IMG/VR virus record: IMGVR_UViG_3300014932_000278
Coordinates: 1-47,361 of that record
DNA: 47,361 nt
From: a virus
Direction: 5' to 3' (one strand)
Position 1 is the first letter of the stretch. Each line of letters starts with the position of its first letter. This document shows positions 1 through 47,361 of the stretch, in pieces. The notes under the pieces are model-generated. The model was not told the DNA's origin and did not search any database. It saw nothing but the letters and a program-made list of their open reading frames with translations. The position numbers and the translations under genes are program-made.

Positions 1-112
1 AAAGTCGTCAATCACATTCGATGTATCGCTTACCCTTACATCTATCCTTTGGGGGATATTCTATTTCTCATTTCACATTTAACGCAGATTAATAACAATT
101 AAAAAGAAACTT

Positions 113-1210
113 ATGGAAACGACACAAGTAGCAACACAAAGTACAGGCTTATCACAATTGAGCCAAAAAGTAAGAGGTTTTAATGACAACCTTTCAAAGT
201 ACGAAAATACCGTAGCATCATTGCTAGGTGAAAAATACGGAATGTCCGCAAAGGAGTTTACCGTCTCAGTAATGAACGCTGTAAAGAAACAGCCTAAACT
301 TTTGGACTGCGACCCAAAGACTTTATTCGGGGCAATCCTGTTAAGTGCGGAACTGGGTCTAAAGCCAAACACACCTGAGGGGTTTGCGTACATCATTCCT
401 TATGGCAAAGAGGCTCAATTTCAGATAGGCTACAAGGGTCTTATTGAGATTGCCTACCGTTCACCAATGGTTAAAGCCATTAAGGGCATTACGGTGTATG
501 AAAATGAGTTTTATCAGGAGCATGAAGATAATACTTATAGCCACATCGCTTATACCGGCATGGACTTGAATATCATGCAACTGAAACAAGCCCGTGAAAA
601 CTTTTTGCGCAAAACCATGAAGATGGATGAAAGCGAAATACAAAAGAACATGACCGCCTACGGTGAAAAACTGAAAAACGGGAAAGGTGAGTACGTACTT
701 GCCTATGCAGTTTGCTATGTTGAAGGGCTTGAATTACCAATATGGACAAGTGTAACCCGTGACGTACTCGATAAAATACAGAAACTAAGTAAGTCAAACG
801 GATCATTTTCCCCTTACAATAATGGTACGGACGTTCACAACAGTATGCAGTTTAAGGCGGCTATCAAAAAGCTATTCAAATTCCTGCCAAAACAAGCCTT
901 ACAGGAAGTCGCTAAGGCAATTGATGTAGATGATAAAATGATGGCAGGGAGCGTAGCTGTAATGACGGAGGATGGAGTTGTAGAAATCATCGAGGACGTA
1001 ACAGACGACCAGCGGGAAACTATCGAGCGTCTGTTTATGAATTGCACCTATGACGATAAGCAAATGAGCATTATTAAGTTCAAAATCAACAATGGCATGA
1101 CCAAAGGAGAGGCGGACGAAGTAATATCAAACCTCCGCATGAATCAGGGCGACACTCCGAATCAAAACGCTACGGACGCAAAGAATAATGTAGCTAAGGC
1201 AATCAACTAA
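113..1210 (+). CDS. recT: RecT-family single-strand annealing protein
   Basis: 365 aa. The protein would anneal complementary single strands during phage recombination and replication. The RecT core is recognisable between about residues 55 and 130: a KTLFGAILLSAELGLKPN segment followed by YIIPYGKEAQFQIGYKGL and then IEIAYRS. Length is somewhat above the usual 270-330 aa because of a polar C-terminal tail rich in N and D. The ATG follows an A-rich stretch (aaaaagaaactt), typical of Bacteroidota starts. The next gene is an SSB-like protein, the usual recombination partner. The matching 5'-3' exonuclease is not visible and may lie left of the window. Family assignment is confident from motif reading; activity is inferred. 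Confidence 0.92.
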   Translation: METTQVATQSTGLSQLSQKVRGFNDNLSKYENTVASLLGEKYGMSAKEFTVSVMNAVKKQPKLLDCDPKTLFGAILLSAELGLKPNTPEGFAYIIPYGKEAQFQIGYKGLIEIAYRSPMVKAIKGITVYENEFYQEHEDNTYSHIAYTGMDLNIMQLKQARENFLRKTMKMDESEIQKNMTAYGEKLKNGKGEYVLAYAVCYVEGLELPIWTSVTRDVLDKIQKLSKSNGSFSPYNNGTDVHNSMQFKAAIKKLFKFLPKQALQEVAKAIDVDDKMMAGSVAVMTEDGVVEIIEDVTDDQRETIERLFMNCTYDDKQMSIIKFKINNGMTKGEADEVISNLRMNQGDTPNQNATDAKNNVAKAIN

Positions 1211-1231
1211 TCTCACCTCAAAACCAAAACA

Positions 1232-1534
1232 ATGATTAACATTTCAATTGACCTTTCAAAGATTGACAAGACCAGAATTAAAGAGGGTAAGAACGGAGCA
1301 AAGTATTTCAACCTGACCGTTGATGAAAAGCGGGAACCTGACCAATTCGGGAATACGCATACGGTTTATCAGACACCGACAAAAGAAGAACGGGAAGCCA
1401 AAAAAGATAAGGTATACTTAGGCAGCGGAAAGGAGTTTAAGTTTAATAACAGCACTCCAACACAACCCGCACCGAGCTACAACACCCCTGCAAGTTCTCA
1501 ACCCGAAACTATTGATGACGGGATGCCATTTTAA
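1232..1534 (+). CDS. SSB-like single-stranded DNA-binding protein
   Basis: 100 aa. It starts 21 bases after recT. The N-terminal half (about residues 1-60) has the alternating beta pattern of a small OB-like fold. The C-terminal third is a low-complexity linker of N, T, P, S and Q, ending in the acidic tip DDGMPF. That tip closely resembles the SSB tail (DDDIPF) which recruits other replication and repair proteins, and is the strongest evidence here. The body is shorter than E. coli SSB and its fold is inferred. It probably acts with RecT and the replisome genes downstream. Confidence 0.72.
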   Translation: MINISIDLSKIDKTRIKEGKNGAKYFNLTVDEKREPDQFGNTHTVYQTPTKEEREAKKDKVYLGSGKEFKFNNSTPTQPAPSYNTPASSQPETIDDGMPF

Positions 1535-1569
1535 CCTAACCCCAATTTTTAACATAAAAAGGAAAGAGT

Positions 1570-1614
1570 ATGAATACCATAACAGACATTCTATTTGAAG
1601 AAGGAAACGGATAA
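1570..1614 (+). CDS. possible 14-aa micro-ORF
   Basis: An ATG preceded by a good purine-rich site (aaaaggaaagagt) opens MNTITDILFEEGNG and then stops. It sits between the SSB-like gene and the HNH gene in an otherwise empty spacer of about 140 bases. The ribosome-binding site is better than that of most neighbours, but a frame this short can arise by chance. It may instead be the decayed start of a longer gene. Confidence 0.25.
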   Translation: MNTITDILFEEGNG

Positions 1615-1672
1615 AAACTTTCGTTTTGTGTGTAACCTATAAACCCCATCATTTAAACTTAAAAACGAGATT

Positions 1673-2008
1673 ATGCCTTGTGACTACAAAATATATCCTA
1701 AGAATTGGAAAACAGAAATAGTACCTGCGATACTAAAAAGGGCGGGAGAAATAAAAGGGTGCGGGGTTATTTTGGTAGAAGCTAAATGCGAGTTCTGCGA
1801 TATAGAAAATCACTCCCTTACTAATAATAACAAAAGGGTTGTATTGACTATCGCCCACCTTGACCATGACGCAACAAATCACAATGTTAGTTACGACCGA
1901 CTGAAAGCCCTTTGCCAAAAATGCCACAACAACTACGACAAGGATAACAGGGCTAAAAACAGAGCAAGTAAGTTGAAAGTCAAAAAAGGATTGCAGGAAC
2001 TATTTTAA
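1673..2008 (+). CDS. HNH endonuclease-like protein
   Basis: 111 aa. A Cys pair (CEFC, about residues 39-42) and a second pair (CQKCH, about 83-87) frame an AHLDHD segment, giving the zinc-stabilised beta-beta-alpha metal fold of HNH nucleases. His residues of AHLDHD and CQKCHNN are candidate catalytic and metal ligands. Compact phage HNH proteins of this type act in packaging or as free-standing homing nucleases; its early-region position does not decide which. The C terminus is basic and ends LQELF, which resembles a clamp-binding tail. Confidence 0.8.
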   Translation: MPCDYKIYPKNWKTEIVPAILKRAGEIKGCGVILVEAKCEFCDIENHSLTNNNKRVVLTIAHLDHDATNHNVSYDRLKALCQKCHNNYDKDNRAKNRASKLKVKKGLQELF

Positions 2009-2018
2009 ATCTACTACA

Positions 2019-2351
2019 ATGCAAAAGAAATCATTTATCCCGCCAGCATCGAGTTTAGAAGCCTTTAAAGGAATCAAAGAGCGCAAAGTGAGGGTAACAC
2101 ATGCTACCATAATCGAACAGGCTCTAAGGCGGTTCAAAAAGGGCAACTACGTTCAAATAGCGGGGTTCTGTGGATTGACACCTTCGCAAGTTGAAAAGAG
2201 ATTATCCGAAATGGAGGCTAAAGGAATTATCCGAAAGTCGGGAACGAGAACCCAAACATCATTAACTGACAAGGGCGAAGTTTACGAGATAGTCGAATCC
2301 CCCGTCGAAACCCCAACCATCACAAAACAACAAACACTTTTTGCAGCATAA
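2019..2351 (+). CDS. winged-helix DNA-binding protein
   Basis: 110 aa, 10 bases after the HNH gene. Residues about 28-90 read as a winged helix: a helical TIIEQALRRF segment, a recognition-helix candidate LTPSQVEKRLSEMEAKGII, then a short wing (RKSGTRTQTSLT). This resembles small phage proteins that judge whether a gene or nucleotide unit is homologous or act as regulators, but no specific family was recognised. The C terminus, after a proline-rich linker, is KQQTLFAA, a near match to the bacterial clamp-binding consensus (Q-x-x-L-F). Role unknown. Confidence 0.6.
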   Translation: MQKKSFIPPASSLEAFKGIKERKVRVTHATIIEQALRRFKKGNYVQIAGFCGLTPSQVEKRLSEMEAKGIIRKSGTRTQTSLTDKGEVYEIVESPVETPTITKQQTLFAA

Positions 2352-2390
2352 CAACCACCTAACCACCCGAAAGGGATAAAAAATAAAAGG

Positions 2391-2723
2391 ATGAAAAACA
2401 TAGAAATACAAGGCAATTGCGGGATAAAGTGCGACAACCCAAAATGTGGTTATGTTAACAGAGAAACACCAGATGAAAATATAGCCGATTGGCTTGGCGT
2501 TCCTTGTCCCGATTGTGGTGAAAACCTTTTAACGCAAGAGGATTTAGATAGTTCAATAGCATTGCGGAAATCTATTGATTTTATCAACTCTTTAAGTCCT
2601 GAGCAATTAGAGGCACTCACGCAAACGATGGGTATTGACCCGAAAGATTGGGAAAACATCAGCAACGAAGCTACGGTTGATGTTCACAACGGAATAAAGT
2701 TTGAATTTAAAGAAAAAGCATAA
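2391..2723 (+). CDS. zinc-ribbon hypothetical protein
   Basis: 110 aa. The N terminus carries CDNPKCGY (about residues 14-21) and CPDCGENL (about 39-46), two CxxC-type knuckles consistent with a zinc ribbon. The remainder is acidic and helical, with an SLSPEQLEALTQTMG segment. No family recognised. It lies between a winged-helix gene and a DNA methylase in what looks like one early operon. Confidence 0.6.
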   Translation: MKNIEIQGNCGIKCDNPKCGYVNRETPDENIADWLGVPCPDCGENLLTQEDLDSSIALRKSIDFINSLSPEQLEALTQTMGIDPKDWENISNEATVDVHNGIKFEFKEKA

Positions 2724-2763
2724 CCAACCCACCCACGGATAATTAAAAGTAAAAATTAAAGGT

Positions 2764-3465
2764 ATGGAATACCCGAAATCAGAAGTTTACCTGCAAGACT
2801 GCATGGAAGGAATGAAGCGATACCCCGACAAGTATTTCGACTTGGCTATTGTTGACCCGCCTTATGGAATAAAGCAGGACGGCAAAAGCAACCATTCTAG
2901 AAAAGGAAAAGCAAAAGCCACCCAATATGCCGCTAAAGAATGGGATAGATATAAGCCTGACAGCAGCTACTTTAAGGAGCTGTTTAGGGTTTCTAAAAAT
3001 CAAATCATTTGGGGTGGCAATTACTTTGTTGAACATTTGCCAAGCTCAATGTGTTGGATATTTTGGGATAAACAGATAGGCGCTTCTTTTAGTGATGGAG
3101 AATTTGCATTTACTAGTTTTAACACAAGGGCAAGAAAATTTATATATACATGGAATGGGTTTAGGCAGGGAGAAAACTGCCAAAGTATCGAACCGAGAAT
3201 ACACCCCACACAAAAGCCAGTAGCCCTATATAAATGGCTTTTAGAGAACTACGCCACAACAGGCAATAAAATCCTCGACACTCACATGGGTTCTCAATCA
3301 TCCCGCATAGCAGCCTATAAAATGGGTTTTAATTACACGGGTTTTGAACTTGATGCAGATTACTTCAAAGCAGGCTGTCAACGGTTTGAACTGGAGATAC
3401 AGAAACAGGAATTGTTTACACCGAAACAAATTAACCCATTGAACGGAGATTTATTCGCTGCATAA
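2764..3465 (+). CDS. DNA N6-adenine or N4-cytosine methyltransferase
   Basis: 233 aa. Motif order is that of a beta-class amino methylase: the catalytic DPPYG (residues 31-35) comes first, then HPTQKP (147-152), then the SAM-binding motif LDTHMGS (171-177) and GFELDADY (193-200). The SAM motif is a variant of the usual D-P-F-x-G-S-G. No restriction enzyme is adjacent, so it looks like an orphan phage methylase that protects DNA or marks it during replication. The C-terminal tail contains QKQELF and ends NGDLFAA, similar to sliding-clamp-binding peptides. Confidence 0.9.
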   Translation: MEYPKSEVYLQDCMEGMKRYPDKYFDLAIVDPPYGIKQDGKSNHSRKGKAKATQYAAKEWDRYKPDSSYFKELFRVSKNQIIWGGNYFVEHLPSSMCWIFWDKQIGASFSDGEFAFTSFNTRARKFIYTWNGFRQGENCQSIEPRIHPTQKPVALYKWLLENYATTGNKILDTHMGSQSSRIAAYKMGFNYTGFELDADYFKAGCQRFELEIQKQELFTPKQINPLNGDLFAA

Positions 3466-3470
3466 CAAAA

Positions 3471-3536
3471 AGCCGACTCGGACGGGAATCCAAAATCGGC
3501 TAAATATCATCTGTTTGACTTTCACGGTGAACAGAT
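3471..3536 (+). repeat. two-hairpin intergenic element, copy A
   Basis: Between the methylase stop and the next start lie two stems: AGCCGA (3471-3476) with TCGGCT (3496-3501), and ATCTGTT (3509-3515) with AACAGAT (3530-3536). A related arrangement recurs at 3783-3838, also just before a translated segment, with the shared order AGCCGA...GCTAA...ATCTGTT. No U-tract follows, so it is not a standard terminator. It may be a leader or mRNA-processing element. Confidence 0.45.
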
Positions 3537-3550
3537 AAAAAACTAAAACT

Positions 3551-3769
3551 ATGCTACTATTCAATATTCCAGTAAAGGAAAAGAGTTACCCCGAATCAAT
3601 ACCATTTAGCGACATGGGCTTTTACGCTCTTGCTGCATGGCATGACTTCTATCGCAGGATGGGTAAAACGGAACGCTGCATTGAAATACAGGGTTGGGTA
3701 AAGAAGTTGCCAGTCCTGCATAGAATCGAAATTAAGAAGCTGAATTATTATCAGGAAGTAAAGGAGTAG
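3551..3769 (+). CDS. hypothetical protein
   Basis: 72 aa, basic and aromatic-rich, with no recognised motif. It contains FYALAAWHDFYRRMGKTE and a lysine-rich C terminus. An A-rich leader (aaaaaactaaaact) precedes the ATG. It is bracketed by the two copies of the two-hairpin element, suggesting it is a discrete inserted unit. Function not inferred. Confidence 0.6.
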   Translation: MLLFNIPVKEKSYPESIPFSDMGFYALAAWHDFYRRMGKTERCIEIQGWVKKLPVLHRIEIKKLNYYQEVKE

Positions 3770-3782
3770 AGTAAAAAAATAA

Positions 3783-3838
3783 AGCCGACCCTGCAAGGTC
3801 AGCTAAGAATATCTGTTAGGTTTTTCATGGCAATAACA
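3783..3838 (+). repeat. two-hairpin intergenic element, copy B
   Basis: AGCCGACC (3783-3790) pairs with GGTCAGCT (3797-3804) with one mismatch around the loop CTGCAA, followed by TGTTA (3814-3818) with TAACA (3834-3838). The order of motifs matches copy A at 3471-3536, although the loop sequences differ. That pattern suggests conserved structure rather than conserved sequence. Confidence 0.4.
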
Positions 3839-3902
3839 AATACAATAGTATGCATACAAACGACATGCCAAAGTATAGGCATAAAAATATAGTTAACATT
3901 TT

Positions 3903-3934
3903 TTTGAGATTACGGATAGTTTTTCTTAACTTTA
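3903..3934 (+). promoter_or_regulatory. Bacteroidota-type promoter for the GIY-YIG/replication operon
   Basis: TTTG (3903-3906), a 20-base spacer and TAACTTTA (3927-3934) fit the Bacteroidota -33/-7 consensus. Transcription would start near 3939-3942, exactly at the first arm of the interleaved RNA structure that fills the leader. Confidence 0.7.
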
Positions 3935-3938
3935 CGTC

Positions 3939-4100
3939 GCAACGTAACCGTATATCTCATGGGATTTTTCAATCCATATTATTACTATTTAACGATAGAA
4001 GCAGGCACGGGTTTAGTCCCAGAGAGGTTACGTTGCAGTTTCCCCTTGTTGCCTGCTTCGCCATTTTTATTCCTTTCCGTAACCTCAAAACTGCAACAAT
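3939..4100 (+). ncRNA. structured 5' leader with interleaved and alternative helices
   Basis: Three long perfect complementary pairs were read. A: GCAACGTAACC (3939-3949) with GGTTACGTTGC (4026-4036). B: GAAGCAGGCA (3998-4007) with TGCCTGCTTC (4050-4059), interleaved with A, so A plus B form a pseudoknot. C: GTTGCAGTTT (4032-4041) with AAACTGCAAC (4088-4097), which shares bases 4032-4036 with A and ends 3 bases before the ATG at 4101. A and C exclude each other, and C would cover the start region. A smaller hairpin lies at 3959-3977. The layout is that of a translational switch. The ligand or trigger is unknown, and no known riboswitch class was recognised. Confidence 0.6.
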
Positions 4101-4481
4101 ATGGAATCAGTAACAATCAAAAACCATCCAGCTCAGGAGTTTGTATTTATAGAAAATGAATGGAAATCGCCTGATGATTTAGGGAATAGTTGCGCTAACC
4201 CTCCAAGTGTACCCGGGGTATATTTTATAGCGACTGGCAAATACAACCCCCAAGATGGTAAAGCATACTGGCATATATTATATGTAGGTAGTTCAAAAAA
4301 CCTTCGTAAAAGATATAATACTCACGAAGTTTTATCAGAAATAAGAACTACGTGTTTGCGCAAAGGAATTAAACCTTATTTCTGGTTTCGGCCGGAATCT
4401 AATTTTCTTAAAAGGGAAATTGAGTTAATAAAAGACATATTACCTCCTTATAACACACAACATAAAAAACAAACCCTATAA
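4101..4481 (+). CDS. GIY-YIG endonuclease-domain protein
   Basis: 126 aa. The GIY half reads as PGVYFIA (about residues 38-44) and the YIG half as LYVGSS (60-65), followed by the conserved Arg in KNLRKRYNTHE. A C-terminal KREIELIKDILPPYN segment fits the end of the domain. It is a single-domain nuclease, probably free-standing and mobile. The ATG at 4101 is preferred because it follows the structured leader and ends 2 bases before the replication initiator gene. Expression may be controlled by that leader. Confidence 0.8.
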   Translation: MESVTIKNHPAQEFVFIENEWKSPDDLGNSCANPPSVPGVYFIATGKYNPQDGKAYWHILYVGSSKNLRKRYNTHEVLSEIRTTCLRKGIKPYFWFRPESNFLKREIELIKDILPPYNTQHKKQTL

Positions 4482-4483
4482 TT

Positions 4484-5182
4484 ATGGCACTTACTCAATA
4501 CGAGTTATCACGTAGTTTTTGGGACTTCGCTTTTGAGAATCCCGACTTAGTAAAACCAACGCATATATCTATTTTCTTTTTTGCTATCGAGCATTGTAAC
4601 AGGCTCGGATGGAAGGATAAATTCGGGCTACCTACGTCTATGGTTATTGAGGCAATAGGTATTAATTCTTACAATACTTTCAGACCACATTTTGACAATT
4701 TAGTAAAATGGGGATTTATAAAAGTTATAGAATCTTCTAAAAATCAGTACTCAAGTAATATAGTTGCCCTATCAACCGGGGTGTCAAAATCTAACAAAGC
4801 ACTTGATAAAGCACTGATAAAGCACTCATCAAAGCACTTGCAAAGCACTTGTGAAAGCATCGGTAGTATAGATAAACCAATAACAATAAACAAAGAACCA
4901 ATTTATACACCCGAACAAACAGAAAGGTTTTCCTTTTTCAATTTATGGATAATGGCAAATGCTAAAAGGGTATCGGAAATGAAGGAGCCTTTTACTATCG
5001 ATCAGTTTATAAAATTGAAAGAGGATTTTACAAATGAGCAAATACAGGATTACCTAACAAGGATGCATAATCACTCTAAGTTAAAAAATAACATCAGCGC
5101 ATACTTAACTTTTAGAAAGTGGACCGCTAAAGACGGAGTTAATAAACCCGCATCACAACCGAAAAAATCAGTAGTAATATGA
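4484..5182 (+). CDS. winged-helix replication initiator-like protein
   Basis: 232 aa. The N terminus (about 1-85) begins with MALTQYELSRSFWDFAFENP and a helix-turn-helix-like segment around GLPTSMVIEAIGINSYNTFRPHF, as in phage replisome organisers. A C-terminal helical block (about 140-215) could be a DnaD-like or helicase-loading region. Its stop overlaps the ATG of the primase-helicase (ATGA at 5179-5182), which implies coupled translation. Six iteron-like repeats sit inside its coding region at 4796-4860, as in lambda O. The initiator role is inferred from position and iterons. Confidence 0.7.
   Translation: MALTQYELSRSFWDFAFENPDLVKPTHISIFFFAIEHCNRLGWKDKFGLPTSMVIEAIGINSYNTFRPHFDNLVKWGFIKVIESSKNQYSSNIVALSTGVSKSNKALDKALIKHSSKHLQSTCESIGSIDKPITINKEPIYTPEQTERFSFFNLWIMANAKRVSEMKEPFTIDQFIKLKEDFTNEQIQDYLTRMHNHSKLKNNISAYLTFRKWTAKDGVNKPASQPKKSVVI
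4796..4860 (+). repeat. six iteron-like repeats, candidate replication origin
   Basis: AAAGCACT begins at 4796, 4808, 4819, 4831 and 4842, with a diverged sixth copy (AAAGCAT) at 4854. Steps are 12, 11, 12, 11 and 12 bases, close to one helical turn. Because the step is not a multiple of three, the copies fall in different codon frames, so the repeat is kept at DNA level rather than by the protein. An A+T-rich stretch follows (4861-4920). The layout matches origins located inside initiator genes. Confidence 0.7.
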
Positions 5183-7044
5183 TTTCTCAATATTCCATAG
5201 AACAAGTAAAGGCGGCTGCGAATGTGGTTGAGGTGGTAGGCCGATACGTTACCTTAAAAAAGGACGGGGTAAATGTGGTTGGCTTATGTCCGTTCCACAA
5301 TGAAAAATCCCCATCCTTTAAAGTGTCGGCAACTAAAAATATTTACAAATGTTTCGGCTGCGGCAAATCAGGTGACAGTATAGATTTTATTCAGCAGAAC
5401 CAAAATAAGAACTACATAGAGGCAATTACAATTATTGCAGGTTTTTATAACATAACACTTGAAGAAGAAGTAACGACAGTTGCCAGGGTATTTACAAAGC
5501 CAGTTTTTAAACCCGGGGACATAGGTACAAAGTTTCTGAATTGGTTTGCCAATAGGGGTATAAGCCCCAATACGCTGAATGAGTTAAAAGTTACTCAGGT
5601 TATGGAGTGGATGCCAAAAGCTAAGGCGGAAACGGAAACTATTTGCTTTAACTATTTCAGAAATGACGAATTAGTAAACGTAAAGTACCGGGCGGATAAT
5701 AAGGATTTCAAACTTTCCAAAGATGCCGAATTGGTCTTTTACAACATCGACAGCATCAAGGATAAGGATTATGTCGTGATTACGGAGGGAGAAATTGATT
5801 GCTTATCGGTGTATCAATCAGGGATTAAATCGGTTATTTCCGTACCAAATGGAGCTGCAAAGGGCAATCAGAAGCTAGATTATCTAAATAATTGTTGGGA
5901 TGCGTTTGAAAATGTGAAAAATATTGTCCTAATGGTGGATAATGACGAACCGGGGATGATGCTCCGGGAGGAACTAGGTAGGCGATTTGGTTTTGACCGA
6001 TGCTTAAAGGTTGAATACCCGGAAGATTGTAAGGACGCAAACGATATATTAGTAAAATTTGGGGCGGTAGTACTGCTGGATACTATCAAAAACGCAGTAG
6101 AATTTCCGATAGAGGGTATTCACTCCATGACGGAAATGTACGAAGATGTTAAAAACTACTACGATAACGGATACCCGAGGGGAATAAAAGTAGGGATACC
6201 AAACTTTGACGACCATCTTTCGTTTATGCTCGGGCAGTTTACGACAGTTACGGGAATCCCCGGAAGTGGTAAAAGTGAATTTATTGATTACCTGATGACT
6301 GAGGCAGGTAAAAATCATGGGTGGTCCTTTGCGGTATGTTCTTTTGAAAATCAACCATCGAGCTTGCATGTTACTAAGATAATGGAAAAGTATGTAGGTA
6401 AATCATTCAAAAAGACATTTGACGATAAGGACCGTATTTCCCGGGTGGAGTTTGACGACGCAGTAAATTTCGTAAACGATCATTTTTACTTTATCAATAT
6501 CAACAAGGTTGAGGCAACACTTGACGGGATATTACAGAAGACAAAAGAATTAGTATTGCGTAAAGGGGTAAAGGCTCTATTACTGGACCCGTGGAACTAC
6601 GTAGAGCATAAAAGCCAAAAAGGACAGACGGAAACGCAGTATGTAAGTGAATGTCTTACAAAAATAAAGGCATTTGCATTAACGCATCAGGTCCACATAT
6701 TTTTAGTGGCTCACCCTTTAAAGATGCCAAAGGTTGCAGGGAAATACGAAGTACCTACACTTTACAATATATCCGGCAGCGCACACTTTTTCAATAAAAC
6801 AGACAACGGGATAACGGTCTACCGGGATTATGAGTTAAAAACGGTTGATGTTCACATTCAGAAGGTCCGTTATAGTTGGCTCGGGACCGTGGGTTATGTT
6901 TCCTTTACTTACGACCTAGAGAGAAGACAATACAGACCGGTTGGCGAAATGAAAGATTTGACTGTACCCGATAATCCAATGACCGGGATAAAACCAAACT
7001 ACGCAATAAGTTCACAGGAAAGAAAAGACACGCTACCATTCTAA
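5179..7044 (+). CDS. fused DNA primase-helicase (T7 gp4-like)
   Basis: 621 aa. A CHC2-type zinc finger lies at C37, H40, C58 and C61 (CPFH...CFGC). A Toprim domain follows, with EGEID (202-206) and DNDEPG (253-258). The helicase half has Walker A GIPGSGKS (358-365), Walker B LLLDPWN (466-472) and a later LVAHP segment typical of DnaB-type helicases. One polypeptide would therefore synthesise primers and unwind DNA at the fork. The start overlaps the initiator stop by 4 bases. Confidence 0.95.
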   Translation: MISQYSIEQVKAAANVVEVVGRYVTLKKDGVNVVGLCPFHNEKSPSFKVSATKNIYKCFGCGKSGDSIDFIQQNQNKNYIEAITIIAGFYNITLEEEVTTVARVFTKPVFKPGDIGTKFLNWFANRGISPNTLNELKVTQVMEWMPKAKAETETICFNYFRNDELVNVKYRADNKDFKLSKDAELVFYNIDSIKDKDYVVITEGEIDCLSVYQSGIKSVISVPNGAAKGNQKLDYLNNCWDAFENVKNIVLMVDNDEPGMMLREELGRRFGFDRCLKVEYPEDCKDANDILVKFGAVVLLDTIKNAVEFPIEGIHSMTEMYEDVKNYYDNGYPRGIKVGIPNFDDHLSFMLGQFTTVTGIPGSGKSEFIDYLMTEAGKNHGWSFAVCSFENQPSSLHVTKIMEKYVGKSFKKTFDDKDRISRVEFDDAVNFVNDHFYFININKVEATLDGILQKTKELVLRKGVKALLLDPWNYVEHKSQKGQTETQYVSECLTKIKAFALTHQVHIFLVAHPLKMPKVAGKYEVPTLYNISGSAHFFNKTDNGITVYRDYELKTVDVHIQKVRYSWLGTVGYVSFTYDLERRQYRPVGEMKDLTVPDNPMTGIKPNYAISSQERKDTLPF

Positions 7045-7105
7045 ACCCCCTCCCGTAAACTATGGGTAAATAAGAAAATTGCATAACAGTTAAAACAAAA
7101 AAATT

Positions 7106-7414
7106 ATGAGAATTTACATTTCAGGACAAATCACAGGATTAGAAATCAAGACAGCCGAAACCTATTTTGAAATGGTTGAGCAAGAGTTAACCAAAGCGGG
7201 ACACATAGCATTGAACCCGATGAAGTTAGTGCCGTATCACCCCGACCATACATGGCATCATTACATGGCTGAGGATTTGAAAGCCTTGTTGTATTGCGAT
7301 GCAATCTTTATGCTCGAAAACTGGACAAATAGTAAAGGTGCAAAGATTGAACATGATGTTGCTAAAGGTCTTGGGTTGCCTATATACTATTCCAAAAATC
7401 ACAACTTTTTTTAA
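7106..7414 (+). CDS. DUF4406 / nucleoside deoxyribosyltransferase-like protein
   Basis: 102 aa. The N-terminal strand MRIYISGQITG, the central MAEDLKALLYCDAIFMLENW and the S-K-G-A-K-I-E-H segment are typical of DUF4406 phage proteins, which share the fold of nucleoside 2-deoxyribosyltransferases. The Glu in KIEH corresponds to the catalytic region in the wider fold. It might act in nucleotide salvage or modification, but substrate and activity are unknown. Confidence 0.8.
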   Translation: MRIYISGQITGLEIKTAETYFEMVEQELTKAGHIALNPMKLVPYHPDHTWHHYMAEDLKALLYCDAIFMLENWTNSKGAKIEHDVAKGLGLPIYYSKNHNFF

Positions 7415-7449
7415 TTGCATAACCTCAACGTAACTAAAAGAGAAAGAGT

Positions 7450-7707
7450 ATGAAAACTAAAAAAGGAGAAACTTGCCCCTTGTGTGACGGCGGCAAAGTA
7501 ATATGGGGTACTTGTTGTAGTGGCAGAGAGTGCGGATGTTATGGGTTGCCCGTTACTACAGATTGTTATCAGTGCAAACATACAGGTGTATTGCAAGGTG
7601 ATATTGAGGAGGATGAAGTATCTGCTTTGCAAGAAGATATAAAATGGCAGGAAGATACTCAAAAATGGATGGAAGAAACATACCCTGATTATTTTAAACA
7701 GCAATAA
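7450..7707 (+). CDS. small zinc-finger protein with DnaJ-like cysteines
   Basis: 85 aa. The first half carries CPLCDGGK, two closely spaced Cys clusters (TCC and ECGC) and CYQCKHTG, reminiscent of the CxxCxGxG zinc modules of DnaJ. The second half is an acidic helix. A purine-rich site (aaaagagaaagagt) precedes the ATG. No family could be named. Related CxxC modules occur in the 10786 protein and in the portal. Confidence 0.6.
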   Translation: MKTKKGETCPLCDGGKVIWGTCCSGRECGCYGLPVTTDCYQCKHTGVLQGDIEEDEVSALQEDIKWQEDTQKWMEETYPDYFKQQ

Positions 7708-7709
7708 CC

Positions 7710-7931
7710 ATGACAGCCCACAAAAACTACTCCCCCAACCAGCAACGGCTCAAAGCTGACACGAAGCCGATGGTTATTAAAGCGAATGATATAGGAACGA
7801 AGCGGGTCAGGATAGACAGTAAAACCGAAATGATAATTCCCATTGACAAGGACGAGCAGGACGCAATAAACGAATGGTATGAGAAGCATAATAAGATTCA
7901 CTCACGGTATAAACATAAAAAGTCAGCGTAA
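7710..7931 (+). CDS. hypothetical protein
   Basis: 73 aa, strongly basic, with no recognised domain. Visible pieces are a K/R-rich N terminus, a central GTKRVRIDSKTEMIIP strand pattern and a lysine-rich C terminus (HSRYKHKKSA). It begins 2 bases after the preceding stop, so translation is probably coupled. The charge would suit nucleic-acid binding, but that is only suggestive. Confidence 0.55.
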   Translation: MTAHKNYSPNQQRLKADTKPMVIKANDIGTKRVRIDSKTEMIIPIDKDEQDAINEWYEKHNKIHSRYKHKKSA

Positions 7932-7942
7932 AAAAGAGAGAT

Positions 7943-8206
7943 ATGAATTGGGATGCTTTGGATTATTACAGAAATATGCCCGAAGAAGATAAGCCGCTTT
8001 ATAACGGTATGACGATTGAGCAGATAGAAAACAATATTCATAAAAGCATGTCGAATATCCACAAAAAAGAATATTTAGATAATTGTAGGCAGGTAATCAC
8101 AAATCAAATGACGGGGTATAATTTAAACCAAATAGATAGTATAAAGAACTACAATTTTGATTTAACAATGTATTATCTCGTATTGGCGGGAGAGTATAGT
8201 AAGTAA
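7943..8206 (+). CDS. hypothetical protein
   Basis: 87 aa. A good purine-rich site (aaaaaagagagat) precedes the ATG. The protein is tyrosine- and asparagine-rich (MNWDALDYYRNMPEE near the start), mostly helical and soluble. No family recognised. It is one of a run of small early genes between the helicase and the resolvase. Confidence 0.55.
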   Translation: MNWDALDYYRNMPEEDKPLYNGMTIEQIENNIHKSMSNIHKKEYLDNCRQVITNQMTGYNLNQIDSIKNYNFDLTMYYLVLAGEYSK

Positions 8207-8235
8207 ATAACATTTAACCACATTAAACAAATAGC

Positions 8236-8439
8236 ATGAAAAAGTACATAGTATCATTATGGAGAATGATAACCGCCGATAAGTGGGTAGTTGTAACTAT
8301 AAAAAATAAAGTGGAGGCTGAATTTACAAGCAGTAAGATAAGTACAATAGATTGTTTGATGTTGTCGCATGAATTTAACGAAATGTCGCAAGAGGTAGAC
8401 CAACAAGCAGCATTGGTAGATATGTTTAAGAATAACTAA
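8236..8439 (+). CDS. hypothetical protein
   Basis: 67 aa, beginning MKKYIVSLWRMITADKWVVV, which reads as a beta hairpin rather than a membrane segment, followed by an acidic helical C terminus. No family recognised. It shares the orientation and close spacing of the neighbouring small early genes. Confidence 0.5.
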   Translation: MKKYIVSLWRMITADKWVVVTIKNKVEAEFTSSKISTIDCLMLSHEFNEMSQEVDQQAALVDMFKNN

Positions 8440-8448
8440 CTCCCCACC

Positions 8449-8616
8449 ATGACCCCACCCGAAAAACTAATAAATGACCTGATTAAAGAAGATTCAGAAG
8501 TGACAATAGGTGACTATCTGAAACTTTTGGATGAATTGGAATTGATAAAGATAACGACATTTTTAACCGAAGCCGAAGAAGAATATTTTGAGGCGATAAA
8601 AATACATGCAGCATGA
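8449..8616 (+). CDS. small acidic hypothetical protein
   Basis: 55 aa, beginning MTPPEKLINDLIKEDSE. It is acidic and predicted helical throughout. Its stop overlaps the next start in the ATGA arrangement (8613-8616), the coupling seen at real gene borders in this region. It begins 9 bases after the previous stop. No function inferred. Confidence 0.55.
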   Translation: MTPPEKLINDLIKEDSEVTIGDYLKLLDELELIKITTFLTEAEEEYFEAIKIHAA

Positions 8617-8945
8617 CAGACACGCAAACCAAATACTTCGTTACATCGCTAAGGCGTGTTTTATACCTGTCCAAAATATACCTGTACGAAGTAGATACGT
8701 TGAAGACCTGCAAGGTTACGCCGTTCTTTATGAAAGATGGTTGCAAGCGTATCGAGAATGCCGTAAAAGCTATGATTAACGATGTGATGTGCAAAGGTTC
8801 ACCCGAAACATGGGAGCAGGTTAAAGCAGACCTTAATAACGATCAGCTGCATGACATTTCACTTTTGCTCGAATGGGCATCAGGTGTAAAAAATATAGGT
8901 GAAGTTTTAGAAGCATTAAAAAGTATTGAACCGATAGCAGCATAA
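8613..8945 (+). CDS. hypothetical protein
   Basis: 110 aa with a mixed helical composition. It begins MTDTQTKYFVTSLRRVLYLS and ends in a helix with LLEWASGVKNIGEVLEALKS. The start overlaps the previous stop by 4 bases. It lies immediately upstream of the RuvC-like resolvase. No family recognised. Confidence 0.55.
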   Translation: MTDTQTKYFVTSLRRVLYLSKIYLYEVDTLKTCKVTPFFMKDGCKRIENAVKAMINDVMCKGSPETWEQVKADLNNDQLHDISLLLEWASGVKNIGEVLEALKSIEPIAA

Positions 8946-8972
8946 CCATTTTTAACAATCAAAAAAAGTAAG

Positions 8973-9389
8973 ATGAAAAGATACGATTACATTATAGGGA
9001 TTGATACGGGGGTGAATACTGGTTATGCTCATTGGTGTTGTAAGACAAAAGAATTTATGCATATCGGTACGCACACTATTCACGAAGTGATGCATTTCGT
9101 AAAGGATATTTCCGAGCATTTCAATATCAAAGTCCGTTTTGAGGATGCCCGTCTTCGTAAGTGGTTTGGCAAAGCGGGTAAAGAGCAGCTACAAGGCGCA
9201 GGGAGTATCAAAAGGGACGCTAAAATATGGGAGGACTATCTTACCTACCTAAAAATAGATTTCGAGGCTGTACCGCCAAAGAACAACAAAACCAAATTAG
9301 ATAGTAAGGCGTTCAAGGCTATTACGGGATGGAAGGGTGTAACCAATGTTCACGCTCGTGATGCCGCTATGCTCGTCTTCGGCTTTTAA
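8973..9389 (+). CDS. RuvC-like Holliday junction resolvase
   Basis: 138 aa. The RNase H-fold signature of RuvC is visible: the first strand GIDTGVNTGYA with D11, an acidic strand VRFEDAR with E57, and the C-terminal helix NVHARDAAMLV with D130. These are the expected metal ligands. The enzyme would cleave branched DNA made by RecT-driven recombination and replication before packaging. It is about 30 aa shorter than cellular RuvC, as usual for phage versions. It converges with the minus-strand GIY-YIG gene 33 bases away. Confidence 0.82.
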   Translation: MKRYDYIIGIDTGVNTGYAHWCCKTKEFMHIGTHTIHEVMHFVKDISEHFNIKVRFEDARLRKWFGKAGKEQLQGAGSIKRDAKIWEDYLTYLKIDFEAVPPKNNKTKLDSKAFKAITGWKGVTNVHARDAAMLVFGF

Positions 9390-9422
9390 TCCTTCATCGG
9401 CGTTAGGTGATGGGGTAAAAGA

Positions 9423-9743
9423 TTACGCCGCTTTATTGCGCACCATAGATTTATACGAAGGGCAATCTTTAGAGGCTAACGCTTTGTTTAGTAGGGGTGA
9501 TGTTTTTAGGTATTCGTGTATCCAAAAAATTTCCCTTCCCCTATCTTCGCAAACTTCTATTAATGAAATTTCCATTTTAATACCTTTTTCGTGCCAAAAT
9601 CTCATGTATGTGTAAATTGGTGAATTGGCAGACTTCATATTGCAGTAGTGACCACTCAGTCTATTTTCTATCCTGTCGTAAGTGCTTCCAATATATACCA
9701 CTTCATTGGTTTGCGGATTGGTTAACTTGTAGATATTGCACAT
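9423..9743 (-). CDS. GIY-YIG endonuclease-domain protein
   Basis: 106 aa on the minus strand. The start MCNIYKLTNPQTNEVVYIGST holds both GIY and YIG strands of the nuclease fold, followed by Arg and His positions (RIENRLSGHY) and a Glu-rich helix. It is a stand-alone single-domain member of the family. Its own promoter (9759-9790) carries a 15-bp operator shared with the gene at 10125, so the small HTH protein at 9834 probably controls it. Confidence 0.78.
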   Translation of the reverse strand: MCNIYKLTNPQTNEVVYIGSTYDRIENRLSGHYCNMKSANSPIYTYMRFWHEKGIKMEISLIEVCEDRGREIFWIHEYLKTSPLLNKALASKDCPSYKSMVRNKAA

Positions 9744-9758
9744 AATAATTGTTTTTCT

Positions 9759-9790
9759 TAAAGTTAATCATTGTTTATCAACTAAACAAA
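9759..9790 (-). promoter_or_regulatory. minus-strand promoter of the GIY-YIG gene
   Basis: On the minus strand: TTTG (complement of 9787-9790), a 20-base spacer and TAACTTTA (complement of 9759-9766). The palindrome GTTTA-N5-TAAAC at 9773-9787 fills most of the spacer, so a bound repressor would block RNA polymerase. Confidence 0.7.
9773..9787. promoter_or_regulatory. operator 1, GTTTA-N5-TAAAC
   Basis: GTTTATCAACTAAAC is a 15-bp inverted repeat (7-bp arms if the flanking TT and AA are counted). It lies in the promoter spacer 6 bases from the -7 box. The same GTTTA-N5-TAAAC form recurs at 10055-10069 at the same 6-base distance from a -7 box. Confidence 0.65.
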
Positions 9791-9794
9791 AGTA

Positions 9795-9829
9795 TTTGTG
9801 TACTTTCTAAACATTTTTATTTACATTTG
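9795..9829 (+). promoter_or_regulatory. promoter of the HTH gene, probably leaderless transcript
   Basis: A perfect -7 box TACATTTG (9822-9829) ends 4 bases before the ATG at 9834. The nearest TTTG (9795-9798) is 23 bases upstream, a little long. The transcription start would fall at or next to the ATG. Confidence 0.6.
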
Positions 9830-9833
9830 CGGC

Positions 9834-9998
9834 ATGGCTAAAATTGAATGGAAAAGTCAACAAGTATTGGCAACTGAATTAGGTGTATCGGTGCAGGTAA
9901 TCCACAACTGGATAAAGCGTAATGATAAGCGGATAAAGTATAAAAAGGATGAAAACACAGGTTTAACACTTGTAAGGTCTGTTGAAGTCAAAAAATAG
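9834..9998 (+). CDS. small helix-turn-helix regulator
   Basis: 54 aa, taking the ATG at 9834. An upstream GTG at 9798 in the same frame lies above the -7 box and is unlikely. Residues about 8-28 (SQQVLATELGVSVQVIHNWI) form a clear helix-turn-helix of the excisionase/MerR-like kind. It lies between two promoters carrying the same 15-bp operator and is the natural candidate to bind them. The absence of a leader suggests regulated or low-level translation. Whether it is a repressor, activator or excisionase-like factor is not known. Confidence 0.75.
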   Translation: MAKIEWKSQQVLATELGVSVQVIHNWIKRNDKRIKYKKDENTGLTLVRSVEVKK

Positions 9999-10022
9999 TT
10001 TCCTTTGTGGGCTTACGTTTCA

Positions 10023-10040
10023 GACTATTTTCAAAAATAG
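10023..10040. repeat. AT-rich palindromes between HTH gene and 10125
   Basis: ACTATTTT-CA-AAAATAGT forms a near-continuous palindrome just downstream of the HTH gene. A further AAAATAGT copy lies at the gene's stop codon. They may be extra operator half-sites or a weak transcription stop. Confidence 0.35.
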
Positions 10041-10051
10041 TTCTTAATTTA

Positions 10052-10083
10052 TTTGTTTAGTAACTAAACACGGTGTAATATTA
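10052..10083 (+). promoter_or_regulatory. operator-controlled promoter of the 10125 gene
   Basis: TTTG (10052-10055), a 20-base spacer and TAATATTA (10076-10083). The -7 box is a weaker match, but alignment with the minus-strand promoter at 9759-9790 is close: both read TTTGTTTAGT at the -33 side and keep the operator in the same place. A second palindrome, TGTAATATTACA (10074-10085), overlaps the -7 box. Confidence 0.55.
10055..10069. promoter_or_regulatory. operator 2, GTTTA-N5-TAAAC
   Basis: GTTTAGTAACTAAAC is a perfect palindrome around one central base. It overlaps the G of the -33 box and lies 6 bases from the -7 box, exactly as operator 1 does. Confidence 0.65.
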
Positions 10084-10124
10084 CATCACAATACGGCACT
10101 GACGCAGTATTAAAAGCTCTCAAA

Positions 10125-10694
10125 ATGACACAAGCAACCAACTACACAGAATTAGTTACTTTGGCTAACATCAAATTCCCTCACTACGGAATTACTGAAA
10201 TCATTACAGGCTACGAAGGTTTTGAAGATGAAAACGAAGTAGCAACTACGAGCACGTACGAATTGCCAACCGAAGTAAGGGAGTGGATAAAAGAACAGGT
10301 GACTATTTACAACGGTCTGAGCATATCTGAAAAAGTTCTTTCTTTCGTTTCTGCAAGCGATGTAGAGGTGACTTGTTTAGGCGTTGCAAAGCGTTTCAAC
10401 ATGGAAAGCGGAACAAACCTAATTTTATCACACCTTGCAAAAGCGGGTCTGATTACCGAAAGGATTGAGCGCAACGGAACTCGGAAATTTTCAACTAAAC
10501 AGACAGATACCCACGTAGTTATTGATGGCGTAGCGAATTATAGCGTACGAGCTATCGATAGTCAATACCCACAACACAAGGTTGTATTTACGGGTAGCGA
10601 AACGGGCTGTTGGGCTTACATCAACAAGTGTCACGAATATTGTATGAATAACGAACCAATACAACGCTCGCATACTTACGACAGTCAATTTTAA
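10125..10694 (+). CDS. hypothetical protein with winged-helix-like segment
   Basis: 189 aa. The N-terminal half is acidic. A central segment (about 80-125: LGVAKRFNMESG...ILSHLAKAGLITERIERNG) looks like a winged helix. The C terminus holds two Cys/His-containing stretches. No family recognised. The promoter carries the same operator as the divergent GIY-YIG gene. A 9-bp inverted repeat, AAGCTCTCA (10114-10122) and TGAGAGCTT (10708-10716), flanks the gene; its meaning is unclear. Confidence 0.6.
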   Translation: MTQATNYTELVTLANIKFPHYGITEIITGYEGFEDENEVATTSTYELPTEVREWIKEQVTIYNGLSISEKVLSFVSASDVEVTCLGVAKRFNMESGTNLILSHLAKAGLITERIERNGTRKFSTKQTDTHVVIDGVANYSVRAIDSQYPQHKVVFTGSETGCWAYINKCHEYCMNNEPIQRSHTYDSQF

Positions 10695-10785
10695 AGAACC
10701 TGTTACCTGAGAGCTTCAGGCGTGGAGCAGAATACGACATCAACTGCACCATTCACTCACCCGCAATGCGGTAAAATAGAAGGAT

Positions 10786-11226
10786 ATGAAAAACGTTACA
10801 TTAGGTTGTATATGTGCAAAGTGCGGCGGTAGTGGAAAAATTGATTGGTCTAATCAAGATGGCGGCGTGTGTTATAAATGTGAAGGTGTTGGGTATATAG
10901 GTGAAATGCCAGAAGGGTTTTTAAGGGCTAATAAAGAGGCTAAAGATTTAGCGAGGGCTTTGGTAATGTCTGCACATAATAGCAGAAGGGCTAAAGGTAC
11001 TTCTATTTGCTATCCAACGTATGAATTTAGCTATGTTACAATAGATGAAATGATTAATAAAGGCATTAGCTTTAAGTTTAAATATTCTGATTTTTGGATG
11101 TATATGCCCGACTGCTCAATAAGGTTCGGGTTTGACGCTCGTGATAATTTCGGATATTGCTATGAGATTGTAGTAGGCGGCGAGTTTATTGCTATTAATC
11201 CCATAAAGTTTGAATTAACAGCATAA
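10786..11226 (+). CDS. zinc-finger hypothetical protein
   Basis: 146 aa. The N terminus has CAKCGGSGKI and CYKCEGVGYI, two CxxCxGxG-type modules like one repeat of the DnaJ zinc domain. A helical middle (KEAKDLARALVMSAHNSRR) and a beta-rich C-terminal half follow. A purine-rich site (agaaggat) precedes the ATG. The cysteines may bind zinc; the partner is unknown. Confidence 0.6.
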   Translation: MKNVTLGCICAKCGGSGKIDWSNQDGGVCYKCEGVGYIGEMPEGFLRANKEAKDLARALVMSAHNSRRAKGTSICYPTYEFSYVTIDEMINKGISFKFKYSDFWMYMPDCSIRFGFDARDNFGYCYEIVVGGEFIAINPIKFELTA

Positions 11227-11259
11227 CCCCACCCATTGTTAACTTAAAAAGAAAGAAGG

Positions 11260-11562
11260 ATGAAAACGGTAAAAACATTTGAGGAAATAAGCGCATTGCC
11301 GCTAAAGACAAAAATATATCTGCCTACTGAAACAAATATTAAGTGGTGGTATTATGCAGGGGTTAACCCGATGGCTAATTTATCAGTAATGCTAATTTCA
11401 GCGGGTAGCGTGCAAAAAATAGATGGATTGTATTTAGGGCGTGATAGTGCAGATACCTACTACCTAAACTATGACGAGGCTTGCGCAGCTTTACTCGAAA
11501 ATGCTAAGTCGAACGTTAGTAAGGTGCAGCGAATATTTATAGACAAGAATCACCAATTTTAG
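11260..11562 (+). CDS. hypothetical protein
   Basis: 100 aa. It opens MKTVKTFEEISALPL, followed by a beta-rich middle with WWYYAGVNP and a C-terminal helix. A strong purine-rich site (aaaaagaaagaagg) precedes the ATG. No family recognised. It follows the zinc-finger gene by 33 bases and shares its orientation. Confidence 0.5.
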   Translation: MKTVKTFEEISALPLKTKIYLPTETNIKWWYYAGVNPMANLSVMLISAGSVQKIDGLYLGRDSADTYYLNYDEACAALLENAKSNVSKVQRIFIDKNHQF

Positions 11563-11647
11563 CACCACAGGGCGAGGCATCTGGTCAACCTCGGCACGAC
11601 TGCATAACATTCATTAACCAAAATAAGTAACATTAACCTGATAGGAT

Positions 11648-11992
11648 ATGAAAGCGTTCGTGAGAATTGAAGCCAAAGAGATAATAGACGGTCATGAAAT
11701 AGAAATTGACATACCGTGTATCCCAAGAATTGGTGAGTACTTTTTCTTGTCTAAGCAAATGGATTCCGACATATCATTTATCATTAAAAGAGATATAGGC
11801 AGACTTTGGGCTTATTCGGATTGGTTTTATGGGTTCAGCAGAAATTTTGATTTTGATAGTCCAATAACTAATGATATATTAGAATGCTTTAGCTTGAGCG
11901 ATGTGATTTTGGTTAAATCTATCACCTATTCGCCCCAATTCAATTACTATCCAATAATCGAGTTATCCGATACCATGAAAGAAAAGGATTAA
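11648..11992 (+). CDS. hypothetical protein
   Basis: 114 aa, beginning MKAFVRIEAKEIIDGHEIEI. It is rich in aromatic residues and short beta strands, acidic overall, and has no recognised motif. It is the last early gene before the gene-free stretch upstream of the terminase genes. An 84-base spacer in front of it contains a CGAGG...CCTCG stem. Confidence 0.5.
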   Translation: MKAFVRIEAKEIIDGHEIEIDIPCIPRIGEYFFLSKQMDSDISFIIKRDIGRLWAYSDWFYGFSRNFDFDSPITNDILECFSLSDVILVKSITYSPQFNYYPIIELSDTMKEKD

Positions 11993-12047
11993 CCACCCCT
12001 AAACATTTATTTGGACGGGTGAGGGAGAAAGGTATTGTGAAAGTTCG

Positions 12048-12335
12048 TATCTTTGGTAGTGATAAATCAAAATACGCCTATCGAAGTAACCTGATTACAT
12101 ATTCCTGCCCGACTCATTAGAGTCTACCAACCGTATGAGGCAGTAGTCAGGGAGTGCCGAGATCAACGCAGATGCTATCTATTCAAGACGGTAGTAATGA
12201 AATCAAAATCGAATTAAATATTATTAAACCCCCGACGTTGCCGCTGTTCTCAGCTTAATGCAACTATACAGTATCGCTCACTTACGAGTACTTTCGGGTT
12301 TCAGTTTGTCAAGGGGGCTGGGGGTCGGTGAGATG
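12048..12335 (+). ncRNA. candidate structured RNA or packaging element before terminase
   Basis: The 458 bases between 11992 and 12451 contain no convincing gene but many nested complementary pairs. Block 1: CCTGATTAC (12090-12098) with GTAGTCAGG (12143-12151); inside it TGCC (12106-12109) with GGCA (12139-12142); then GACTC-ATTA-GAGTC (12111-12124). ACCGT (12130-12134) can pair outside the block with ACGGT (12188-12192), making a pseudoknot. Block 2: CCGAC (12232-12236) with GTCGG (12324-12328); inside it GTTGC (12237-12241) with GCAAC (12260-12264) enclosing GCTG-TTCT-CAGC. A perfect -7 box TATCTTTG (12048-12055) precedes block 1 but lacks a clear -33 box. It could be a non-coding RNA or a cos/pac-region element. 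Confidence 0.5.
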
Positions 12336-12370
12336 GAGAATCCCACTAACTTTTAGGGCGGCAAAATAAA

Positions 12371-12401
12371 TTTGTTATATTACAACTAATCACTAACTTT
12401 G
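12371..12401 (+). promoter_or_regulatory. late promoter of the terminase operon
   Basis: TTTG (12371-12374), a 19-base spacer and TAACTTTG (12394-12401): an exact match to the Bacteroidota consensus. A stem of 12405-12410 with 12419-12424 lies at the 5' end of the resulting transcript, ahead of the terminase start at 12451. Confidence 0.82.
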
Positions 12402-12450
12402 TACCTCCCGTGATGATGCGGGGGAATTTCTCACCTCAATCGAAAATACT

Positions 12451-12912
12451 ATGGCAGCTAAAGGCAATAAAAATGCCGTAGGCAACGAAGGTGGTCGCCC
12501 GACTAAATACAAACCTGAGTACAATGATCAAGCCTACAAACTATCCTTATTGGGTCATATTGATTCGGAATTAGCCGAGTTTTTTGAGGTTGATGAATCA
12601 ACAATAAATAACTGGAAAATTGCATATCCTGAGTTTTTAGAGTCCGTAAAAAGAGGAAAGGCAATCGCTGATGGTGAAATAACAGAAAGTTTATATAAAT
12701 CCGCAATGGGCTACGAGCATCCCGATACCGATATTCGTGTTTGCAATAACGAAATCATAGAAACCCCAATAATGAAGTATTACCCACCTAATGCAACCTC
12801 CTTGATATTTTGGCTAAAGAATAGACAGCCTAAGAAATGGCGAGATAAGCAGGAGGTTGCTCATGAGGGCGGTATGGATATTACTTGGACTGAGAATAAA
12901 ACATACAAATAG
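12451..12912 (+). CDS. terS: terminase small subunit
   Basis: 153 aa. After a Gly/Asn/Lys-rich start typical of the family, residues about 30-60 form a helix-turn-helix (GHIDSELAEFFEVDESTINNWK). A second region around GEITESLYKSAMGY, and PPNATSLIFWLKNRQPKKWRDK near the C terminus, are classic small-terminase features. It would recognise the phage packaging site and hand DNA to the large subunit. Its stop shares a base with the GTG of the nuclease gene that follows. Confidence 0.9.
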   Translation: MAAKGNKNAVGNEGGRPTKYKPEYNDQAYKLSLLGHIDSELAEFFEVDESTINNWKIAYPEFLESVKRGKAIADGEITESLYKSAMGYEHPDTDIRVCNNEIIETPIMKYYPPNATSLIFWLKNRQPKKWRDKQEVAHEGGMDITWTENKTYK

Positions 12913-13502
12913 TGTCAGCAGTTTTTATATATGTAATTAAGCATCCGACAACTTTAGAAGTAAAGTATGTTGGTAAAACTATTGACCCGAAGTATAGGTT
13001 TAGAAAACACCTGACCGAGCGGAATAAGACTTACAAATGCCAATGGATAAAAGGGATGTTAGCCAAAGGATTGAAGCCTTTATTTGAGGTTATTGAGGAA
13101 TGTAATTCTGATAATTGGGAAGACAGGGAGCGGCATTTTATAGCGCATTATCGCAGCGTTACCATAACAGGACTTTTGAACATAACAGATGGTGGTGAAA
13201 GTGGTTCATCTGTAAAGGGCACTAAAATGCCTCAATATGTTAAGGATAAAATATCCGCATCAAATACAGGTAATGACCGCCCCGACTTGTCAGAATATAA
13301 TAAAACATCAAAATCTATTCCTGTAAACCAATATGACTTATCAGGAAATCTCATAGCTACGCATCAATCAGCGAGAGCGGCGGCAATATCAATCGGGCGG
13401 AATCAAAGACGCATACAAGCCATGTGTAAATATGGCAAGGTTGGAGAGAAAACCATAAACCATGTTGCGGGGTTCGTATTCAAGTACGCAATAGCATCCT
13501 GA
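12912..13502 (+). CDS. GIY-YIG homing endonuclease with NUMOD motifs
   Basis: 196 aa, GTG start. Residues 5-25 contain the GIY-YIG strands (FIYVIKHP...KYVGKT), followed by RFRKHL and a Glu-rich helix. A NUMOD3-like segment (KDKISASNTGN) and a NUMOD1-like segment (VNQYDLSGNLIATHQSARAA) supply DNA contacts. The gene fits exactly between the terminase subunits: it shares one base with each neighbour (12912 and 13502), so it is translationally coupled on both sides. Homing nucleases next to terminase genes can also take part in packaging cleavage; that is not shown here. Confidence 0.88.
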   Translation: MSAVFIYVIKHPTTLEVKYVGKTIDPKYRFRKHLTERNKTYKCQWIKGMLAKGLKPLFEVIEECNSDNWEDRERHFIAHYRSVTITGLLNITDGGESGSSVKGTKMPQYVKDKISASNTGNDRPDLSEYNKTSKSIPVNQYDLSGNLIATHQSARAAAISIGRNQRRIQAMCKYGKVGEKTINHVAGFVFKYAIAS

Positions 13503-14860
13503 TGGACTTAACCCACAAACAAACAATAGCACTCGATATACTGCAAGACGACAAGACGACCGAATTAATATTTGGTGGTGGTGCTGGTGGTGGCAAGTCT
13601 ATTCTTGGCGTTTATTGGATTTTAAAGAACTGTTTGAAGTATAAGGGGACAAGGTGGGTAATTGGCAGAAGTAGCCTTAAAACACTAAAGGAAACCACTT
13701 TAAACAGCTTTTGGCAAGTGTGTGCTATGCAGGGTGTAAAAGTAGGGGTTCACTTCAAATACAACGACATAAAAAGCCTTGCGACGTTCTCAAACGGTAG
13801 CGAAATAATGTTTAAGGACTTGGGCTATTACCCGTCCGACCCGAATTTTGATGAACTTGGTTCGCTTGAAATAACAGGGGCTTTTGTTGACGAGTGCAAT
13901 CAGATCATAGAAAAGGCATGGTTGGTTCTTAAATCCCGTATCAGGTTCAAACTTGATGAATACGGCATTATTCCCAAAATACTAGGTACTTGCAACCCTT
14001 CAAAGAATTGGGTGTACATGCAATACTACTCACCCCATAAAAGACATGAATTACCCGCTTACAAACAGTTTGTGCAGTCACTCATAGACGACAACGATAA
14101 AATATCTAAACATTACCGAGATAACCTGCTAACGCTCGATAAAATAAGCAAAGAGCGGCTATTATTTGGTAATTGGGAATACTCGGACGACCCCACTCTA
14201 TTATGCGATTACGACGCAATAGTTGACCTGTTCACCAATGACCATGTAAAACCAACAGGAATAAAGTATATCAGCGCAGACTTAGCAATGCAGGGGCGTG
14301 ATAAGTTCATTGCAGGTGCTTGGGATGGCTTGATATGCAAAGTGGCCTTAGACCAGCCAAAAAGCACCGGAAAGAGTATTGAAACTGATTTACGCAGGCT
14401 GATGGAGTTGAACGGAGTTGGCAGGAGCAGAACCGTTGTCGATAGTGACGGGATGGGGAATTACCTTGAATCGTATTTGGAGGGGATAAAAGAGTTTCAT
14501 GGCGGGGCGGCGGCTGTACCTGTTTATTCACTTGTTGATGACGGAGCATATGACGGCAAGAATCCCCCCGCAGAGTATGCTAACATTAAAGCTCAATGCG
14601 CCTACAAGCTGGCAGAATTGATAAATAATCGGGCAATCAAGATATTATGTACACCTGAGCAAAAACAAGCCATTATTGAGGAAATAGGCATACTAAAGGC
14701 GGATAGTGTGGATAAGGACGAAACAAAGAAGCGGATAATCAAAAAGGAATTGATGAAGGAGTTGTTAGGCCGTTCGCCTGATTATCTCGATATGCTGATT
14801 ATGCGTATGTACTTTGAGATACAGCATCCCGACCCTGAATGTTACGTAGACAGGGGATAA
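13502..14860 (+). CDS. terL: terminase large subunit
   Basis: 452 aa. The ATPase has Walker A GGAGGGKS (26-33) and a Walker B-type strand GAFVDE (126-131). The nuclease half has an RNase H-like start YISADLAMQGRDK (256-268), an acidic strand VVDSDGMG (312-319) and a late acidic segment near RSPDYLDMLIMRMYF. It powers packaging into the procapsid through the portal and cuts concatemers. Length is normal for the family. The start overlaps the previous stop by one base. Confidence 0.95.
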   Translation: MDLTHKQTIALDILQDDKTTELIFGGGAGGGKSILGVYWILKNCLKYKGTRWVIGRSSLKTLKETTLNSFWQVCAMQGVKVGVHFKYNDIKSLATFSNGSEIMFKDLGYYPSDPNFDELGSLEITGAFVDECNQIIEKAWLVLKSRIRFKLDEYGIIPKILGTCNPSKNWVYMQYYSPHKRHELPAYKQFVQSLIDDNDKISKHYRDNLLTLDKISKERLLFGNWEYSDDPTLLCDYDAIVDLFTNDHVKPTGIKYISADLAMQGRDKFIAGAWDGLICKVALDQPKSTGKSIETDLRRLMELNGVGRSRTVVDSDGMGNYLESYLEGIKEFHGGAAAVPVYSLVDDGAYDGKNPPAEYANIKAQCAYKLAELINNRAIKILCTPEQKQAIIEEIGILKADSVDKDETKKRIIKKELMKELLGRSPDYLDMLIMRMYFEIQHPDPECYVDRG

Positions 14861-14890
14861 ATAAATATTAGGCATACCAAATAAAATAAA

Positions 14891-14921
14891 TTTGGTGAAT
14901 CAAATATTATAAGTAATTTTA
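14891..14921 (+). promoter_or_regulatory. promoter of the portal/capsid operon
   Basis: TTTG (14891-14894), a 19-base spacer and TAATTTTA (14914-14921), a good Bacteroidota promoter match. Transcription would start near 14927, just ahead of a 14-codon reading frame and a terminator-like hairpin. Confidence 0.62.
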
Positions 14922-14934
14922 CAACATAACCAGT

Positions 14935-14979
14935 ATGAAGATGTACTGCACCATTAATTTCACAGCGGGTCGAAAATAA
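14935..14979 (+). CDS. possible 14-aa leader peptide
   Basis: ATG at 14935 opens MKMYCTINFTAGRK and stops at 14979, 6 bases before a stem with a U-rich tail. The promoter, short peptide, hairpin, then gene order is that of an attenuation leader. A 14-codon frame may equally be chance. Confidence 0.3.
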   Translation: MKMYCTINFTAGRK

Positions 14980-14985
14980 CATTAT

Positions 14986-15022
14986 GCGCATATCTCTAAC
15001 AAGGGGTATGCGCTTTCTTTTT
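14986..15022 (+). terminator. terminator-like hairpin in the leader of the 15039 gene
   Basis: GCGCATA (14986-14992) pairs perfectly with TATGCGC (15007-15013), loop of 14, followed by TTTCTTTTTG. It lies between the promoter at 14891 and the ATG at 15039, so it may attenuate the structural operon or end transcripts coming from terL. Confidence 0.6.
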
Positions 15023-15038
15023 GCCAACACTTAACCAC

Positions 15039-15473
15039 ATGAACGGACTAGTCACACTTACAGAAAAGCAGAAAGCAGAGTTAGCGAACCATCCTGATTA
15101 CAATAGCGAGATGGATAAGGTGTTGAAGGAGGTGAAGATTGAGGGAGTTGATACTGATTTGCAGACAAGATTGCTTAACTGCCTGCGAGGTATGCCGTTC
15201 CTGAGCGTTGGGGTAAGTATGGCGAACTATGAAACGTTTGTAAAAGAACACCCTAATAAGTGGACTGTTTTGCTATTAAAGAAGGCAACAGAGATAGTAT
15301 TAGGGCAGTCACCAATGGCAGTTATAGGATATGCCGAAACTGATTTAGACACTTATTTGGTGTACATCAAACCCATCTACACCCTGCACGAGAACTGCGT
15401 AAAAGCCCTGCAAGAAGCAAACAACAAAGTAATACAGACATTGTTTTTACGTGAAAAGTTAAAAGGTAAATAA
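15039..15473 (+). CDS. hypothetical structural-region protein
   Basis: 144 aa from the ATG at 15039. An in-frame TTG at 15021 lies in the U-rich tail of the hairpin and is unlikely. It starts MNGLVTLTEKQKAELANHPD and is largely helical. The gene lies between terL and the portal candidate, 3 bases before the latter, so it may be an assembly or connector factor. No family recognised. Confidence 0.6.
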   Translation: MNGLVTLTEKQKAELANHPDYNSEMDKVLKEVKIEGVDTDLQTRLLNCLRGMPFLSVGVSMANYETFVKEHPNKWTVLLLKKATEIVLGQSPMAVIGYAETDLDTYLVYIKPIYTLHENCVKALQEANNKVIQTLFLREKLKGK

Positions 15474-15476
15474 GCA

Positions 15477-17444
15477 ATGACGCTCGACGACCAACAAGCC
15501 ATAGCAATTATCAAGCATCGCCCTAATGGTGATGCGATAGACATTAAAAGGTCTAAGCATGAGGTGTTAAAGGCTCATGTTACTGGCATTGGTGATGATA
15601 AGCTAATTGAGGTCATTCAAGGTTTTGAGCGTAAGCAGTACGGGGATACACGTAAGAAAATGAAAATGTCCAACAAGGATATTATCTACCGTGTCATGCA
15701 ACCGAGGAATAAAATCTACACGGCTAAAGGTGGTGTTGAAACATACACCATGAAGGATATAAAGCAGGTAGAGGATTTTAAAATATTCATGTCTGATATT
15801 CGTGGCACTCAGTCGCTAAAGGACTACATCAAACAGAATATACAGCCGATGTACGACTATGACAGCGAGGGTTTAATATGGCTCGACCTGAATAGCTACG
15901 GCTTACCCTACCCTTGTTTTAAGTCTATCATGCAAATCTATGATTATGAGTTGAACGGTCGCAAGCCCGAGTATGTGGCATTTGAACTAAGTAAGAAAGA
16001 GATTGCGCAGCTTGCAGTAATGGCAGCGGGTACAGATAACGAACTGCTTAAAGGTTCACTTATTGAGCCGCCAAAGTCTACTAATCAAAAGAAGAAAACT
16101 AACAAAGTATTCCGCATCGTCTGCGATAAATACGACAGAATCATATTCAAGGACAATTCAGCGGAGCCGATTATCATATCTCAGATTGATAACCCGTTTT
16201 CGTTCATGGGTGTTCCGGGGCTTATTGTGTCAAACATTGTGGGCGCAGGTAGCGACTACGAGGATATTTGCTATGACAGCCCGTTAAGCCCTGCGCTTGA
16301 TGTGCTTACCCAGGCAATGTTTGGGCGGTCTTTATCAAACATATCATTTGCCCGTACTGCTTACCCTAAAGAATGGATGCAGCGGCAGACCTGCCCGACT
16401 TGTAGCGGTACAAAGCTATTGAATGGTGGGACATGCCCCGAGTGCAAAGGTACAGGGGCTTTACCCGCTCAGTTGCATAGCGATGTTCTTATCATCGACT
16501 ATCGAAATGACCAAAATAAATCTATCCCTACCCCGCCGATGGGCGTTGTCCCCGCTGATGTTGAATCGTTAATAGCGATGCAAGACAGGGCGGATTATTG
16601 GGAGGACACTTTCAACTATACAATTTGGGGTGTTACTAAGGTTCAGCCTAGTACATCGCCTAGCCATTCAACAAAGCCAGCAGGTAAGGGTGGCAACGTC
16701 AGCAATACAGCATATGAAGCACAGCTAAACGACCAACCAAAGAATGACAAGTTGGTAGATTTCAGCAATTGGTACGCTGAGATACTTAAATGGTACGCTG
16801 ACGGATGCGGCAAATACCTGTATGAAGATAGCTATATCGACAGCGGTATCATGGGTGGCACTCGGTTTATGATCGAGAGCGCAGACGCTACTTTTGACAG
16901 GTTGGTTAAAGCCCGTACAGGTGGAGCGACTAAATCGGAACTTGACAGCCTCACACTTGAATACCTTGAAAATAAGTATCAGAATAACCCGATAGCATAC
17001 CGCAAATACTACATACTATTCATTGCCGAGCCGTTTTATCATGATGCAACTGCCGATGTTCTTTTATGGGATATACCTACCATTAACAAGATGGAGAAGA
17101 TATTCTTTGATGAATGGAGCGCAACGCTTGATGATGAATACTTTGCAATGACACCCGATGACGGGTTAGAAGAAAAGGTAAAGAACGACCTGCGTGAATA
17201 TGTAATGGGTCGTATGCAGGATGACGCAGCGGATGACATATTGTTGTTTACCAATACAGGGCAATTGCTCAACATTGGCGATGAAGCTAAGGTAAAAGAC
17301 GACCGCATTAAAAGCCCGTCACACTTCGGGCAGACTTACAAAGTATCAACCGTTATCGGTAGCAAGGTATCATTAACCAACAATGACGGCAGTGTAATGA
17401 TAGGCGGGTATACACTAACTGACCTGATGAAAGTTAATAATTAA
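15477..17444 (+). CDS. probable portal protein with an internal zinc-finger motif
   Basis: 655 aa. Its position directly after the terminase block and before scaffold and capsid, its size and its mixed fold point to the dodecameric portal through which DNA enters the head. Around residues 305-330 it contains CPTCSGTK and CPECKGTG, a complete DnaJ-like CxxCxGxG pair, unusual for a portal. The N-terminal third includes MSNKDIIYRVMQPRNKIYTA and the C-terminal third is acidic and helical. Assignment as portal is by context; sequence similarity was not checked. Confidence 0.7.
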   Translation: MTLDDQQAIAIIKHRPNGDAIDIKRSKHEVLKAHVTGIGDDKLIEVIQGFERKQYGDTRKKMKMSNKDIIYRVMQPRNKIYTAKGGVETYTMKDIKQVEDFKIFMSDIRGTQSLKDYIKQNIQPMYDYDSEGLIWLDLNSYGLPYPCFKSIMQIYDYELNGRKPEYVAFELSKKEIAQLAVMAAGTDNELLKGSLIEPPKSTNQKKKTNKVFRIVCDKYDRIIFKDNSAEPIIISQIDNPFSFMGVPGLIVSNIVGAGSDYEDICYDSPLSPALDVLTQAMFGRSLSNISFARTAYPKEWMQRQTCPTCSGTKLLNGGTCPECKGTGALPAQLHSDVLIIDYRNDQNKSIPTPPMGVVPADVESLIAMQDRADYWEDTFNYTIWGVTKVQPSTSPSHSTKPAGKGGNVSNTAYEAQLNDQPKNDKLVDFSNWYAEILKWYADGCGKYLYEDSYIDSGIMGGTRFMIESADATFDRLVKARTGGATKSELDSLTLEYLENKYQNNPIAYRKYYILFIAEPFYHDATADVLLWDIPTINKMEKIFFDEWSATLDDEYFAMTPDDGLEEKVKNDLREYVMGRMQDDAADDILLFTNTGQLLNIGDEAKVKDDRIKSPSHFGQTYKVSTVIGSKVSLTNNDGSVMIGGYTLTDLMKVNN

Positions 17445-17465
17445 TCACAATAAAAAACAAGCAAC

Positions 17466-17909
17466 ATGGCAAAGATTGAAACATTAACACCACCCGTAAA
17501 GGCGGTGAAAAACTTACCGACCGACCATATAGGCGCACCATTACAGCCTTTTTTGGGTACTGGCGAAGGATTGAAGGACTACGAACTGTTTACTATTGAT
17601 ATTGAAATGGCTAACAGGCAATCAACGACACGACAAGGGGTTGAGGGTTATGCTAAGTCCGTTCAGATCGTAAAGTTCAGACAGTCGGGTAAAAACTCTG
17701 AGCAAAGTATATTATTCCAAAACAAGCATGTTGGCGGCTGCATCCTTGCATCCCCGGGCATTCCAAACCATTGTACGTGGTGGTTTCCTAAAGGGGCGGT
17801 AAAGGCGGGGCAACGCTTCAAAGCTGATTCAGCAATAACAGGCGGTGCGGGTCATGCTACGACCGAAACAAAGGAACTTGTAATCTATACAGACCAACCG
17901 ATAGACTAA
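17466..17909 (+). CDS. hypothetical structural-region protein
   Basis: 147 aa. It is beta-rich, with a segment ATTETKELVIYTDQPID at the C terminus and HVGGCILASPG in the middle. It sits between portal and scaffold genes, where proteases, decoration or assembly proteins are common, but it shows no serine-protease motif. Function unknown. Confidence 0.6.
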   Translation: MAKIETLTPPVKAVKNLPTDHIGAPLQPFLGTGEGLKDYELFTIDIEMANRQSTTRQGVEGYAKSVQIVKFRQSGKNSEQSILFQNKHVGGCILASPGIPNHCTWWFPKGAVKAGQRFKADSAITGGAGHATTETKELVIYTDQPID

Positions 17910-17934
17910 TTCATAACTTTTAAAAACAAGCAAA

Positions 17935-18777
17935 ATGATAAAAATAGAATCAATAAAATCAATGCTAAAGGCTTTGAAAGTGTCTGATGAAGATATTGCA
18001 AAGCTGACCAAGGAAGGTGAGGAATTGGATTTTACCATACCCAAAGACCTGCATATTCTGAGCGATACAGAATTGCAGGATACAAAGACCCGTGTAAAGA
18101 CAGGCCACGAACAGGCATACCCTGAGATACTCGGCAAGGAACTAAATACAAAATATGAACTCGGCTTGTCTTCATCCGACGCTAAGGACTACGACAAGCT
18201 AATTGCAGCGGTACAGAAAAAAGCTATCGAGAACGCAAAACTGCCGATTGATGAAAAGGTGAAAGGTTTGGAAGCCAGCCTTAAAAAGCTACAAGACGAA
18301 GTGATCCCGGCAAAGGATAAAGAGGTGCAGGAATGGCAAGGTAAGTACAAAGAGCGTGAAACGTTCGACAAATACGCTTCTGTCATCCCCGAAACGGCTA
18401 ACAAGTACCTGACAAAAGAGGAGCATGTAAACAGGGTAAAACGTGAGGTTACAATGGGCGATAATGGCGAGGCTATCAATCCCGCAACAGGCCAGCCGTA
18501 CAAGGATAATTTGGAAAAGACTATCCTATTTGCCGACAAGGTAAAAGACCTGTACGCCACTAAGGAAAACTGGTCGCAACCAGCCGAAGCGCAAAAGAAC
18601 GCCTTTAGTCACAGCACGAGCAAGGCAAGCGTAAGCGGCACAAATCGCAGCAATTTCGACCAAGACAAGGCAATAGCAGCAGCAAGAGAGAAATATGACT
18701 TTAGCGACCCTAACCAGCGTAGGCAAGCAATGGCGGAAGTTACGACCGCTCAGATAAACGCTGCAAAGGTGGCATAA
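17935..18777 (+). CDS. probable capsid scaffolding protein
   Basis: 280 aa, highly charged and alpha-helical. A coiled-coil stretch around residues 100-140 (KGLEASLKKLQDEVIPAKDKE) precedes a proline- and glycine-bearing linker, and the C terminus is basic and alanine-rich (REKYDFSDPNQRRQAMAE). This composition and the position immediately before the capsid gene fit scaffolds that guide capsid assembly. No protease motif is visible. A strong terminator follows at 18813. Confidence 0.68.
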   Translation: MIKIESIKSMLKALKVSDEDIAKLTKEGEELDFTIPKDLHILSDTELQDTKTRVKTGHEQAYPEILGKELNTKYELGLSSSDAKDYDKLIAAVQKKAIENAKLPIDEKVKGLEASLKKLQDEVIPAKDKEVQEWQGKYKERETFDKYASVIPETANKYLTKEEHVNRVKREVTMGDNGEAINPATGQPYKDNLEKTILFADKVKDLYATKENWSQPAEAQKNAFSHSTSKASVSGTNRSNFDQDKAIAAAREKYDFSDPNQRRQAMAEVTTAQINAAKVA

Positions 18778-18812
18778 AAACTGTGTGTTTGATTTTTCAT
18801 GGGTAAGTGACG

Positions 18813-18840
18813 GGGCTATTCTTAGCCCTGTTTTTTGTTT
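18813..18840 (+). terminator. intrinsic terminator after the scaffold gene
   Basis: GGGCTA-TTCT-TAGCCC (18813-18828) followed by TGTTTTTTGTTTT. A stable stem with a long U-tract ends the portal-scaffold transcript. The capsid gene then has its own promoter. Confidence 0.85.
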
Positions 18841-19160
18841 TACGCTACCATTGGGCGAACATGCGGAATCTTTATTTTCATGTCGCATAATCTCATTATG
18901 GCAGAATGTTTATCTAATTCATGAACTATTTTTACATACTGCTTTATTTGCTTATTGTGCAAATCCTGTATTTGCTTCATAGGGATTGAAGTGTGTTTTT
19001 GCAATTCCATAATCTCTATGTCTATATGCGCATACCTGTCTTTCATCTTAGCATTTTTCTCTAACAAACCGTCGTACATCGCTTTAAGGTGAACATATTT
19101 TTCAAGCAAATCATAGTACAAATCAGTTGTAATTTCCTTTACCATTTCTTCGGTGTACAT
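18840..19160 (-). CDS. small coiled-coil protein, minus strand
   Basis: 106 aa, antisense to the structural genes. It starts MYTEEMVKEITTDLYYDLLE and continues as charged heptad-like helix (KYVHLKAMYDGLLEKNAKMK), consistent with a coiled coil. Its promoter (19179-19209) is of the Bacteroidota type. It lies between scaffold and capsid genes like a moron. Function unknown. Confidence 0.58.
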   Translation of the reverse strand: MYTEEMVKEITTDLYYDLLEKYVHLKAMYDGLLEKNAKMKDRYAHIDIEIMELQKHTSIPMKQIQDLHNKQIKQYVKIVHELDKHSAIMRLCDMKIKIPHVRPMVA

Positions 19161-19178
19161 GGGCTAAATTTTAGGGAA

Positions 19179-19209
19179 TAAAGATACGGATAAAGGCTCA
19201 ACTAAGAAA
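19179..19209 (-). promoter_or_regulatory. promoter of the minus-strand coiled-coil gene
   Basis: On the minus strand: TTTC (complement of 19206-19209), a 19-base spacer and TATCTTTA (complement of 19179-19186), followed by a short leader to the ATG at 19160. Confidence 0.5.
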
Positions 19210-19233
19210 TATTATTAGGGGAGCAAAAATATT

Positions 19234-19266
19234 TTTGTTTATTTCAAAATACATTCCGTAATTTTA
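19234..19266 (+). promoter_or_regulatory. promoter of the major capsid gene
   Basis: TTTG (19234-19237), a 21-base spacer and TAATTTTA (19259-19266). The leader to the ATG at 19404 is about 135 bases and contains three UGU-loop hairpins. Confidence 0.65.
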
Positions 19267-19269
19267 CGG
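19256..19269. promoter_or_regulatory. palindrome on the capsid promoter -7 box
   Basis: CCGTAA-TT-TTACGG is a perfect 14-bp inverted repeat that completely covers the -7 box, so a bound protein would control capsid transcription. It could also be a small hairpin at the transcript's start. Confidence 0.5.
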
Positions 19270-19309
19270 AGTAAACAGCAAAGCATCCTTCTGTTTGCCT
19301 TTCTCTTCC

Positions 19310-19368
19310 GAGGTTGTACCTCAAAGATTCTAAAGCGGGTTGTACCCATATGCGCGAGGTTGTACCTC
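19310..19368 (+). promoter_or_regulatory. three UGU-triloop hairpins in the capsid mRNA leader
   Basis: GAGGT-TGT-ACCTC (19310-19322), GGGT-TGT-ACCC (19337-19347) and GAGGT-TGT-ACCTC (19356-19368). The loop and the closing GGT/ACC are constant, while the next base pair changes from A-U to G-C in the middle copy, a compensatory change that supports RNA folding. They lie upstream of the ATG at 19404 and could bind a protein that regulates or stabilises capsid mRNA. Confidence 0.65.
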
Positions 19369-19403
19369 ACCAAACAACTTCTTACAACTCCAAATTTTTC
19401 CAA

Positions 19404-20492
19404 ATGTCATTAGCAAATTATGCGGATTCCGCCCTCTTTGGGTATCAGGGTCGTGTACGTGCAGGGTTAGCAGCCAACGAAGTACGTGAACTTGATACTA
19501 TGGTGCTGCAATATGCACTAGACAATACTCAGTTCTTCGAGAGTATCATGAACGTGAACGATATAAAAAAATCAGTTCAACGCCCCGTGTATGGCTACCA
19601 GTTCAACCGTATCACAACAGCTAACGGCACAGGTATGACCACGCAGCCAACAGGTACACTCGGCAGCTCCGTACAGGTTCCGCTTACCTTCGTAACATTC
19701 ACTCAGAACTTCGCTACATACAACGTTTCAGGACTTGATAACGTTATGCAGTTCGGTGAAATCTTTGACAATCAGGCTAAGCAGGCTATGCGTCAGATTC
19801 GTACAGGTATCCGTGAATGGATGACCAATAACCTGTACACCAACCGTACAACTGTATTGCCATCGCTCAATAGTAATATCAAGGGCGCAAACTTCAACAG
19901 CACGAACCATTGCTTTGAAATCGCAGGGTCTACGCCATATGCAAATATGTCAAGCGTAATGCGTCAGTCGGGCTATGGCTCAACTACTTTCGATGCGCTT
20001 TTTGACCCTACCCTTTACTTAGGATGGGAATACTCAACAGCGCAGGGGGTATCAAACGCTACAAACCTCGCTTACCAGTTCGCTAAAAAGCCAACTATGC
20101 CGGGTGCTGGTTACTTTGATAACGTATGGGAAGACTTAAACCTCGGAACTAACGTAGCTATTGAAGCTGATTACACCCTCGGAACTGCATTAGTTATGCC
20201 AAAGAACGCCTTTGCCTTTGTTCCGTGGATGCCAGCTAACTACTATGCTCCGGGCTTCTCTAAATCATTCGACCAGTATGTCGGTGGTTACGGAACTATC
20301 GGTGACGATAAGTATGATGGCCTCGAATATCAGATATTCGGATGGAACAACCAAAGCGACACATCGGGTTCTTACGGTTACGCTCAGTCACAAACTCAGA
20401 ACTGGCAGATAGGCTTTACCGCTGCATTTGTTACTTCTCAATTGAGCAATGCGGGTGAAACTCCTATTTACCAATTTGCGCTTGTGCCTTAA
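19404..20492 (+). CDS. major capsid protein
   Basis: 362 aa from the ATG at 19404. In-frame upstream codons from 19314 lie within the hairpin leader and are rejected. It opens MSLANYADSALFGYQGRVRA, then has long beta-rich regions with many N, T, G and aromatic residues and a helical region near EIFDNQAKQAMRQIRTGIRE, as in HK97-fold capsids. Position after the scaffold and strong private expression signals (promoter, palindrome, hairpins) support the major virion protein. Fold not verified. Confidence 0.78.
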   Translation: MSLANYADSALFGYQGRVRAGLAANEVRELDTMVLQYALDNTQFFESIMNVNDIKKSVQRPVYGYQFNRITTANGTGMTTQPTGTLGSSVQVPLTFVTFTQNFATYNVSGLDNVMQFGEIFDNQAKQAMRQIRTGIREWMTNNLYTNRTTVLPSLNSNIKGANFNSTNHCFEIAGSTPYANMSSVMRQSGYGSTTFDALFDPTLYLGWEYSTAQGVSNATNLAYQFAKKPTMPGAGYFDNVWEDLNLGTNVAIEADYTLGTALVMPKNAFAFVPWMPANYYAPGFSKSFDQYVGGYGTIGDDKYDGLEYQIFGWNNQSDTSGSYGYAQSQTQNWQIGFTAAFVTSQLSNAGETPIYQFALVP

Positions 20493-20522
20493 TCTTTAAC
20501 CTTTTAAAACGATAAAAATAAT

Positions 20523-21032
20523 ATGAAACAGATAATCATTTTAATAGCGTTAATCCTGGCTACAACATTAGCAGCAGACGCACAGGTAAGGGGAACTTAC
20601 GGGACATACCAACCGTTCGGTACATCGACCATGTCAATATGGAAGTACACAAACGGGGTTCCCGTAGCGGTGGCGGCTGGCAAACTCGATACGCTCACAA
20701 ACGTTGATACAGGTCTTGTAAGGACTTCGTTTCAGAGTAACATGGGCTTTATATTCGACTTTGCAGTTACTAAAATATCAGGAACGGTAGCAGGGACAGC
20801 ACTATTGCAGGGTAGCTTGGACAACAGCACATGGCAGACGCTTACAGGAGCAACCGCAGTATGTGCAGGTTGTCAGGGAGCATCAGCAACGATTACGAAT
20901 ACAGCAGGAACTAAGCATTATACTTGGATAGTTCCTGCCAACTCAACATCGTACCCTTATTATCAGGTACAGGCTATTACTTCGGGTACATGCACAGCGT
21001 CTTACACAGGTTCAGCGTCTTACAAATACTAA
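20523..21032 (+). CDS. secreted-type structural-region protein with signal peptide
   Basis: 169 aa. Residues 1-21 (MKQIIILIALILATTLAADA) form a textbook Sec signal peptide, with likely cleavage before Q22. The mature part is beta-rich and Thr/Ser/Ala-rich, with GSLDNSTWQTL and a Cys pair (CAGC). It directly follows the capsid gene, where head-decoration proteins are often encoded, but a signal peptide would send it out of the cytoplasm. Either it is added to virions outside the cytoplasm or it acts at the host envelope. Function unknown. Confidence 0.72.
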   Translation: MKQIIILIALILATTLAADAQVRGTYGTYQPFGTSTMSIWKYTNGVPVAVAAGKLDTLTNVDTGLVRTSFQSNMGFIFDFAVTKISGTVAGTALLQGSLDNSTWQTLTGATAVCAGCQGASATITNTAGTKHYTWIVPANSTSYPYYQVQAITSGTCTASYTGSASYKY

Positions 21033-21036
21033 TCAG

Positions 21037-22101
21037 GTGGTAAATACTAATGGTTTTGATTATGATAAAGTTTACAATGCCCTAAAGAATCGGGTGTTGT
21101 GGAAATCTCAAGGTACTGCGAGCGAAAGCAATCGGTACTTTGAGAACTTCCATCCTTTATGTGACACGACCATATTAGATAGTATTCGACCATCAGATGA
21201 CGGCAGGACATTAGCGGAATACTTAGCGGATGAACAAAGTTCGGTAGTCATGGAGTGCTTAAATGCAGTATTTAACGCACCTCAGATTATTGACCATACG
21301 AAGCTTGTTTTTTGGCGTGGAGACCAGATTCTATATCCGCAGCCTGTACCCAACCAAAACCAGTTTGTAGGGTTGAAGGTGCTAATGGGAAAAGGCGACC
21401 ACGCCATAAAAATCAGTTCCATCGAATTGTTCTTTGATAGCGACGTGACGTTCACTATGTACTACTACAATGACATGACGTTGCCGCCTATTTACTCAAA
21501 AGAGGTGAGTGCACAGGCGTACAATCAGGTTATTGTGGATACATCAGACGATATAATTCTAAACTATCTGACACCATCCACTAATAAGGGCGGTATTGTG
21601 TATATAGGGTATTATCAGGCTGACCTAGGAAGCGCACGAGCTTTGTATTATCCAATAAGCAATTCACAGTTTCACACCTGCTGGATATGGGCGTACAGCG
21701 CACCAGTAATAGCCGTTGATCCGCAGGGTAACAGGAACTTTCAGCGCAACAACATAGGTTCAAATAACCTGACTTATGGATTAAATTTTGAGGTTTCTGC
21801 TTATACCGATGCAACAAATGCCATAGTCCAAAATAAAGGGTTGCTTGATGAGCTTATAGGAAATGCGATGGCGGTTCGCAATGTAACGAGCATCGTTTAT
21901 TCTTACCGCACAGGTAGCGTTCAGCGCAATACTCAGTACAGCGGAAAGATTGATGAACTATACAAGGAACTGAACGGATTTAAGACTGATGGCGACCAAA
22001 GCCCGTACATAATGGGACTGAAAGATAAAATGAATCGGTCTATTAAAACCGTAAAGGATGGATTTCAGAAACAGGACGGGAATACAGTAGGAGTATCATA
22101 A
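21037..22101 (+). CDS. hypothetical head-tail region protein
   Basis: 354 aa, probably from the GTG at 21037, 4 bases after the previous stop. Mixed fold: a helical N terminus (FDYDKVYNALKNRVLWKSQG), beta-rich centre with many Tyr and Asn, and a helical C terminus (YSGKIDELYKELNGF). Position between capsid and tail genes suggests a connector, neck or completion protein. No family recognised. Confidence 0.68.
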   Translation: MVNTNGFDYDKVYNALKNRVLWKSQGTASESNRYFENFHPLCDTTILDSIRPSDDGRTLAEYLADEQSSVVMECLNAVFNAPQIIDHTKLVFWRGDQILYPQPVPNQNQFVGLKVLMGKGDHAIKISSIELFFDSDVTFTMYYYNDMTLPPIYSKEVSAQAYNQVIVDTSDDIILNYLTPSTNKGGIVYIGYYQADLGSARALYYPISNSQFHTCWIWAYSAPVIAVDPQGNRNFQRNNIGSNNLTYGLNFEVSAYTDATNAIVQNKGLLDELIGNAMAVRNVTSIVYSYRTGSVQRNTQYSGKIDELYKELNGFKTDGDQSPYIMGLKDKMNRSIKTVKDGFQKQDGNTVGVS

Positions 22102-22110
22102 CCACCGTAA

Positions 22111-23082
22111 ATGCCAAACATCACTTTACCAAATCCTTATGGAATAGACTACTATATACAGACTTTGCAAAGAAGATGGTATGATAGAGCATGTGCATTA
22201 TGGGGCGTAGGTGATGACAATTACAACAACTTCGGCAGGGTATATAGAAATACAGCACCCGAAGGAGATAGCGGCAAATACAATGGCTATTACCCAGAGT
22301 TTTACAATCCTGCGAAACGGGCGTATGTAGCGGGGAATAATAAGAGTAACGGAGGCGGGATGTTCTTTGAGGATACGTTGGCGGCTATGTCTTACTTCTT
22401 TTTGGATGATTCGGTAAACAGGCAGAATAACGGGGACGACTTAGCAAACTTGCAATGGTTGTTCTTTGTTGACCTGAGCAAAATTACTCCGGGCGGAATA
22501 AGTCAAACAGATGCGGCAGGTCAGCGGTTAGACGACATCGCAATAAACGATGTTCAATCTTTCTTATTGTCAAATAATTGCGGCTTTTCAGTTACTAAGA
22601 TTTACCGCAGGGTTGATAAAGTGCTTGAAAGTTTCTCAGGAGCGGCAAAGCGTGACAGCCTAAACGACGACATGCACCCCCGCTTATGTTTCCGTATCGA
22701 CCTTAAAATACCATACAACTACCTACTAAACACCCCAAACAACAGCATACCAAATATACCTGTAATGGATTGGAAAACGATAGTACTGTTTATTAAAACT
22801 TCACCCGACCCGACAAAGTTAATTCCAGTTGGTAACGGTCGTTTCATTCAGCAGGAATACGCAGTAGGCAACACGCTGACACCTAAAAAAATTGGTGACG
22901 GCAACGGTTACTTAGCAGGGCGTGAAGTTCAATATCCATTCGCTTATAATAATCAGATTCAGACCGTACCAGTTTACGACACGGTTCGGGGAATTTGGGA
23001 CAGGTCAGCAGACGCAGTATCGCCTTCATTCGGTTTTATGGATGGTGATTTTGTAGCAATAACTTTTAAAGACACAATGTAA
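22111..23082 (+). CDS. hypothetical head-tail region protein
   Basis: 323 aa. It begins MPNITLPNPYGIDYYIQTLQ and is rich in Asn, Tyr and Gly, with no signal peptide or recognised motif. Context (after a connector candidate, before the tail-tube candidate) suggests a neck, terminator or tail-completion protein. The start follows the previous stop by 9 bases. Confidence 0.66.
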   Translation: MPNITLPNPYGIDYYIQTLQRRWYDRACALWGVGDDNYNNFGRVYRNTAPEGDSGKYNGYYPEFYNPAKRAYVAGNNKSNGGGMFFEDTLAAMSYFFLDDSVNRQNNGDDLANLQWLFFVDLSKITPGGISQTDAAGQRLDDIAINDVQSFLLSNNCGFSVTKIYRRVDKVLESFSGAAKRDSLNDDMHPRLCFRIDLKIPYNYLLNTPNNSIPNIPVMDWKTIVLFIKTSPDPTKLIPVGNGRFIQQEYAVGNTLTPKKIGDGNGYLAGREVQYPFAYNNQIQTVPVYDTVRGIWDRSADAVSPSFGFMDGDFVAITFKDTM

Positions 23083-23112
23083 CAACTTTTCTAACTTTTA
23101 AATTCAACAACA

Positions 23113-24138
23113 ATGAGTGCAGGTACTAACGTAAATCTAAACACGGTAGGCATATACGGGAACACGGGGCGAATCCCTGCCGTTAACCTCGGAATAATCA
23201 GCGCGGTTGTGTTGGTGCCAGCAGGTACAACAATCCCCGCTTCTGCAATGGTAAGTCAAGCGGCTTTCCAAACATATATTGCAGGTAAATTCATAAATGA
23301 TACCCGCTCAAGCAGGTGGTTCGCTTTCACCTCTTTGGATAAGTTCACGGACGAAACAAAGAAGACCGCAAGCGAGGACACAGGCCGCTACCAGTTGGAT
23401 GTTTTCAGCTTTCCTTCTAAGTTCTCATTTCGTTACATGCAGGGTATAGGAAACTTTGTTGAGGCTACTAAGTTTCAGAATTGCCAAGGACAATATGACT
23501 ACTTCTTTGTAGACACTTCGGGAGTATGGTGGGGAACCGCTGACACAACAGGCGCAGGCGGTCTGTCTTGCTACACTAACCAGCAATTCTACATTCCGAA
23601 CTGGATGCCACGTACCGTGTCAACAGATGCACAGTTTTTTGTCAACGTGTCTTTGGCTAACCAAACGCAGATAAACGGTAATTTCCGTTACTACGAAGCT
23701 AACTCAACACCTGATGCCTTTGTAATGCTGGAAAATGCGATACTGACCGACGTATCTTCTGCGCTCGGAACACCGCTGACCATTACCACAACAACGGACA
23801 TCGTGTTTACCGTGAAGTACGGGCAGGACAGCAGGGATTTTGTAAAGGACTACCAAGCATCAATAACAAAGGCTTGCTTTATCGCATCCAACCTGACGCT
23901 AGGCACAACGCTTACCATCAGTTCCATTACGATGGGGAATATCGTTGTAGCCGGGCAGTCTTACTTTTATGTGTGGGCTATCCTGAGCGCAGCGCCTACG
24001 AGCGGTAATGTGGTGCAGATCAAAATGGCGGCTCCATCGGTAGTAAATGGTATCATAACTTCATTGCCAAATGTGGTTTGTGAAATCATAGACCCATCAG
24101 CCAACGCAGCGAACGCAGCAGTTCACACATTTGCATAA
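23113..24138 (+). CDS. probable tail tube or tail sheath-like protein
   Basis: 341 aa. It begins MSAGTNVNLNTVGIYGNTGR, is beta- and Thr/Ala-rich throughout and has no charge-rich regions, typical of self-assembling virion proteins. It precedes small genes and the tape measure, the usual place of the major tail protein. Its sole strong expression cue is the hairpin after it (24152-24175). The precise role is inferred from gene order. Confidence 0.58.
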   Translation: MSAGTNVNLNTVGIYGNTGRIPAVNLGIISAVVLVPAGTTIPASAMVSQAAFQTYIAGKFINDTRSSRWFAFTSLDKFTDETKKTASEDTGRYQLDVFSFPSKFSFRYMQGIGNFVEATKFQNCQGQYDYFFVDTSGVWWGTADTTGAGGLSCYTNQQFYIPNWMPRTVSTDAQFFVNVSLANQTQINGNFRYYEANSTPDAFVMLENAILTDVSSALGTPLTITTTTDIVFTVKYGQDSRDFVKDYQASITKACFIASNLTLGTTLTISSITMGNIVVAGQSYFYVWAILSAAPTSGNVVQIKMAAPSVVNGIITSLPNVVCEIIDPSANAANAAVHTFA

Positions 24139-24151
24139 TCCATTCTTTAAC

Positions 24152-24175
24152 GGGTGCAGGGTAATACTTGCACCC
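24152..24175 (+). terminator. hairpin after the tail-tube candidate
   Basis: GGGTGCA (24152-24158) pairs perfectly with TGCACCC (24169-24175), loop of 10. The following sequence is T-rich but interrupted (TTAATTTCATTT), so it may be a weak terminator that lowers expression of downstream genes or protects the mRNA end. Confidence 0.6.
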
Positions 24176-24189
24176 TTAATTTCATTTCC

Positions 24190-24372
24190 ATGCCTACATA
24201 TAGTTTTGATGAAGATTTTATCCGCTCACTCGGTTCTTTGGACGAGGTTAAGAAGTGGAGCAATGGCAGACATGATGAATCTGCATTGATTGAGGTTTGG
24301 GATAAGGTGAAGCCAGCCGAACCAGCAAAGACCAAGACCAAGAAACTAAATACTGACGAAGGTCAGGAATGA
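24190..24372 (+). CDS. small acidic protein, possible tail-assembly factor
   Basis: 60 aa from the ATG at 24190. An in-frame GTG at 24154 lies inside the hairpin and is unlikely. It opens MPTYSFDEDFIRSLGSLDEV and ends in a Lys/Pro-rich linker and acidic tail. Position between the tail-tube candidate and the tape measure fits tail-assembly chaperones, but no slippery frameshift site was found. Its end overlaps the minus-strand gene by 10 bases. Confidence 0.5.
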   Translation: MPTYSFDEDFIRSLGSLDEVKKWSNGRHDESALIEVWDKVKPAEPAKTKTKKLNTDEGQE

Positions 24373-24599
24373 GATTGCAGAGCAGTGGGTGTTTTGGGTG
24401 AAAATATACCCGGGAATTCAACAACGGGGGCCATAGTGTCGCCACCAACAGCAAAACCATTTTCATCTATTATATAACCGTATACAGGCTCAGATTGTCC
24501 TTCGATACGAATAAACATTGGGTAAAAATACTTGCTGATTAAAGCGTCTAAATCGGATTCCTCCATATCATCGTGACTAATATAACCTATATATTCCAT
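24363..24599 (-). CDS. small hypothetical protein, minus strand, leaderless
   Basis: 78 aa from the ATG at 24599. Acidic, with HDDMEESDLDALISKYFYPM and a beta-rich middle (RIEGQSEPVYGYIIDENGF). The -7 box TACATTTG (complement of 24603-24610) ends 3 bases before the ATG, so the transcript is probably leaderless. It overlaps its plus-strand neighbour at the 3' end. It behaves like an autonomous moron gene. Function unknown. Confidence 0.58.
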   Translation of the reverse strand: MEYIGYISHDDMEESDLDALISKYFYPMFIRIEGQSEPVYGYIIDENGFAVGGDTMAPVVEFPGIFSPKTPTALQSHS

Positions 24600-24602
24600 A
24601 CT

Positions 24603-24610
24603 CAAATGTA
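24603..24610 (-). promoter_or_regulatory. -7 box of the 24363-24599 gene
   Basis: TACATTTG on the minus strand, 3 bases ahead of the start codon. No TTTG is seen at the expected -33 distance. Confidence 0.45.
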
Positions 24611-24624
24611 CAATTTTTAACTGA

Positions 24625-25077
24625 ATGCCCTACGCCTACGAAGTCCGAGAACGATTTGAAAATGTCTTATCTCAGATAACGGATATTGCGGGTCAGGTCA
24701 TGTTAGAACACAAAGACGAAATAGTACCGCTGATAATCTTGCAGCAGTACGACGAACATATTGATAGTGCAGGCAATCCACTACGACCTTATTCAACTCC
24801 GTACCGTAAGCATAAAGAACTAAGCGGCAAGTCAGGACAAACAGACTTTGACGAAACGGGAGAATTTCACGCTGAAATGAATCTATCGGTCAATGAATCG
24901 GAATACACATTTAACAGCCCTGCGAGAACGGATAAGGGCGAATTGAAATCGGAGTGGTTGGAAGAATGGAACGGAAGCCCTGTAATGGATTTAACCCCCG
25001 AGAACGAAGCTAAGATTTACCCGATTATTCAGGATGATTTTGTGACGAGGTTGAGTGAAGTGGTTGGGTTGGATTAG
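24625..25077 (+). CDS. hypothetical head-tail joining or tail-completion protein
   Basis: 150 aa. Helical N terminus (RERFENVLSQITDIAGQVML), a middle segment LQQYDEHIDSAGNPL with PYSTPYRKHKELSGKSG, then beta strands around the acidic DFDETGEFHAEMN. This resembles small phage proteins that complete heads or tails (HK97 gp10-like in position and size), but the match is loose. A minus-strand gene overlaps its last 53 bases. Confidence 0.55.
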   Translation: MPYAYEVRERFENVLSQITDIAGQVMLEHKDEIVPLIILQQYDEHIDSAGNPLRPYSTPYRKHKELSGKSGQTDFDETGEFHAEMNLSVNESEYTFNSPARTDKGELKSEWLEEWNGSPVMDLTPENEAKIYPIIQDDFVTRLSEVVGLD

Positions 25078-25237
25078 GGGACGCCATGCCGTAAGAATCT
25101 TTCTTTGGGTTCTCGTTTCTGATGATTGACCTTAATATATTGTCGGGGACACAGAAAGAAAGTAGTTCGCATAGCTTTTTAATATCCCCTCCCGCTTCTA
25201 AGTAAAAGCAAATCTCACTTCTTAATTCAAAGTCCAT
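25025..25237 (-). CDS. small hypothetical protein, minus strand, leaderless
   Basis: 70 aa from the ATG at 25237. It begins MDFELRSEICFYLEAGGD and the first 50 residues read as a compact helical protein; the C terminus overlaps the opposing gene and is low-complexity. The consensus promoter (25242-25271) ends 4 bases before the ATG, which supports this start over the upstream in-frame one at 25276. Function unknown. Confidence 0.55.
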   Translation of the reverse strand: MDFELRSEICFYLEAGGDIKKLCELLSFCVPDNILRSIIRNENPKKDSYGMASPNPTQPLHSTSSQNHPE

Positions 25238-25241
25238 ACCC

Positions 25242-25271
25242 CAAATATACAAAATGTCTGATAAACGCAAA
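25242..25271 (-). promoter_or_regulatory. promoter of the 25025-25237 gene
   Basis: On the minus strand: TTTG (complement of 25268-25271), an 18-base spacer and TATATTTG (complement of 25242-25249), an exact -7 match. It overlaps the start of the plus-strand gene at 25254, so the two transcripts may interfere. Confidence 0.68.
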
Positions 25272-26078
25272 CTCATTTATGTAGTCATTACGCTTATAGC
25301 CCTTTTGGCTGCAAGTGCTTTTTTTTGGTTACATTTTAACCATTGGTATCTAAAGGTTGCCCCGATTGCGGTTTTTGCCCTTATTGAACTAGGTGCAAGG
25401 CTGCGTAAAGCTATTATCGAGATACATAACCAACCCGACATCGACCAAGAACCCGAGGCGGTTGAACCGTCCGACCTGATAACTTCCATTTCTACCCTAC
25501 TACTCAAAGACTTCATAACCGTTTGCGTTGACAATGATTTATCCGTTTTGGGTAGAGGTACAGACAAGCAACGGCAAAACGCTTTTGAGGGTATAATAAG
25601 CCAGTATTACGAGGTAAGGAAAGATGAGGGGATAATTACCTACTTAAAACTAATGAGGCAAAAAGGCGTATTAGAATTGCGTAAGGTAGTTGTTGAAATT
25701 AATGCAGACATTCTCAAAGACCGTTACAGCATTGAGGCGGCAAAACATTTACATAGGCTATACTCAATATATCCGTTTACCAAAGAAACCTATTTGAAAG
25801 ATTTGGAAATGGTCGGTAAGTCCGAGATAAGGAACGGTATAGAATTAGACCGCATCGAAAAGCAATTAGCGGCAAGGGCAGAAAAAGAGGGAAGCGATAC
25901 GACTATGACCCCATTGCAAAAAAGAGCCTCATTTGAGTTTAAAATTGCCGAGATAGAGAAATTGGAGGGCGTGGGTAAGGACTTGTATAATAAACCGCTT
26001 ATGTCCTATGCTATCTATGAGAACAGGCTACAAGCGGAATACGAACACAGACAAAAACAGTTGAAAAATGGCAGGTAA
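25254..26078 (+). CDS. membrane-anchored hypothetical protein before the tape measure
   Basis: 274 aa. Two hydrophobic segments near the N terminus (about 8-27, IYVVITLIALLAASAFFWLH, and about 33-47) would anchor it to the inner membrane. The remainder is charged and helical (for example ELDRIEKQLAARAEKEG). It overlaps the tape measure start by 11 bases. A membrane anchor is unusual for a tail-assembly chaperone. It could be a tail component that inserts in the host membrane during injection or an assembly factor. Confidence 0.6.
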   Translation: MSDKRKLIYVVITLIALLAASAFFWLHFNHWYLKVAPIAVFALIELGARLRKAIIEIHNQPDIDQEPEAVEPSDLITSISTLLLKDFITVCVDNDLSVLGRGTDKQRQNAFEGIISQYYEVRKDEGIITYLKLMRQKGVLELRKVVVEINADILKDRYSIEAAKHLHRLYSIYPFTKETYLKDLEMVGKSEIRNGIELDRIEKQLAARAEKEGSDTTMTPLQKRASFEFKIAEIEKLEGVGKDLYNKPLMSYAIYENRLQAEYEHRQKQLKNGR

Positions 26079-29000
26079 TATAAATAATGTAATCGAGAAA
26101 GAGCAGATAGTTGGTGACATACAAGCCGTCATTGACAAGATTCTGAAATTGGAGGACGAGATTGCAAATACCAACGCCAAAAGTATTTCAATTACTGTTG
26201 ATTTGAAAGGGGCCGAAACTATCAGCGACCTTACGGCAGCAGTTAATGAGCAGCGTCAAGCAATGGCGGAACTTATTAAGATTCAAAATGACAACAAAGC
26301 CACAACGCAGCAACTTCAATTAATAAACACCACTTACGGGCAGGGAGTTACAAATAATATAGAAGCATTAGTTGAAAATAAATTAGCATTAGCACAGGTA
26401 ACAGAAACCCTCAAAGCTAATATTAAGGAAACTCAAAACGGGAAGGTTGCTACTGAATCGCAAATAGCCGCCATAGAAAAAGGTACACAGGCTCAAATGG
26501 AGCTAAAGCAGCAGGTTGCCGATACTACGTCTGCATTGAAAAGTCAAATCAAAGAGGCTCAGGCTGCAAAGGGTAGCATGGATGAAATGAGCCAAACACT
26601 TTTTCAATTGAAGGAAAGGTACAGAGCTTTGAGCGCCGAGGAAAGAACGGCGGCAGAGGTAGGAGGCAAGTTAAATGCTCAGATAACCCAATTAGATGCA
26701 GAGGTAAAAAGACTCGATGCTACTATTGGTAATAATCAGCGAAATGTAGGTAATTACAAAGATGGTTTCAAAAACGTAGGTGCTGAGTTGACTTACGTTA
26801 GAACCGAAATGCAAAAGTTAGTTGTTGCGGGTGAAAAGTCGAGCGCAGAATACGCCAAACTAACAGCAAGGGCGGGTGAACTAGCGGCAGCGCAAAGAGA
26901 GGTGGCATCGGAAACAGGGAGGGCTATGTTTAGTTTGGAAAACATAGGAAACCGTTTGGAAAGGATGGGATTTAGAATGTTGCTGCATATGGTAGTGTTT
27001 ACCGCTATTATAGGTACTGTTATAGCCCTGATTGATTGGATTGAAAAACTAACCGATGCAGAACAAAAGGCGGCAGATGGCATAAAAGAAATGGACGACG
27101 CTCAGAAATCATTTGATGATACGGTTAGAAAGTCAAGGGGCGAAATGACGGCAGCGATAAGAACAGAAACCGAGGCGTTAGAAAACTTACTTACCGTCTA
27201 CATGCGTACTACATACGGTACTGATTTAAGGGTAGCGGCATACAGCAAATTACAGGCGGCATATTCAGAAATATTACCCGCCCTTACGGAAGAAGAAATA
27301 AAAACAAAGAAAATATCAGAAGCGCACGAAGCGGCTATTGACAAACTGAAACAATACGTTGATTTAAAACAAAAATACGCAGCAGGTGAAAAGTTAATAA
27401 AGGCATCTATTGACAAGCAGGAATCAGATAAGACTACTATTAGCACTTTGGATGAAACACTTACACCTAAAGGCAGAAACGCTGTTGATTTTTTAAATGC
27501 GAATCCATCAGCTTCAAATATTCAAATACGTAGAGCGAATGACAGAGGCGGCGGGCGCACAACATCAACCGACTTAGACCAAGCAAGAGCATACGTAAAA
27601 GCCTTGCAGGATATTCAAACTCAGGAAAGTTTTATTGCATTAACTAAGAAATTTCAAGTTGACAGACAGGAGGAGCTTTTGCAATTCGGCATACAAGAAA
27701 AAGAAATACACGAAGGTCGTATAAGGGAGGATATTGAAGAAGATATAAGGAAGCAAACGTACCTAAAAGACACTACGGCAGCAAATACCGATGCGCATAA
27801 TAGCGCATTAGCTAATTTGAAGGTTCTAAAAAAAGAACTAGAGGATTATGACGGCAAAGAAAAGAAAGACACTACAAAAAAAGATGCCCGTAAAGAAATG
27901 GCGGACAGGTTAAAACTTGTCAAAGATGAAGAAACAGCTAAAATGCTTGCCGCTCAGAAAACATACGACGAATCAAAGAAAACATTTGTCGAGGAAAGAC
28001 AATTGGAGGCTGATAAAATTGCAGTAGCTAAAGATGCATATACCAAAAGAACCGAAATTGTTAATGAGTTCCGAGTAAAGGCAAAGTTATCTGATACCGA
28101 GTATAAAGACCATCTGACTACCTCGAAAAACGATGAAAACGAAATTATCTTAAAGGCCAACGAGGTCACTAAGAAAATCGACGACGAAATCCATAAACGG
28201 CACGAACAAGCCGACGCAGACAGTATAAAATATATCGACGGGCTTAAAAAGCAACGTGCCGAGATTGAGAAACTTACAACTGACCTTGAAAACTTAAAGG
28301 CGACTAATGCAATTGAATTGCGTGGTGCGGGATTCCATTTGTTTGGCGACGAGGCGAGCAATTTTAATACGCAGCGGGATATACTGAAACAAAAGATTAG
28401 CGAAAGTAAACAAGCGGCAGGTGCAGCAGTTGATAATATCGGGGATGAATATTCAAAGAATGACCTACCATCAGGAATAGGTAGCGGGGCAGATTTGAAC
28501 AAAATATTAAAGTTCACAGCCGAGAAAAAGAAAGCCGAAGAAGATGGAATAAAATCCTCTCATGAATTGGCAATGTTAGAGGCAGACCAAAAGAAAAAGG
28601 TACAGGAAGAAATACGAGATAAAACTATTCAGTTAGCAAAGGAAACGATGCAGGCGGTTATCACTATCCAAGAAAATCAGTTTGCTAAAGAGGCTCAAAT
28701 GCTTGCTATTAAGCAGCAGAAAGAGCAAACAGCATACGACCAAAAGAAAGAGGCTATTGCGGCAACGGCGGGTTACGCCATTGACAAAGATAATCAGCTT
28801 TCAAAGTTAGCCGCTCAACATGCAGCAGCGCAGAACGAAATACAGCAGGAGCAAAACCAATTGGCACTACGTAAGGCGAAGTTTGAGAAAGAAGCGGGAA
28901 TGGCACAAATAGCCGTAAGTATAGCAACCGCAGAGGCTCAGGCATTAACCTTGCTCGGAAATGTCGCTACAGCACCATTTTACCCCGCCGTGGCTTCATT

Positions 29001-29436
29001 AATCGCAGCAACAGGAGCAGTAGAATTAGCGGCAGCAAGTTCAGCCCCTTTACCTCAGTTCTTTAAAGGCGGAGTTACCGAAACACCAATATTTACAGCG
29101 GGTGAACGTGGGCGGGAAATGATGGTTACGCCTAGTGGTGAAATCTCATTAACCCCGTCGACGACCACCGTTTATAAAGCCCCTATTGGTACGCGCATAT
29201 TCAATAATGACGACACGGAGCGAATGATTAAGTACGCCTCAAATCATGTTACCTCGTCAACAAGTCAGTCAATGCCTGTTATTACCGTGCAGGGTATGGA
29301 TGATAAGAAGATAGTGGCAAAACTTGAAGATGTTGCAGAAACAATCGTTAGTGGTGTATTTGCAGCGAGAACACCAGCAACCAATATGAATGTAATTGCA
29401 GACGCTATGAGGGCGCAACAAAACCTTAGAAGATAA
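26068..29436 (+). CDS. tape measure protein
   Basis: 1122 aa, the longest protein in the window. The N-terminal 280 residues are a coiled coil. A hydrophobic segment follows (about 299-322, MLLHMVVFTAIIGTVIALID), then long charged helices. Near the C terminus come a hydrophobic Ala-rich region (VSIATAEAQALTLLGNVATA) and the FKGGVTETPIFTAGERGREM signature often seen at tape-measure ends. It sets tail length and would form a channel during DNA injection. At about 1.5 Angstrom per residue, a tail near 170 nm is expected, suggesting a siphovirus. Confidence 0.88.
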   Translation: MAGNINNVIEKEQIVGDIQAVIDKILKLEDEIANTNAKSISITVDLKGAETISDLTAAVNEQRQAMAELIKIQNDNKATTQQLQLINTTYGQGVTNNIEALVENKLALAQVTETLKANIKETQNGKVATESQIAAIEKGTQAQMELKQQVADTTSALKSQIKEAQAAKGSMDEMSQTLFQLKERYRALSAEERTAAEVGGKLNAQITQLDAEVKRLDATIGNNQRNVGNYKDGFKNVGAELTYVRTEMQKLVVAGEKSSAEYAKLTARAGELAAAQREVASETGRAMFSLENIGNRLERMGFRMLLHMVVFTAIIGTVIALIDWIEKLTDAEQKAADGIKEMDDAQKSFDDTVRKSRGEMTAAIRTETEALENLLTVYMRTTYGTDLRVAAYSKLQAAYSEILPALTEEEIKTKKISEAHEAAIDKLKQYVDLKQKYAAGEKLIKASIDKQESDKTTISTLDETLTPKGRNAVDFLNANPSASNIQIRRANDRGGGRTTSTDLDQARAYVKALQDIQTQESFIALTKKFQVDRQEELLQFGIQEKEIHEGRIREDIEEDIRKQTYLKDTTAANTDAHNSALANLKVLKKELEDYDGKEKKDTTKKDARKEMADRLKLVKDEETAKMLAAQKTYDESKKTFVEERQLEADKIAVAKDAYTKRTEIVNEFRVKAKLSDTEYKDHLTTSKNDENEIILKANEVTKKIDDEIHKRHEQADADSIKYIDGLKKQRAEIEKLTTDLENLKATNAIELRGAGFHLFGDEASNFNTQRDILKQKISESKQAAGAAVDNIGDEYSKNDLPSGIGSGADLNKILKFTAEKKKAEEDGIKSSHELAMLEADQKKKVQEEIRDKTIQLAKETMQAVITIQENQFAKEAQMLAIKQQKEQTAYDQKKEAIAATAGYAIDKDNQLSKLAAQHAAAQNEIQQEQNQLALRKAKFEKEAGMAQIAVSIATAEAQALTLLGNVATAPFYPAVASLIAATGAVELAAASSAPLPQFFKGGVTETPIFTAGERGREMMVTPSGEISLTPSTTTVYKAPIGTRIFNNDDTERMIKYASNHVTSSTSQSMPVITVQGMDDKKIVAKLEDVAETIVSGVFAARTPATNMNVIADAMRAQQNLRR

Positions 29437-32072
29437 TGGCTTTCAACCCACTTTTTAAAATGTCCATGCAGGACAGCGCAGGTGATTATTTACAGGCAAC
29501 ATTGAATAATGATTGCACATGGACAGTATCGACCACGCCAACACTTACCTATATCGAGGTGCTACCCGATGGATGGGATAAGACAACCGTAACCTTTGAA
29601 CGGGATATGTCTTTTATTGGTGTATTCCGTAGCATGTCGAGTAATGGGGCATATAATTTCACGATGGATGCTAGGGCTATTATTCAAAATGCTTTTGCTA
29701 ATGAAGGGGTGCAAGCTGAAATCACTTTTAAGATATGGATGCTCAATAGTAGTAATTGGGGCTATGATCTGTTTTACCCTTCGCAGTTTGATTTTAAGAC
29801 TTACAGCGATGATCAACAGAACGATATGTTGAACATCCATACGCTTGATAATGGATTAATCAGGGATTGGCACGCATGGGGAGATACGAGTTACAACACA
29901 CCAATTTGGCATATAGACCCAGTATCAGGGCAATGGGTTACGGATGCACACTTTTTAATTCACGATGGAATAAAACTATTATACAACGCTACCTATACAA
30001 GTAGTGCCACTCCGTCTAATATACTAAAGTATCAAGGGTCAAACGGTAATGATATCTTAGGTTTTAATCTTGGGAATCATGGCGCACCGCCAAATGACGG
30101 GTATCATACCATATTGACCTTACAGCAATACAACATTGTTCAAAATAATGGAGCGACAACATACATCGGTAATGATATTTTAGCTAATTTAATCATTCAG
30201 GGCAATCAGACAGTCGGAATAGATAAGCATGAATTGAACTTTGCAGGGGTAAATGAAAGTAGGCCATACAAGGCTAATAACTTCAGTATTAAAAACGTAC
30301 TGCCAAATGCGGCAAGTAGTTTTGATATGTGGGTGGCAGTATCGGGGAAGTTTGACGGGAATATAGATGTAGGGGATTCTGGAACAGGGCAATATTTAGG
30401 TTTTGCAATGTTTGAAATTGACGAGTTTGACCAAGCAAAAGAAACATTCCCAACAAGCGGATTATGGACTAAAACAGATGTATTAAAATACGCACTACCA
30501 AATACAGCAGGAACATTTACCCCGTCAGCGGGTGGTGTGTTTAGCTCCTATTCAGCACCAGTTACGGTTACTTTACAGTATGGCAAGGTTTATATATTTG
30601 CTTTAGTTTGGGACAATGACGCAGGTACTACAAACGGATTGAATGTAAATTTTTCAGACCTGCAATTTTCCATATATTCAAAATATGATAGTGGAGCATC
30701 AGGAGTGCCAATACCCGCACCATCTCTTAACGCTACTGTATTCCCATTTTTCAGGCTTAATCAACTATTCCAAAAGTTAATACCATACCTGCCAACTACA
30801 CAGACGGACGGGTACGGATTCCCCATTGCCGTTACAACGGATTACACTTTCAAAAGTGATTTTTTAGATGTTAGCAACACTACACCAATAGGCGATATTG
30901 TACCTTATCAAATTGCTTGGACTTCTGCATATTGCATACATGACCTGCAAGGCCAAAGTTATGTAAGTGCATCTCCTAATGCCGTTTTTGATTATTGCAA
31001 GAGGATATTGGGATGCGGTGCATCAATCGAATACGATAGTGCAGGAACACCAAACATATTCCGAGTTGAGGAAATGACTTATTTTCTTGATAAATCTACA
31101 ATGATTTTAGACCTCGGATATGATATATTTGGTTTGAACATCAAGCCATTAACTGAGGGGCTTGCTGCAAATCTGAAATTAGGATACAATAAAGCCGACA
31201 CAAATAGCGACTTTGGCATGGATGTGTTTAATACGGGCTTGTATTTCAATACTCCGCTTAGTAATCTAAAAGGTGAAATTGACATGCAGGAAACGGGTGT
31301 TTTGTGTGAACCGTATGCGATAGAAAAAATACGCAAGCAAAGAACAGCGCAGCCGATAGGCGCAGGATATGACCCCGCTAACCCGTCAACAGATAATCAG
31401 AATGTTGTCTTTTATATTCAGTCAGCACCAACGCAGTATATACCATCGCCAACTTATGATTTTACCGCTTACGACCCCATAAATACACCCGTACCTGTTG
31501 GCACATCAACAAGCCCCGAAGTATTTCAGTTAACGCAGCGCAGCAATGCTCAAAACTTTGACCCGTCAGCAAGCGCAGCCCCGTACATCAACGGGTTATA
31601 CTATCCTGATACGGCCTACAATGTGGAGCTCTCCCCTTGTAGGATTTTTGAAAGGTCAAGCGGGGCATTCTTGCATTCGGTTATGGACAATATGGATACT
31701 GAACATATTACTTTCAGAAATTCATATGTGATGCAGGCAAATAATTCACCACTACCACTGACGGGGATAGAAAGTAATTTGCAAGTAGGCGCAGGTGCGA
31801 CGCCGATAGTTGAATTTTCAGATAAGCTAATCGGGGATTTGCCGAATCAATTATTTAAACCTTTTGTATTTACATTTTCGTCTAAGTACCCAATCAATAT
31901 GTATCAGATATTACAGACCAATCCGAACGGATATGTAAGATTTTTTGCAAAAGAAAATAGAGGATACGCAGATAAAGAATATCATGGATTTATCATTAAA
32001 GCGACACAGGCGGCAGGGAATAACAGCCCGACTGAATTTACCTTACTTGCAACCCCCGACATGACCCTTTAA
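29436..32072 (+). CDS. large tail-tip or baseplate protein
   Basis: 878 aa. It directly follows the tape measure with a one-base overlap (29436), the normal site of distal-tail and tail-tip proteins. It is beta-rich, with repeated Thr/Asn/Gly stretches, and opens MAFNPLFKMSMQDSAGDYLQ. No signal peptide, lysin or peptidase motif was seen. It may combine distal-tail and tail-hub functions. Name by position only. Confidence 0.62.
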   Translation: MAFNPLFKMSMQDSAGDYLQATLNNDCTWTVSTTPTLTYIEVLPDGWDKTTVTFERDMSFIGVFRSMSSNGAYNFTMDARAIIQNAFANEGVQAEITFKIWMLNSSNWGYDLFYPSQFDFKTYSDDQQNDMLNIHTLDNGLIRDWHAWGDTSYNTPIWHIDPVSGQWVTDAHFLIHDGIKLLYNATYTSSATPSNILKYQGSNGNDILGFNLGNHGAPPNDGYHTILTLQQYNIVQNNGATTYIGNDILANLIIQGNQTVGIDKHELNFAGVNESRPYKANNFSIKNVLPNAASSFDMWVAVSGKFDGNIDVGDSGTGQYLGFAMFEIDEFDQAKETFPTSGLWTKTDVLKYALPNTAGTFTPSAGGVFSSYSAPVTVTLQYGKVYIFALVWDNDAGTTNGLNVNFSDLQFSIYSKYDSGASGVPIPAPSLNATVFPFFRLNQLFQKLIPYLPTTQTDGYGFPIAVTTDYTFKSDFLDVSNTTPIGDIVPYQIAWTSAYCIHDLQGQSYVSASPNAVFDYCKRILGCGASIEYDSAGTPNIFRVEEMTYFLDKSTMILDLGYDIFGLNIKPLTEGLAANLKLGYNKADTNSDFGMDVFNTGLYFNTPLSNLKGEIDMQETGVLCEPYAIEKIRKQRTAQPIGAGYDPANPSTDNQNVVFYIQSAPTQYIPSPTYDFTAYDPINTPVPVGTSTSPEVFQLTQRSNAQNFDPSASAAPYINGLYYPDTAYNVELSPCRIFERSSGAFLHSVMDNMDTEHITFRNSYVMQANNSPLPLTGIESNLQVGAGATPIVEFSDKLIGDLPNQLFKPFVFTFSSKYPINMYQILQTNPNGYVRFFAKENRGYADKEYHGFIIKATQAAGNNSPTEFTLLATPDMTL

Positions 32073-32518
32073 TAATTTAGTATTGCATAGGTATTGCGCC
32101 AAGACGGGAACGATGCGCCAAGTGTTGGTTGGTTATTTTGCACAATAACACCCGTAAGGAATACCCCTACCTGAGTAGTATCATTATTGTATCCTGCGGA
32201 GTTTAAGTAGAAATAGCCATATACAGATGTGTCTTTAGGAACAAATACCTTTAGGCTCTTACCGTCTTTTAATATTGCCGTTGATCCGTTTGAAGATGGA
32301 ATGTAAATAACCGAATAAGTAAGCGTATCGGTGGCGAATATTTCTGAGATAGTAGAATTTTCATGAAAGATAATTTTATTGCTTGCCTGCATACTATACA
32401 TATGCTCCCATTTCAACCCAATATCATCAGCAACACTTTGAACAGTCGGAACAGGAACGGGGTTATCCTTTTTCCTACACCCCACCATCAGCACGCACAA
32501 CAGTAAATAATATTTCAT
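32069..32518 (-). CDS. small lipoprotein, minus-strand moron
   Basis: 149 aa. The first 14 residues (MKYYLLLCVLMVGC) form a lipoprotein signal peptide with lipobox LMVGC, so C14 would be lipidated; it is followed by RKKDNPVPVP. The rest is beta-rich. A consensus promoter (32533-32565) drives it opposite to the tail operon and its end overlaps the tail-tip gene by 4 bases. Phage lipoproteins of this kind commonly protect lysogens or infected cells from a second phage; that role is inferred. Confidence 0.78.
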   Translation of the reverse strand: MKYYLLLCVLMVGCRKKDNPVPVPTVQSVADDIGLKWEHMYSMQASNKIIFHENSTISEIFATDTLTYSVIYIPSSNGSTAILKDGKSLKVFVPKDTSVYGYFYLNSAGYNNDTTQVGVFLTGVIVQNNQPTLGASFPSWRNTYAILNY

Positions 32519-32532
32519 GGCTATGTTTTGCT

Positions 32533-32565
32533 CAAATGTAGCAAAATATATACCATGTTTACAAA
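32533..32565 (-). promoter_or_regulatory. promoter of the lipoprotein gene
   Basis: On the minus strand: TTTG (complement of 32562-32565), a 21-base spacer and TACATTTG (complement of 32533-32540). Both boxes are exact. Confidence 0.75.
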
Positions 32566-32622
32566 TAAGATGTTAATTATGCGAAAGGGTGACACTTACA
32601 ATTAACCAATTAATTACAAAAC

Positions 32623-32656
32623 AAAAGCCCGCAATCTATTGCTAGATGCGGGTTTT
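32623..32656 (+). terminator. bidirectional terminator before the HNH gene
   Basis: AAAAGCCCGCA (32623-32633) and TGCGGGTTTT (32647-32656) enclose a second short pair TCTA/TAGA with a TTGC loop. The A-run on one side and T-run on the other make it usable in both directions; it probably ends the tail operon. Confidence 0.75.
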
Positions 32657-32668
32657 GTCGTAAATTTG
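32638..32668 (+). promoter_or_regulatory. promoter of the HNH/AP2 gene
   Basis: ATTG (32638-32641), a 19-base spacer and an exact -7 box TAAATTTG (32661-32668), partly overlapping the terminator stem. Transcription would start about 20 bases before the ATG at 32692. Confidence 0.5.
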
Positions 32669-32691
32669 AATTGTCTAAAAACTAATTTACA

Positions 32692-33171
32692 ATGGCAAAG
32701 ATAATAGAATTAACGAAAGGTTATAGTGCAATTATTGACGACGAAGATTTTGAACTCGTATCTCAATGTTCTTGGCAAATAACTGAAACGCATAACAATG
32801 TGTTTTATGCTCAAGGTAGCGTGGGTAAAAAATGTACGAAGATGCACCGATTAATAATGGGTGTGACTGATAAAAATGTTTTCGTAGACCACATAGACCG
32901 CAACGGGCTTAATAATCAAAGGTCAAATTTACGCATTGCGACGCGAAGTGAAAATATGTGTAACCGAAAGTCGCAAAAAGAGCATAAAGGCGTTTGTTAT
33001 TGTCGTGTCGTCAAAAGATATAAAGACTCCGTTTATATAAGATATTTTTGGGAGGCGCACTTACAAAAAGATAAAATAAAATACAAGAAAACATTTTCAA
33101 ATAAAGAGGATGCAATTGCATATCGAAAACAATTGTCCGAAAAGCTACATGGTGATTTTGCTAGGCTTTAG
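32692..33171 (+). CDS. HNH homing endonuclease with AP2-type domain
   Basis: 159 aa. Residues about 50-90 contain the HNH core (KMHRLIMG, VDHIDRNGLNNQRSNLRI), with the H-I-D-R-N-G-L-N-N pattern typical of phage HNH homing enzymes. The C terminus (about 105-155), with YFWEAHLQ...KTFSNKEDAIAYRKQL, matches the AP2-like DNA-binding domain that often follows. It has a private promoter and terminator, typical of a self-contained mobile gene. Its end overlaps the minus-strand gene by 4 bases. Confidence 0.88.
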   Translation: MAKIIELTKGYSAIIDDEDFELVSQCSWQITETHNNVFYAQGSVGKKCTKMHRLIMGVTDKNVFVDHIDRNGLNNQRSNLRIATRSENMCNRKSQKEHKGVCYCRVVKRYKDSVYIRYFWEAHLQKDKIKYKKTFSNKEDAIAYRKQLSEKLHGDFARL

Positions 33172-34184
33172 CTGAACGTATCATCAAACTCATCCGAGAA
33201 CACCCTACCGAACAAACTAGGTGTAGGCGTAACAAATGCCCGCTGATCTTCTGATACTACCGCAATAACGACGGACGCACGAATGAGTGTTGCAACGTCC
33301 TTATCAATGATTTTCCAAAGGTCGGACGGTACAGGCTGAGGAGATGGGTTATAAACTATAACGGGACTACCATTTATTTGTATAAGGTCGGCAGTCATGC
33401 AGTCGGTCAGCTTATCAAGCATGTACATTGGTATGCCTAATTCATTTTCGCCAACCTTTAGCGTGTATGTGCTTATCTTTTGGGTCTTTACCTGCACCTG
33501 TTCGTAGTTCTGTTTCTGATAGCCTATATTGACCACCTTCGGAACATACAGGTTAATATAAGCCTCGGCAATCAGGTAGAATACAGGGATATATGGGTCT
33601 GTATTGGTCGGGAAGTCATTAAACCATTTGCCAACAATAATATTCTTATCTGCATTATTACTATTGTACCCAAACTCAAAAAACTTTATATTTCTATGGG
33701 TAGCGGCAACCATCATTGGCTCAGACAAATAATCAATATCAGCCTCAGCGGTATAATAATTCCTGAGCCTTAAAAAGTAGATTCCGCCGTCGGTTATCCC
33801 TAAATCGCTAAAGCTAAATGACCAAAGAGAGGTGACCAGCTGCGTAGTTCCTTTGTAGCTATTATTGACAAATACCTGGTGCCCTTTATATAGCGGCATA
33901 GCCGCCAAAGCAGCAGTATAGGCCGTAAGCTCATTGCCGTACTTATCACACAAAAACAATGCAGGGTTAGGGCTTGGTCCAAAGTCAAACTGTGTGTGAA
34001 CCATTATTGTAATCGGGCGGTCAAGTAAAACCTTTTGGGTGTAGGGCTGATCTGAGTAACTAGCTTGCCAATCCTGTATTGATTCTTCATAGGATTGCTG
34101 AAAAGGAACTTCTAAACCGTTTGGGATTTCGGGAGTAAAGAATATCGAGCTACTATCAGCAAATAAAGTAATCCTATTCGACAT
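33168..34184 (-). CDS. hypothetical virion-like protein, minus strand
   Basis: 338 aa. Beta- and aromatic-rich with no charged coiled coil, no signal peptide and no recognised motif; begins MSNRITLFADSSSIFFTPEI. The composition resembles tail or structural proteins, yet it is encoded opposite to the structural operon. A perfect -7 box TAACTTTG lies about 40 bases upstream, but no -33 box. Possibly a tail accessory or an alternative receptor-binding part. Function unknown. Confidence 0.68.
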   Translation of the reverse strand: MSNRITLFADSSSIFFTPEIPNGLEVPFQQSYEESIQDWQASYSDQPYTQKVLLDRPITIMVHTQFDFGPSPNPALFLCDKYGNELTAYTAALAAMPLYKGHQVFVNNSYKGTTQLVTSLWSFSFSDLGITDGGIYFLRLRNYYTAEADIDYLSEPMMVAATHRNIKFFEFGYNSNNADKNIIVGKWFNDFPTNTDPYIPVFYLIAEAYINLYVPKVVNIGYQKQNYEQVQVKTQKISTYTLKVGENELGIPMYMLDKLTDCMTADLIQINGSPVIVYNPSPQPVPSDLWKIIDKDVATLIRASVVIAVVSEDQRAFVTPTPSLFGRVFSDEFDDTFS

Positions 34185-34239
34185 ATCAAGCGGTATAGAG
34201 CATCTTCACCCTAATAAAAACAAAGTTAATTGTTTTGTA

Positions 34240-34662
34240 TTAATATGCCATATTTTTTTGTGAGTGCGCCCACATGACGACCGTAGTTGCTTGCATAAAG
34301 TTTTTGGATATTTTCAGTACCTCGGCAATATACCCGATAAACGACTTCTTTAGCCCAGTCAAAGTAGCATCTGAGAAAACTACCTTTACGCAGTAGGTAA
34401 ACAGTGTTTCTTTATCAATATCATTGATTCTGGCTATCGACCCGTCAATAAGCGCCTTATGCCCTATATTCCTGCCAATGGCGAAAATTCGCTTATGTAT
34501 GTTCTCAAAGTTAGATTCGCCTAATATCGGAGCGGATAGATACAGATTAGCCACAACCTTATTCGCACCCTTATAATCAGGGCATACGAGCAGGGACGCA
34601 ACAATAAAAGCGTTCCACGCCTCGCACTCGGTTTGAGCAATGAAGGGTAAAAGTTTATTCAT
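34240..34662 (-). CDS. hypothetical protein, minus strand
   Basis: 140 aa, helical and Ala-rich, beginning MNKLLPFIAQTECEAWNAFI. It lies upstream of the virion-like minus-strand gene, forming a two-gene reverse unit. The -7 box TATATTTG (34670-34677) ends 7 bases before the ATG, giving a very short or absent leader. No family recognised. Confidence 0.6.
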   Translation of the reverse strand: MNKLLPFIAQTECEAWNAFIVASLLVCPDYKGANKVVANLYLSAPILGESNFENIHKRIFAIGRNIGHKALIDGSIARINDIDKETLFTYCVKVVFSDATLTGLKKSFIGYIAEVLKISKNFMQATTVVMWAHSQKNMAY

Positions 34663-34669
34663 GGGTTTT

Positions 34670-34677
34670 CAAATATA
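34670..34677 (-). promoter_or_regulatory. -7 box of the reverse two-gene unit
   Basis: TATATTTG on the minus strand, a consensus -7 match close to the ATG at 34662. The only TTTG upstream is 14 bases away, too near for the usual spacing. Confidence 0.45.
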
Positions 34678-34706
34678 AGCAAAAGCCCTGCCAAAAATGT
34701 AAATTA

Positions 34707-34739
34707 TTTCGTTAGTTATAAGATTTATCATTATTTTTA
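34707..34739 (+). promoter_or_regulatory. promoter of the fibre-gene operon
   Basis: TTTC (34707-34710), a 21-base spacer and TATTTTTA (34732-34739), a fair Bacteroidota promoter 21 bases ahead of the ATG at 34761. It probably starts the run of fibre and lysis genes. Confidence 0.45.
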
Positions 34740-34760
34740 CAGAAATAAAATTGTATTAAG

Positions 34761-35891
34761 ATGTACAATACCCGAAGTTTGACGAAATACGTCCTTTTAT
34801 GCCTGTTATTCACGGCTTCTTTTAGCGCAAAAGCGCAGTTCTCAACGGTTCTAGGTAATTTCAGAACCTACAACAACACAGCCATAACCGTAAAGACGGG
34901 GCCGAAGTCCATAACGCCTATTAACGTAGGGGGGAACATAGACAGTACGGCCCGCTATCTGCTTTGGCTCAACACCTTAATAGGTGGCGCAACGGGCTTT
35001 CAAGGTACGCTGAACACAGGGAATACCGCATCAACATCCGGCGGCGGGGTGGCTTCATTTCAGTTGCAAGGAACTGGCGTGGTGGCTCAATATAATGATG
35101 TCAATACAGGCGGGGTGTTTCTTTCAAATCATTCTGGGGCTCAGCCTTGTATAGCTATAAACTCCGGCGGTGGGGCTCAGCCCCATATTGATATGTTTGA
35201 TTTGGCAAGTGGCTTCTCAAATAATATATTATCAGCCCCGCTCACCGCAAACCGAGCAACTAAATTAACAGACGAAGGAGGGAATATAGCACTCCAAAAT
35301 CATGACAATATTTCTGGACTTACCCCATATACCGTTTTTAATTCTACATATACCACCTACAATACTGGTTCTGGATTTAGAATAAGAGAAAATTCAAGCG
35401 GGTTATATGTATTTCAAACTACTAGCAGCTTCGGTAATTATGGGTTACAAATGAGGTACAATTCTACCGCATTCACGGGAACTGTGTCATGCGGAGTGCT
35501 AACGGCGAATAGAAACTATGCTTGGCCCGACAGAGGCGGGACTTTAGCATTGCAAGGCGATGGTATAAACCCCGTATTAACAGCAGGTGCGGCAATTGGC
35601 ACGAGTCCAGCAATTGCATTTGTTGGAGCAGAGCCAGCAGATGATAATGGGTTTTTGGTTACAGTAACACCCGGGGCAGGTGGTGTAGCGGGCGTGATAT
35701 TTAATATTGTTTACAATACCCCTTACCTAACTACTCCTCATGTTACTCTTACGCCTGCTAATGTAAATGCAGCAGCCGTGGCTGCAACAACATGGGCTCC
35801 GGCCGGCACAGGCACAGGCTTTCATATAAGCAGCGGCATAGGGTTAGTAAATGGAACTGTTTACCAATGGCGTTGCGTAATCACTCAATAA
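34761..35891 (+). CDS. fibre/adhesin-like protein with signal peptide
   Basis: 376 aa. Residues about 1-25 (KYVLLCLLFTASFSAKAQ at the core) form a signal peptide with likely cleavage before Q. The mature chain is Gly/Thr/Asn-rich beta repeats, with NRATKLTDEGGNIALQNHDN and a near-repeat around TANRNYAWPDRGGTLALQGD, typical of phage fibre shafts. The C terminus ends in a beta-rich knob-like region. A fibre bearing a Sec signal is odd for a cytoplasmic virion protein (see findings). Confidence 0.76.
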   Translation: MYNTRSLTKYVLLCLLFTASFSAKAQFSTVLGNFRTYNNTAITVKTGPKSITPINVGGNIDSTARYLLWLNTLIGGATGFQGTLNTGNTASTSGGGVASFQLQGTGVVAQYNDVNTGGVFLSNHSGAQPCIAINSGGGAQPHIDMFDLASGFSNNILSAPLTANRATKLTDEGGNIALQNHDNISGLTPYTVFNSTYTTYNTGSGFRIRENSSGLYVFQTTSSFGNYGLQMRYNSTAFTGTVSCGVLTANRNYAWPDRGGTLALQGDGINPVLTAGAAIGTSPAIAFVGAEPADDNGFLVTVTPGAGGVAGVIFNIVYNTPYLTTPHVTLTPANVNAAAVAATTWAPAGTGTGFHISSGIGLVNGTVYQWRCVITQ

Positions 35892-35898
35892 CTGCATA

Positions 35899-37482
35899 AT
35901 GAAAAGAATTATCCTATTTTTATTTGCAGCCTTTTTAATCTGCATATTGTCGGCCTCGGTTAGCTTCGGGCAGAGTGTAACACACCCTGATAATCCGAAC
36001 GGGCATACGCTGACTGAGTATTATGGTGGCGTCTATGTAGATGGCTATTTCAAGCCGCCGTTATCTTATAGTTGTCCTATTGGGAAAGATAGCGCAGGGC
36101 TCTATTGGTACGAGGCGTCATATAGAACATACAGGTTCCACAACGGAACGGTAAAAGACAGGTTGATTAACGGTAGGTGGTTTGATAGTGTTTATGCGAC
36201 TTTGGGCGGCGGCGTTTCTCAGACCACCCTAAACGATAGCTGCGCCTCTATAAGAGCGACAATACCTGCATCATCAGGCACAGTCACAAGCATTACAGCC
36301 GGAACAGGACTCTCAGGCGGCACAATAACAACATCAGGCACAATCTCAATGCCAGCGACCGGTTCGGCGGGAACATACGGCTCCGCAACACAAGTGCCAG
36401 TATTAACCACAGACGCACAAGGCAGAGTGACAGCAGTTACAAATACATCTATTACCTATCCCGCAACCGACAGTTCAATCTTTTCCACCCGTTACCGTAA
36501 CGACACAGGCAACACAGCCATAAGAGCGCAGTTAGCAGCTTTACCTATCGTTGATAGTTCGACCTACCAGACGAAGTTTAGGAGTGACACAGGGCGGACG
36601 AATGTCTATAACTACATCGTTTCATCTCAATTGCTCGATTTAAAATACACAGACAGCGCAGCAATGTTAGTGCCTTATATCCGTAAAAGCGACAGCGGGT
36701 TATATCAGACAAAATACAGGAGTGATACGGGTCGAACCAATATTTACGCTTATGCAGCCTCTAAGATTTCCCAAAATCAACTAATAACAGAAACAGCGAC
36801 AGGAGATGCAAGTTGGACAACATCAGGAACGACTACATTAACGCCATCGGTCGTATTAGCAACCGTCAACAGCAATACAGGTAATTGGGGAAGTGCGACA
36901 CAGACCCCGACTTTTACAGTTAATGGTAAAGGCTTGGTGACGGCAGCAGGGAATGTCGCTATAACTGGCTTCATTTCATCAACCCTTACAGACGGTAAAA
37001 TAAACATCGGTAACGGCTCGAATGTTGCAACTGCTGTCACTCCGTCAGGCGATTGGACAATAAGCAATACAGGAACAGCCACATTAAAAACATCAGGGGC
37101 TTTGGCAGGTAGTTGGACTACTACAACACAATCCGCAGCCGACAACAGTACCAAGATTGCGACAACAGCATACGTTGACCGACTATCCCCCGCAGACACA
37201 ACAATCTCAGCAGCCTACACCCTCACAGTCTTAGATAAAAACCGCTCCATCCATTGCACCAACAGCAGCAATATTGCGCTCACCATACCTGTTTCGCTCG
37301 GCACGACATTCAGATGCGAAGTAATACAAGAGGGTGCGGGAACAGTAACTCCGACAGCAAGCAGCACGACATTAACATTTATACCAACAGGAACAACCAA
37401 GACAAGACAGGTAGGCTCGGCAATGATAATCCGTAGTTGGGCGACCGCTAATAGTTTCACGGTTCAAGGGGATTTGCAGTAG
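35899..37482 (+). CDS. tail-fibre-like protein with signal peptide
   Basis: 527 aa. Signal peptide at residues 1-25 (LFLFAAFLICILSASVSFGQ core). The mature part contains typical fibre repeats (GTVTSITAGTGLSGGTITTS, GSATQVPVLTTDAQGRVTAV) and the tail-fibre signature NSTKIATTAYVDR near residue 415. Repeated SDTGRTN units indicate a trimeric beta shaft. It is probably a receptor-binding fibre. It shares the signal-peptide feature and operon with its neighbours. Confidence 0.85.
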   Translation: MKRIILFLFAAFLICILSASVSFGQSVTHPDNPNGHTLTEYYGGVYVDGYFKPPLSYSCPIGKDSAGLYWYEASYRTYRFHNGTVKDRLINGRWFDSVYATLGGGVSQTTLNDSCASIRATIPASSGTVTSITAGTGLSGGTITTSGTISMPATGSAGTYGSATQVPVLTTDAQGRVTAVTNTSITYPATDSSIFSTRYRNDTGNTAIRAQLAALPIVDSSTYQTKFRSDTGRTNVYNYIVSSQLLDLKYTDSAAMLVPYIRKSDSGLYQTKYRSDTGRTNIYAYAASKISQNQLITETATGDASWTTSGTTTLTPSVVLATVNSNTGNWGSATQTPTFTVNGKGLVTAAGNVAITGFISSTLTDGKINIGNGSNVATAVTPSGDWTISNTGTATLKTSGALAGSWTTTTQSAADNSTKIATTAYVDRLSPADTTISAAYTLTVLDKNRSIHCTNSSNIALTIPVSLGTTFRCEVIQEGAGTVTPTASSTTLTFIPTGTTKTRQVGSAMIIRSWATANSFTVQGDLQ

Positions 37483-37502
37483 TAATTTAAAACCAAACAT
37501 AT

Positions 37503-37694
37503 ATGCAACCACATCAGCAAAGAGTAGTAGATGAAAAATCAGAACTTGACGTTAAAATCGAAAAGTTAACCTCGTTCTTTTCAAACTCAATTTTCTCAGG
37601 ATTGCCCGAAGATGAACAAGGTCGTCTAAAATCGCAAGTTCATTACATGAGTGAATATTCCCGCGTGTTAGGGGAAAGAATTAATTGCTTTTAA
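37503..37694 (+). CDS. small crAss001_48-related phage protein
   Basis: 63 aa. The pattern MQPHQQRVVDEKSELDVKIE, then a phenylalanine-rich middle and a LKSQVHYMSEYSRVLGERI end, matches small phage proteins annotated in reference genomes as crAss001_48-related. It is wholly helical and charged. Function is unknown in the family. It lies between two fibre genes, 3 bases before the next start. Confidence 0.65.
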   Translation: MQPHQQRVVDEKSELDVKIEKLTSFFSNSIFSGLPEDEQGRLKSQVHYMSEYSRVLGERINCF

Positions 37695-37697
37695 CGA

Positions 37698-38852
37698 ATG
37701 AAATACCTCTTAACCATACTACTTTTCCTCTCCCTACATTCATCGGCTCAAATATTAGTCGGTGCAGCAGGGGTGTATTATAACCCGCAATGTAAAACCC
37801 CATCCGCAATTACGGGCACTCTATCCGCTTGTGTAGGTCTTACCTCTACTTTGTCGGACGCTTCAACTGGTGGCACATGGTCAAGTAGCAGCACAACAAT
37901 TGCAACGATCGGCACTTCATCGGGTATCGTTACGGGTGTAGCATCAGGAACGGCAACGATTACATATTCAACAGGTTTTACTTGTAATGCCACAGCAACG
38001 TTCACAGTCAACGCCAACCCTGCTGCAATATCAGGAACGTTAACAGTTGCTACAAGTGCAACAACCCAACTTACAGACGCAACAGCAGGCGGAACTTGGT
38101 CAAGTAGTACCACATCAGTGGCAACAATCGGAACGGCTGGATTAGTGACAGGAGTAGCTACGGGGACGAGTACAATCAGTTACACCTTATCGACGGGGTG
38201 CTATGCTACGGCTGTTGTGACTGTGACGGCAGCAAGCGGGATAGCTTACGTTACAGGTAATCTTGTTACAAGTACAACTCCAACCGTAACAAGTGGTTCA
38301 ATAAACGCATCTACTGGAAATTACATTAAGGTTTGTGTCGCTTTCCAGTCAGCAGCAACAGGATTAATAATTACAGATAATCAATCTCATACTTATGTTT
38401 TAGAAAAAAATGCAAATAATCCAATGCAAATGTCTCAATATGGGTGTTATGCAACTGGATTATCAAGTTCTTTAGTAATAACTGTAAAGAGTTCTCTTAC
38501 TTATAACTCTTTCATATATTCTATATGGGCGGGAACTACAGGGAGTTCAGTTGATGTAACTACATCTAACGTAGGTTCGGCATCTTCCTATACAGGAGCT
38601 GCCATAAATCTTACTCCTACTGCGAATAACGAGGTAGTTGTAGTAGCGGTTAATAATTATGCATCAGGAACGGCTCCTACAAGTTCCGGAGGCGGTGGAT
38701 ATACATTAATCGCTAATAGTGCTTTTACCGGAACAACTTATGCTTGCGGAGCGTGGTATCAAATCCAAACGACCGCAACTACAACTACCGGAGGAACCAT
38801 AACAAACGCAGGAGGTGGAAACTTCGCATCTACTGTATGCGCAAATAAATAG
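37698..38852 (+). CDS. Ig-like (Big_2) repeat adhesin with signal peptide
   Basis: 384 aa. Signal peptide at residues 1-17 (LLTILLFLSLHSSAQ). Two bacterial Ig-like Big_2-type repeats follow at about 35-105 and 105-175, each with a GGTWSSS...VATIG core and a VTGVA(S/T)GT strand. The remaining 200 residues are a Gly/Thr-rich beta domain. Ig-like repeats on phage tails bind cell surfaces or host glycans; here the signal peptide suggests transport through the inner membrane. Confidence 0.82.
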   Translation: MKYLLTILLFLSLHSSAQILVGAAGVYYNPQCKTPSAITGTLSACVGLTSTLSDASTGGTWSSSSTTIATIGTSSGIVTGVASGTATITYSTGFTCNATATFTVNANPAAISGTLTVATSATTQLTDATAGGTWSSSTTSVATIGTAGLVTGVATGTSTISYTLSTGCYATAVVTVTAASGIAYVTGNLVTSTTPTVTSGSINASTGNYIKVCVAFQSAATGLIITDNQSHTYVLEKNANNPMQMSQYGCYATGLSSSLVITVKSSLTYNSFIYSIWAGTTGSSVDVTTSNVGSASSYTGAAINLTPTANNEVVVVAVNNYASGTAPTSSGGGGYTLIANSAFTGTTYACGAWYQIQTTATTTTGGTITNAGGGNFASTVCANK

Positions 38853-38855
38853 ATT

Positions 38856-39143
38856 ATGAAAAACACACTACTATTATTGGCTTTACTTATATCGACAATC
38901 TCATCGGGGCAAGACAGATTCGATACGGTTATAAATGTGACAGAGGGCTATAGTTCAAGGATATTACGGGTTACTTCAATAACTGATCGTGTCTTATGGG
39001 TGGTAAACGATTCAGTAGGTCGTTACAAGTATGACGGGTTATCTGAATTACCAGTAAGTGACAACAGGACGCCGTATGTTATTGCAATGGATACTTTGAC
39101 AGCGATAATGCAGCGGTATGGGTTGAAGGTTAAGAACCAATAA
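38856..39143 (+). CDS. small secreted protein
   Basis: 95 aa. Signal peptide at about residues 1-18 (LLLLALLISTISSGQ core) with probable cleavage before Q. The mature 77 residues are beta-rich and end in a helix (AMDTLTAIMQRYGLKVKNQ). It is translationally close to the adhesin (3-base gap) and ahead of the membrane proteins of the lysis region. Function unknown; may be an adhesin chaperone or a spanin-like part. Confidence 0.62.
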   Translation: MKNTLLLLALLISTISSGQDRFDTVINVTEGYSSRILRVTSITDRVLWVVNDSVGRYKYDGLSELPVSDNRTPYVIAMDTLTAIMQRYGLKVKNQ

Positions 39144-39172
39144 TGTACTTTAAAAACTATAAACAGTAAAAA

Positions 39173-39436
39173 ATGAGTACCGAAGACTTACAGGCATTAG
39201 CCGAGATAATACTAGAGCCAAAAAAGAAGACGGAAAACCGTAAGATTTTGGTAATACTTATTGTTGGACTTATCCCGTCAGTCTTGCTCGGTATGGATAT
39301 AGGAGATTGGCACGAATGGCGGCATAGTACTGAAACAAGGGTAACAAGGTTGGAAAATCAAGCCCCTCAGAACGTACGAAATGCTGAAAGGGCAGAGAAA
39401 AACAGAAACGTAAGAATTCACGATTTAAATGATTGA
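39173..39436 (+). CDS. single-pass membrane protein, spanin-like candidate
   Basis: 87 aa. An acidic N terminus is followed by a basic segment, one membrane helix (about 24-40, ILVILIVGLIPSVLLGM) and a C-terminal charged coiled-coil-like region (TETRVTRLENQAPQNVRNAE). This layout (short inside part, TM, periplasmic helix) resembles inner-membrane spanins or an anti-holin. It is in the lysis cassette and overlaps the next gene. Confidence 0.55.
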   Translation: MSTEDLQALAEIILEPKKKTENRKILVILIVGLIPSVLLGMDIGDWHEWRHSTETRVTRLENQAPQNVRNAERAEKNRNVRIHDLND

Positions 39437-39737
39437 TATGAAAGAAGAAACCAAATCTATCAGCGCACAATACAAATTTTGGTTCTTAGTTGGCGGGGCT
39501 GCGTTCACCTGCTTCTATGCATATAAACTGACATTCTACCTGATACCAAAAGAGAATCAGAATATCGCATATCTGATTCTAGGCGTTCTATTGGGTGCAT
39601 GTATTAAGGATGCATATAGCTACCTATTCGGATCAACAGAGAGCAGCAAGGCAAAGGATGACACCATTGCAGCAGGTCAAAAAAATATGACCACGGCTTT
39701 AAATTCTATGCCACCTGAGAAACCTACAGATAAGTGA
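39429..39737 (+). CDS. holin-like two-TM protein
   Basis: 102 aa from 39429 (or 99 aa from the ATG at 39438). Two hydrophobic helices, about 18-36 (KFWFLVGGAAFTCFYAYKL) and 45-63 (IAYLILGVLLGACIKDAYSY), with a charged C-terminal tail. Size and topology fit a holin that opens the inner membrane for the endolysin. Overlaps its upstream neighbour by 8 bases and is overlapped by a tiny downstream membrane peptide. Confidence 0.62.
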   Translation: MIDMKEETKSISAQYKFWFLVGGAAFTCFYAYKLTFYLIPKENQNIAYLILGVLLGACIKDAYSYLFGSTESSKAKDDTIAAGQKNMTTALNSMPPEKPTDK

Positions 39738-39817
39738 GCGCATATTCAACCATACCATTAATAGCAGCAGCCGTAACAATCCTAATGTTACGAGCCTTTA
39801 AAAAGTATTTGGAATGA
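39734..39817 (+). CDS. 27-aa membrane peptide
   Basis: GTG start overlapping the holin-like stop (GTGA at 39734-39737). The sequence is one short hydrophobic helix (STIPLIAAAVTILMLRA) followed by basic FKKYLE. Its stop overlaps the next ATG. The coupled position between lysis proteins suggests a real small lysis or regulatory peptide rather than chance. Confidence 0.5.
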   Translation: MSAYSTIPLIAAAVTILMLRAFKKYLE

Positions 39818-39909
39818 ATGACCCAAAGTTAATAGGAGCGATAATTACAGGCATGATAGCCCTGTTTATTTTCATCGGTATTACTTTGAAGAAACGGAAT
39901 TATAAGTAA
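39814..39909 (+). CDS. 31-aa membrane peptide
   Basis: ATG overlapping the previous stop (ATGA at 39814-39817). Begins MNDPKLIGAIITGMIALF, a single hydrophobic helix ending in basic KKRNYK. As with its neighbour, the overlap and shared hydrophobicity point to genuine coupled translation in the lysis cassette. Confidence 0.5.
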   Translation: MNDPKLIGAIITGMIALFIFIGITLKKRNYK

Positions 39910-39914
39910 CGACT

Positions 39915-40145
39915 ATGGAATGGAAATCAGTAAAAACAGACCCGCCGCCATTGTATCAAAAGGTAATCCGAACAGATGCAAGGGTTGAAGGTCATCCCGA
40001 ATACGATAATCAATGTATAGATTATTTAACACAGGATTGTAATACAGGAGAGGTAAAATGGTGGGGTGATTTAAGAACTCCATATAATGAATATTGGATG
40101 ACATTACAAGACCCGCCACTACAAACAATAGCATGCTTAAAATAA
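39915..40145 (+). CDS. DUF551-like small protein
   Basis: 76 aa. The start MEWKSVKTDPPPLYQKVI matches the W-x-x-V-x-x-x-P-P-P pattern of the DUF551 family found in phages, and WGDLRTPYNEYWMTLQDPP near the end resembles the family's closing W-M-P-L-P segment. The function of that family is not known. It overlaps the next gene by 13 bases. Confidence 0.6.
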   Translation: MEWKSVKTDPPPLYQKVIRTDARVEGHPEYDNQCIDYLTQDCNTGEVKWWGDLRTPYNEYWMTLQDPPLQTIACLK

Positions 40146-40303
40146 AAGACATTCTAAAAGACGGGGCGAAATTAGAAGTAAAAGACATTCGGGATAATCC
40201 GATGTTCAGAGAAATATTAGCGTCCGTAAAAAAAGAGCAAGATGAAATTTTAAGGTTCAATAAAATTGACGAAAAGCAGCTACTAAAAAGAATTACGATT
40301 TAA
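40133..40303 (+). CDS. small charged hypothetical protein
   Basis: 56 aa from the ATG at 40133; an upstream in-frame codon at 40094 is not used because it lies within the previous gene. Begins MLKIKDILKDGAKLEVKDIR and is helical and Lys-rich. No family recognised. Its stop is 17 bases before the next start. Confidence 0.5.
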   Translation: MLKIKDILKDGAKLEVKDIRDNPMFREILASVKKEQDEILRFNKIDEKQLLKRITI

Positions 40304-40320
40304 CCATTAAAACCAAAAAT

Positions 40321-40677
40321 ATGAATATCCACATCGACCACGTAGAAGCCGATATTAAGCACCTCGCAACAGAAGTGTTCAACGTCACATCAGCGATTAA
40401 AGCCGACTTGCTAAAAGACGAAGTAAAAACCGCTGAGGCGTACGCAGCAACTATAATACCCGAGGTACACCCGCTGTACCATGCCGTTATAGGTGTTTTG
40501 AACACAGCAATAACCACATGCGACCTGATACAGAAATCGGATTGGACGGGCGTAAAGAGTCGTTTAGCAATGACCGTGACCGAAATAACAGCCATGCAGC
40601 ATGGTAATAAACACGGCATCGGTAAGTACTTTGAGGACTGTCAGATAGTTATCAGGCATTTGATAGGGAAGGAATAG
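40321..40677 (+). CDS. helical hypothetical protein
   Basis: 118 aa, beginning MNIHIDHVEADIKHLATEVF. It is amphipathic and helical throughout, without cysteine pairs or a membrane segment. It lies directly before the endolysin and ends at a terminator (40686). Position hints at a lysis-associated or assembly factor, but nothing in the sequence proves it. Confidence 0.55.
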   Translation: MNIHIDHVEADIKHLATEVFNVTSAIKADLLKDEVKTAEAYAATIIPEVHPLYHAVIGVLNTAITTCDLIQKSDWTGVKSRLAMTVTEITAMQHGNKHGIGKYFEDCQIVIRHLIGKE

Positions 40678-40685
40678 GGTAAACA

Positions 40686-40716
40686 AAAAACACCCGTATT
40701 GCTCCGAGTGTTTTTC
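40686..40716 (+). terminator. intrinsic terminator
   Basis: ACAC (40691-40694) pairs with GTGT (40709-40712), extended inward by CG/CG across a mismatch, followed by a T-run. The A-run before the stem makes it usable in both directions. Confidence 0.65.
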
Positions 40717-40793
40717 TTAACAGGTATTGATGGAACCTATTGCAAGTCCCCCAAAGATAACCATTATTCCACAACTACAAAATAAAATATTAT

Positions 40794-41285
40794 ATGGCAA
40801 CGTCCAAAGAGTTTTTAGAAACAATGCTGCAAAATGAAAATGTGCAAGCGGCATTAAAGTGTATCAGGCATACCGAAGGTACAAGCGCAGACGATGGGTA
40901 TAACTACATATTCGGCAGCAGTCCAAATAATGACCTGCGATTTGCGGATATGAGCCAACACCCTAATGATAAGCAGACGCATAATAAAATAACAAGTACG
41001 GCGGCGGGGGCATATCAGATACTTTATTCAACCTATGCCGACCTATGCGAAAAGTACGGATTTACAGACTTTGAACCACATACACAAGATTTAATGTGTT
41101 GCGCTATTTTCGACCTAATTAACGTACTTACGGCAGTATCTAAGGGCTTACTATTATCAGAGGCGGTAATGACCAAAATAAGCAACCAATGGGCTTCGAT
41201 GCCTTACTCAAAATATGGACAGCCAACCCATACAATAGCCGATGTGAGAGAGTTTTATTTGTCCGTTGGCGGTACACTAGGATAA
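40794..41285 (+). CDS. endolysin, lambda R-like lytic transglycosylase
   Basis: 163 aa. The pattern of CIRHTEGT with catalytic Glu E28, then FADMSQHP, ITSTAAGAYQI, DFEPHTQDLM and NQWASMPYSKYGQP matches the gene R endolysin of lambda, which cleaves peptidoglycan without water. There is no signal peptide, so release depends on the holin. The upstream small membrane genes complete the lysis cassette. Confidence 0.88.
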   Translation: MATSKEFLETMLQNENVQAALKCIRHTEGTSADDGYNYIFGSSPNNDLRFADMSQHPNDKQTHNKITSTAAGAYQILYSTYADLCEKYGFTDFEPHTQDLMCCAIFDLINVLTAVSKGLLLSEAVMTKISNQWASMPYSKYGQPTHTIADVREFYLSVGGTLG

Positions 41286-41299
41286 CTACATAATAACAA

Positions 41300-41326
41300 A
41301 ATACCCACGAGTTAACGCAGGGTATT
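41300..41326 (+). terminator. hairpin after the endolysin
   Basis: AATACCC (41300-41306) pairs perfectly with GGGTATT (41320-41326), loop of 13. The following bases are only partly T-rich, so the stop is probably weak. Confidence 0.5.
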
Positions 41327-41360
41327 CCGTATCTTTATAGTCGCTAAACTTGATAAAGAC

Positions 41361-41550
41361 ATGACAAATGTAAATGAAATTTGGTTACCCGTCAAAGGGT
41401 ATGAAGGTATTTATGAAATATCTTCTTTAGGTAGGGTTAAATCACTTGCTCGATTTGTTGTTTCTCGTATTGGAATTACGAGATTTTTCCACGAAAAAAT
41501 GATTTATGGTGTACCTACTGACAGGCACTACATAAGGATTAACCTTACCA
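41361..41550 (+). pseudogene. truncated NUMOD4-HNH homing endonuclease
   Basis: The reading frame (41361-41597) starts with a complete NUMOD4 motif (EIWLPVKGYEGIYEISSLGR, residues 6-25) and continues in the usual pattern to YIRINL. There it should lead to an HNH nuclease domain, but the frame runs into sequence antisense to the subtilase gene and ends. The last real codon is near 41550. The gene has lost its catalytic part, so it is a fragment at a recombination junction. Confidence 0.75.
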
Positions 41551-42973
41551 TTACAATGGTATTCCGTGAGTTTAGCCCCGCATTTCCACCCATATGAACT
41601 ACATCTGGTTTAATAAGATGAGCTGGCCCAGGTCCCGTTCTTGAAAATGGAGAAGGATTATGCTTTTCTGCCAAATCTGTCGCATTCTTGTCGTGAGTTA
41701 AAGAACCTACTACTAACCCCCTTATTGTATCGGCAGATTTGGCAATTCTACTTTTAGGCGCATTGATTTTGAAGTTGCTACAATTACCAGCGGATTTACA
41801 AATTAGGACATCATGTTGTTCCTGAATATCATCTAAGGCTTTTGCAAAATCGGAAAACTCATATAGGTCTGATTCTCTTTCAGTTCCTAATGACAAATTC
41901 CAAATCTTAATGGAGTCGTTTTCACTTATCGCTTCTCGTATATGCTCAATTAATTCATCTTCATAAATCCTTTGCTTAGTAATGTCAGGCATTACAATGG
42001 CTTCAAACAATCTGCATCCTTCAAAACCGGTGTAATCTTTACCCTCTAAATCATCACCATAAAGTAGAATACCTGCTACAAATGTACCATGCCCTCTATT
42101 AATATCGTCTTCATGATATTTCGTGAAGCTGTTGTTATGAATCCAAGGAGCAAGATGAGGTATTCTGGCAATTCCAGTGTCTAATACACCAACCAAAGGA
42201 TAATTTACCCCGGCTTTGGGCAACTTAACTGGCACAACATTGTCATCACTGAGTTCATCCAGTGTCACGTCATAAGTAGGCATTTCAGTCACGAGCTGCA
42301 CACCATCAAAGTCTTTCAATTCGTCAAAGGCATCTTCCGTAATTCCATTTATCCTATAAATATTTAACTCTCCCGAATAAGCGGCACGTTCAAAGCTGAT
42401 ATTGTTATCATGGCAGTATCTTTCAAATGCTCTAATAAGAACTGCATTTAATTCTTCGTTGCCGTAATTAAAAAGTTTCACTTTCAATATACTGTCATCT
42501 TCTATGTCCACATCAATTTGTGGCTTGAATTCTTCAATGTCGCTAATAGCTGAAATACCAACAATTGTTGCGTAAGTAGGAAATGCGTCATTGGCATTTT
42601 CTAATTTTCTTATCATAGCCTGTAAGTCTGCGATGTTATCTATTTTTACGAGCACCTCATCTTCACCGCTAACTCCAATTACATTTAGCTTGCCTACGTT
42701 AAATAGGTTGCCAATTTCTTTACGATAAGTTTTTGCTAATGCATCTCCCAATACTTTCAGTTTCACAACCGATGGAATGTAGTTATTGCGTTTTACCTTT
42801 TCGGTAATAGAGGTGGAAACAGTACTTAGCACTCCTTGCATATACTGTGATTTTTCTCCTATTAGGTCTACATTAGCCCAAGGGGGAATAACTCTTTTAC
42901 CACCACCTTCTGTGTCCTGTCCGTCTTTCTGTCGTTTCTGAAAGAACTTTATAGGAAGATTTTTCTCTGCCAT
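41528..42973 (-). pseudogene. subtilase (S8) gene truncated before its catalytic serine
   Basis: 481 codons. A long N-terminal region (about 250 aa) precedes the protease domain, which contains the Asp strand VGVLDTGI (about residue 265), the His motif RGHGTFVAG (about 294) and the oxyanion region IWNLSLGTE (about 358). The chain then reads IKPDVVHMGGNAGLNSR and falls into unrelated codons. The GTSxAxP serine motif is absent. The same junction cuts the NUMOD4 gene. It pairs with the AAA+ gene 9 bases upstream. As drawn, the protein cannot be an active protease. Confidence 0.8.
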
Positions 42974-42982
42974 AGCGTAAGG

Positions 42983-44071
42983 TTATTTGTTTAAAATATT
43001 TCGTACTTTTCTCAGTGACACTTTCATTCTTTCTGCAATCGCAGCCTGAGGGATTCCGTTATCATTAAGAAACTCAGCTAATTTTTCAATCGTTAAATCG
43101 CCATGATTATTAAAGTCAAATAACTCTACCAATAAATCTTCATAGGCTAAAACATCTTTACCACTTATAATGGTTTGCGCCTTGGCATTATTGATTATAG
43201 TTTTTATATCTGATGGTGACTTGCCTTCTAACAGTTTAATTAACTTATCCTGTTTTTTGTCGTCTAATTGAAAGTCTGTATTAAATCCATTAGTAAATAT
43301 TTTTACCAATTCAACGATTTCATCATCTTGTGGCGTTCCAATCTCTATTACGGTATTAAACCTTCGCCAAATTGCTTTGTCCAGTAATTCAGGATGATTT
43401 GTTGCTGCGATAAGAATATTGTGTTTTGCGAAGGCATCTATATTTTGCAATAAACTATTAATTACACGCTTTAACTCACCCAACTCATATTGGTCATCTC
43501 TTGCTTTGGCAATTGCGTCAAATTCATCTAAAAAAAGAATGCATGGTTTATTGTCTGCAAAGTCAAAAATCTTTCTAATATTTTTTGCTGTATTACCTAA
43601 CAAAGACGATACTATTGCATCGAACCGTGCTATTACTAGCGGCAAGCCCGTCTTTTCGGAAATATATTTTGCAACAGTAGTCTTTCCACATCCCGGTTTT
43701 CCGTAAAGTAGCAGAGTGTTTGACATTTCTACACCACCTCGTATTAACTGGCTTTGATGTTGCACTTTGTTGATAAAGTCCTCTACTTTATTATCAACAA
43801 GTTTTGGCAACACAATAGCCGATTGTTCCTTTCCGGGCATGGCAACGTCAACCATGCTTAATCGACTTTCTTGGTCTACTGGTGTAGTTAACAACTCGTC
43901 CATTGTCACTGTTGTTGCGGGCCCATTTCCCATGGCTCTAATAATCATTTTAGCCATTTTGATATCACCATCCTTTTCAAGTCTATCAGCTAACAGCTTT
44001 GAATAATTATATACCTTCTTTGGGTCTTTTGACAATCCGCCTTCTATTATTCTTAATATCTCAGTATACAT
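42983..44071 (-). CDS. AAA+ ATPase paired with a subtilase
   Basis: 362 aa from the ATG at 44071 (an upstream TTG at 44101 is rejected). FtsH/VAT-like AAA domain: Walker A GKPGCGKT (124-131), Walker B ILFLDEFD (178-185), sensor ATN (about 223) and an Arg finger RRF (about 236). The N terminus is helical and the C terminus has a helix-turn-helix-like segment (GIPQAAIAERMKVSLRKVRN). It is encoded in one operon with the subtilase. AAA+/S8 pairs recur in bacterial islands and are suspected to act together as a regulated proteolytic, possibly defensive, system. The partner here is broken. Confidence 0.85.
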   Translation of the reverse strand: MYTEILRIIEGGLSKDPKKVYNYSKLLADRLEKDGDIKMAKMIIRAMGNGPATTVTMDELLTTPVDQESRLSMVDVAMPGKEQSAIVLPKLVDNKVEDFINKVQHQSQLIRGGVEMSNTLLLYGKPGCGKTTVAKYISEKTGLPLVIARFDAIVSSLLGNTAKNIRKIFDFADNKPCILFLDEFDAIAKARDDQYELGELKRVINSLLQNIDAFAKHNILIAATNHPELLDKAIWRRFNTVIEIGTPQDDEIVELVKIFTNGFNTDFQLDDKKQDKLIKLLEGKSPSDIKTIINNAKAQTIISGKDVLAYEDLLVELFDFNNHGDLTIEKLAEFLNDNGIPQAAIAERMKVSLRKVRNILNK

Positions 44072-44098
44072 GATGTCCGTTTTTCTTGCTTGTTGATA

Positions 44099-44130
44099 CA
44101 AAATTGTAACATTTTGGAATAAAAACCAAA
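44099..44130 (-). promoter_or_regulatory. promoter of the AAA+/subtilase operon
   Basis: On the minus strand: TTTG (complement of 44127-44130), a 20-base spacer and CAATTTTG (complement of 44099-44106), which matches the -7 consensus at all but its first base. Confidence 0.45.
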
Positions 44131-44481
44131 TAAAACGTAAAAATATAACAGAAAACGTGCAAAAAATACTTATAAACGTAAATTATGAGCTTAATATTGA
44201 TATTTTCTTCATTTTTTGTAATGCTTACGCTAAACTTGGTAAGTATCACAAGTTCACGAGGGATGCGTTCCAATAGAATTGCAAACTTTCCTGTACATTT
44301 TATTTAATTAGGTTGCTGCTTTGTGTACAAACTTTTATAGGTAAGATTGGCTGCTTCACTCAATAATTGTTGTGTAGAAGTGCCGGGGTAACTTCAACTC
44401 CCGGAAGTACAAGTTCAAGTTTACCCTCCCTGTTTCAGAATTGTGTACTTTTAAATTTTTCAACGAATTTAAGCCGCAAAC
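44131..44481. other. gene-free stretch in the flanking island
   Basis: About 350 bases that hold no convincing gene. The only structure noted is a CCGGG...CCCGG hairpin near 44380-44402. AT-rich sequence dominates. A weak plus-strand frame from 44367 runs through it but lacks a credible start and has no protein-like N terminus. Confidence 0.4.
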
Positions 44482-44621
44482 ATGACTTTTGTTTTAGCAT
44501 TAAAACATTAGATGGAATAATTTTATCAGCAGATAGTAAGGAAACTGTCAGGGGTGGCAATCTTCGATGGGAAGATTTTTTGATGAGATTTTTAAAGGGA
44601 AAAATTTATGCCTCAACCTAA
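44482..44621 (+). pseudogene. frameshifted proteasome-like (Ntn hydrolase) remnant
   Basis: From the ATG at 44482 the codons read MTFVLALK and then stop at a TAG. One added A in the A4 run (44502-44505) would continue the frame as TLDGIILSADSKET. The combined pattern, Met-Thr at the start followed by KTxDG-I-I-L-S-A-D-S-x-x-T, is that of bacterial proteasome-type Ntn hydrolases, in which Thr2 is the nucleophile. After about 30 residues the similarity fades. It is either a decayed gene or a sequencing error in a homopolymer. Confidence 0.42.
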
Positions 44622-45393
44622 AAACTTGATACAAAGATTACGAGACATTGGTATTGTACACCATGACCATCATCAAATGGTTTACAAATACATGCCTATT
44701 GAAACAGCAAGGTTAATAATAGCAAATAGAACATTAATGTTTCAAAGACCTGATAACTTTAATGACCCTTTTGAGCTTCATTTAAGCTTGATGGATTTTG
44801 AATTTGATGCGGGTCAAGCTGTTGAGATTTACGAAAGATACTTTAATAACGGAAAAGCCGTTTCAGATGTATTGAGAGGCGAATTGGAAAAAAATGGGCG
44901 GGATTTAATAAGTAAGTCAGTAAGAGAAACGTTTGAAAAGTATAGAGGCAATGTTGGAATTACTTGTTTCACTAAAAATCCAACCAATACTTTAATGTGG
45001 TCACATTATGCAAATAGTCACAAAGGTGTTTGCATCGGCTTTATTATTCAGGGCTGGGATAATGTAAAAAGTACTTTTAGTGTTAACTATGCACAATCAA
45101 TTACACCAGTTAAGTTCTTTGACGAGAATGAAAGAGACCTCATTTTCTGGTATTGGATGTTTACCAAATCACATGTTTGGAATTATGAGCAAGAAGTAAG
45201 AAGCGTAAATATGTTTAGTAATGGAGTTCAGCCATTTGAAGACATTGTGATTCAAGAAATTTATTATGGTGCTGGAACTTCGGATGAAGATATTAGGGCT
45301 ATTGAGGGTTTATTGCCATTGGGTGTTGTGAAAAAGGCAAAAATGGAAATTAATTCAGGAACTTTTGACTTAATAGAAACGCCTTTCCCCTAA
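44608..45393 (+). CDS. DUF2971 protein
   Basis: 261 aa. Family hallmarks are visible in order: VYKYMPIETARLIIANRTL (about 25-43), RPDNFNDPFE (about 47-56), then CFTKNPTNTLMWSHYANSHK (about 119-138), the family's most conserved block, and GVCIGF. DUF2971 genes are frequent in defence islands, though their biochemistry is not established. A purine-rich site (aaaggg) precedes the ATG. It overlaps the proteasome-like remnant by 14 bases. Confidence 0.82.
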   Translation: MPQPKNLIQRLRDIGIVHHDHHQMVYKYMPIETARLIIANRTLMFQRPDNFNDPFELHLSLMDFEFDAGQAVEIYERYFNNGKAVSDVLRGELEKNGRDLISKSVRETFEKYRGNVGITCFTKNPTNTLMWSHYANSHKGVCIGFIIQGWDNVKSTFSVNYAQSITPVKFFDENERDLIFWYWMFTKSHVWNYEQEVRSVNMFSNGVQPFEDIVIQEIYYGAGTSDEDIRAIEGLLPLGVVKKAKMEINSGTFDLIETPFP

Positions 45394-45488
45394 ATAAATT
45401 TATATATTTACGCTTTAAGCGAGAAACTGAAAAAGTAAGTTCAAATAAAAATATGGTAATGTCATAGTTAAAGGTAGTGAAAATATAT

Positions 45489-45773
45489 TTACGGCTTAAA
45501 ACCTATTGTATCGCAAAGTTTATCCCACATTTCTTCGGCACCGCTATCTTTTTTTGAGATTATTTTTAAAATCTCTATTAGATGCGTTATTATATCAGAT
45601 ATTTCAGCTCTATTTTCTGTTTTTTCAGCTCTCTCATTTAAAACACGTAATGCCCCTTTAAGTTGCCTTAAGGCATCAATATTTTTTTCGTTCTCTATTA
45701 TTAAAGCATCTGTTCGCTGCGCTAAAAAAATAGTTCCGTTTTTTACACCTTGCTTCATTAATTCAGTAGTCAT
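45489..45773 (-). CDS. small helical hypothetical protein
   Basis: 94 aa. Begins MTTELMKQGVKNGTIFLAQR and is a charged coiled-coil-like helix (RQLKGALRVLNERAEKTENR). No family recognised. It is the lowest of three minus-strand genes between DUF2971 and the transposase, 36 bases from its upstream neighbour. Confidence 0.55.
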   Translation of the reverse strand: MTTELMKQGVKNGTIFLAQRTDALIIENEKNIDALRQLKGALRVLNERAEKTENRAEISDIITHLIEILKIISKKDSGAEEMWDKLCDTIGFKP

Positions 45774-45809
45774 TAGTTGGCGGTTTCTTGTTTTGAATTA
45801 AAAAAGGTT

Positions 45810-45992
45810 TCAATTATTCTCATTCTTTATGATAAATTCTCTAATGTCAGCTAATGCCTTTTCGTGTTCATCGCAAAGGGTTTTAAATTTTTCCATTGAA
45901 ACGCCATCTCCGCTATCTCTTGTAGATTCAATGTAATTATTAAGCGCTTTGTTTTTTTTGGTATAAATTTCAGCTAATTCTAAATATCCCAT
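45810..45992 (-). CDS. small helical hypothetical protein
   Basis: 60 aa from the ATG at 45992. The longer in-frame version from 46052 is rejected because it would start within the terminator of the P63C gene. Begins MGYLELAEIYTKKNKALNNY and is charged and helical (EKFKTLCDEHEKALADIREF). No family recognised. It may be cotranscribed with the 45489 gene. Confidence 0.5.
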   Translation of the reverse strand: MGYLELAEIYTKKNKALNNYIESTRDSGDGVSMEKFKTLCDEHEKALADIREFIIKNENN

Positions 45993-46014
45993 GATGTGTG
46001 TTTTAAATAAAGGT

Positions 46015-46043
46015 AATAAAAAAGGCTGCGATTTGCAGCCTTT
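46015..46043 (-). terminator. intrinsic terminator of the P63C gene
   Basis: AAAGGCTGC (46021-46029) and GCAGCCTTT (46035-46043) form a perfect 9-bp stem, loop of 5. Read on the minus strand it is followed by a T-run (TTTTTTATT), so it ends the minus-strand P63C transcript. Confidence 0.82.
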
Positions 46044-46052
46044 AAATTTCAA

Positions 46053-46970
46053 CTAATCATCCAATGGAAATGGTAATCCCGGCGATTGGCTGCCATCTAC
46101 ATTGTAGATAGGATATACCCTTTGTACCATATCGTAGAACTTGCGCCATGAGGTATTAGCCTTGGCTAATGCTATTAAACCACCAAAGAACTCACGTAGC
46201 CTTGGCTCCCCAACCTCATCTGTTAAAAACTGAAAATGCTTATGATCTCTATATCCTTTCTCATTTTTCGGGTTCTTTCTTTCCAATTCTTTTAATAACC
46301 CCGGAGCCATTCTCTTATAAATTAAATCCTTAGTCCAGTTGCCAATAACCCCCGGTTTCTTTTGCGCATTTTCCGGTTTCCAAGGCCAGTTATTCAATCT
46401 AAATATCTGCTTGTAAAAGTCGATAGGGAATGTTACCTGATACTTCTTAGCCTCATCTAAAAGCATCTTATTCAGCAATTCATTCAATGCCCCCATCACT
46501 ACCTGGTCTTGGTAGCCCGTTACGTTGTATATTACCGATATGATACCTACTTTACTAAACGCCCTTACAACTATTTGCGCTTGCCTTTCAAGTGCTATTT
46601 CCTTCTCTGTTAATTTTACCCCTGCATTTTTTGCATCAATCAGCAAGTAACAAACATCAATCAGGATAGTTGCTTCATATCCATGCGTTGCAGGGGCTGC
46701 GCCACCGGCAGATGGTCTTTTAAATACGATGGGGTTTTCTAATGCAGCTTTTAGTTCCGGCGATACGAATTGCCTTATTCTCTTATTCTCTATGAGTTTA
46801 CCTAATGATAACCCAGATGCATTAGCCGGGAAACCTATAGCAGCTTGAACCGCCCTTGTTGATAGTACCGCAGTGCCGTCTTCGAGCACATATGCGGGTA
46901 GGTCAATAGCACCTATTTTTATTGGTGTCTTATCGGAACCATGTGTGGCTTTTAATATTTTATCGCTCAT
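46053..46970 (-). CDS. P63C-domain protein
   Basis: 305 aa. The N-terminal half contains GSDKTPIKIGAIDLPAYVLE and the STRAVQAAIGF segment. The P63C region covers the C-terminal part, with QVTFPIDFYKQIFRLNNWPW (about 195-214) and KDLIYKRMAPGLLKELERKN (about 230-249) as the hallmark. The domain occurs in phage and mobile-element proteins of unknown function. Here the gene is on the island side of the junction with its own terminator. Confidence 0.85.
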   Translation of the reverse strand: MSDKILKATHGSDKTPIKIGAIDLPAYVLEDGTAVLSTRAVQAAIGFPANASGLSLGKLIENKRIRQFVSPELKAALENPIVFKRPSAGGAAPATHGYEATILIDVCYLLIDAKNAGVKLTEKEIALERQAQIVVRAFSKVGIISVIYNVTGYQDQVVMGALNELLNKMLLDEAKKYQVTFPIDFYKQIFRLNNWPWKPENAQKKPGVIGNWTKDLIYKRMAPGLLKELERKNPKNEKGYRDHKHFQFLTDEVGEPRLREFFGGLIALAKANTSWRKFYDMVQRVYPIYNVDGSQSPGLPFPLDD

Positions 46971-47048
46971 TTTGTACCCGGTTTTAATTAATTGATAGTT
47001 AAGTGTTTACGTTGTTATTTGCCATTAAACAAGCCGTTTTGTACCCGG
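46970..47048. repeat. pair of 12-bp direct repeats TTTTGTACCCGG
   Basis: TTTTGTACCCGG occurs at 46970-46981, just upstream of the P63C start, and at 47037-47048, just after the transposase stop. The second copy is embedded in AAGCCG...CGGCTT. They may mark an insertion-sequence end or be coincidental. Confidence 0.3.
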
Positions 47049-47049
47049 C

Positions 47050-47361
47050 TTACCTGATTGAAAGCCCCTTTGATACTACTGCTGCAAATACTTCATTTGT
47101 GTGCGTTTTGCGGTAGTTGTAGCGATAGCAAAACTCATTGATATAGTTGTTAAGGTAGCGAGGGCTTACATAGTGGTATTGACCTATAACGCCACGTTTC
47201 AGCAACGACCAAAACCCTTCAAGGGTATTGGTGTGGCAAGCTCCGTTTACATATTCTTTCATAGAGTGATTAACAATAGCATGACCATATAACAGGCAAA
47301 GACCGTTATAGGATTTAAATTCATCAGTCATTAACTGCGTGCCTGTTGCTACGTTTTTCTT
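47050..47361 (-). CDS. IS1595-family transposase, partial (5' end beyond window)
   Basis: The frame is open to the window edge and shows 103 residues of the C-terminal part. It contains TDEFKSYNGL with a catalytic Asp, the HTNTLEGFWSLLKRGV segment with the catalytic Glu, and YNYRKTHTNEVF at the end, the signature of the IS1595 (ISXO2-like) DDE domain. The N-terminal zinc-ribbon part lies outside. It indicates a mobile element beside the island. Confidence 0.85.
   Translation of the reverse strand, partial: KKNVATGTQLMTDEFKSYNGLCLLYGHAIVNHSMKEYVNGACHTNTLEGFWSLLKRGVIGQYHYVSPRYLNNYINEFCYRYNYRKTHTNEVFAAVVSKGLSIR

Follow-up and report, generated by a model that had tools for sequence, protein, structure and literature searches.

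The results of our analysis suggest that a leader in the window (the whole 47,361-nt stretch of viral DNA considered here) is probably a c4-type autoregulatory antisense RNA module heading a phage early (replication) operon. The leader contains three perfect helices: A (3939–3949 paired with 4026–4036, 11 bp), B (3998–4007 with 4050–4059, 10 bp), and C (4032–4041 with 4088–4097, 10 bp). All three were found exactly where an earlier sequence-only reading of this DNA had placed them; a fourth, helix D (4024–4032 with 4078–4086, 9 bp), was absent from its list. Helix A is interleaved with B, and B is interleaved with C. Positions 4032–4036 are common to A and C, and D competes with A. The idea of a structured leader with mutually exclusive pairings, including one next to the start codon, is upheld, and relatives described below keep these pairings by compensatory changes. 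As had been claimed, the helices are not a product of chance: three stems of at least 10 bp are present in the 3939–4100 region compared to a mean of 0.006 in 3000 dinucleotide shuffles, none of which contained even two such stems. No other 162-nt stretch of the 47-kb window has more than one perfect stem of at least 10 bp. The MFE z-score of the leader is −2.8.

Bacteroidota promoters carry TAnnTTTG as the −7 box. A promoter of this type can be read from the sequence directly upstream of the leader, at 3903–3934 on the plus strand, where the promoter had been expected: it consists of TTTG (3903–3906), a 20-nt spacer, and the −7 box TAACTTTA (3927–3934), which has one mismatch to the consensus. 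All leader elements lie on the same strand. Arm a, GCAACGTAACC (3939–3949), begins 4 nt after the −7 box, is presumed to be located at the transcript start, and would represent an a1-like 5′ copy of the target. It is perfectly complementary to 4026–4036, within the putative antisense loop a′, GAGGTTACGTTGCAGTTT (4024–4041). The loop can pair with three partners: arm a through 4026–4036, segment D through 4024–4032, and a″ through 4032–4041. It is enclosed by arms b (3998–4007) and b′ (4050–4059), the perfectly complementary 5′ and 3′ sides of the stem that closes the c4-like body. The stem is followed by a U-rich stretch (4064–4071), possibly a weak terminator or an AU-rich ribosome landing site. 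Further downstream are target segment D, CGTAACCTC (4078–4086), and the a2-like target a″, AAACTGCAAC (4088–4097), which ends 3 nt before the start codon. The word CGTAACC is shared by arm a and the downstream target, where segment D carries its second copy (triple test, P < 0.001).

The first gene of the operon (4101–4481, plus strand) encodes a small, 126–amino acid GIY-YIG nuclease (Pfam PF01541, above cut-off). It is followed by a replication initiator–like gene, “ini” (4484–5182, plus strand), which was recognized through its relatives and has no Pfam or PHROG family above cut-off, and by a primase/helicase gene (5179–7044, plus strand; PHROG 239, Pfam CHC2/Toprim/DnaB_C). An iteron array within ini (4794–4859), AAAGCACTTGAT, comprises about 5.5 copies of an 11-nt unit and encodes KALDKALIKH, which recurs in relatives; judged by these repeats, it is a lambda O–like origin inside the initiator gene. 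Elsewhere in the window, a second GIY-YIG gene is located on the opposite strand (9423–9743, minus), and two repeated intergenic hairpin leaders (3469–3550 and 3781–3850), AAAGCCGA...TCGGC / GGTCAGC and then ATCTGTT, flank a 72–amino acid open reading frame (3551–3769).

The sequence-only reading had tied the leader to the GIY-YIG gene. This link did not survive the comparison with relatives. The combination of leader and GIY-YIG gene was found only in near-identical copies (L001 and L002), in which neither the leader nor the gene differs from the window; since their leaders are identical, these copies are uninformative on covariation. No match to the combination was found in phage or plasmid collections. 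The initiator-like and primase genes next door, on the other hand, have many relatives, and in many of them ini directly follows a leader. None of the other initiator loci encodes the GIY-YIG protein of the window, which is restricted to this lineage, and in relatives the leader precedes HNH genes, small open reading frames, the initiator, or genes of antirepressor operons. The GIY-YIG gene is thus incidental. Since such leaders also exist where this gene is absent, both a GIY-YIG–specific switch and an RNA-guided nuclease with an upstream guide RNA (IscB-like) were rejected. Genes for small nucleases of the GIY-YIG or HNH type are often found directly behind leaders (window, 4101–4481; L039, 2032; L041 and L215, HNH; L006, 7847; L127, 6344), resembling an insertion hot spot.

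To describe relatives of the window leader, we use the term class II for leaders that lack the 5′ hairpin P1 present in the class I leaders considered below, that have an arm a of 11 to 17 nt located 3 to 4 nt behind the box, and that have a″ at the start codon. By its layout, the window leader belongs to this class. A box-anchored scan for a–a′–a″ triples returned 10 boxes with scores of −48 or lower compared to none in three shuffled sets (6580 boxes). Among the 10, the phage 6H leader was matched from two boxes, while L029 and an antisense match in L006 were weaker and were left out, giving seven well-supported leaders: the window, L041, L039, L145, two in Riemerella phage RAP44, and one in Flavobacterium phage 6H. 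The shared-word test yielded P ≤ 0.002 for each of the seven. The six leaders other than that of the window have the same arm order and a −7 box located 3 to 4 nt before arm a; their sequences differ.

In the syntenic relatives L041 and L039, the leader heads the same primase operon as in the window, and a″ occupies the same position. The L041 arms are ACTTGCGACAGTAA (a), TTACTGTCGCAAGT (a′), TGCCCGG/CCGGGCA (b/b′), and AAACTTGCGACA (a″, running into the AUG); those of L039 are TGAATCCGCGAA (a), TTCGCGGATTCA (a′), GGCTGGGGT/ACCCCAGCC (b/b′), and AATCCGCGA (a″). The first gene behind the leader is a 62–amino acid open reading frame followed by HNH in one case, or HNH itself in the other. L213 carries a single-nucleotide change in a″ that keeps the pairing as G-U. 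The tail pattern TTTTTAYTCCTTTCC recovered L213 and L215 as true relatives plus the near-identical contigs of the window; the remaining matches were due to chance. L110, considered as a leader homolog, proved to be a GC-rich chance match. In L145, the leader is located directly before the initiator. RAP44 (L219) contains two alignable paralogous leaders, at 13712 and 30567, before two antirepressor operons. A comparison of the two leaders shows that a, a′, and a″ have changed together. Here, as in 6H, a″ overlaps the AUG, and in RAP44 it covers the start codon and codons 2 to 4 of the genes preceding the two antirepressors. The two operons carry orthogonal a/a′/a″ codes within one phage and thus constitute a natural specificity test pair. 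The compensatory changes to be expected of homologous leaders are found in all helices. Overall, the seven leaders are independent, with a, b, a′, b′, and a″ all re-coded yet complementary.

The layout of these leaders was compared to that of the C4 RNA of phages P1 and P7 (RF01695; a1 b1–c4–a2 b2–icd–ant). The phage P1 record is annotated with promoter, a1, b1, c4, a2, b2, and icd, and a blind triple test recovered TTGACAG as both a1 and a2 (P = 0.002). Like C4, the window leader has a promoter, a 5′ target copy, a stem-loop body with an antisense loop, and, where the first gene of the same operon starts, another copy of the target. More specifically, the promoter consensus lies directly upstream and the operon genes are on the same strand; the two target copies, one behind the promoter and one at the first gene, flank the body and are both complementary to the loop; and a′ is enclosed by the 10-bp closing stem b/b′. 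The window differs from C4 in having one target of the a type (plus D) where C4 has both a and b, a simple stem-loop body instead of a three-stem fold, arm a at the presumed transcript start, a Bacteroidota host and promoter, and no match to the Rfam model. Its operon encodes a GIY-YIG nuclease, initiator, and primase, not an antirepressor (icd, ant), although the RAP44 leaders do precede antirepressor operons. In C4, the a′ and b′ loops bind the target mRNA, b′ occludes the ribosome-binding site, and this follows processing by RNase P, which excises c4 from the P1 leader (PMC5320573).

The closest Rfam counterpart in Bacteroidota is the c4-2 RNA (RF02944, clan CL00128), to which the 6H element belongs with 49.4 bits (cut-off 41). 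Matches above the cut-off are present in 7 of 296 Bacteroidota genomes at three to six copies each, compared to 21 C4-like small RNAs in Acinetobacter baumannii (PMC5320573). The c4-2 loci share the a–a′–a″ triple with the window: the word follows closely on the −7 box, the core loop contains its complement, and a second copy is located at the start codon. The triple was detected at P ≤ 0.01 in 16 of 29 c4-2 loci of Bacteroidota genomes. Two of these loci, L250 and L253, have 3-nt spacing and a″ on the AUG, which links c4-2 to the RAP44 and window type. The c4-2 copies found within one Bacteroidota genome (L224 to L253) carry different a words. Since phage P1, the c4-2 loci, and the window have matching layouts, the window leader is built like a c4 module.

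The window leader is nevertheless not a member of either Rfam family, because its scores fall short and it lacks both the three-stem core and the second contact. A full Rfam scan, c4 models included, returned no match for it at E ≤ 5, and the window, L041, L039, L145, and RAP44 gave no RF02944 match at E ≤ 10. The window lacks the c4-2 core (GGAAAC loop, GGUG/CACC, and the TCCTA/TAGGA second contact): neither a continuous antiparallel second contact of the b type nor a GGAAAC loop was found in 4008–4049, and there is no three-stem fold. Helix D is an alternative pairing and not an additional second contact. No Rfam riboswitch matched the leader, and the arms of class II leaders contain no conserved sequence of the kind that aptamer nucleotides would leave; an intron or ribozyme was also dismissed for lack of an Rfam match. 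The sequence-only reading had recognized no known riboswitch family and had suggested a candidate new RNA switch. The first statement agrees with the Rfam scan. Of the second, a structured leader outside Rfam stands, but it is not a new kind of switch: its layout is already that of the phage P1 c4 module, and Rfam c4-2 RNAs include Bacteroidota elements of closely similar build. We therefore regard the leader, on the grounds of its layout, as a new c4-like variant outside the Rfam C4 and c4-2 families.

Promoter-initiated leaders with the interleaved order a–b–a′–b′ and unrelated sequences also precede the initiator in relatives. Among 91 distinct leaders, 24 scored better than every one of 200 shuffles of the same leader, and nearly all of these 24 have a −7 box located a few nucleotides before a. 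When TAnnTTTG boxes in all collected loci were scanned, pseudoknot scores of −32 or lower were obtained at 29 boxes; the corresponding control counts were 2 for shuffled, 1 for upstream, and 1 for reverse-complement sequences. Interleaved leaders precede many genes, with up to three per contig. In the members that we refer to as class I, the loop of a P1 hairpin carries a, and P2 (b/b′) contains an inner stem, P3, with a′ in the loop; a U-run and then the start codon come after P2. In a covariance alignment built without modeling a/a′, 92.6% of a/a′ positions are paired, with two-sided changes in six of eight pairs. For the whole structure, 124 two-sided cells were counted compared to 39 in shuffles and no more than 50 when the structure was slid. 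Class I leaders belong to no Rfam family. The class I covariance model R1 finds class I leaders (E values of 1e-16 to 1e-9) and misses the window, so the assignment of the window to class I was rejected; R1 had no match in five Bacteroidota genomes. Examples of class I, recognizable by kissing of the P1 and P3 loops, the internal loop TGAA/GGATTT, the U-run, and the presence of several per contig, include L127 (3898), L128 (3896), L018 (4699), L020, L026, L139, L196, and about 50 more, and they also occur in the cultured phages Danklef_1, 11b, sniff9-2, JQ, and phi10:1. Classes I and II might belong to a single family.

The mode of action of the leader, be it a cis on/off pseudoknot or a trans-acting antisense RNA, is one that we infer from sequence. 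In the proposed c4-type mechanism, transcription would start at or beside arm a, and the body (3998–4059) would fold as stem b/b′ with antisense a′ in its loop. On the intact nascent transcript, a would pair with a′ as a pseudoknot or kissing interaction, leaving the start region free and the operon translatable. Release of the body as a small RNA, as by RNase P for phage P1 c4, would mean that a′ is no longer held by a. Free a′ could then pair with a″ (and D) by the start codon, either of its own transcript or of a different copy. This pairing would block translation of the first gene, presumably acting in trans, and would probably also stop expression of the replication genes behind it. The predicted outcome is a copy number–dependent shut-off and possibly immunity. 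In all seven class II leaders, a:a′ is more stable in cis than a′:a″. Repression would therefore require that the body be released or that a be blocked.

The same finding bears on a rather unlikely alternative close to the sequence-only reading, a leader switch acting purely in cis. Here, a and a″ would compete for a′ on one transcript with no released antisense RNA, and a protein, an RNA, or folding kinetics would choose between a free and a masked start. The mutually exclusive placement of a, a′, and a″ on one transcript and the lack of any further copy of the full 11-nt arm a in the window fit such a switch. Class I leaders, which have a/a′ without a″ and show no excess of extra arm-a copies nearby (4 compared to 2.85 expected), also suit cis pairing of a and a′. 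However, a forms the stronger pairing and is transcribed before a″, so the switch would be stuck in the on state unless some further trigger acted, and the layout equals that of the proven trans-acting antisense RNA of phage P1. We consider it improbable that the leader is a transcription attenuator, in which b/b′ and the U-rich stretch would form an intrinsic terminator delayed or prevented by a:a′. A U-run does follow b′ in class I (61% T compared to 34%, with at least five T of eight in 70%), and the window has ATTTTTATT a few nucleotides behind b′. Yet the U-rich stretch is not universal in class II: L039 lacks it, and that of 6H is poor. The loop of the stem spans 42 nt, and an attenuator would not explain why a″ is located at the start codon.

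Failure to explain a″ also weighs against a very improbable reading in which a helix hides the 5′-terminal bases and thereby shields the transcript from 5′-dependent decay. Although a or the P1 hairpin starts 3 to 11 nt behind the −7 box, i.e., at about +1, in nearly all members, this protection would likewise not account for covariation of a′ with codons 1 to 4 of the RAP44 genes. Least probable of all are DNA-level inverted repeats, serving as operators or origin sites. They are suggested by the perfect 6-4-6 palindrome TTACGTCGCAACGTAA across the start point (3932–3947) and by GGTTACG-like words recurring in the leader. The window contains no other perfect palindrome, and this one is absent from the L041 and L039 leaders, so that it was rejected as an operator. 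Among relatives, the words are not kept while the pairing is, and such compensatory change disfavors action at the level of DNA.

Competing leader pairings before a replication initiator are known from the pseudoknot control of plasmid initiators, e.g., ColIb-P9 repZ and the pT181 repC attenuator. In these systems, the antisense RNA comes from the opposite strand, whereas a′ of the window is on the leader’s own sense strand. The HK022 put and EAR processive antiterminator RNAs are structured RNAs at the very 5′ end of phage or operon transcripts; they keep their sequence, whereas the arms of window-type leaders are freely re-coded and a″ targets the start codon. No description of the leaders reported here was found in the literature searched.

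The c4 RNA of phage P1 is the textbook case of antisense immunity. A c4-type reading of the window leader means that this layout, re-coded beyond recognition by covariance models, heads replication and antirepressor operons of Bacteroidota phages. It is a tentative possibility that these phages hold a large set of freely re-coded c4-derived and kissing-loop leaders, a single superfamily that gives each early operon its matched antisense code for copy-dependent shut-off and phage-specific immunity. If so, such leaders, often several per genome, would control early operons for replication, homing nucleases, and antirepressors, and both classes would form an RNA superfamily missed by sequence-based libraries. 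Members missed by sequence profiles can be found with a search rule that looks for a promoter, arm a, a stem-loop containing a′, and a″ at the start codon. Testable elements are available in the cultured phages Riemerella RAP44 and Flavobacterium 6H, and the leaders may provide programmable RNA control parts for Bacteroidota. Overall, our results suggest widespread antisense control of early operons in a group of phages whose gene control has been little studied.
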